DNA of 32,420 bases. It comes from an uncultured Hippea sp. (lineage in GTDB: Bacteria; Campylobacterota_A; Desulfurellia; JAADFJ01). Both the position numbers and the translations under genes were made by a program. Location: NCBI GenBank assembly GCA_913009315.1, contig CAJVZA010000016.1, positions 1-32,420 of the forward strand, read 5' to 3'. Positions within the stretch are counted from its first letter, which is position 1. Each line of letters starts with the position of its first letter. Under the pieces are notes generated by a model that searched no databases, was not told where the DNA came from, and was given only the letters and a program-made list of their open reading frames with translations. This document shows, in pieces, positions 1-32,420 of the stretch.

Positions 1-60
1 TTAATGCTACGGCGACCACCGAGATCTACACTCTTTCCCTACACGACGCTCTTCCGATCT
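1..60 (+). other. Illumina sequencing adapter left at contig end
   Basis: Bases 3-60 match the 58-base Illumina P5/TruSeq universal adapter from memory, with one substitution at base 7 (C in place of A), and end exactly in the GCTCTTCCGATCT ligation end. Two extra T bases precede it. Conceptual translation gives the peptide LRRPPRSTLFPYTTLFRS, a recognisable artefact of adapter-contaminated assemblies. This is not genomic sequence: true sequence starts at base 61, and the gene there is cut by the contig end rather than by biology. Confidence 0.97.
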
Positions 61-378
61 AAGCCTTTAAATACCGCTTTACGCGATAGAAAAGGAGATG
101 TAAGCGCCTCTGATTATCTGAAAATTGTTGCAATTTCAAGAATTGTTCTTGATAATTTTGATCATATACAGGCTTCCTGGTCTTCTCAGGGAAAAAAGAT
201 CGGCCAGCTTGCCCTCTATTTTGGAGCCGACGATTTGGGAAGCATACTTGTCGAGGAGAATGTTATGCGGCTCGCAGGTCACAGAAATATTGCGAGCGTT
301 AACGAAATTGAGCAGTTGATAAAAGATGCCGGATTTGTTCCGGTCAGACGAGATCCGCTATACAAGGTTGCGCGCTAA
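61..378 (+). CDS. mqnC: Cyclic dehypoxanthinyl futalosine synthase, C-terminal fragment
   Basis: This is the last ~105 residues of a radical SAM enzyme of the futalosine route to menaquinone. MqnC cyclises dehypoxanthinyl futalosine in the cytoplasm. The family's C-terminal blocks are visible in order: NTAL, then DYLKIVAISRIVLDN, IQASWSSQGKKIGQLAL, FGADDLGS, EENV, and the closing IKDAGFVPVRRDPLY before the stop at 376-378. The CxxxCxxC cluster motif and SAM barrel lie off the window, because the contig begins in adapter at base 60. The paralogue MqnE shares the FGA-D block, but the closing DAGF-PV-RD-LY and the SW-QG segments fit MqnC better. It converges on the crotonase gene, with only 6 bases between the two stops and no terminator there. 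Its presence suggests menaquinone-based respiration made without MenB. Confidence 0.88.
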   Translation, partial: KPLNTALRDRKGDVSASDYLKIVAISRIVLDNFDHIQASWSSQGKKIGQLALYFGADDLGSILVEENVMRLAGHRNIASVNEIEQLIKDAGFVPVRRDPLYKVAR

Positions 379-384
379 TTAATA

Positions 385-1017
385 TTAGATTGCCCTTATT
401 GCATTCAGAAGCGCCCTGCCCTTTTTGACCCGCTGCAGACATCCTTTGGCAAATTGGTTGACTTCAGAATAAAAATGAGCAGAATCAAAAACTCTGTTTA
501 TTAAATTCAGATCTAATGCTTCCTGTGCGGTTAATCGCTTTTTGCTGAAAAAAAGTTCGTATGCCTTTTTTGTTCCAATTGCTTTCGGGAGCAGATATGT
601 TCCTCCCCATCCGGTCAATATGCCTATATTTGCCCCTGTATGACCAAACAGAGCATCTTTTCCGGCAACTCTCATATCACAGGCAAGCGCAATATCGTTA
701 GCACCTCCGAAGCAGTATCCGTTTATGGCAGCTATAGTTATTGCTTTGCACTGTTTTATTGTGTTTGACAGCAGTTCGTTAAGAGCTGAAAATTCCCATG
801 CATCTTTGTAGTCAAAATTCAGCATATCGCTGATATTGGCACCCGATAAAAAACTCTTACCTACTCCAGTTAATATAATGACATCCAACTCCGAGAATCC
901 GCCAAAGGCTCTTACAAGACTATGCAGCGTTTTGAAACTTACCGGATTGGGAAAAGTATCATGATAAACATAAATCCAGCCTATTCTTTTAGATTGTCTT
1001 GCAAAAACCTTGCTCAT
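385..1017 (-). CDS. Enoyl-CoA hydratase/isomerase (crotonase) family protein, catalytic Glu pair replaced
   Basis: The 210-residue protein has a crotonase fold. Oxyanion-hole elements are present: SGANIS at 58-63 and GYCFGGANDIALACDMR at 100-116. The TGWGGTYLLPKAIG block and the TAQEALDLNLINRV segment follow. Aligned by eye with rat enoyl-CoA hydratase, Glu144 corresponds to Asp108 and Glu164 to Gly128 (FGHTG for FGQPE), so ordinary water addition is unlikely to be its reaction. MenB also has TG in the FGQTG segment, but this genome has futalosine genes, so a naphthoate synthase role is doubtful. The protein is ~50 residues shorter than the usual ~260 and stops before the C-terminal trimerisation helices. 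Its ATG overlaps the TGA of the upstream crotonase-like gene (ATGA), so the two are probably translationally coupled. Substrate unknown. Confidence 0.85.
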   Translation of the reverse strand: MSKVFARQSKRIGWIYVYHDTFPNPVSFKTLHSLVRAFGGFSELDVIILTGVGKSFLSGANISDMLNFDYKDAWEFSALNELLSNTIKQCKAITIAAINGYCFGGANDIALACDMRVAGKDALFGHTGANIGILTGWGGTYLLPKAIGTKKAYELFFSKKRLTAQEALDLNLINRVFDSAHFYSEVNQFAKGCLQRVKKGRALLNAIRAI

Positions 1018-1628
1018 TTTCCTTTGAACTCAGGCCTTCGCTTCTCCAGAAAGGCACTCATTCCCTCTTTTTGATCCGATGAACAGAAAGTAAAGGCGAA
1101 GGCCATACGCTCAACAAATCTTGCATCTGCCTCGCTTAAGCTGTTGTTTATGGAGGAAATTTTTTTAAGCAGCTTAAGCGCAAAAGGCAGATTTTCCGAC
1201 TGCTTTTTAATACGATTGACAATATTCGGGTAGCATGTTATAGAATTTGCAATGCCCAGTTTGACTGCATCATATCCGCTGATAATCCTTCCCGTGTATA
1301 TCATATCGGTCAATATATATCTGTTTATAAAACTTGATAAAACAGATAAAAATCTGATGTTTATATCATCAATCTGATTCTGTGTGATAAAGAATTCCGC
1401 ATTTTCATCAAGATAGATGAGATCAACCTTTCCCATACACAAAAGAGTAGGAAGCGACCTTTTGCCTTTTATATACAAAACGACTGTCTTTAGACTTGTG
1501 CCTGTCAGGCTGATAAACTTTTCCGCTTCTGAAACGTCAGGATCATTTTCGATTTTGATCAAAGCAACACTGCCCGAGCAATTATCAAAATTCTCAACCG
1601 TTCCGCACCATAATTCGTTTTTATCCAT
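1014..1628 (-). CDS. Divergent crotonase-like protein
   Basis: This 204-residue protein is recognisable as crotonase-related mainly from its C-terminal half. TGRIISGYDAVKLGIANSI matches the usual TG-ISA-EA-GLVN segment, and the ending MSAFLEKRRPEFKGK is the classic tail of enoyl-CoA hydratases. In the N-terminal half neither oxyanion-hole loop can be seen: there is no A-GG-D motif and no GGG-E-A-CD motif. I infer a non-catalytic or structural paralogue of the gene it overlaps at 1014-1017. The downstream partner lacks exactly this C-terminal tail, so the pair may form one mixed oligomer. Its start overlaps the end of the CDF gene by 8 bases (1621-1628), so it belongs to the same transcript. 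Confidence 0.7.
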   Translation of the reverse strand: MDKNELWCGTVENFDNCSGSVALIKIENDPDVSEAEKFISLTGTSLKTVVLYIKGKRSLPTLLCMGKVDLIYLDENAEFFITQNQIDDINIRFLSVLSSFINRYILTDMIYTGRIISGYDAVKLGIANSITCYPNIVNRIKKQSENLPFALKLLKKISSINNSLSEADARFVERMAFAFTFCSSDQKEGMSAFLEKRRPEFKGK

Positions 1629-2796
1629 TTTTTCTCCATAAAATATCTTGGAGTTCTCTATCGGGATGATACGGATCTACATGCACTACCATATCTATAA
1701 TATCTTTAGAATCGATCATAGCTTTATCTTTGAACAGTTTTCCTATTTTATGGCTTTGCTCGGTAGTTATGTTGCCCGGAACTTCAATATCAATTGCAGC
1801 TATGACTCCTCTTTTACTGTTGATGAATGAATAGTTATGGAGTCCCATTATCTGGTCAAAATTTTTTGATATTTCTATCAGCCTTTTAGACAGCCGTTCC
1901 TGCTTTGAATCGTTTATTTCACTGATATCGCATGACGCTTCGAAATATACATTTACCTGTTTTACATTACTAAGATTATTCTTTATCAATCTATTAATCT
2001 CAGCCGATAATTTTGTTGACAGCTCCATCGATATCGAACCGACCGCAACCGATAAATCGACAATATAATTGGGTCCGTATTTTCTGGTTATAATGGAATT
2101 GACAGAAAATACACCGGCTATATCGGATATTTCCGATTTAATCTTATTCAATTGAGATTCACTAATCATCTGCGCATCTACAAGCTCACTCACGGCATCT
2201 TTGGCAATCGCATACGCTTCATATATTATGAGCACGCCAACTATAACGGCAGCCGCGGAATCGGCAAACCAGATTCCAAAATACGAAGCTACAATACCTA
2301 CGAGAACGACCAGCGAGCTTGCTGCGTCAGAGCGGTGATGCCACGCGTTTGCTATCAACGATCCGGAATTGAGTTCCTGCCCGATACTTTTTGTTGCTCT
2401 AAAAAGCCACTCTTTAGAAACTATGGAAACAAGTACTACAATAAGGGTAATAGGTGCCGGAGGCATTCTTCTGCTGCCGCCGGAAACTAAAAAAATTGCA
2501 TGATAGGCGATAATCATTCCTGCTAATGCCAATATCAAAGATGTCAAAATTGTGGATAATGCCTCATACTTTCCATGTCCGAGCGGATGAGAAATGTCGG
2601 CCGGGCGGCCCGAAACCTTTATCCCCACAATCACAACCGCATCCGAAACCAGATCAGAAAAGCTGTGTATGCCGTCGGCAACAAGAGCTTCACTTCTTCC
2701 GAAGAGACCGGCAGCAATCTTTGTCACCGCCAAAAGTATGTTGGCAGCAGATCCAATCAAAGTAATATTTTGAGCTTTTTTATGACTTGTGTTCAT
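1621..2796 (-). CDS. Cation diffusion facilitator (CDF) family metal/proton antiporter with extended C-terminus
   Basis: This inner-membrane efflux carrier for divalent metals is of the FieF/YiiP type. The transmembrane zinc site is visible as H44-x3-D48 (DGIHSFSD) and H153-x3-D157 (HHRSD), at almost the same positions as Asp45/Asp49/His153/Asp157 of E. coli FieF. HPLGHGKYEAL at 70-80 is the conserved TM2-TM3 loop. About six membrane segments span residues 10-205, followed by a cytoplasmic ferredoxin-like domain at ~210-290. At 391 residues it is ~90 longer than FieF, and the extra stretch (~300-391) looks like a second copy of the cytoplasmic domain, ending HVDPYHPDRELQD. The gene begins directly after the TAG of pepD with no spacer. 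Zn(II) or Fe(II) is likely by family and by the HD-HD ligands, but the metal is not proven. Confidence 0.9.
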   Translation of the reverse strand: MNTSHKKAQNITLIGSAANILLAVTKIAAGLFGRSEALVADGIHSFSDLVSDAVVIVGIKVSGRPADISHPLGHGKYEALSTILTSLILALAGMIIAYHAIFLVSGGSRRMPPAPITLIVVLVSIVSKEWLFRATKSIGQELNSGSLIANAWHHRSDAASSLVVLVGIVASYFGIWFADSAAAVIVGVLIIYEAYAIAKDAVSELVDAQMISESQLNKIKSEISDIAGVFSVNSIITRKYGPNYIVDLSVAVGSISMELSTKLSAEINRLIKNNLSNVKQVNVYFEASCDISEINDSKQERLSKRLIEISKNFDQIMGLHNYSFINSKRGVIAAIDIEVPGNITTEQSHKIGKLFKDKAMIDSKDIIDMVVHVDPYHPDRELQDILWRKNG

Positions 2797-4197
2797 CTAT
2801 AACACTTCTATAAGTTTCTTTAAAAATCTGTAAAATTTTTCTACAGATTCTACTTCAACCGATTCTGCAGGACTATGTGTATTTTTTATTGTAGGACCAA
2901 ATGATATCAGTTGTTCTATGCTGCATTGATTCTTTATGACTCCGCACTCAATACCTGCATGTATTGCCGGCGTTTCAGCCTTTTTGCCGAACAGTTCCTC
3001 AAATTGACTCTCCGCGGTTTTTAAAAGTTCGGATTCAGTCGGTTCCCATCCCGGAAATTCGCCTTCTTTAACAGCCGAAAAACCGCTGTCCCGAAAAACC
3101 GCTGCTATTTTAGATGAGAGAGTGTTCATATCTGTATTGTTGTAGCTTCTCTGAAAGGTTTTTATTGTAAGTTTTTTCTTCTCTTTTATGGAGGCAATGT
3201 TTGATGAGGTGTAGACTCTGCCATTTGATCTTTCCAAAACTCCATTGGGAATTGCATTTATCATTTTGATAAGTTTTCTTGAAAATGTTCTGCTGTAGCA
3301 ATCTCCAATGTCTGTTTTTTCTATATTTAATTTAATATTTTTATTCGAAGTCCGTTTCAAGTCATTAATTTTATTCACAATAACCTGCTTTACAGTGAAA
3401 TCCGATGCCAAAATAACTACCTCAGCAGATCTCGGAATTGCGTTTATTTTATCTCCTGCCTCAATTGAAGCTATTTTTATCTCATATTTTTTATCCAATA
3501 TTCTCAGAATCTCAAAGAGCAGTTTTATGGCATTCGTTCTACCGTTATCAATATCGACTCCGGAATGCCCGCCTCTGAGTCCTCCCACAAAAATCTTATA
3601 CCCCTTCTTCTGAATTCGAATTTTATCAATTTCTGCAGTACCGGTCGTGATAATACCTCCGGCAGACCCTGTATATATTTTGCCGAATTCTTCTCCATCA
3701 AGATTCAGCAGCCGTTTTCCGGTAATAAATTTTTCCGACAGCTTTTTAGCTCCATTCAAACCGGTCTCCTCATCTGCGGTGAAAAGAAGCAGAATCGGAG
3801 GATGAGAAAATTGTTCATCCATTAGAGAAAGCATCGAAGCAATACCGATACCGTTATCAGCTCCCAATGTTGTACCGTCAGAGCGGACTTCTCCGGCTTC
3901 ATATATCAATTTTATCTGCCGGCTTGCAAAATCAAACGGCTTTGCGCTCTCGCACACCATGTCAAGATGAGATTGAAGAATGATCGGTTCACTTGATGAA
4001 TTTACTGCCGGAATTCTTACTACTATGTTTCCGTATTCATCGGCTGCAGACTCAAGTTTATGCCTCGCAGCTTCACTTCTAACATAATTTCCTATTGCCG
4101 CCTCATGCCTGGAGCATCTTGGAATAGCGCTTATCCTGACAAACTGTTTCCATAAACCTTTCGGTTCGATATCTTTTAAAATCAATTTACCTTCCAT
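2797..4197 (-). CDS. pepD: Aminoacyl-histidine dipeptidase (PepD-like, M20 family)
   Basis: This cytoplasmic di-zinc peptidase cleaves Xaa-His dipeptides such as carnosine and some other dipeptides. The family's opening (EPKGLWKQFVRISAIPRCS-HE) is present, as are all M20 ligands: H77 and D79 in QSHLDMV, D114 in LGADNGIG (bridging), E143-E144 in ADEETGLNGA (catalytic base and ligand), D167 in LNLDGE, and H441 in KNTHSPAESV near the C-terminus. The GGHSGVDI segment of the lid domain is also present. At 466 residues it is slightly short of the usual ~480-490. It lies 106 bases downstream of cobO on the same strand and abuts the CDF gene. No strong Shine-Dalgarno sequence precedes the ATG. Its link to cobalamin uptake is not obvious. 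Confidence 0.93.
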   Translation of the reverse strand: MEGKLILKDIEPKGLWKQFVRISAIPRCSRHEAAIGNYVRSEAARHKLESAADEYGNIVVRIPAVNSSSEPIILQSHLDMVCESAKPFDFASRQIKLIYEAGEVRSDGTTLGADNGIGIASMLSLMDEQFSHPPILLLFTADEETGLNGAKKLSEKFITGKRLLNLDGEEFGKIYTGSAGGIITTGTAEIDKIRIQKKGYKIFVGGLRGGHSGVDIDNGRTNAIKLLFEILRILDKKYEIKIASIEAGDKINAIPRSAEVVILASDFTVKQVIVNKINDLKRTSNKNIKLNIEKTDIGDCYSRTFSRKLIKMINAIPNGVLERSNGRVYTSSNIASIKEKKKLTIKTFQRSYNNTDMNTLSSKIAAVFRDSGFSAVKEGEFPGWEPTESELLKTAESQFEELFGKKAETPAIHAGIECGVIKNQCSIEQLISFGPTIKNTHSPAESVEVESVEKFYRFLKKLIEVL

Positions 4198-4212
4198 ACG
4201 GGCAGTGAATCT

Positions 4213-4242
4213 GCAGGTTATAAATTACAGGCGAAAACCTGC
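4213..4242 (-). repeat. Small inverted repeat between cobO and pepD
   Basis: GCAGGTT (4213-4219) and AACCTGC (4236-4242) form a perfect 7-bp stem around a 16-base loop in the 106-base gap between cobO and pepD. No T-run follows on the minus strand, so this is not an ordinary intrinsic terminator. An RNA-processing or attenuation role inside the operon is possible but unproven. Confidence 0.4.
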
Positions 4243-4303
4243 CGCAGCCTTAATTTATTTACTAAAGCTCAAATTTCCGGCATTCAGTATAACACAATTA
4301 ATG

Positions 4304-4831
4304 TTATTTTTCTATCCCTACTCTCGCCTGAACACCTTTTGTGTAGTAATGTTTTATTTCTTTCATCTCTGTTACAAGATCAGCCTGCTCTATGATTTTT
4401 TCAGTTGCTTTTCTGCCGGTTATAATCAGTTCAACTCTGTCCGGCTTGGATCTCATCAGATCAAGCAGAGTATCTTCACTAAAGAGCTTAAAATAGACCG
4501 CAATATTTATCTCATCTGCAATGACAACGTCGTAAACTCCTGATTTCATAGCTGACTTGAGATCTTCTATTCCCTTCAGCGCCATTCGAACATCTTCTTC
4601 CGTAGGCTTATTGTATATAAAACAATCCTTACCATACTGTTTTAATTTAATATGATCACCAAGATAACGGCATTTCTCCAATATATCAAGCTCGCTGTAA
4701 TGCATTCCTTTTATAAACTGGCCGATATAGACATGCATTCCGCTTGCCGCTGCTCTGATCGCAAGACCCAATGCAGCCGTTGTTTTCCCTTTGCCGTTAC
4801 CCGTATAAACCTGTATATAGCCTTTTTCCAT
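4304..4831 (-). CDS. cobO: Cob(I)yrinic acid a,c-diamide / cob(I)alamin adenosyltransferase
   Basis: This cytoplasmic enzyme transfers the 5'-deoxyadenosyl group of ATP to the cobalt of corrinoids (BtuR/CobA/CobO type). Its 175 residues begin GYIQVYTGNGKGKTTAALGLAIRA; the P-loop GNGKGKTT at 11-18 is typical of this type and unlike the PduO type. Other family marks are IGQFIKGMHYSE, YDVVIADEINIAV around 100-112 (Walker B-like), and ELIITGRKA. AAGGAG stands 7 bases before the ATG. It is the last cobalamin gene in the riboswitch-led run, 66 bases below btuC. Imported cobalamin would be converted here to the coenzyme form. No other corrinoid-synthesis gene is in the window, so salvage is the simplest reading. 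Confidence 0.94.
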   Translation of the reverse strand: MEKGYIQVYTGNGKGKTTAALGLAIRAAASGMHVYIGQFIKGMHYSELDILEKCRYLGDHIKLKQYGKDCFIYNKPTEEDVRMALKGIEDLKSAMKSGVYDVVIADEINIAVYFKLFSEDTLLDLMRSKPDRVELIITGRKATEKIIEQADLVTEMKEIKHYYTKGVQARVGIEK

Positions 4832-4897
4832 AATATTCTCCTTATGGTCACCTCCAATAATCTATGAAGATTTAGAATTAATAGAGGTGCTTATATG

Positions 4898-5827
4898 TTA
4901 TAATTTAGCGTTCCGAATCAGCAGCCATATAAAAAACGGTCCTCCCAATATAGATGTTATAATACCTACCGGTATTTGAGCAGGAGGCACTATAATTCTT
5001 CCGATCTCATTGGAAACGGCAAGAAACAGACCTCCAAAAAAAAATGTCCCTACAAGCATGTATTTATGATCTCTGCCTATAGTCATTTTTATTATATGCG
5101 GAACCATCATTCCTACAAATCCGATCGGGCCGGCAACCGATACTATGATTGCCGTTGAAAGTGAAGTCAAAAAAAACAGCGCCGCTTTGATCTGTTTTAC
5201 GTTGACACCATGAATTTTTGCAAACTCCTCCCCTGCAATAAATAGATTCAGCTCATCATAAAATCGATATATTACTGCTGAGGACAGCAGAACAGAAGGA
5301 ATTATCAGAGAAAGTTTGCCGTATCCTATTATACTCAAATCTCCCATCATCCATCTGATAATCTCAAATGATACCGTAAAATTCGCAAGATACTGCATAA
5401 GCAGAATCAAAGAAGCGAAAAAAAAATTCAAAGCTATTCCGGCAAGGAGCAGACCTCCGGGTCTTTTTGATATTCTGCCGAGCATAAATACTATTATCGT
5501 TGCAGATAACGCAGCAAGGAAAGCCAAAGCCGATAAAAGCATCTGATTATCGACCCCGATCTGAATACCTACTGCAGCTCCAAAGGCGGCTGCCGAAGCA
5601 ACACCAAGTATATATGGAGTTGCAAGATCGTTTCTGAACAGTGTTTGAAACACAGCTCCGTTGATCGAGAGTCCTGCACCTACAAAAAATGCCAGCAGAA
5701 CTTTTGGAATTCTTATATCATAAAATATGATATTGTTGTGATAACTTCCGAAAAACGGCATAACTGCAACGGCAGCTATCGACAAAGCGCATAGCAGAAA
5801 CAGTCTATTTTTGCCTGTGTCTAACAT
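4898..5827 (-). CDS. btuC: Vitamin B12 ABC transporter permease (FecCD/BtuC family)
   Basis: This inner-membrane permease of a type II ABC importer has 309 residues and eight or more hydrophobic segments. Family signatures are RIPKVLLAFFVGAGLSINGAVFQTLFRNDLATP near the N-terminus, GPIGFVGMMVPHIIKMTIG in the cytoplasmic coupling region, and the closing PAQIPVGIITSILGGPFFIWLL. It is a little shorter than E. coli BtuC (326), and the N-terminal helix is compact. Its start lies 7 bases inside the end of the ATPase gene. FecCD permeases also carry haem and siderophores. The cobalamin assignment rests on the riboswitch, on btuB/btuF and on cobO in the same run. Confidence 0.9.
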   Translation of the reverse strand: MLDTGKNRLFLLCALSIAAVAVMPFFGSYHNNIIFYDIRIPKVLLAFFVGAGLSINGAVFQTLFRNDLATPYILGVASAAAFGAAVGIQIGVDNQMLLSALAFLAALSATIIVFMLGRISKRPGGLLLAGIALNFFFASLILLMQYLANFTVSFEIIRWMMGDLSIIGYGKLSLIIPSVLLSSAVIYRFYDELNLFIAGEEFAKIHGVNVKQIKAALFFLTSLSTAIIVSVAGPIGFVGMMVPHIIKMTIGRDHKYMLVGTFFFGGLFLAVSNEIGRIIVPPAQIPVGIITSILGGPFFIWLLIRNAKL

Positions 5828-6540
5828 TTTGAAGCTGTTTTGGAAAAGGCAGATGGAGTGTACAATTTATCAATAGCTTTTCTGTCAATTTTTTTGTCGC
5901 AGAAACTGATATTGCCCGATTTCAATGCAACTATCCTGGTTGCAATTTTTGACAGCCATTCTAAATTGTGAGATGCAATTATTATAGTTTTATTCTTTGA
6001 ACATTCTTCTATTATCTTACTGAGTTTTTCGATATAATATGGATCAAGATATGTTGTCGGCTCATCGAGAAGCAAAATTTCCGGCTCCAAAACCAGCAGG
6101 GATGCAAGATACGCAAGCTCAAGCTGGCCGCCTGAAACTATGTCAAGCCTTTTGTTTTCAAGCTCCTCTATTCCGGTCAGATTCATCATTTCTCTGCAGA
6201 CAGACAAAGCTTTGCGGTCATCATGAAAAAGAGATCGATACGGATAACGCGAAAAAAGTAGAAATTCCATAAGTGTAAAAGGCACAGGTGCTATATTTTG
6301 AGGTAGAAGTGAAACCGTTTTTGCGAGCTCTTTCGTATGATATGATGCAATCGGTTTTCCCAGCAGATAAACCTGTTTTGTTGGATAGAACCCTGCAATA
6401 GCTTTTAGAAGTGTTGATTTTCCGGCTCCGTTCGGGCCTATCAAGGCACAGATATCGCGCGATTTTATTGTCAGCGAAATATCCTTCAAAATTTGCTTTT
6501 CCGAAAGATTAATATCAAGAGATTTAATCTCAATTGTCAT
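5821..6540 (-). CDS. btuD: Vitamin B12 ABC transporter ATP-binding protein (BtuD/FepC family)
   Basis: This cytoplasmic ATPase drives the BtuC permease. In its 239 residues the Walker A motif is GPNGAGKST (35-43), the Q-loop lies in LLPQN (~81), the signature is VSGGQ (135-139), Walker B is ILLLDEPTTYLDP (155-167), and the switch histidine is H191 (ASHNLEWL). The residues after the signature (LELAYLAS) diverge from the usual RQRVLLAR stretch, which is common in BtuD-like proteins. It overlaps btuC by 7 bases and follows the btuF stop by 3 bases, so the three are co-translated from one mRNA. Confidence 0.92.
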   Translation of the reverse strand: MTIEIKSLDINLSEKQILKDISLTIKSRDICALIGPNGAGKSTLLKAIAGFYPTKQVYLLGKPIASYHTKELAKTVSLLPQNIAPVPFTLMEFLLFSRYPYRSLFHDDRKALSVCREMMNLTGIEELENKRLDIVSGGQLELAYLASLLVLEPEILLLDEPTTYLDPYYIEKLSKIIEECSKNKTIIIASHNLEWLSKIATRIVALKSGNISFCDKKIDRKAIDKLYTPSAFSKTASKC

Positions 6541-6543
6541 ATT

Positions 6544-7392
6544 TTATCTGCAGAGCTTTTTAGCTGTTTGAAGGAATATTTCTGTGATTCTCGGAGAATC
6601 TATAAAATAACGCTGTCCCGTTAAATACACAATCTGTTTCTTTTTAACTGTCATTATGTTTAAAAGCGACAGAAGATCAGATCCGGCAGTCCTCTTTTTG
6701 ACCGAGATAATAAACAGATAATCGGGATTAAGCTGTACAATATTTTCCAGCGGAATTTGAGGCCAGGCTATTTTGCCGCTGTATGCATTTTTCATAGAGA
6801 GCAGCGGAAGCATTTGCGACATAAATGTTTGACTTCCTGCCACAGTAACGGGGAACCGATTTCCCATTATGAGAAGCGCCGTTTTTTTTCTGCCTTTTGA
6901 GCAGAGTTTTTTAACGGCGCTCATTTCTTTATTCATTCGTTTGATTACTTTTTTTGCTAAATCGTTCCTGTTGCAAATTCTGCCGATTGCCCTTACCGAA
7001 CCGGCAAGCTTATCGATAGTATCAAAGCGAAGAAGTTTATAATTTATATCAAGCTTCTTCAGTTCAGAGATAATCTGACGCTGATGATAGGTCAAAAACA
7101 GAACATCCGGCGCAAGTTTTACTATCAGCTTTATATTGGGGTCATAGTAGCCCCCAATCTTTGCAATCTTTTTCACCGCTTTCGGCCATTCTGCATACCT
7201 TGTTACACCTATGATATTTTTGCCGAGACCAAGATAAAACAGTGTTTCCGTGATTGACGGAGCCAGAGATACAATTTTCCTGCAGGCTGAATATGAATTG
7301 CTGACAAAAGTAAGGCTAATCAGAACAACAACGAAAATTTGGATAAAGATTCCGATTACCTTACTGTTGCTAATAATTCTAGGCTGCTTCAT
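6544..7392 (-). CDS. btuF: Periplasmic cobalamin-binding protein (BtuF-like)
   Basis: This type III periplasmic binding protein delivers cobalamin from BtuB to BtuCD. An N-terminal hydrophobic segment (IGIFIQIFVVVLISLTFVS, ~13-31) and SYSA before Cys38 indicate export; the Tyr at -3 makes a lipoprotein site doubtful. The mature part opens with RKIVSLAPSITETLFYLGLG, then IIGVTRYAEWP and KIGGYYDPNIKLIVKLAPDVLFLTY, all typical of the BtuF/FhuD fold. The second lobe has IMGNRFPVTVAG-TFMSQML and ends RYFIDSPRITEI. Length 282 is close to the usual ~266. It sits 17 bases below the btuB stop and 3 bases above btuD, within the riboswitch-controlled run. Confidence 0.9.
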   Translation of the reverse strand: MKQPRIISNSKVIGIFIQIFVVVLISLTFVSNSYSACRKIVSLAPSITETLFYLGLGKNIIGVTRYAEWPKAVKKIAKIGGYYDPNIKLIVKLAPDVLFLTYHQRQIISELKKLDINYKLLRFDTIDKLAGSVRAIGRICNRNDLAKKVIKRMNKEMSAVKKLCSKGRKKTALLIMGNRFPVTVAGSQTFMSQMLPLLSMKNAYSGKIAWPQIPLENIVQLNPDYLFIISVKKRTAGSDLLSLLNIMTVKKKQIVYLTGQRYFIDSPRITEIFLQTAKKLCR

Positions 7393-7409
7393 ATCTCATT
7401 GATTGATGC

Positions 7410-9311
7410 TCAGAATGTTGCCTTCAATCCTATTGTTGCAGTTCTCGGTTCTGTTTGGTAGCCCTCTGCCGTTTCATAAAACTTATCAAAAATGTTATCA
7501 AGCTTTGCAAGCAGAGTCAGATTCTTTGTCGCCTTATATTGAACGGCAGCATTCCAAACGCTGTATCTGCCGATCTGTTTATCGGATATTTTGGCCCACT
7601 TACTTGATTTATCGGAACCCACATAAACGCCGGACAAATCAAAGCTGAGTCTTGATATCGGAAAATAGCTTATGTCCCAATTTGCCTTAAATCGAGGCAA
7701 GCGCACCCGATCTGCCTGCCACGATCCGCCTTTTTTTTCTTTTGCATTCTGCCATGTTCCGGAAAGATTGAAAATAAAATGATTGACTGAGTTAAGAGTA
7801 CCTGATGCCGTGATCCCTTTTGCCGTATATCGATTTTTATTGAAATATTTATAAGTGGCATAATCAAAATCAATTGCATCGTTAATAAACGATTTGAAAG
7901 CAGTCAGAGAAATTCTGTTTTCTTCTAATTTCTGGATAACTGTGATATCGACCGTTTTACCCCTTTCCGGGTTTAAATTTATATTACCGTAAGTCGTATT
8001 ATACATCTGATATAACGTAGGAGCCAGGAAGATTGTCCCGAAATTGGCCTTCAGTGTTGTATCGGTGGGAAAGTTGTAACCTGTTCCAATTTTATATGTG
8101 AACTCATTTCCAAATGTCTTATATTTATCAAGTCTCAAAGCGGTATTGACAAAAAACGCATCTTTTGTAAAAGACGGGGCTATCCAAACGGCCTCTCGGT
8201 TTCTTGAATATATTTCAGGTGTTTTGGCTCTTGACGCTTCAACATCGGCTCCGGCAGATAACAGGATAGACTTATTCAATCTGTAGTCGGACTTAACGGT
8301 TACAATATCTCTTTTTCCTTTATAAAAACTATCGCCGTAATAGCCGGGGTCATTTTTATAGTGTCTTTGCGTGAAACTGTTTGCAAATGAAATCTCAAAA
8401 TCTAAAGGATTATCCTGATGTATAAAATCAATCTTTTGGGCATTAAATATTATATCTTCATGGTAGCCGTGACTGATCGGCTTTCCGGCATACTCATAAT
8501 ATGGATATTCATCAAGATAGCTTATTGTTTTAATGTTCAACAAGGTTAATTTCAGGCTGTTTTTATTATCAATCCTATATCCCAGATTAAGATATCCGGT
8601 CTGATTTCTAAACGGGTCTTTTTCAACTCCGTTCCGCTGAAAGGAACTTCCGTTCCAGAAATCTCCTTTTGATAAACCGCCGATATAGCGCTGTGAGAGC
8701 GATCCGGCAAACGAGAAAGCCTTGCGGCTTCCCTGAACCGATATTGTACTGTCAATCTGCTTCTTTGTTCCTATTGACTGCGACAATGAAACGGTTGGCT
8801 TACCTTTTCCGTGCTTTGTTATGATGTTGATTACGCCGGCTGCCGCAGATGAGCCGTAAAGACCGCTTTGAGCGCCCTCGACAATTTCAATTTTATCAAC
8901 AGGCGCATTATCAAGATTTGACAAATCCACCGAGCCGAAACCGGACGGATCACTGATATTTATTCCGTCAATCAAGATCTTTGTGTACTTTGCGGGCAGA
9001 CCAAAAAGTCTTATGTTTGTCAGACCTCCGACACCATTGGATACGGTGCTGATTTCAGATAATCTGTTTAAAGCATCGCTAACGGTAACTATTCCTTTTC
9101 TCTGAAGCTCACGTGAGGTGATAATTTTGACCGGACTTGTTACCGATGAAGCAGCAACAGGATTTATAGTTCTCTCTGCAGTTTTGGTAAGCGGATTAAG
9201 TTTCGCATTATCAATCTGAGAGCCCTGCGCCGGAAACCAATAAAACAAAATAAATAAACCGGCAAAAATTTTGAGCAGAAATACCCTTGAACCAAAAAAC
9301 AGTTCTTTCAT
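7410..9311 (-). CDS. btuB: TonB-dependent outer-membrane cobalamin receptor
   Basis: This 633-residue outer-membrane receptor imports cobalamin with energy from TonB-ExbBD, whose genes are not in the window. A signal peptide (~1-31, FLLKIFAGLFILFYWFPAQG) precedes the plug domain. Plug motifs are SDALNRLSEIS, IRLFGLPAKYTKILIDGINISDPSG and the EIVEGAQSGLYGSSAAAGVINIITK block (~135-160). The rest is beta-barrel with aromatic-rich alternating strands, ending NLTLLAKLDNIFDKFYE and a terminal Phe (ATIGLKATF). A classical TonB box is not obvious in the first residues of the mature protein. Its start has a strong GGAGG Shine-Dalgarno site. The cobalamin riboswitch immediately upstream is the main support for B12 as the ligand, since many TonB receptors look alike. 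Confidence 0.93.
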   Translation of the reverse strand: MKELFFGSRVFLLKIFAGLFILFYWFPAQGSQIDNAKLNPLTKTAERTINPVAASSVTSPVKIITSRELQRKGIVTVSDALNRLSEISTVSNGVGGLTNIRLFGLPAKYTKILIDGINISDPSGFGSVDLSNLDNAPVDKIEIVEGAQSGLYGSSAAAGVINIITKHGKGKPTVSLSQSIGTKKQIDSTISVQGSRKAFSFAGSLSQRYIGGLSKGDFWNGSSFQRNGVEKDPFRNQTGYLNLGYRIDNKNSLKLTLLNIKTISYLDEYPYYEYAGKPISHGYHEDIIFNAQKIDFIHQDNPLDFEISFANSFTQRHYKNDPGYYGDSFYKGKRDIVTVKSDYRLNKSILLSAGADVEASRAKTPEIYSRNREAVWIAPSFTKDAFFVNTALRLDKYKTFGNEFTYKIGTGYNFPTDTTLKANFGTIFLAPTLYQMYNTTYGNINLNPERGKTVDITVIQKLEENRISLTAFKSFINDAIDFDYATYKYFNKNRYTAKGITASGTLNSVNHFIFNLSGTWQNAKEKKGGSWQADRVRLPRFKANWDISYFPISRLSFDLSGVYVGSDKSSKWAKISDKQIGRYSVWNAAVQYKATKNLTLLAKLDNIFDKFYETAEGYQTEPRTATIGLKATF

Positions 9312-9354
9312 AGAAACCTCCTTCCCTACTCCGGGGAAATGAATTTAGATTAGT

Positions 9355-9494
9355 CAAGCAAGGTTTTCTGGCTTCCCGTCTCCTTTCTCAGAACGCCTTC
9401 CCGACATCTTTTGTCAGTGGCATATCTCCTGAAAAATCAGGGTTACAGCTGCGGGACAGTCCGTGAATCTCACACGGTTCCCTTGAACTTAACC
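9355..9494 (-). promoter_or_regulatory. Cobalamin (AdoCbl) riboswitch
   Basis: Read on the minus strand from ~9494 down, the leader shows the conserved blocks of the B12 element in order: AAGGGAA (9479-9485), the GTGTGAGATTCAC arm, CCCGCAGCTGTAA (core, 9443-9455), CAGGAGATATGCCACTG holding the GCCACTG B12 box (9415-9421), GGGAAGGCG, and GGAAGCCAGAAAACCT closing the aptamer near 9360. It ends ~45 bases before btuB, and the btuB ribosome site (GGAAGGAGG) falls in the remaining leader. No T-run terminator stem is seen, so control is more likely at translation initiation. It should repress the btu-cobO run when cobalamin is abundant. Confidence 0.95.
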
Positions 9495-9500
9495 GGATAA

Positions 9501-9528
9501 AGTCTAACTAAAAAAAGTCTTGTGTCAA
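9501..9528 (-). promoter_or_regulatory. Predicted sigma70-type promoter of the btu run
   Basis: On the minus strand a perfect -35 hexamer TTGACA (9523-9528) is followed by a 16-base spacer and TAGACT (9501-9506) as -10. Transcription would begin near 9494, just before the first riboswitch helix, which supports the pairing. The -10 matches TATAAT at four of six positions. Confidence 0.65.
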
Positions 9529-9704
9529 CTACACGAATTGCTCTGTATCAGCTAAGACCGAAATAATAATTTCCGCTTCGGCAAAACACCGATTCGCATC
9601 ATAAGCGTGACGGAGAGTCAATTGCCGCCCGTTGCAATTCCTTATTTATCAAGTCTGCGTTTCTCACAAAATGACTCTGACCGAGTATGCGTTTATAATA
9701 AACT

Positions 9705-9725
9705 ACCACCGTCAAAGACGGTGGT
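9705..9725 (-). repeat. Perfect hairpin, likely right-end stem of an IS200/IS605 remnant
   Basis: ACCACCGTC (9705-9713), AAA, GACGGTGGT (9717-9725) form a perfect 9-bp stem with a 3-base loop, 19 bases beyond the stop of the tnpA remnant. IS200/IS605 elements carry such subterminal hairpins, which TnpA recognises. A second small stem, GCCTC-TAAAA-GAGGC (9741-9755), overlaps the tnpA stop. The rest of 9541-9704 holds no gene that I can recognise. Confidence 0.6.
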
Positions 9726-9744
9726 TTTGTGAAGAAGAACGCCT

Positions 9745-9936
9745 CTAAAAGAGGCTAAACTGCTGTTGCTCCTTCTCATGCTTTCTTTCTATTTCTTCCT
9801 GATATTTAACATATCTTTTGATCAACTCTTCATCAGTACCTACCGTAGTGACAAAGTAGCCTATTGCCCGGAAATGATTTCCCCAGTAAGGTTTCTTTCT
9901 CATATTCGGATAGCTTTTAAATAACTTTATTGCAAC
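9745..9936 (-). pseudogene. tnpA: IS200/IS605 family transposase TnpA, C-terminal remnant
   Basis: The minus-strand frame ending at the TAG 9745-9747 reads AIKLFKSYPNMRKKPYWG, then NHFRAIGYFVTTVGTDEELI and KRYVKYQEEIERKHEKEQ. This is the C-terminal third of a Y1 transposase: the WG-HFRA-GYFV-TVG segment and the YVKYQ helix, where the catalytic tyrosine lies. The HUH histidine pair and the rest of the N-terminal domain are absent. Homology stops at ~9933, where the plus strand becomes a dehydrogenase fragment. The element is therefore broken and could move only if a full TnpA acted on it. No ATG precedes the homologous part. Confidence 0.85.
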
Positions 9937-10031
9937 ATATAGAAACAGACAAAGTTGACATTCTAATCAACAATGCCGGTTATATACTGTCACCAAACCG
10001 GTCAGGCTTGATCCTGCAATATGCATCCTAA
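9930..10031 (+). pseudogene. Short-chain dehydrogenase/reductase scrap
   Basis: Plus-strand codons from 9936 read HIETDKVDILINNAGYILSP and then drift to a TAA at 10029-10031. DKVDILINNAGY is the unmistakable beta4 NNAG block of a classical SDR. Neither the upstream TGxxxGIG cofactor loop nor the downstream YxxxK catalytic pair is present, so only a few dozen codons of the old gene survive. It abuts the transposase remnant, which suggests that IS activity or a deletion removed the rest. The stop lies inside an ATCCTA-ATTT-TAGGAT hairpin (10025-10040), which may be an old terminator or chance. Confidence 0.75.
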
Positions 10032-10142
10032 TTTTAGGATCGTTTAAGCACTATATTTCGACTATGTTTTATGATAGATTTAAGATAGGCAAGCGGTCTC
10101 AAACATGATACTATCAAACAACTATGCATCAAGGAGATTATT

Positions 10143-10715
10143 ATGAATATATTCAAAGAACAGGAAGTTAGAAAAGAAGCCGTTTTTGAAATTGCGAAAA
10201 GAATAATGACAGCTGCGAGAACAGCTCCCAAAGCCAAGGGCATCGACAATATGGTTATTGCTCTGCTAAAAAAGGATGGCATCAAAGAGGTCTCGGAAAA
10301 GCTGAAAGAAATGGCTCGTCGCGACAACTTGCCTGATTTCTTTTTGCGAGACGCCGTAAATATCCTTTCCGCAGATGCTATGATTATTTTTGGAACGAAA
10401 ATAGCATCGACGGGATTGGACCCGTGCGGAATGTGCGGTTTTGCCGACTGTACCGAAAAGAACAGGCATCCGGATCATCCCTGTGTTTTCAACACCGGTG
10501 ATCTCGGAATAGCTATTGGTTCCGCTGCAAGTGCAGCAATGGACAATAGAGTCGACAACAGAATCATGTACACTGTGGGGCAGGCATTGCTGGAAATGCG
10601 CGTTCTAGGGGAAGAGGTTAAAATAATTTACGGTATGCCGTTGAGCATCAGCGGGAAAAATCCGTTTTTTGATAGAAACAAAGAAGAATTGATCAAAAAA
10701 GCGGGGCAGTTTTGA
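10143..10715 (+). CDS. DUF2148 ferredoxin-domain protein
   Basis: This 190-residue protein belongs to the DUF2148/COG4739 family, common in anaerobic bacteria and archaea and without a settled function. It begins with the family helix and MTAARTAPKAKGIDN block (~22-36). The core CGMCGFADCTEKNRHPDHPC (~98-117) supplies four cysteines that would bind an iron-sulfur cluster. GDLGIAIGSAASAAMDNRVDNRIMYTVG and the closing GMPLSISGKNPFFDR complete the family pattern. AAGGAG (10131-10136) lies 6 bases before the ATG. It stands alone between decayed genes, so context does not show its partner. Family members resemble nitroreductase-like flavoproteins in the GKNPFFDR tail, but the reaction is not known. 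Confidence 0.88.
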   Translation: MNIFKEQEVRKEAVFEIAKRIMTAARTAPKAKGIDNMVIALLKKDGIKEVSEKLKEMARRDNLPDFFLRDAVNILSADAMIIFGTKIASTGLDPCGMCGFADCTEKNRHPDHPCVFNTGDLGIAIGSAASAAMDNRVDNRIMYTVGQALLEMRVLGEEVKIIYGMPLSISGKNPFFDRNKEELIKKAGQF

Positions 10716-10941
10716 ATCAAAAAGAATAAAATAACAAAATCGCACGATATCAGCCTAAATATTGACAGCCCCAATTTCTTCTTCTGCACTCGCTGTTTCA
10801 ACATAGAAGCTGCTTATTGCTAAACGATCTGAGCAAATCACTGATAAATGCAGCGGCGGAGCTATCTTTCCTTCTTATTCTTTTTCTGAGGTAAGGGCAA
10901 AGTAAGCGTTTACTAAGAACTGCCACAAGAACATAAGTAAA

Positions 10942-11565
10942 GTGCGTCATAGTTTTGTTATACATCTGCTTAAGGTGATAACTAAGCCGGCTCTTGGCGG
11001 AACAAGCATATTGAGGAGAGCAATAAAAAACGGTCAGATAGATATCTATCCTGAATATACGGGTAATGGAGTCGTATTTTTTCCATCACTAAACAAAAAT
11101 CTCTTCAAGAATTTCAGCTGGCTTATATCGAAACACAGCACTTTTTTGTCATCTTTGGGGATATCCGGAATAGGCTATGCCCCTGCCCTTATAGCATTGA
11201 TACTTTACGCAATGCTTCCAATCACACGCAATATCTATACAGGCTTAAAAAACGTACCCTCGCACATCAAAGAAGCAAGCACCGGTATGGGTATGAGTGA
11301 AATTGACCTGCTTCTCAAAGTTGAAATGCCGCTGGCATTTACAAGTATTTTAGGAGGAATAAAAACAACGACAATTATAAATATCGGTGTAGCGGCAGTG
11401 GGCGCTGTTGTAGGAGCCGGAGGACTTGGCGCTCCGATAATCTCAGGTTTAGTCAACGAGAATCAATTTTTTATTGCATACGGAAGCATTGCGACAGCGC
11501 TTCTGTCTATCTTTTTCAACAGTGTATTGAGCGACATAGAAACTCTCAGACAATATCAACATTGA
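10942..11565 (+). pseudogene. Chimeric remnant of an osmoprotectant (OpuB/OsmF-YehY type) ABC transporter
   Basis: One open frame of 207 codons joins two incompatible pieces. Codons ~16-47 (ALGGTSILRRAIKNGQIDIYPEYTGNGVVFF) are an internal piece of a glycine-betaine/choline substrate-binding protein. Codons ~70-207 are the C-terminal part of the partner permease: GIGYAPALIALILYAMLPITRN, the EAA loop EASTGMGMSEIDLLLKVEMP that contacts the ATPase, and INIGVAAVGAVVGAGGLGAPI. There is no signal peptide, most of the binding protein is gone, and several permease helices are missing. No convincing ribosome site precedes the GTG. The simplest reading is an in-frame deletion between adjacent osmF-like and yehY-like genes. 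The 226 bases upstream (10716-10941) hold no recognisable gene. Confidence 0.8.
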
Positions 11566-11604
11566 TTGTCACTTGTTCATAAGAATGTTTTTGAAGCTAT
11601 CTCC

Positions 11605-11632
11605 TTGATAACAAAAAGAAAAAGCTTATAAT
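11605..11632 (+). promoter_or_regulatory. Predicted sigma70-type promoter of the ferritin gene
   Basis: TTGATA (11605-11610) and a perfect TATAAT (11627-11632) are separated by 16 bases in the gap before the ferritin gene. The leader would be ~150 bases, with a small GCAGC-CTGAATAAA-GCTGC stem inside it. I see no clear Fur box. Confidence 0.65.
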
Positions 11633-11790
11633 CTATAACATATAAAAAACTTATTTTGTATATTGACGGCAGCCTGAATAAAGCTGCAAAATATAAGTAA
11701 AAGGCAGGTTTTATGCAGCATATCGGCGGCGAATGATGAACCGATATACAACTAAAATAGGTGAAAAATTGTTTAATAAGGAGAATATGT

Positions 11791-12312
11791 ATGCTGAAAG
11801 AAGAAACGGTGAATGCGCTTAATGAGCAGATGAGAAAAGAGTTTTACTCGTCATATCTTTATCTCTCAATGTCGGGTCATTTTGAACAAATCGGCTTAAA
11901 AGGCTTTGCACATTGGATGTTTGTGCAATATCAAGAGGAAACCGATCATGCACTGAAATTTTTTAATTACCTGAAATCGCAAGGCAGCAGAATCAATCTA
12001 ATGGATATAAAAGAACCCGAACATGAATGGAGTTCTATTCTTATGGTTTTCAATGAAACATTGAATCATGAACAATATGTCACTTCCTGCATCAACGATC
12101 TTGTGGATATATCGGAAAAATCAAAAGACAGAGCAACATGGAATTTTTTGCAGTGGTTCGTCGATGAGCAGATAGAAGAAGAGGAAAATGTAAGAAATGT
12201 CATTGATCAGCTTAATTTAATAGACGATAACAAAAGCGCTTTGTTTTTATTGGATAAAGAGATTGGGCAGAGGATTTATGTGCCTCTTGCAGCCGGTCAG
12301 ACCGGCAAATAA
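11791..12312 (+). CDS. ftnA: Non-haem ferritin
   Basis: This 24-mer cage protein oxidises Fe(II) and stores ferric iron in the cytoplasm. The 173-residue product is of normal bacterial length. Helix A has LNEQMRKEFYSSYLYLSMSG with ferroxidase Glu17 in the usual spot. Helix B has YQEETDHALKFFNYL, giving the conserved E-x2-H pair. Helix D holds FLQWFVDEQIEEEENVRN with further ferroxidase ligands. The ATG at 11791 is chosen because AAGGAG (11778-11783) stands 7 bases before it; a GTG at 11761 in the same frame would add ten residues lacking family similarity. The gene is monocistronic, with its own promoter upstream and a strong hairpin downstream. Bacterioferritin is excluded by the lack of the haem-ligand Met context and by the E-x2-H pattern. 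Confidence 0.93.
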   Translation: MLKEETVNALNEQMRKEFYSSYLYLSMSGHFEQIGLKGFAHWMFVQYQEETDHALKFFNYLKSQGSRINLMDIKEPEHEWSSILMVFNETLNHEQYVTSCINDLVDISEKSKDRATWNFLQWFVDEQIEEEENVRNVIDQLNLIDDNKSALFLLDKEIGQRIYVPLAAGQTGK

Positions 12313-12344
12313 CAATTCTCATTTATCCTGCACATTTAGCAGCA

Positions 12345-12392
12345 CTCATGAAAAACCGATGTACAATAAATATGTCCGCGGTTTTTCATGAG
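12345..12392 (+). terminator. Hairpin after ferritin, probable terminator
   Basis: CTCATGAAAAACCG (12345-12358) and CGGTTTTTCATGAG (12379-12392) are a perfect 14-bp inverted repeat around a 20-base loop, 33 bases after the ferritin stop. CTTTTCTG follows, a modest T-run. The right arm also belongs to a dispersed intergenic repeat (see 27511-27533 and 30094-30304), so it may double as a repeat element. Confidence 0.6.
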
Positions 12393-12412
12393 CTTTTCTG
12401 TAGGACGGCTCT

Positions 12413-12560
12413 ATTAATTCCGGGCGTTTCAAATTTTGAAAGTCCGAATCAGTCTTCTTAAAAAGGCTATCACCGAAATTTGCAACAAAAAGGGCGGCGG
12501 TGGATTTTGGACTCAAGATGGTCGTTACGGATTAATAGAAATACCCTTAATAACCGGTCA
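12413..12560. repeat. Intergenic repeat, copy A
   Basis: This gene-free stretch resembles 17046-17168. Both open with AATTCCGGGYG, and both contain an AAAAAGRGGCSGC block followed by an ACTC/AGTC-(G)AAG segment and GGATTAATA, then ACCCTT-AAT. The middle is less alike. Its opening also resembles 23338-23375. The remaining 12561-12651 holds only a small ATCGT-AA-ACGAT stem and no gene. Confidence 0.45.
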
Positions 12561-12651
12561 GTATCTCAATTAAAAGAATCCTGTAAATAAGTGGTCTGCA
12601 ATAGTCGCATCACATCGGTTTTTTATCGTAAACGATACGATGAAAATTTTC

Positions 12652-13251
12652 CTATAGCCTTTGATCAAAGTTGAATTCTTGCTCCATTTTGCCGAATTTT
12701 ATTTTTCCGTTTAATCTCAAGTGATAATTTTTTATATATCCCCGGGCATCAATATTGATTTGCCCGCGAACAGAAATCTTTTTTATAAGCAGTTGATTGC
12801 CTTCATTTTTTATTTTTGTTTTTATCAGCAGATCCCCTTGAATAGGAAAAGGCAGTTGAAAATTCTTTACGACGCTTTTAAACATGGAAGAAGGGGTTTT
12901 GATCGTTATATACCATAAGTTTTTATTTTTTTTGATAGCAACGGATGCAAGATCGGCTGCCGAGCGCAATTGGAGTCTAAGAAAATTTTCCCCAAAAAGA
13001 TATTTAAACGGAGAAACTTTTGCTTTTATTTTGTCAAAATGAAACAGGTAACCGTCCTTTTTTATTGAGACATTGCTCGCATCTAAGGAAAAAAGTGATG
13101 CATTAGTTATATTGTAGTAGGCCTGAAGCTGCATATTTTGAACATATTTATTAATCAAATTGTCATAAATATCTTTATACGGAAGCAAAAAAGCAAGTGC
13201 TGCAAAAAGTGTAATGAGAAAAACGGCAAATCCCGCAAGCAGCTTTTTCAT
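12652..13251 (-). CDS. gspN: Type II secretion system protein N (GspN)
   Basis: The last gene of the T2SS run encodes a 199-residue inner-membrane protein with an N-terminal membrane segment (~4-24, LLAGFAVFLITLFAALAFLLP) and a periplasmic part rich in short beta strands, of the AsmA-like kind found in GspN. Sequence conservation in this family is low; length, topology and position after gspM carry the call. Its ATG overlaps the TGA of gspM (ATGA at 13248-13251). Its exact job in secretion is unsettled, and many T2SS lack it. Confidence 0.8.
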   Translation of the reverse strand: MKKLLAGFAVFLITLFAALAFLLPYKDIYDNLINKYVQNMQLQAYYNITNASLFSLDASNVSIKKDGYLFHFDKIKAKVSPFKYLFGENFLRLQLRSAADLASVAIKKNKNLWYITIKTPSSMFKSVVKNFQLPFPIQGDLLIKTKIKNEGNQLLIKKISVRGQINIDARGYIKNYHLRLNGKIKFGKMEQEFNFDQRL

Positions 13252-13718
13252 TCGGATTTCTGAATTACCAGATCCAGGTCTATTAAATCGGGAACGGTAA
13301 AATTTTTTGTAAGCGCAAAATGTTTTATATCAATATTGTTATATGAGTCGATTTTTTCGATAAGGTATAAAAATTCTCTCAGATTTAATGTTTTGAGTTT
13401 TATATCTATCGTTTCCGTTGTTTCATTCAGCAGAGGCGTAACCGACAAAATCTTTCCGTTCAGATGACCTTGCTTCTTTAATATCTGAACAAACGAAAAA
13501 AGATTATTTGAGAACAGCTTTTTTGTTTTTTTACATTTTTCAAGTTTATTGTACAGCACGACTATCTTTTGATACTGCTTATTTTTAGCATAAACAGCAG
13601 ATACGGCTGCAGAATTATCGGCTTCTATATAGATAACCGATACAATAATAATAATTAGTGCAACTCCCGCAATACACAGCGTTAAAAGATTTTTTTTGAC
13701 TAATTCTTCTATTCTCAT
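13248..13718 (-). CDS. gspM: Type II secretion system protein M (GspM)
   Basis: This 156-residue bitopic inner-membrane protein has a short cytoplasmic N-terminus, one membrane helix at ~11-31 (LLTLCIAGVALIIIIVSVIYI), a coiled-coil-prone segment at ~42-66 (KNKQYQKIVVLYNKLEKCKKTKK), and a C-terminal ferredoxin-like domain with LREFLYLIEKIDSY. GspM pairs with GspL in the inner-membrane platform. The gene lies 12 bases after gspL and overlaps gspN by 4 bases. Primary sequence is weakly conserved in this family, so gene order supports the call. Confidence 0.85.
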   Translation of the reverse strand: MRIEELVKKNLLTLCIAGVALIIIIVSVIYIEADNSAAVSAVYAKNKQYQKIVVLYNKLEKCKKTKKLFSNNLFSFVQILKKQGHLNGKILSVTPLLNETTETIDIKLKTLNLREFLYLIEKIDSYNNIDIKHFALTKNFTVPDLIDLDLVIQKSE

Positions 13719-13730
13719 TTTCGCATCTGA

Positions 13731-14780
13731 TTACTTTGCATTATATATGAGACCGAATTCAAGTTTTCCATTTCTGCTTTTAGTACTCTTTACCTTTGCA
13801 TCAATATGCAGAATTTTATTAATAGCGTTCAGATAGCCAAGCATCGAATCGTAATTTTCAGCATCTCCTTTGATCTTGAATCTCCTCTTGTCATAAACAA
13901 CCGACTTGATTTTGGTATCGGGCTTCTTAGCTTCACTTAATGCATATACAAGATTTATCGGTTTAATTCCTTGTTGAACTTCGCATTGTTTTGCTTTATA
14001 TAAAAGCATGCCGTAAGGATCCCGATATTTTTTGCCGTTAAAAGTCTTTTTATAAATAAGATCAATTCTGTTTCCGATTGATGACAGATCCTTCCTCGTG
14101 CCCTCGTATCTAAATATTTGTCCCGATATAATCAAAATCACTATAATAACCGCGGCAGCTATTACCGGAGCACCTTTTGTTAGATTAAAATCCGTTGTCT
14201 TGTCGTCAACAGACAATCTGATAGCTTTGTGGCGTCTCTCATGTATAAGGTTTATCAGATCGCTAACATTACGCATTATGTCGGCATCAGCCTGCTTATA
14301 TCCCTGAAGATTATTCCCTAATCTGCGTTTTACATCTTCATAGCTGCCATTGATATAGCAGGCAAGTTTCTTGTCATCAAAAGCTGCCGAAACGGTTTTT
14401 CCTGTGTAAACAAACGAAGATTTCATGTTTGCGTATTGAATAAAAAGCGGAGTAGTTATGAAAACCGCGTTTTTGAGTATCTCCGACTTTTTAATATTTT
14501 TTATATCTTCAGATGCAATATACCCTATAGCTCCGTTTGGATTGGGAATATAATCTATAAAGCCCGTCTCTTCGGGGAAAATCGTTTTTGTATAAGCTCT
14601 CACTGTCTTTTTTGTATTTCTTTTTGCAAGAATATCGGTTTGAAAGAAATAAAAAAAATGATCGGGCAAAATAACATATAATTTTCTGTTATAAACAAAT
14701 TCAAGGGCAATTTTTGCTAACTTTTTATTATAGAAACTCCATTCACCGTTTTCATATAGTGCTATTACGATATCATTCAT
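13731..14780 (-). CDS. gspL: Type II secretion system protein L (GspL)
   Basis: This 349-residue inner-membrane platform protein has a cytoplasmic actin-like domain (residues ~1-200) that would hold the ATPase GspE, one membrane helix at ~204-223 (APVIAAAVIIVILIISGQIF), and a periplasmic part ending in a ferredoxin-like domain with IKSVVYDKRRFKIKGDAENYDSMLGYLNAI. It starts inside the end of gspK (8-base overlap at 14773-14780) and is followed by gspM after 12 bases. The topology matches GspL rather than PilM/PilN, which are separate proteins in type IV pilus systems. Confidence 0.88.
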   Translation of the reverse strand: MNDIVIALYENGEWSFYNKKLAKIALEFVYNRKLYVILPDHFFYFFQTDILAKRNTKKTVRAYTKTIFPEETGFIDYIPNPNGAIGYIASEDIKNIKKSEILKNAVFITTPLFIQYANMKSSFVYTGKTVSAAFDDKKLACYINGSYEDVKRRLGNNLQGYKQADADIMRNVSDLINLIHERRHKAIRLSVDDKTTDFNLTKGAPVIAAAVIIVILIISGQIFRYEGTRKDLSSIGNRIDLIYKKTFNGKKYRDPYGMLLYKAKQCEVQQGIKPINLVYALSEAKKPDTKIKSVVYDKRRFKIKGDAENYDSMLGYLNAINKILHIDAKVKSTKSRNGKLEFGLIYNAK

Positions 14781-15669
14781 AAGATGATTTCCCCTCGAAA
14801 TATTTTGCCAATTTTGTTTGTCCGTTCTCCCTTGTTATCAGAGCAGTTGCATTATACTCTGTTTTCCCGAAGTTTACCACAATTTTTATAATAAAGTTAT
14901 CACTTGTTGCAGTGATATACGGCTGAATTGCAAGATACTGATTATCATTTACGCCCGGCACATTTCTCAATTGAGTTATATTCTCAAAAGGATGTTTTTT
15001 TCTGTATTTTATGATACTGCCGGCAGCATCTGCGACTTCGGGCAAATACGCTTCAAGAGTGTTTTTGTCTGCAAAGTTTATATTGATCGATTGACTGCCG
15101 TCCACGGTAAAATAGGAACCGAATTTTTCAGCAAACTGATCTAAGCCTTCTACATAATCGATCTCTTTTAATGAATAAAAAGGCTCTTTATCCGGATGAT
15201 ACGGCGGAAGTCTGTCTTGATAGTAGTTCTCATCATATTTTTGTTTCTTATCTATCCATTCCCTGATATAACCGACCGCATTCTCATCCGTATCATTCTC
15301 AGATAATATCTGTCTCAGTGCATTTACCGTTCTTTTTTCTACAGCTTTATCATCCGATGAAATTTCATTTATGTCAATCTTTGCATTTGCAGGCACAACC
15401 TGAACCGATATAAAGCCTCCTTTTATCGGAACCGACGGAAGATCCGCCCATGCATCATCATCCGAATCATAACCGTTGTTATCATCGTTTATTATTTTTT
15501 TTACATATTTAAGCGCAGAGTGCACATAAAAGCTTGCCTGATTATTCTGATACAGTCTCTGCGTCCAATCAAGATCGTTTGATACCTCGTTAAGCAGAGT
15601 AACAGCTCCGGCGGCAAGGACAGCCGTAAAAATCAGCACTACAATCAATATCGATCCTCTATTGTTCAA
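14773..15669 (-). CDS. gspK: Type II secretion minor pseudopilin K (GspK)
   Basis: This 298-residue large minor pseudopilin caps the pseudopilus with GspI and GspJ. The prepilin leader is MNNRG with cleavage before Ser6 (SILIVVLIFTAVLAAGAVTLL). As usual for GspK, the +5 glutamate of other pseudopilins is absent. The large globular insertion follows, with VVPANAKIDINEI and helix-rich segments, and the helix-hairpin-helix-like ending ITQLRNVPGVNDNQYLAIQPYI is typical of GspK. It overlaps gspJ by 11 bases and gspL by 8. Confidence 0.93.
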   Translation of the reverse strand: MNNRGSILIVVLIFTAVLAAGAVTLLNEVSNDLDWTQRLYQNNQASFYVHSALKYVKKIINDDNNGYDSDDDAWADLPSVPIKGGFISVQVVPANAKIDINEISSDDKAVEKRTVNALRQILSENDTDENAVGYIREWIDKKQKYDENYYQDRLPPYHPDKEPFYSLKEIDYVEGLDQFAEKFGSYFTVDGSQSININFADKNTLEAYLPEVADAAGSIIKYRKKHPFENITQLRNVPGVNDNQYLAIQPYITATSDNFIIKIVVNFGKTEYNATALITRENGQTKLAKYFEGKSSYE

Positions 15670-16210
15670 TCATGCCTCTTTGCGTAATATTATATACTCT
15701 GCCCTTTAAAGTAAGCGATATTTTTACAATTTGCGATATATTGTCCTGCCACCTTCCGTTAAGGTAGAATTTATAATCGGCTTTACTGAAAACAGTCGTC
15801 AACGGAATAAGCAGATCGATTCCTGCTTTATCGTCTTTTTCCTCTCTATACAAGAACCTTTTCCCGTTGTCATCTTGTGAAAGCCAGTAGCTTACATTCA
15901 CCGGTACAGCACCGTTAAAAAAAAGTGAATGTGTAGTAATAAAAGAAAGCTTTTTCGTCATTCCATCGGTTTCTATCTTAAAATTACCTATTTTGCATCT
16001 TATATCAGCCTGCATGATCAGCGATATCTTGTCTAATATCTCTATTTTCTCTTTTTTTGCTTCTATGTAACTTTTTGCATTAATCAGACCGTCGAATGTT
16101 TTCATAAGTCCGACAATAATTATACCCGAAAGTATAATCGCCACCAATATTTCAATGAGCGTAAAACCGTCTCTTTTTCCTATAGAACGCATTCTAATAG
16201 TAGAAGACAT
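15659..16210 (-). CDS. gspJ: Type II secretion minor pseudopilin J (GspJ)
   Basis: This 183-residue minor pseudopilin has a prepilin peptidase site after Gly15 (KRDG/FTLIEILVAIILSGIIIVGLMKTF), with the conserved Glu at +5 of the mature form. The globular part contains the GspJ-like pattern of a first helix with DKISLIMQADIR, then strands up to YKFYLNGRWQDN and a closing strand LKGRVYNITQRG. It overlaps gspI by 17 bases and gspK by 11. A second in-frame ATG seven residues in (before RSIGKRDGF) would give a shorter leader more like that of its neighbours; I cannot decide between the two. Confidence 0.92.
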   Translation of the reverse strand: MSSTIRMRSIGKRDGFTLIEILVAIILSGIIIVGLMKTFDGLINAKSYIEAKKEKIEILDKISLIMQADIRCKIGNFKIETDGMTKKLSFITTHSLFFNGAVPVNVSYWLSQDDNGKRFLYREEKDDKAGIDLLIPLTTVFSKADYKFYLNGRWQDNISQIVKISLTLKGRVYNITQRGMIEQ

Positions 16211-16523
16211 AACTTATGCTCACATCACCTTTTTTAAAACCCCATTCTAATTTGATAATATCATAAGTACCTATTTTTTGTCTGCTAATCTTCTGGGCAT
16301 CTATGCCGTCTTTTGATATATCAATCCAGCCGTCTGTTGCAGCAGGATAGTTGTCTATGGAGGGATATATAATGCTGTTTGCATCCATAATTAAACTAAG
16401 TCTTTCTTCAGCAACGTTTTGAGCATAAAGCGTCTGGTTTATAATTCCATAAATTCCAAATACGATAATGGCAAATATAACCAGGGCAATAAGTACTTCA
16501 ATCAGCGTAAATCCGTTTTTCAT
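16194..16523 (-). CDS. gspI: Type II secretion minor pseudopilin I (GspI)
   Basis: This short (109-residue) minor pseudopilin has leader MKNG and cleavage before Phe5 (FTLIEVLIALVIFAIIVFGIYGI), with Glu at +5. The small globular domain ends GFKKGDVSISYVFYY. Length and position between gspH and gspJ fit GspI, the core of the I-J-K tip complex. Its ATG overlaps the gspH stop by 4 bases (16520-16523), and the end overlaps gspJ by 17 bases. Confidence 0.91.
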   Translation of the reverse strand: MKNGFTLIEVLIALVIFAIIVFGIYGIINQTLYAQNVAEERLSLIMDANSIIYPSIDNYPAATDGWIDISKDGIDAQKISRQKIGTYDIIKLEWGFKKGDVSISYVFYY

Positions 16524-16972
16524 GTTGATTTAAAATCCAGCAGCAGCGGTTCTGATTCAAACCTCTCGTCGTTACTAAACATAATCTGCACGCTATCCAT
16601 AATTCCGGAAGGATAAACAAAAAAATAGTATTTAATCCCCTCTTGATTTGTACCGTTTACTACCGCAGAAAAAATCCCGTTTTTTAATTTATAGCTCTTT
16701 TCCCCCATATGAATAGTGTCGGAATCTTTTACTCCCCAGATCATAACAGGCTTATCCGATGCAATCGCCTTTTTGTAGGCATCCGCTAAAATGGTATTAA
16801 GTATGTTAGATCTGTTGGCATTCGCACTATTAAAAAAACCTTCGATATTCGGAATAGCAGAAACAAAAGCCATGGTCAATATAACCATAACAACCATGAC
16901 CTCCAGAAATGTAAACCCCGCCTTATCATGAAAATAAAAATATGCAGTTTTTTTTCTTTTCCGCAACATCAT
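16520..16972 (-). CDS. gspH: Type II secretion minor pseudopilin H (GspH)
   Basis: In this 150-residue pseudopilin, cleavage is expected after Gly19 (HDKAG/FTFLEVMVVMVILTMAFVSAIP), with Glu at +5. The long basic leader (MMLRKRKKT...) is unusual but tolerated. The globular part has an ILADAYKKAIASDKPVMIWG helix-strand unit and the YYFFVYPSGIMDS segment typical of GspH. It lies 193 bases below gspG, by far the widest gap within gspD-gspN, and that gap holds a repeat element. It overlaps gspI by 4 bases. Confidence 0.89.
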   Translation of the reverse strand: MMLRKRKKTAYFYFHDKAGFTFLEVMVVMVILTMAFVSAIPNIEGFFNSANANRSNILNTILADAYKKAIASDKPVMIWGVKDSDTIHMGEKSYKLKNGIFSAVVNGTNQEGIKYYFFVYPSGIMDSVQIMFSNDERFESEPLLLDFKST

Positions 16973-17045
16973 TTAAATAACGGCAGCAGTAAATACCTGC
17001 AGAGGTGCTGAACAAAGTTTAAATACAAATTTCAAAGCACTCCTA

Positions 17046-17165
17046 TAAAATTCCGGGTGCAAATTACAGGCAGCAGCGGGGCTGTTTTCCGGATTTGCTG
17101 TATAAAAAAGAGGCCGCTTTGGAGTCGAAGACGATTGTTCATGGATTAATATATAGAAGCACCCT
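17046..17165. repeat. Intergenic repeat, copy B, inside the gsp operon
   Basis: The 193-base gap between gspG and gspH carries a stretch similar to 12413-12560 (shared AATTCCGGGYG start, AAAAARAGGCCGC block and GGATTAATA near the end). GGCAGCAGCGGGGCTG can fold on itself weakly. Placed just after the major pseudopilin gene, it could separate gspG from the lower-level minor pseudopilins by RNA processing; that is inference. Confidence 0.45.
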
Positions 17166-17600
17166 TTAATTCAGTTTCCAGCTTTCAATATCTGCATTAA
17201 AACCACTTCCGCCCTCCTTTCCGTCTGCTCCCAAACTGATAATCTCATAATCGCGCCCATTATCACCCGGAGACCTGTAAATATAGGCATTTCCCCATGG
17301 ATCCGGAGGAACTGAGTTTGTATCAAGATATCCGCCCTCCTTCCAATTATTCGGCACAGGCGGCTCTTCCGGTTTTTCAATCAATGCCTTTAATCCCTGT
17401 TCGGTTGTAGGATAATTTCCATTATCAAGCTTATACATTTTTAGCGACAGTTCTATAGCCTTTATATCGCTTTTTGCCTTTACTACTCGAGCTTCATCCG
17501 GTTTATGTATAATTTTTGGTACAAGAAAGGTAGCCAAAATACCTAAAATAATTACAACTATCATAAGCTCCAAAAGCGTAAAGCCCTCTTTTTTTCTCAT
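17166..17600 (-). CDS. gspG: Type II secretion major pseudopilin G (GspG)
   Basis: This is the main subunit of the pseudopilus. The ATG at 17600 is preferred: AAGGTGA stands 4 bases before it, the leader MRKKEG is the normal length, and a TTG six codons upstream has no ribosome site. Prepilin peptidase would cut after Gly6 ([22 protein letters not shown], Glu at +5). The globular part shows the GspG hallmarks: [19 protein letters not shown], then [23 protein letters not shown], and the calcium-site loop around [18 protein letters not shown]. It ends SWKLN. It sits 22 bases after gspF and is followed by a 193-base repeat-bearing gap. Confidence 0.96.
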
Positions 17601-17622
17601 TTCGTCACCTTCCGTCAATTTT

Positions 17623-18828
17623 TTATTTTATAAGTTGGTTTATATCAAACAGCGGTACCATAATTGACATTACTATGAATCCCACAACAACTCCTAAAAA
17701 AAGAATTGCTGCCGGTTCGGCCGCTGAAACAACAATTTTCAGCAGCTTATCAACATCCTTTTCATAGTAATCTGCCATTCTGCCTATAAATTCAGACAGT
17801 TTCCCGCTCCTTTGTCCGGTATTTATGCTTGCAATAAACATTCTGTCAAAAAGCCCTGCCCTCTCGAACGCTCTGTCTACAGCCATACCGTCTTCTATGT
17901 TCTCAGCCGCTTCTTCCATCCGTTTGCAGAACAGATGATTACTTATCACAGTATAACTTGATCTTACCGCATCAACCAGGGGTATTCCGGCTTTAAGCTG
18001 AAATGCCAATACGGATGAAAAACGCGCAATCCGCAGTTTGCGATATGCAGAGATACCGAGCAGAAATTTCTCAATTGTATTCCTGAATTTTTCAACTCTT
18101 AAATAAGCAAACCGAAAAATAACAATACCGATAACAGCAAAGACAAACGACTCGAGAAAATAACTCTTCATGAAACTGCCGACGGCAATGATAACCTTTG
18201 TTACTGTAGGCAGCGATTTGTGAAGCGACAAAAAGATATGCTGCATCTTCGGAACAATATATATCAGCAGAAAACTTACCACTGCAACGCCCAAACTCAG
18301 AATAAATGCAGGATAGGCAATGGCAGAAAGCAATTTATACCTTAATGCACCTTTATTTTCTTCATAATTGGCAATTGTAAACAATACCTTGTAAAGACTT
18401 CCGGTTTTCTCGGCAATCTCTATCATATTCAGATATACCGGACCGAAAATCTTAGGATATGTCCTTAAAGCTGAGGAAAACTTCATTCCTCCGCTGACTT
18501 TATCTTTTATATCCAAAAGCCGGTCATTCAATCCGCCTTTTTCCTGAGATGCTATTATGCCGAGAACTTCAACGAGCGGTATCGAGCTTTCGAGCAGCGT
18601 AGCCAGCTTAAAAAATAGATTAGCTCTCTGTTTTTGAGATACTCTGAAAAAATGATTTGAAAAAATTCCGGTTGATTTGGATGATTCTTTTTCGATCTTT
18701 TCCAGAGTATCGGAAAATATCCCCCTGCTTTTTAATACGGAAACGGCCTTTTCTTTTGCTTCGGATTCTATAGTTCCGGTTTTTTTACGGCCGGATGCGT
18801 CATAGGCAATATATTTGAAAACAGGCAT
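17623..18828 (-). CDS. gspF: Type II secretion inner-membrane platform protein F (GspF)
   Basis: This 401-residue polytopic platform protein has the usual start [21 protein letters not shown] and two repeated cytoplasmic T2SSF domains. The first (~65-190) includes [25 protein letters not shown] and the second (~265-390) includes [23 protein letters not shown]. Three membrane segments lie near 165-190, 215-235 and 370-395, the last closing [26 protein letters not shown]. It follows gspE by 4 bases. GspF couples the GspE ATPase to pseudopilus growth. Confidence 0.95.
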
Positions 18829-18832
18829 CTTG

Positions 18833-20308
18833 CTACAATCTTGTCGCCAAAATTATTTCCTCCGGTATAGTTACTCCGGCTTTCACTTTCTTGATACCAT
18901 TCGCAAGGATAGTTTTCATGCCGCCGATGACTGCTGCTTTTTCAATCTCTTTGGCATCGGCTCTTTTCATTATCTTCTTTTTTATATCTTCGGTCATATC
19001 CATAATTTCAAAAATACCTATGCGTCCCGAAACGCCGCTGTCTCGACAATATTTACACCCGGCACCTTTTTTATATCTGTCAATATCCATGCCGTACTGT
19101 TTTATTATATCAGCAGTTTCATAATCTACCTCAACATCAGTCAGACAGTGAGGGCAGTTTCGCCTGACAAGTCTTTGACCGATAACCATCAATATTGATG
19201 ACGCAAGCAGAAATGGCTCAACTCCCATGTCTATCAATCTCGCCAATGTTGTAGATGCATCGTTTGTGTGAAGCGTCGAAAGAACAAGATGCCCCGTTAA
19301 CGATGCGGAAATTGCAGCTTTAGCGGTCTCGACATCCCTTATCTCTCCAACAAAAATTATATCAGGATCCTGCCGCAAGAAATATTTCAGTGCTTTGTCG
19401 AATGTAAGTCCTATTTTGGGGTTGACTTGTACCTGTGCAACGCCGTCCATTCTATATTCAATCGGATCCTCTATTGTCAGGATATTCTTTTTGACTGTTG
19501 CTATATCTCTAATAGCAGCGTAAAGAGTGGTGGTTTTGCCGGATCCGGTAGGTCCGGTTACCAGTATTATTCCATTTGGATAAGACAGTTTGTCCCTAAA
19601 CAGCTTAAGCGATTCACTGTCCAATCCAACATCCGAGAGGCTCAGCATATCCTGATTTGCATCCAGAATTCTAAGAACAGCCTTTTCTCCCGAAACAGTA
19701 GGAATCACCGAAACACGAATATCAATTGTTTTTGCGCCTATATTTACTCTTATGACTCCGTCCTGAGGTCTTCTTGATTCCGCAACATCAACACCTGCCA
19801 TAACCTTGATTCTTGAGATTACAGATTCCTGAATTTTTTTGTTATATTTATGATATTCCGTAAGTATGCCGTCAATTCTAAATCTAATATTAAATTTGTC
19901 TTTTTTGCCTTCAAAATGAATATCGCTTGCCCGCTGTTTTACCGCATTAATTATCGTTTTATTGACAAGCTGCACAATCGGCGCATCGGAATATGAACTC
20001 TCAAGAATATTGTCTTCATCGATCAGCAGCTCTTCATTTTTTTCATCTAATGCGGAATCCTCTTCCAAAAAACTGTATATCCCTTCCATTGCTTTGAGAA
20101 TTGCATCTTTGTTCTTTCTTTCAACTACTGAAATCTTGTTTAGCTTAATCCCAAGATAATCGGCCTTTTTCGCTCCTTCATCATTAAGAACCCAGAAATA
20201 GATGCGGTCATTTTCCGAGTATACCGGAATAAAACTCTTTTTATCTGAAAATTTCCTATAAAGTGCAATTATATCTTCAGAAAGAGTAGAAAAATTAACT
20301 TTTACCAT
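18833..20308 (-). CDS. gspE: Type II secretion assembly ATPase E (GspE)
   Basis: This cytoplasmic hexameric ATPase powers pseudopilus assembly. In its 491 residues the N-terminal GspL-binding part is followed by the core: Walker A GPTGSGKT (252-259), the Asp box around TIEDPIEYRMDGV (278-290), Walker B with FVGEIRD (319-325), and the His box STLHTND (344-350). The zinc-binding tetracysteine motif is C385-x2-C388 and C418-x2-C421 (NCPHC ... GCKYC), which marks GspE/PilB rather than PilT. Its ATG lies 14 bases inside the end of gspD. Confidence 0.96.
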   Translation of the reverse strand: MVKVNFSTLSEDIIALYRKFSDKKSFIPVYSENDRIYFWVLNDEGAKKADYLGIKLNKISVVERKNKDAILKAMEGIYSFLEEDSALDEKNEELLIDEDNILESSYSDAPIVQLVNKTIINAVKQRASDIHFEGKKDKFNIRFRIDGILTEYHKYNKKIQESVISRIKVMAGVDVAESRRPQDGVIRVNIGAKTIDIRVSVIPTVSGEKAVLRILDANQDMLSLSDVGLDSESLKLFRDKLSYPNGIILVTGPTGSGKTTTLYAAIRDIATVKKNILTIEDPIEYRMDGVAQVQVNPKIGLTFDKALKYFLRQDPDIIFVGEIRDVETAKAAISASLTGHLVLSTLHTNDASTTLARLIDMGVEPFLLASSILMVIGQRLVRRNCPHCLTDVEVDYETADIIKQYGMDIDRYKKGAGCKYCRDSGVSGRIGIFEIMDMTEDIKKKIMKRADAKEIEKAAVIGGMKTILANGIKKVKAGVTIPEEIILATRL

Positions 20309-22160
20309 GCTTCTTTGTGAGATTATTCAACTCTTGACGACTGTTAATAATTTTTGCCGTCAGAAAAATCATGAGATTTGTTTTTTCCGAGTCAACTTTT
20401 TTATATTTGAAAAGCTCTCCGAACAGCGGAATTGAAGAAAGCAGCGGAACACGCTCCTCAGTATAAGATTTATCATTTTTTATCAGTCCGCTTATCAAAA
20501 CTTTTTCTCCATCCTGAAGCGCAATTTTCGTGTCTGTACTTCTCGTCATGGTTATAGGAGCAGCATCACTTGCACCGGTGCTGTTTATAACCTTTTTTAT
20601 CTCTATAGAAGTATCCATGATAATTTTGTTGTTGCTCACATGAGGCAGCACGTTAAGCTTGATTCCGACATCTCTGTAATCATAAGAAAATATGGGATTG
20701 CCGTTTATATCATATTTTTTTGAAATTAGAAACGGCCTGTTTTCCCCGACAAAGATATCCGCCTTTTGGTTATCAAGCGTTATAATGTGCGGATTGGAAA
20801 GAATATTAATGCCCTGTTTCTGCTGCAGCGCATTAAGCAGCATTCCCAGGGTAGGAAATTTAATTCCCTGATAAGTAACAACATTTCCTAAAATTCCAAG
20901 ACTGAGTCCGCCGGGAAGGGGCGTTAGCTTGCCGTTATTAAGAATAGAATTCTGCAGATTGGATAACGCTCCGGTAGTAGAGCTGCCGGCAAATCCGACA
21001 CTGTTTCCTTTCGAAGCTACACCGGACCATTCAACTCCAAATTCCGACAGCTTGGATAATGTTGTCTCAATAATTAAAGCCTCTATATATACCTGTTTTC
21101 TCGGTATATCAAGCTTGGATATCAATTTTGCAATTTTATTATAAATACCCGGTGCGCCAACAGCTATAATCGAATTCGTGGAACTGTCATAGGAAATTGA
21201 GCCTTTTTTAAAAGTAGAATTTTTTGAAAAAAGTCTGATAATTATATTGTAAACATCCTTTGCAACAGCATTTTTAAGATAAAAAACCTTTTGAGCTTTT
21301 TGATTTTTTAACCGTGCTGTAATTTGATCAACCAATTGCTTTATATACGAAAAACTCTGTTCTCTTGAGGCAATCATGATAGAATTGCTTGCGGCTTCAT
21401 TAAATATGACAGGTTTGTATGACAGGTCACTCTTCATCGTAAGGTCGCGAAAAAACCCCCTGAGTTCGTTTGCTACAATTTTGCTTGATGCATCTTTGAC
21501 TGGAATCAAATTTATGTTGTATGCCTGATGTTTATCAATGTCTTTCAGGAGTTTTTCCATCTGAACAATCTTGCTTTGCGAATCGGTTATTATAATTGCA
21601 TTTAAGCCAGGAAGAGTATCGACATGACCAAAGCTGGAAACAAGATGCGTCAAAGGAAGTTTAAGTCTCGAAACCTTTACATTTTTTAATCGTATTATCG
21701 TTGTTACTACCGAATTAGGAATGGATCCCGATGATGATTGATACGGGGCTCCAACATTTCTTAAACTGCCGCTTCTTATGATTGCAAAGCTTTTCCCCCT
21801 CTTTACACTGAGAAAACCGTTTTCTTTTAAAACAGAATGAAAAATTTTCATAAGATCATCGCTGCTCAAAGCAAGAGGCGAGTAGATCGTAACCTTGATA
21901 TTTTTAGGTATAATGGATGATTCAAAACTAAAGTTTTGATTTGTGCGTTTAGCCACAAATTTTATAAAATCTTCAAGATTAACATTACTCAGGTAAGTAT
22001 TCGGGGTGTCTTGCGCAAACGAAGGAACATAAAAAAGCGTCAAAAGCATAAAAACACATAATATTTTTTTGAGTAAATTATCTCTTTCTGCAAACAGTCG
22101 TACAAGCAAAACAGCCCTTCCCCCGTTTTCCGATGATATAGCTCTCATATTTTCAAACAC
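20295..22160 (-). CDS. gspD: Type II secretion outer-membrane secretin D (GspD)
   Basis: This outer-membrane channel has, in order, an N-terminal export segment (LCVFMLLTLFYVPSFA, ~34-49), N0 (LSNVNLEDFIKFVAKRTNQNFSFE), N1-N3 repeats (IIRLKNVKVSRLKLPLTHLV; NLIPVKDASSKIVANELRGF; VFYLKNAVAKDVYNIIIRLF), and the secretin core (QVYIEALIIETTLSKLSEFGVEW ... LSNPHIITLDNQKADI ... VPLLSSIPLFGELFKYK). The end is close behind the core, so there is no obvious S-domain for a pilotin. GTG at 22160 is chosen as start because AGGAGG (22169-22174) is 8 bases ahead; an ATG at 22187 lies upstream of that site without its own. Even so, the export segment is preceded by an unusually long ~30-residue stretch. It overlaps gspE by 14 bases. 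Confidence 0.94.
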   Translation of the reverse strand: MFENMRAISSENGGRAVLLVRLFAERDNLLKKILCVFMLLTLFYVPSFAQDTPNTYLSNVNLEDFIKFVAKRTNQNFSFESSIIPKNIKVTIYSPLALSSDDLMKIFHSVLKENGFLSVKRGKSFAIIRSGSLRNVGAPYQSSSGSIPNSVVTTIIRLKNVKVSRLKLPLTHLVSSFGHVDTLPGLNAIIITDSQSKIVQMEKLLKDIDKHQAYNINLIPVKDASSKIVANELRGFFRDLTMKSDLSYKPVIFNEAASNSIMIASREQSFSYIKQLVDQITARLKNQKAQKVFYLKNAVAKDVYNIIIRLFSKNSTFKKGSISYDSSTNSIIAVGAPGIYNKIAKLISKLDIPRKQVYIEALIIETTLSKLSEFGVEWSGVASKGNSVGFAGSSTTGALSNLQNSILNNGKLTPLPGGLSLGILGNVVTYQGIKFPTLGMLLNALQQKQGINILSNPHIITLDNQKADIFVGENRPFLISKKYDINGNPIFSYDYRDVGIKLNVLPHVSNNKIIMDTSIEIKKVINSTGASDAAPITMTRSTDTKIALQDGEKVLISGLIKNDKSYTEERVPLLSSIPLFGELFKYKKVDSEKTNLMIFLTAKIINSRQELNNLTKKHGKS

Positions 22161-22168
22161 CCGATGTT

Positions 22169-22174
22169 CCTCCT
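22169..22174 (-). promoter_or_regulatory. Ribosome-binding site deciding the gspD start
   Basis: A perfect AGGAGG on the minus strand lies 8 bases before the GTG at 22158-22160 and inside the reading frame opened by the ATG at 22187. It therefore argues for the GTG as the true gspD start. The 175 to 200 bases up to gspC (22188-22362) hold no gene. Confidence 0.7.
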
Positions 22175-22362
22175 GATATTCTGTCATAAATTAAGTACTG
22201 CATCAAGACACTCATATTTAGGTTGTATTTGGTTGATCTAATTGAACAAAACGGCAGCAATAGTATTTGTCTGTTTCAAAAATTCTGCGATTGAACCCCG
22301 GCAAAAGACAACCTGCAGCCAAAATGCATAAATACGTAATATTCATTTTATGATAAGCGCAA

Positions 22363-23202
22363 TCATTCAACTTCTACAAAAATCGTTTTCCTTGTACCGT
22401 TTCTCAATATATTTAGATTAACGCCTGTCATATTCGACAGTTGAGAATACAGGTTCATCATTTTGAGCGTATCGCTCGTTGGTTTCCCGTTCACACTGAC
22501 AATAATATCACCCCTTTTCAATCCTATCTTATTCAAAATCGAAGCTTTGCTGATATAGGAAAGTCTGTAACCAACTGTTTTCGTTCCCTTAAAATACGGA
22601 TTTATCTGAACATTTTTTAAAAATCTGTTGAAATCGGTCATCTTTTTCCTGATCAAGCTTCTCTGAAGTACTATATGAGTTATGCCGTCATAACTAATCG
22701 ATCCGGTATTTTGATTTGCAAAGCCTATTATGCCGGATCCCACTTCAGATGATTCAATGGTAAATTTCTTTATTCTACCGTTTATTTTGTTTTTCAAATA
22801 AACGGTAGAGTCGGCGATACCGGTAAGATACCATCTATCATTGAAGGGGTTTTCTCTATCAACTATTACCAAAGATTTACCCTTTTTTTTAAAAAGCGCC
22901 ATAGGGGACTTTCCAAGCACAAAACCCACAAGATTGTAGCCGTTTAAGCTTTCGCTGCTTACCAAGTTTGTTTTCTTCGTACTCATTTTTTCTTTTTTAG
23001 GAGCACCTACATTTATCCCGAATACATTTTTTAGGATAATCGCAGCAACTTTCATTTTATCATTATTAATCGTTTTTGCCGATTCTATTTTTGTTATTGA
23101 CTGATGCACAACAGGTCTGATTTTATATACGGTGAAACCTGATATCAGATATGCTGCAGCAAATCCAAAAACTAAAGGATAGATTAGGTATGACTGCTTC
23201 AT
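22363..23202 (-). CDS. gspC: Type II secretion protein C (GspC)
   Basis: This inner-membrane protein links the platform to the secretin and takes part in substrate choice. One membrane helix lies at ~7-25 (IYPLVFGFAAAYLISGFTV). The homology region follows (~70-140, YNLVGFVLGKSPMALFKKKGKSLVIVDREN), and a C-terminal PDZ-like domain begins near 205 (GYRLSYISKASILNKIGLKRGDIIVSVNGKP). ATG 23202 is chosen over an in-frame TTG at 23208 because the predicted transcript starts near 23204. GspC heads the operon and is separated from gspD by ~200 bases, unlike the overlapping genes that follow. Confidence 0.92.
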   Translation of the reverse strand: MKQSYLIYPLVFGFAAAYLISGFTVYKIRPVVHQSITKIESAKTINNDKMKVAAIILKNVFGINVGAPKKEKMSTKKTNLVSSESLNGYNLVGFVLGKSPMALFKKKGKSLVIVDRENPFNDRWYLTGIADSTVYLKNKINGRIKKFTIESSEVGSGIIGFANQNTGSISYDGITHIVLQRSLIRKKMTDFNRFLKNVQINPYFKGTKTVGYRLSYISKASILNKIGLKRGDIIVSVNGKPTSDTLKMMNLYSQLSNMTGVNLNILRNGTRKTIFVEVE

Positions 23203-23210
23203 TGGCAATT

Positions 23211-23238
23211 ATTCTATATAAACATCCATTTTAGTCAA
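23211..23238 (-). promoter_or_regulatory. Predicted promoter of the gsp operon, giving a near-leaderless mRNA
   Basis: On the minus strand TTGACT (23233-23238), a 16-base spacer and TAGAAT (23211-23216) precede gspC. Only 8 bases separate the -10 box from the ATG at 23202, so transcription should start within about 0-3 bases of the codon. No Shine-Dalgarno sequence is present, in keeping with a leaderless start. The gap 23239-23462 has no gene; its TTTAGGCTCAG (23278-23288) recurs at 30574-30584. Confidence 0.6.
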
Positions 23239-23462
23239 GCCGTCGACGCAGAGATCACAAGAAGATCAGGCAATCTTTTTAGGCTCAGTTTAAAGATATG
23301 CAAGGCTTTCTATTCCCGGACAGTCTTCCTTCCATCTCTATCAATTCCGGACATTTTGAATCGAAAGTCGGAAGGTCAGTATCCGCAGGCAGTGCTCAAA
23401 AGCAAGGCTGCTGCCGGATCTGCAAGCAAAAGAAACGATTAGTTTTCAACTCGAGATAACCG

Positions 23463-24173
23463 TTATTGATTAACAGAGAGATTTTCTGATATAAAACTGT
23501 TTATTGCAGCAAAAAGCATCTCAGGATTTTCAATCTGAGCCATATGTCCGGAATTCCTGATCTTGAAAACGGTTGTATTAAAACAATTTGCCAGTTCTTC
23601 TGATAATTCTGCAGGCGTCATAACATCGGAATCACCTGCAATAACCAGCACCGGAACTTTGATCTGTTCTGCCGCAGCATGCCCGTCATAGTTTCTGCAG
23701 GCAAGAAAATCGTCATAAAGTGATTTTTTATTCTTCTCCATCATCTGAACCGCTTTATTTTTCTGCTCCGTCGATGCAGAAAATGAAAATGACCATTTGG
23801 CAATTGTCTTAATTGTCTGCACAGGAGAATTTTTCAAGCCATTTAGAATTTTTGAATTTACCGGCAGTTTCAGGCCGCTTCCAATAATTACTACAGCCTT
23901 TATTTTGTCGGATCTTGAAGCAGAAACGATAGCTATTGCACCACCCATCGAATGTCCTATAAGCACAACATTCGCTAAATCGTTTCTACTTATGTAATTT
24001 ATAATCCAGTCGCTATATGCATCAATGCTGTCACATTTTCCCTGTTGATCTGCGTGCCCCGGAAGATCCGGTGTATGTATTTTATAATCTCCGGCCTCAG
24101 CAAACTGTTTTTTGACATCATTCCATATACTGCCGTCATTTCCGGCACCATGTATAAAAAGTAAATTTCTCAT
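23463..24173 (-). CDS. Alpha/beta-hydrolase fold protein
   Basis: This 236-residue cytoplasmic hydrolase has no signal peptide. The fold marks are LLFIHGAGNDGSIW (oxyanion loop HGAG at 8-11), the nucleophile elbow GHSMGG with Ser75, the acid in AGDSDVMTP (Asp183), and His210 in NSGHMAQIENP, so the triad is complete. Its ATG overlaps the stop of the CoA-transferase beta gene by 4 bases (24170-24173), which ties it to the acyl-CoA module. A role as thioesterase, or hydrolase of a ring-opened or ester intermediate, is inference; the substrate cannot be told from sequence. The closest generic families are the BioH/MhpC-like carboxyl-ester or C-C hydrolases. Confidence 0.85.
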   Translation of the reverse strand: MRNLLFIHGAGNDGSIWNDVKKQFAEAGDYKIHTPDLPGHADQQGKCDSIDAYSDWIINYISRNDLANVVLIGHSMGGAIAIVSASRSDKIKAVVIIGSGLKLPVNSKILNGLKNSPVQTIKTIAKWSFSFSASTEQKNKAVQMMEKNKKSLYDDFLACRNYDGHAAAEQIKVPVLVIAGDSDVMTPAELSEELANCFNTTVFKIRNSGHMAQIENPEMLFAAINSFISENLSVNQ

Positions 24174-24952
24174 CCTTTCCCCCTGCTTACCATTCCATAA
24201 GGATCAATGAGGTTTCTCAATGTATAAAGCTCATCCTTTGTCGGCTCTTCTATTGCTTTAACATTACCGGAAATCTTAGGCACAAAACCCATCTCATCTG
24301 TTACATCCTTAACGGTCCTGCCTTTTTTTACAGCAATCAGTCTCATTTGCTTATCTTCAGTTTCAAAGTCAAATATAGCCTCAGATGTAACAACCATATA
24401 TGGTCCTGTGCCGGTAGGAAGACCTGCCGATTCGCGTGACCCTCCTCCTGAAAGATACCCGGGAGAAGTTAAAAACGACAATTTTTCCACAAATCTGCGT
24501 TTTTCATGCTTCAACGTTATAACGGTTCTCCAGCAATAGCTCGCAACTTCGCTTCCTCCGCCGCTTCCCGGAAATCGGGCATTCGGCAATTCATAATTAT
24601 TTCCCAACATAGTTGAATTTATATTGCCGTATCTGTCTATTTCAACAGCCCCGAGTATGCCGATATCTATATAACCCGCAGCTGCATAAGAAAAGGCTTC
24701 CGTCATAGAGCACCACTTAACAGATCTATAACAGTTTGACGGGCCGCCCATTGTTCCTCGTAAATATGGTATCATTGATTGCGGACCCACTGCACCAAAT
24801 TCAAAAAGCTGTATCATATTCGGCGTATAAAGCATCTCGGCAAGCATGGCTGATACTTGAGGCAATCCAAAACCGACAAAAACAGTGCTGTTATCCTCTA
24901 TAACTCTTGCAGTCCGACAGATTAAAAATTCACCGTCTGTATAATCGTTCAT
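24170..24952 (-). CDS. CoA-transferase beta subunit (glutaconate CoA-transferase / IpdB type)
   Basis: This is the second subunit of a class I CoA-transferase, 260 residues. The N-terminal region CRTARVIEDNSTVFVGFGLP and LFEFGAVGPQSMIPYLRGTMGGPSNC places a Glu at the position where the family carries its active-site glutamate (FEFG). GYIDIGILGAVEIDRYGNINSTMLG and RFPGSGGGSEVASYC are the next family blocks. The pair AB with ATGA overlaps suggests a stable heteromer. It could activate a dicarboxylic or short-chain acid with acetyl-CoA or a related donor. In actinobacterial IpdAB the same fold instead opens a ring in steroid breakdown, so reaction type is not fixed by homology alone. Confidence 0.85.
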   Translation of the reverse strand: MNDYTDGEFLICRTARVIEDNSTVFVGFGLPQVSAMLAEMLYTPNMIQLFEFGAVGPQSMIPYLRGTMGGPSNCYRSVKWCSMTEAFSYAAAGYIDIGILGAVEIDRYGNINSTMLGNNYELPNARFPGSGGGSEVASYCWRTVITLKHEKRRFVEKLSFLTSPGYLSGGGSRESAGLPTGTGPYMVVTSEAIFDFETEDKQMRLIAVKKGRTVKDVTDEMGFVPKISGNVKAIEEPTKDELYTLRNLIDPYGMVSRGKG

Positions 24953-25887
24953 TATCTATAGCCCTCAATGATTGTTGATTGTTTTACAAGTTCTGCCAAA
25001 GATTCCGTTCCTATATAATCAAGCAGTTCAAAATGACTTGAGAACCCGTATACCCATTTTTCAAGATAATCGTTCATATGTACATCATCGGTTATCTTCG
25101 ACATCTTAAAAAAATGTTCCTTGTCAAGTTCATAATAGCCTTGAGTTCCACCCGGCCATGCCCCAAAAGGCAGATGCACAACCGCATCAACGCAAAATGC
25201 AGGTATTGTTGTAGCCGATGGATTTTTTCTAAATTCAGATGTATCAATTATTCGTTCGCATGAGACAATTGTTTTCTTTGATGCCATCGCTGTTTCCAAT
25301 GCAGAGACAGTTGGACCGTATACGCGTGCATTTCCGTAAATATCAGCCTCCTGAACATGAATTAGACCTACATCGGGATTAAGCGGCGGCAAAAGCAGAA
25401 CATTTTCGTTTGTGAACGGATTTTTAGATATCACTGCGCTTGAATGCCTTATGGTATCGGTTCCCAATCCAGCCTTTGTAGCTATAAAAGGTATTCCGTA
25501 AGCACCTGCGGTAAGTCTAAGGCTCAATGAACCGTTAGTCCATTCCTCCAGCTTAACCTTTCCTGATTCAACTGCACGGTTTATATATGGAATCGTTCCA
25601 AGAAATCCCACATCTATTTTCTCAACACACCCGGCACCCGTCAAGAGCGAAGATTCGGCAAGTGTAAATTTGGCACAGATCGAAAGATAACATTTTTTCT
25701 GTCTTATAATTTCACGAATTAACGCCTGAGGTCCTCTCGTTAATGAAGAAAAATCATAAGCGACATAATCGCCGTCTGAAACAAATTTTGCCACTGCATC
25801 CCTTTCAGTTACCAGTTTGTTTACAAGTGCCCGCTTTTTATGTGCTTTTACATATAAACGAAAATCATTGCTATCATTCTTGATCAT
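24952..25887 (-). CDS. CoA-transferase alpha subunit (glutaconate CoA-transferase / IpdA type)
   Basis: This is the first subunit of the CoA-transferase, 311 residues. N-terminal KLVTERDAVAKFVSDGDYVAYDFSSLTRGPQALIREIIRQKK matches the GctA pattern (a phosphate-binding-like loop, then RGP-ALIREI-R). It continues with the GTIPYINRAVESGKVKLEEWTNGSLSLRLTAGAYGIPFIATKAGLGTD block and the NPDVGLIHVQEADIYGNARVYGP motif. The TGA overlaps the ATG of the beta gene by one base (24952). It begins 131 bases below the permease stop. GctAB of amino-acid fermenters acts on glutaconate, and the glutaryl-CoA-type dehydrogenase upstream fits a C5 dicarboxylate substrate. Confidence 0.86.
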   Translation of the reverse strand: MIKNDSNDFRLYVKAHKKRALVNKLVTERDAVAKFVSDGDYVAYDFSSLTRGPQALIREIIRQKKCYLSICAKFTLAESSLLTGAGCVEKIDVGFLGTIPYINRAVESGKVKLEEWTNGSLSLRLTAGAYGIPFIATKAGLGTDTIRHSSAVISKNPFTNENVLLLPPLNPDVGLIHVQEADIYGNARVYGPTVSALETAMASKKTIVSCERIIDTSEFRKNPSATTIPAFCVDAVVHLPFGAWPGGTQGYYELDKEHFFKMSKITDDVHMNDYLEKWVYGFSSHFELLDYIGTESLAELVKQSTIIEGYR

Positions 25888-25890
25888 TTT

Positions 25891-26018
25891 ACTAATCCCC
25901 TAACTTAGATATATCACAAGTTGATATTTCAAAGCTATTCAAATCGTTTTCTCCTGCGCATAATATACCGTTTGCATCTGTTTTGAGTACTTCTATAAAA
26001 TCCTGTATTCCAACAATA
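25891..26018 (-). other. Gap with an unexplained open frame, possible gene remnant
   Basis: Between the permease stop and the CoA-transferase alpha start, the minus strand stays open from within the permease end to a TAG at 25891-25893. It reads ...IVGIQDFIEVLKTDANGILC then AGENDLNSFEISTCDISKLGD. Residue use looks protein-like, but there is no ATG, GTG or TTG early in the frame, no ribosome site and no family that I recognise. It may be a decayed ORF or chance. Confidence 0.3.
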
Positions 26019-27356
26019 TCAGAAGATGAATAATGCCACGATAAATATCGGAATGCCTATGAACATAAGTGTCATTGCATAACCCATAATATCTCTCGCC
26101 CTCACGCCGCATATACCTAAGAGCGGCAATGCCCAAAAGGGCTGGAACAGATTAGTCCATTCATCACCATACGCGAAAGGCATTACAACTTTTGAAATTG
26201 GAACATGAAGCGATTTTGCTGCTTCTATCAAGACAGGTCCCTGCACTGCCCACTGTCCTCCACCTGAAGGGACAAATAAATTTACTATTGCAGCAGAAAT
26301 ATAGGTGAAAACCGGCAAAGTTGTCGCATTGGAAATGGAGATAAACCATCCTGCAATCACTATCACCAAACCTGAGAATTTCATCATTCCCATAATGCCT
26401 GCATAAAAAGGAAACTGAAGAACTATTCCTGCGGTTCCTCTAATACCATCCGATATTGAACGCACATAGGCTATGGGTCTTTTATGAAGTATGATACCAA
26501 TGGTAAGAAATGTAAAATTGACAATGTTAAGATTAAGAGAGAAGCCATGAGTACCAAAATAGTAAACTATATAAATCAGTCCGGCAAGTCCTGCAAGCAT
26601 TGAAAGGATAATGCTGTTTTCTAATTTATCAGCTGCAGTCCATTGTGATCGGGGCGTCTCCACAACCTCTTTTGGTTCGCGAACAGCCTCGGGAATTGCG
26701 GATATATCTTTTTCATCCTTTGGAGCCATGAGAGCAAGAACCAGTGGAATAAAAATAATTAGTATAATAGTCATTACTATATTAAGAGTGCTCCCCAATG
26801 TTTGGGAAACCGGTATAATACTACCTATCTCTTTTATTAGAAAATTTCCTTTGGTTGCAATAAGTAAAGGTGCGGATCCTGAAAATCCACCGTGCCATAC
26901 TGCAAGGCCTGAATAGCCGGCTGCCACAAGAAGAGGATAATGAAACTTTTTATGGTTTTTATAGCCTTGACGACCTACTTCCAAAGCTAAAATAGCACCC
27001 ACAATAAGACCTAAACCCCAGTTGATCAGTCCTGCAATAATAGCTACAAGAGCCACTAAATAAGTAGCTCCGGCCGAAGTTTTCGGAATGCCGGCAAGCC
27101 ACTTCAAGAATCTTTGGACTATCGGACTTGTTGCCAGTGCATAGCCGGTAACAAGAATTATTGTCATCTCCATAGCAAATTTTAGGAGTGTCCAAAACCC
27201 TTTGTACCAATCAAGTATCATTTGGAAAGGAGAGCTTTTTGTAAATATTATACCGAGAATAAAAGTAAGTATTGTAAGCAGAATAGCAAAAATAAACGGA
27301 TCAGGTATATATTTCTTAGCCCATCCGGCAAAATAATTCCCCATCTTTTTGATCAT
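26019..27356 (-). CDS. atoE: Short-chain fatty acid transporter (AtoE family)
   Basis: This 445-residue inner-membrane permease matches the ~440-residue AtoE family. The family opening is GNYFAGWAKKYIPDPFIFAILLTILTFILGIIF. Further blocks are WGLGLIVGAILALEVGRQ, HGGFSGSAPLLIATKGNF and FVPSGGGQWAVQGPVLIEAAKSL, the last a conserved glycine-rich stretch, and it closes with DEWTNLFQPFWALPLLGICGVRARDIMGYA. About ten to twelve hydrophobic segments are visible. GGGGGTGT precedes the ATG, and a perfect TTGACA (27419-27424) may be part of its promoter, though no good -10 follows. With the CoA-transferase downstream it resembles the E. coli atoDAE logic: uptake, then CoA transfer. Confidence 0.92.
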   Translation of the reverse strand: MIKKMGNYFAGWAKKYIPDPFIFAILLTILTFILGIIFTKSSPFQMILDWYKGFWTLLKFAMEMTIILVTGYALATSPIVQRFLKWLAGIPKTSAGATYLVALVAIIAGLINWGLGLIVGAILALEVGRQGYKNHKKFHYPLLVAAGYSGLAVWHGGFSGSAPLLIATKGNFLIKEIGSIIPVSQTLGSTLNIVMTIILIIFIPLVLALMAPKDEKDISAIPEAVREPKEVVETPRSQWTAADKLENSIILSMLAGLAGLIYIVYYFGTHGFSLNLNIVNFTFLTIGIILHKRPIAYVRSISDGIRGTAGIVLQFPFYAGIMGMMKFSGLVIVIAGWFISISNATTLPVFTYISAAIVNLFVPSGGGQWAVQGPVLIEAAKSLHVPISKVVMPFAYGDEWTNLFQPFWALPLLGICGVRARDIMGYAMTLMFIGIPIFIVALFIF

Positions 27357-27510
27357 CTTTACACCCCCATTAGTTAAAACTTTCCTATCATATATTTTTT
27401 AATTGATTTAATGGATAATGTCAAGTGTAGATTTTATTCTTCATTTAAAAAAACCATTCTAATTTCCCGTTGTTTTCGTATAACTGTCAAAATGTATTTC
27501 AATTTTTACG

Positions 27511-27533
27511 CTATAAAAAACCTCATTGAAGCC
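27511..27533 (-). repeat. Short dispersed intergenic repeat, lone copy
   Basis: On the minus strand AATGAGGTTTTTTATAG matches CATGAGGTTTTCTATAG at 30129-30145 at 15 of 17 positions, and more loosely CATGAGCTTTTCTGTAG at 12387-12403. TTTAGGCTT just upstream on that strand echoes TTTAGGCTCAG at 23278-23288 and 30574-30584. It lies in the 250-base gap between gcdH and atoE, which is otherwise without a gene. Confidence 0.5.
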
Positions 27534-27606
27534 TAAATTAAAAAGTCACAACGCCAAAAACAACATAACTTACAACATCTATTGCATAGCGCTCTATCCC
27601 CGCAGC

Positions 27607-28767
27607 TCAGCTTATAGCATCAATTCCCGTAATCTGCTTTCCGATAATCAAGCTATGAATCTCGTACGCCCCTTCGTATGTATCGACTGCTTCAAGATTA
27701 AGCATATGTCTGATTGTCTGATAATCGAGTGATATACCGTTTGCTCCCATCATCTCACGCGCCTCTCTTGCAATCAAAAGAGCCCGTCTGACGTTATTTC
27801 TTTTTACAAGAGAAACTTGATAATGCTTCAGCTTGCCGGCATCCTTAAGTCTGCCGATTTTGAGTACTGCAAGCTGCGCAAGTGAAAGTTCTGTTATCAT
27901 ATCGGCCAATTTGCTTTGGGTCAGTTGAAATGCCGCTAACGGCTTTCCAAACTGAGTTCTGTTTTTTGTATAGTTTATAACCTCATCAATACATGCCATT
28001 GCCGAGCCTAACACTCCCCACGCAATTCCATATCTTGCCTGATTGAGACAAGTCAAAGGAGATTTAAGATCGGCTGATTTCGGTAGAATATTTTCCAGCG
28101 GTATCTCAGCATCACCAAATACAAGTTCGCTTGTGACGGAAGCTCTTAAGGACATCTTATGCTTTATAAGATTAGAAGAGAATCCTTTCGTATCTTTTGG
28201 AACGATAAATCCTCTGACAACGCCGTCAAGTTTTGCCCAGACAACGGCAATATCGGCAATAGAACCGTTGGTTATCCACATTTTAGCTCCATTCAGGACA
28301 TATTTATCGCCCTTTTTAACTGCTTTAGTTTCCATAGAACCGGGGTCGGAGCCATGATCCGCTTCAGTAAGTCCGAAACAGCCGACCATTTCTCCGGCGG
28401 CAAGCTCAGGCAGATATTGCCTTTTCTGCTCTTCAGATCCAAATGCATAAATCGGATACATAACAAGAGCTCCCTGCACCGATGAAAAACTTCTTAAGCC
28501 GGTATCACCTCTTTCAAGTTCCTGGTTTATCAATCCATAGGCAACATTATTCAGTCCGCTGCAGCCGTAACCATGAATATTTGCACCAAGAAATCCAAGT
28601 TCTCCCATCCTTTTTATAAGTTTAGTCGGAAATGTTCCTTCTTCAAAATGTGTTGAAATTTCCGAAAGCACCTCTTTTTCAACAAACTCTCTTGCGCTGT
28701 TTCTTACAAGCTTTTCCTCATCCGATAGATCCGAATCGATATTTAGAAAGTCAATTCCATGAAACAT
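27607..28767 (-). CDS. gcdH: Acyl-CoA dehydrogenase, glutaryl-CoA dehydrogenase type
   Basis: This FAD enzyme has 386 residues, the usual length. Blocks seen are GLINQELERGDTGLRSFSSVQGALVMYPIYAFGSEEQK, CFGLTEADHGSDPGSMET (FAD and substrate contact), YVLNGAKMWITNG, YGIAWGVLGSAMACIDEVINYTKNRTQFGKPLAAFQLTQ, and ANGISLDYQTIRHMLNLEAVDTYEGAYEIHSLIIG. Glu365 (TYEG) is the catalytic base. Arg92 in the GLRS segment aligns with Arg94 of human GCDH, which holds the free carboxylate of glutaryl-CoA, and this separates it from butyryl- and isovaleryl-CoA dehydrogenases. Whether it decarboxylates to crotonyl-CoA or stops at glutaconyl-CoA cannot be read from sequence. GGAGG stands before the ATG. No electron-transfer flavoprotein gene is in the window. 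Confidence 0.88.
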   Translation of the reverse strand: MFHGIDFLNIDSDLSDEEKLVRNSAREFVEKEVLSEISTHFEEGTFPTKLIKRMGELGFLGANIHGYGCSGLNNVAYGLINQELERGDTGLRSFSSVQGALVMYPIYAFGSEEQKRQYLPELAAGEMVGCFGLTEADHGSDPGSMETKAVKKGDKYVLNGAKMWITNGSIADIAVVWAKLDGVVRGFIVPKDTKGFSSNLIKHKMSLRASVTSELVFGDAEIPLENILPKSADLKSPLTCLNQARYGIAWGVLGSAMACIDEVINYTKNRTQFGKPLAAFQLTQSKLADMITELSLAQLAVLKIGRLKDAGKLKHYQVSLVKRNNVRRALLIAREAREMMGANGISLDYQTIRHMLNLEAVDTYEGAYEIHSLIIGKQITGIDAIS

Positions 28768-28860
28768 TATAACCCTCCGCTAATAGTTGAATAATATTTT
28801 AACATGCTTTTATTTAATATCAAGCTTATTTTTGGTTGGTTGTTTGCAGAAAAACAAAAA

Positions 28861-28875
28861 AGTGATAAGATCACT
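28861..28875 (+). promoter_or_regulatory. Small inverted repeat just before the HDOD start
   Basis: AGTGAT-AAG-ATCACT (28861-28875) is a perfect 6-bp dyad 4 bases before the chosen ATG at 28880, in place of a Shine-Dalgarno site. It could be an operator or a translation-controlling hairpin in the divergent gcdH/HDOD spacer. No test is possible from sequence alone. Confidence 0.4.
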
Positions 28876-28879
28876 CTAT

Positions 28880-29710
28880 ATGATTGATACAAATAAGATC
28901 ATTGACGCAGCAAAAAATCTTTTCCCATTTCCCATTGTGGCGAGAAAACTTCTTATGGCTATAGAAACAGATGCAAGTGCCGAGCAGATTACTCGCATAG
29001 CCTCATTAGATCCGTCTATAACTGCTAATATAATTACTATGGCAAATTCTCCGTTTTATGCAGCAAGAAGAGAGATAACAGACGTTATTCACGCAACGAC
29101 AAGAATCGGGTTTGAAACAGTAAGGCAAATTGCCATAACAAAAGGACTCAGTAATCTATTTTCAAGAACAGATTTAACTGATAAATTGCTGTGGGAGCAT
29201 TCTATTGCGGTTTCTATTCTGAACAAACAATTGGCAAGAAGAATTGGAGGAGTTTCGGAAAGCACTGCTTATACAATCGGTTTGCTGCACGATTTCGGAA
29301 AGGTCATATTAAAAAGAGCAATACCTAAAGATTACAATACAGTGCTGGAGATATGCTATAACGAGAATAAAGAAGTCAGAGCTGTTGAACTGGATATTCT
29401 GGGCATGACTCATGATCATTTTATTGGAGAAATAGCTAAAATCTGGAATCTCGGCGATATAATAACTACTGCCTTGTCGAATCATCATGGACCATATGAT
29501 ATTATTTGTAGCGAGGCAAGCAGTTATGCACCTATAACAGCGTTATCTGATGCTATTGCCAATAGTGAGGGAATCGGAAGAAAAAAGCCGTTAAATATTG
29601 ATATAGAAAAAATCGAACCATTTAAATTGACCGGCATAGACATGAAAGATGTTAAATTTGTCAGAGAAAAGGGTTTGAAAGAGTTCAAAGATACTATAAA
29701 TTTTTTCTGA
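28880..29710 (+). CDS. HDOD domain signalling protein
   Basis: This 276-residue cytoplasmic protein has an HDOD domain across most of its length. FPFPIVARKLLMAIETDASAEQITRIASLDPSITANIITMANSPFY is the typical opening, followed by DVIHATTRIGFETVRQIAITKGL, the SIAVSILNKQLARRIG helix, and YTIGLLHDFGKVILKRAIP with an intact HD pair. Family members act as non-enzymatic signalling scaffolds in motility, biofilm or cyclic-di-GMP circuits; no GGDEF, EAL or receiver domain is attached here. ATG 28880 is chosen because homology begins a few residues later. Open codons reach back to a TTG at 28787, but that extra stretch lies in the divergent promoter region. It is transcribed away from gcdH. Confidence 0.86.
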   Translation: MIDTNKIIDAAKNLFPFPIVARKLLMAIETDASAEQITRIASLDPSITANIITMANSPFYAARREITDVIHATTRIGFETVRQIAITKGLSNLFSRTDLTDKLLWEHSIAVSILNKQLARRIGGVSESTAYTIGLLHDFGKVILKRAIPKDYNTVLEICYNENKEVRAVELDILGMTHDHFIGEIAKIWNLGDIITTALSNHHGPYDIICSEASSYAPITALSDAIANSEGIGRKKPLNIDIEKIEPFKLTGIDMKDVKFVREKGLKEFKDTINFF

Positions 29711-29776
29711 AACCTTCCATTATTGATTACTTTTGATAGAATGGCTTGGGATAAATAAGGTGAGTTATATGGATGC

Positions 29777-29852
29777 GGGCGATTAGCTCAGCTGGGAGAG
29801 TGCTGCCTTCGCATGGCAGAGGTCAGGGGTTCGATCCCCCTATCGTCCACCA
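29777..29852 (+). tRNA. tRNA-Ala (anticodon CGC)
   Basis: This is a complete 76-base cloverleaf. The acceptor is GGGCGAT (29777-29783) paired with ATCGTCC (29842-29848). The D arm is AGCTCAGCTGGGAGAGT, and the anticodon stem CTGCC/GGCAG encloses loop TTCGCAT with anticodon CGC (reads GCG). The T arm has GGTTCGATCCC, and the discriminator A with CCA is encoded in the DNA (29849-29852). Bacterial alanine identity is supported by G3-U70 (third G of GGG opposite T of GTCC). Confidence 0.97.
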
Positions 29853-30093
29853 AACATTACCTGATTGAAAAATGTTTGATAAATACTTCTCATTTCCTTA
29901 GTTTTAATTGTCGATAACGGTCGGGCTATACCCGGTAAGGGACTTCGAATCGTTTCCGTTTTAATTTACTATTAATTTTATTACACTGCTAAAAGCCTCA
30001 AATTCAGTACTAAAACCCTTATTGAGTACAGCCTTTGCTGCCGGCTGATTTCTTATTCAGTCTGTGTTGTAAATTCAATATCTTTTCCTTCAA

Positions 30094-30304
30094 GAGACCA
30101 CTGCACAATAAGCAAATTCACAGCTTTTCATGAGGTTTTCTATAGACAAGGCAAACTTCTGAAGGACTAACGGGTTAATTCAAAGAAGCAAAACGCAAGT
30201 ATATGGAAAACCTCATAAAGCCCGCAGGGAAGGCTGATATCGGGCGGGCAATCTTCAGGAAATTAAATTCTATAGAGCGCTTCTGTTTATTGTGCAGCGG
30301 TCTC
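30094..30304. repeat. Large imperfect palindrome, possible MITE-like or REP-like element
   Basis: The outer arms 30094-30114 and 30284-30304 match at 19 of 21 positions as inverted repeats, both reading inward from GAGACC-(A/G)CTGCACAATAA. Further in, CTATAG and CTGAAG recur in both arms in the same order. An inner pair, ATGAGGTTTTC (30130-30140) and its exact complement (30206-30216), is also present. The left arm's 30100-30150 resembles 12359-12408 beside the ferritin hairpin. No transposase frame lies inside and I see no flanking direct repeat. Confidence 0.6.
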
Positions 30305-30501
30305 ATAATCAGATATTTTTGCCGGAGCAATACGAAAATTATTTACCTGCGGCGGATTTTCAAAAAACATTCCGCCGCTTACTGAAAATGCCAAGCATAA
30401 TCGTTAAAATATTTCAAAGACAAAGGACAATTCGCAGCCACTCGTCTGGACTAAAACGTTTAAATCAGATATAACAGGAAAAATATTTGTTGCAAGCAAA
30501 A

Positions 30502-30572
30502 AGTCTCTCTTAATTACGAAGAAAATAACTCTGCGTAATGACAGAAATAAGATTTGCAACGCAGGGGAGACT
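30502..30572 (+). ncRNA. Predicted structured leader upstream of the secreted PKD protein
   Basis: AGTCTCTC (30502-30509) pairs with GGGAGACT (30565-30572), 8 bp with one G-U. Immediately inside the right strand, CTGCGT (30531-30536) pairs with ACGCAG (30559-30564). The two stems stack on one side and leave a 21-base bulge on the other and a 22-base loop. The element ends 75 bases before the ATG at 30648. It matches no riboswitch consensus that I can recall, and a decayed repeat is an alternative. Confidence 0.35.
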
Positions 30573-30647
30573 GATTTAGGCTCAGATTGTTTATGAATTA
30601 TTAGAGGTGCCAATAGGTATAACAGTCGAAGTTTAAGGAGATTTATT

Positions 30648-32420
30648 ATGAAAAGACGGGTGAGTTATCTATTATTTATATTTTTTATGCTGTTTGGAGG
30701 CTCGCAAATTGCAAAAGCGCAAGTAACTGGAAAAACCTTCACCATCAAACCGACTGCATCCGTTTCCTGGAACCGAATGCTTCAGCAGCAGGCACTAAGA
30801 CCGTATTCTGCTGAAAGTCAAAAGCTGCGCGTCATACCGTTTATACCTGCTCCGCCGGAAAGAGAGATCGGCATTCCGCGGAAAGAATACACGATACCTT
30901 TGTCCGTTAGAAGTCCCGCAGAGACCGCTCCGGCTTTTTCATCTTTTGGACTCAACTCAAATTTTCAGGCGCTGTCGGACAATGACAAAGCAATACCTCC
31001 CGATACAATGGGGGCAGTAGGTCCAAATTATGTTATGACTATGCTTAATTCTCAGGTAAAAATACAGGATAAATCCGGCATCACTGTTAGTGCAGCAGTT
31101 TCATTATCAACATTCTGGAGTTCTGTGTCAGTCTCTCCCTTTGATCCAAATTTAGTATATGATTCGCTTAGCGGGCACTGGATAGCCGTATGCAGTTCCA
31201 ATGGCGGCGGTTCAAATTCTAAGATACTGCTTGCAGTCACTCGGACGAGTGATCCGACAGGTATCTGGGATTTTTACTCATTTAAGGCGGATTCAAACAG
31301 CATTGATTGGGCGGATTTTCCGAGAGTGGGCATAAACTCCAAATGGATTGCAATTACTGCCAACATGTTTAACGGTTCAAGCGTCTCACCTGTGGGTTCA
31401 AAGATGTGGGTTATCGATAAATCTACTGTTATTGCGGGCGGCACTGCAGCATATACGGAATTTCCGACCGGTTTCGACGATAATACAGGATCCGGCAGCG
31501 GCTTTACCCTCACCCCTGCAGTGACATTCGATTCAACAGAAGCAAATCTATATATCGTTGATAACGGAATAACCGATGGCAGCGGCAATCAATTAATACG
31601 ACTTTCAGAACTCTCAGGCACTGCTTCTTCTCCAGTATGGTCGGTTGCGCCTGATTCAAATGGTCCGTTCCCCGGGTCGGGAGAATTCGATGTCGTATAT
31701 AATTACAATGGAACTCAGATTGAAGCAGCACAGAAAGGAACAACGGATCTCATTGACACCAATGATCCGCGAATTCTTAATGCTGTTTTTCGCAACGGCA
31801 AGCTTTGGTTTGTCCATACAGGCGGATTGCCCGTCACCGGAACAGCCGACAGAACGGCAATATTCTGGTATCAGGTCGATCCGGCTCGGCTTAATTCAAC
31901 CGGAAACCCGATCGTGCAATCAGGGGTCATAGATCCGGGAGTCGGCGGACATCTCTTTTTCCCCGGTATTGCCGTAAATAAAGATAATGATGCGGTTATA
32001 GGCTTTTCACGCTCTGATGCAAACAGATATGCAGAAGCGGCTTTTGTCTCCCGCTCTGCAAACAACCCGGCAGACGCAATGAGTCAAATAACAGTGCTTA
32101 AAAAAGGAGAGGCGAGCTACAGCAAGGGTTTCGGCAATGGAGATATACGCTGGGGCGATTACAGCTCTACTGTAGTTGACCCGGCAGATGACACTACATT
32201 CTGGACGATTCAGGAATATGCCGCTGAGTCCGTGTCGGGAGGCACTCCAAATGATGACCGTTGGGGAACATGGTGGGGAGAAATCACTCCTTCATACACA
32301 GTCAACACACCCCCTGTTGCCGACGCAGGTGCTAATCAGAATGTCACAACAGGATCAACGGTAACATTGAATGGCAGCGGCAGTTTTGATGCAGACGGAA
32401 ATCCATTAACCTACCAATGG
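30648..32420 (+). CDS. Secreted PKD-domain protein, N-terminal 591 residues (runs off the window)
   Basis: The frame opens at ATG 30648 behind AAGGAG (30636-30641) and stays open to the last base. A signal peptide MKRRVSYLLFIFFMLFGGSQ-IAKA is followed by Gln25. Residues ~100-540 form a large extracellular domain with ALSDNDKAIPPDTMGAVGPN (111-130), repeated W/G/D-rich beta segments (HWIAVCSSNGGGSN; FPRVGINSKWIAITANMF; RNGKLWFVHTGG) and a closing GDYSSTVVDPADDTTFWTIQ-EYA and RWGTWWGEI. The pattern suggests a beta-propeller-like fold, but I cannot name the enzyme or ligand. At ~555-591 a PKD/Ig-like domain begins (PPVADAGANQNVTTGSTVTL, then GSFDADGNPLTYQW) and is cut by the window. It is a good candidate substrate for the T2SS encoded nearby. 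Confidence 0.88.
   Translation, partial: MKRRVSYLLFIFFMLFGGSQIAKAQVTGKTFTIKPTASVSWNRMLQQQALRPYSAESQKLRVIPFIPAPPEREIGIPRKEYTIPLSVRSPAETAPAFSSFGLNSNFQALSDNDKAIPPDTMGAVGPNYVMTMLNSQVKIQDKSGITVSAAVSLSTFWSSVSVSPFDPNLVYDSLSGHWIAVCSSNGGGSNSKILLAVTRTSDPTGIWDFYSFKADSNSIDWADFPRVGINSKWIAITANMFNGSSVSPVGSKMWVIDKSTVIAGGTAAYTEFPTGFDDNTGSGSGFTLTPAVTFDSTEANLYIVDNGITDGSGNQLIRLSELSGTASSPVWSVAPDSNGPFPGSGEFDVVYNYNGTQIEAAQKGTTDLIDTNDPRILNAVFRNGKLWFVHTGGLPVTGTADRTAIFWYQVDPARLNSTGNPIVQSGVIDPGVGGHLFFPGIAVNKDNDAVIGFSRSDANRYAEAAFVSRSANNPADAMSQITVLKKGEASYSKGFGNGDIRWGDYSSTVVDPADDTTFWTIQEYAAESVSGGTPNDDRWGTWWGEITPSYTVNTPPVADAGANQNVTTGSTVTLNGSGSFDADGNPLTYQW

Follow-up and report, generated by a model that had tools for sequence, protein, structure and literature searches.

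What is the strong palindrome of 211 bases at 30094-30304 of the window (the whole 32,420-nt stretch analyzed here, from an uncultured Hippea sp.), and does it serve the genes beside it? A sequence-only reading had described nested arms with no coding frame between them and core fragments elsewhere in the window, and had proposed either a non-autonomous mobile element or a REP-like repeat that supplies terminators to its neighbors. The description of the structure was reproduced: the arms match in order, as listed here, and no ORF of at least 80 amino acids (aa) was found inside, only 51- and 60-aa frames crossing the palindrome.

30094-30114 with 30284-30304, outer arms, 21 nt, 90% complementary (19/21)
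30127-30147 with 30199-30219, inner arms, 86% complementary (18/21)

Folded as single-stranded DNA, 30094-30304 reached -36.1 kcal/mol (shuffled sequences, -20.5 ± 3.2; z = -4.8), and 0 of 200 shuffles were as stable. The palindrome lies between a tRNA-Ala gene (29777-29852) and a frame that starts at 30648, continues past the window edge and gave no match in an NCBIfam search. An Rfam search of the window placed the palindrome in no family and returned only a tRNA and a cobalamin riboswitch (RF00174, 9341-9521, minus strand, 92 bits). Exact copies of the core ATGAGGTTTTC stand only in the two arms of one inner hairpin, at 30130 and 30206 (minus strand); copies with one mismatch each occur at 12388, 18476 and 27516 (five exact or one-mismatch matches in the window; 0.95 expected).

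The palindrome belongs to a dispersed family, here called MITE1. The sequence-only reading had staked its case on further copies in the genome, and at least 40 MITE1 loci, as many as were scored, were found in the window's own genome (G000; about 88% complete, with 1.74 Mb in 96 contigs). The terminal-repeat pattern TGAGACCRCTGCRCARTA matched 164 genomic sites with up to 2 mismatches (86 + 78), and the reversed pattern, scanned in the own genome at the same threshold, matched 0. MITE1 is a genus-restricted family, with matches in 3 of 61 genomes searched, namely all three of the genus; in a named genome collection, from which G000 itself may be missing, a pattern scan matched 14 stretches, every one in the MAG Campylobacterota bacterium M_MaxBin.016 (JAADFJ01). 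Canonical copies are about 263 bp long, with ends (T)GAGACCACTGCACAATAARC and a flank duplication of TNA within ATNAT. The fetched loci contained 60 pairs of terminal repeats spanning 47 to 581 bp, of which 22 are mini-elements of 47-55 bp, hardly more than two terminal repeats; the other size groups are canonical (~263 bp) and composite (~335-457 bp). MITE1 thus has the features by which MITEs are recognized (terminal inverted repeats, dispersed multiple copies and a length below 500 bp with no transposase gene), although a few elements, composite or loosely paired, exceed that length. Sixteen copies measure 255-276 bp, and an alignment of 13 of them (three were left out for runs of N, and the window copy is absent) gave a consensus fold in which columns 1-28 pair with 253-280 as an outer stem, enclosing hairpin A (30-130) and hairpin B (141-252). 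For 16 of the 40 MITE1 loci scored, a contig end is no more than about 150 bases away, so the repeats probably break the assembly.

Flanking sequences and comparison with the sister species (G001; about 91% identical to G000 in aligned flanks) bear on mobility. Identical 5-bp flanks occur in 26 of the 60 pairs. ATNAT stands on both sides in 34 pairs, with the same center base in 26 (including ATGAT/ATGAT and ATCAT/ATCAT) and different ones in 8. The target-site duplications that the sequence-only reading had hoped for are therefore present across the family, but the window copy, flanked by TTCAA on the left and ATAAT on the right, has no intact 5-bp duplication. The decisive case is an element inside a gene:

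locus L002 (contig C43 of G000), 1412-1674 of the locus, MITE1 splitting a formate dehydrogenase alpha gene

Both halves of the interrupted frame match formate dehydrogenase alpha, with the Pfam Molybdopterin domain divided between them, and the frame at the corresponding place in the sister species (L114) is uninterrupted (TIGR01591, 819.8 bits; cut-off, 666). The sister sequence reads AACAATAATGCA with a single ATAAT, and L002 reads AACAATAAT-element-ATAATGCA, a precise empty site that shows past MITE1 mobility. Formate oxidation by the interrupted enzyme may have been lost in G000. At a second site, L114 holds an element at 5634-6061 (TTGCTTAAT-element-ATAATATGAC) where L040 reads TTGCTTAATATGAC; only TAA(T) is duplicated, and a duplication of 3 bp (TAA), the element itself beginning with T and ending with A, fits better than one of 5 bp. 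Both empty sites show insertion since the two species split. Two further comparisons (L143/L090 and L026/L149) resemble one-sided insertions, although their junctions are not clean. At one orthologous site G000 has a 52-bp element (L075, 1493-1544) and the sister species a 457-bp composite (L141, 1102-1558), which suggests in-place shrinkage or replacement. Taken together, the terminal inverted repeats, the TNA/ATNAT duplication, the copy number and the empty site in the sister species bear out the proposal of a non-autonomous mobile element.

The ends of MITE1 also point to what may have moved it. Contig C15 of G000 carries a 291-aa ORF in which DUF772 and a partial DDE_Tnp_1 domain were recognized, and a terminal repeat, GAGACCACTGCACAGTAA, lies 138 bp upstream of it. 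This gene is a remnant: much of its DDE domain is missing, it has no ATNAT flanks, and a search for a right terminal repeat found none. Its closest plasmid relative is a 421-aa IS5-family transposase of Aliarcobacter cibarius, with 56% identity along the whole C15 protein, which lacks most of the C-terminal 140 residues of its counterpart; the plasmid protein scores above the NCBIfam IS5_4 cut-off (179.8 versus 140). The plasmid insertion sequence (IS) is 1529 bp long, its ends are GAGACCACTGCA / GAGCCCACTGCA, and ATATA flanks it left and right; its 3.8-kb locus has two GAGACCACTGCA-type sites at up to 1 mismatch (3 in 300 shuffles). The ends are thus common to MITE1, the decayed IS5-type gene and the plasmid IS, and the likeness of MITE1 to the other two is confined to them. 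Within the class, the 24 genomes besides G000 yielded no relative of the C15 transposase, and all 25 yielded no intact parent IS; viral contigs yielded no intact element related to the plasmid IS. With completeness at about 88% and 16 of the 40 scored MITE1 loci close to contig ends, the parent could have escaped assembly. The parent element sought by the sequence-only reading therefore has a decayed counterpart with the same terminal repeat but not an intact one. We infer that an IS5-type DDE transposase probably once moved MITE1. Just outside the C15 terminal repeat, inspection by eye found the C-terminal end of what appears to be another transposase, reading away (L066, 2444-2707), an arrangement that suggests one IS inserted in another.

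The window copy itself was parsed against these relatives (arms, related genomic loci and an nhmmer match with E = 1.1e-52 over 30094-30270) and shares the orientation of canonical copies whose hairpin A lies at the left.

30094-30304, plus strand, MITE1 copy of 211 bp (30093-30305 when the terminal T/A pair is included)
30094-30114, plus strand, left terminal inverted repeat GAGACCACTGCACAATAAGCA
30123-30221, plus strand, hairpin A, its arms carrying ATGAGGTTTTC (from the inner arms, the fold and the consensus fold of 13 full-length copies), with a smaller hairpin inside at about 30156-30189
30222-30283, plus strand, remnant of hairpin B (from comparison of copies and MITE2 ends)
30284-30304, minus strand, right terminal inverted repeat, followed by ATAAT at 30305-30309

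MITE2 is a second palindromic family of about 161 bp with candidate ends GGGCAMYTCTRTTAAT. It has 50 matches in G000, 49 in the sister species and 0 in genome G002 (40 candidates were scored in each of the first two), and composite MITE1 copies hold it inside hairpin A or B. The window copy is about 90% identical to a canonical copy as far as 30270. Of hairpin B it keeps the left arm, which runs into TTCTATAGAGCGCTTCTG, a stretch resembling the end of a MITE2, and from there into the right end of MITE1; the sister-species copy L043, 226 bp long, is joined in the same way and retains more at the right. The joining sequence is explained by MITE2 copies of the GGGCACTTCTGTTAAT type, and CTTCTG occurs in the MITE1 right arm too, which together suggest a MITE2 insertion followed by a microhomology deletion; most of hairpin B was apparently lost from the window copy in this way. 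The flanks can be read as a degenerate TNA, TCA on the left and TAA on the right. No orthologue of the site was found in G001 or G002, and since the left duplication is not intact either, insertion at this exact place is deduced from the behavior of the family. The lack of a left duplication, and of an intact transposase in the assembly, likewise suggests that the copy is now inert. The palindrome is an old, internally rearranged and degraded copy of a type II MITE.

Relics of both families were recognized elsewhere in the window:

12352-12404, plus strand, decayed left part of a MITE1 relic, just 3' of a gene ending at 12312 (nhmmer 12355-12404, E = 0.001; BLAST, 44 nt, 73%, E = 0.082)
12405-12546, minus strand, decayed MITE2 nested in that relic (nhmmer, E = 2.6e-21)
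12547-12589, plus strand, possible right part of the same relic (TTAATAACCGGTCAGTATCTCAATT, matched by eye to L061; nhmmer 12538-12569, E = 0.34)
17019-17151 and 23333-23478, further MITE2 relics (nhmmer)
30537-30611, minus strand, MITE2 relic some 230 bp past the palindrome (nhmmer, E = 5.6e-9; the range with the two preceding relics is 7e-11 to 6e-9)

The three pieces at 12.35 kb, judged by these matches, make up a decayed composite copy, MITE1 with a nested MITE2. Of the two distant core fragments that had been noticed, the one at 12.39 kb therefore stands as part of a MITE1 relic, but the one at 27.52 kb does not: it gave no nhmmer match at E ≤ 10, and its only BLAST match, of 16 nt (E = 0.29), is at chance level.

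The regularity of the hairpins raises another reading, that of a structured RNA or transcription terminator under selection through its transcript. Across the 13 aligned copies, pairing was kept in 96.2% of cells, and 21 of 94 pairs had changed on both sides, compared with 6.4 ± 1.9 in shuffles and 1 to 5 in slid structures, as this reading would lead one to expect. However, selection on one RNA strand predicts far more G-T than A-C cells, and outside consensus-wobble pairs the two were equally common (25 versus 27; outer stem, 11/11; hairpin A, 9/8; hairpin B, 5/8); in the terminal 20 bp of 56 elements there were 51 G-T and 70 A-C. The missing Rfam match also argues against an RNA. As for a terminator, the sole terminator-like site in 29700-30700 (30043-30062) lies outside the element. 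Neighboring genes were in tandem around 12 copies, convergent around 11 and divergent around 10, indicating no preference for gene 3' ends; these counts come from a crude ORF caller that classified 33 of 60 copies (18 others overlap a called ORF and 9 lie at a locus edge). The idea that the element supplies terminators to its neighbors was thus abandoned, and we consider selection through a transcript very improbable. Neither the terminator-site scan nor neighbor orientation disclosed any role for adjacent genes, and most likely the window copy does nothing for them beyond spacing and sequence turnover.

Equal numbers of G-T and A-C point instead to arm homogenization or decay at the level of DNA. 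Template switching can yield compensatory changes without selection, according to PMC8794818, and a DNA-level process of this kind accounts for the covariation at least as well as RNA selection does. Left and right ends differed at 2.48 of 20 positions within a copy and at 2.92 between copies (56 elements; 0 of 1000 swaps), a signal to which shared descent contributes; four of the 60 elements had been dropped beforehand for doubtful pairings. Within-copy similarity was evident in the 34 long elements (1 of 1000 swaps) and not significant in the 22 mini-elements (124 of 1000). One tentative and on balance unlikely extension is that a DNA-level process (cruciform or replication template switching, with arm-to-arm copying) holds the nested hairpins in register in each copy, giving RNA-like compensatory changes with no RNA function, and that these palindromes also cause elements to shrink in place to remnants of 49-55 bp. 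These results counsel caution, since covariation such as the 21 double-changed pairs may arise in mobile palindromes without a functional RNA; the balance of G-T and A-C offers a cheap check.

Marginally less probable still is a REP or REPIN repeat mobilized by a Y1 (RAYT) transposase. MITE1 is palindromic and high-copy, and Y1_Tnp matches (E ≤ 0.001) number six in the own genome and one in the sister species. However, REPs are 20-40 bp long (PMC3733652), and MITE1 measures about 263 bp, with ends of 20-28 bp that match IS5-type elements and with duplicated TNA flanks. Six Y1 loci were scanned for MITE1: L163 gave a partial match, some 1.1 kb away from its Y1 match, and the other five gave none. 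Thus both the REP-like label and the hoped-for link to a REP-associated transposase fell away. The window also contains a Y1 (IS200-type) transposase fragment at 9799-9933 (minus strand), with hairpin-like sequence at about 9700-9730. A chance or locus-specific palindrome, which the degraded state of the window copy and its missing left duplication might suggest, is dismissed by the 40 or more genomic loci, the fold stability (z = -4.8) and the absence of reversed-control sites.

We therefore return to MITE1 as a type II MITE, and give a rough probability of 0.93 to the whole explanation: a worn copy, an IS5-type DDE transposase as mover, insertion at TNA and later rearrangement. The transposase would have recognized the MITE1 ends and inserted the element at TNA sites, usually ATNAT, with TNA duplicated. 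A full copy would comprise about 263 bp, an outer stem of about 28 bp around hairpins A and B; the window copy would then have received MITE2 and lost most of hairpin B to a deletion, leaving it inert. Established here are the family, its ends, the flank duplication, the precise gene insertion absent from the sister species and the terminal repeat common to the IS5-type gene. Two interleaved MITE families account for the strong palindrome and, of the two distant fragments, for one; they make up many of the repeats in this deep-branching Campylobacterota lineage and lie at many contig ends.

Type II MITEs described in PMC10969869 include Chunjie of Geobacter uraniireducens and QMITE1 and QMITE2 of Coxiella burnetii. 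Like these, MITE1 is shorter than 500 bp, has terminal inverted repeats and duplicated flanks in younger copies, and occurs in tens of copies of many lengths, some very short, that are mostly intergenic; as in type II MITEs generally, it resembles an autonomous element only at its ends. It differs from the three in sequence, host and ends, in its double-hairpin body and in its nested second family. The IS1031 subgroup of the IS5 family shares the TNA target and 3-bp duplication (PMC12016507), but the member given there is 857 bp long with ends GAACCTGTCTAGTATCT, compared with the 421-aa related transposase and 1529-bp IS here; since the transposase matches NCBIfam IS5_4, this subgroup is not assigned. 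No work on MITEs in Campylobacterota, Desulfurella or Hippea appeared among the matches listed in a non-exhaustive literature search. Small repeats inserted in one another also recall the BOX, RUP and SPRITE clusters of Streptococcus pneumoniae (PMC10969869), although the sequences are unrelated and the window copy has no terminator motif. MITE1 is an element of an ordinary kind from a lineage that has been little studied, and this bacterium and its sister species carry dozens of copies of it.
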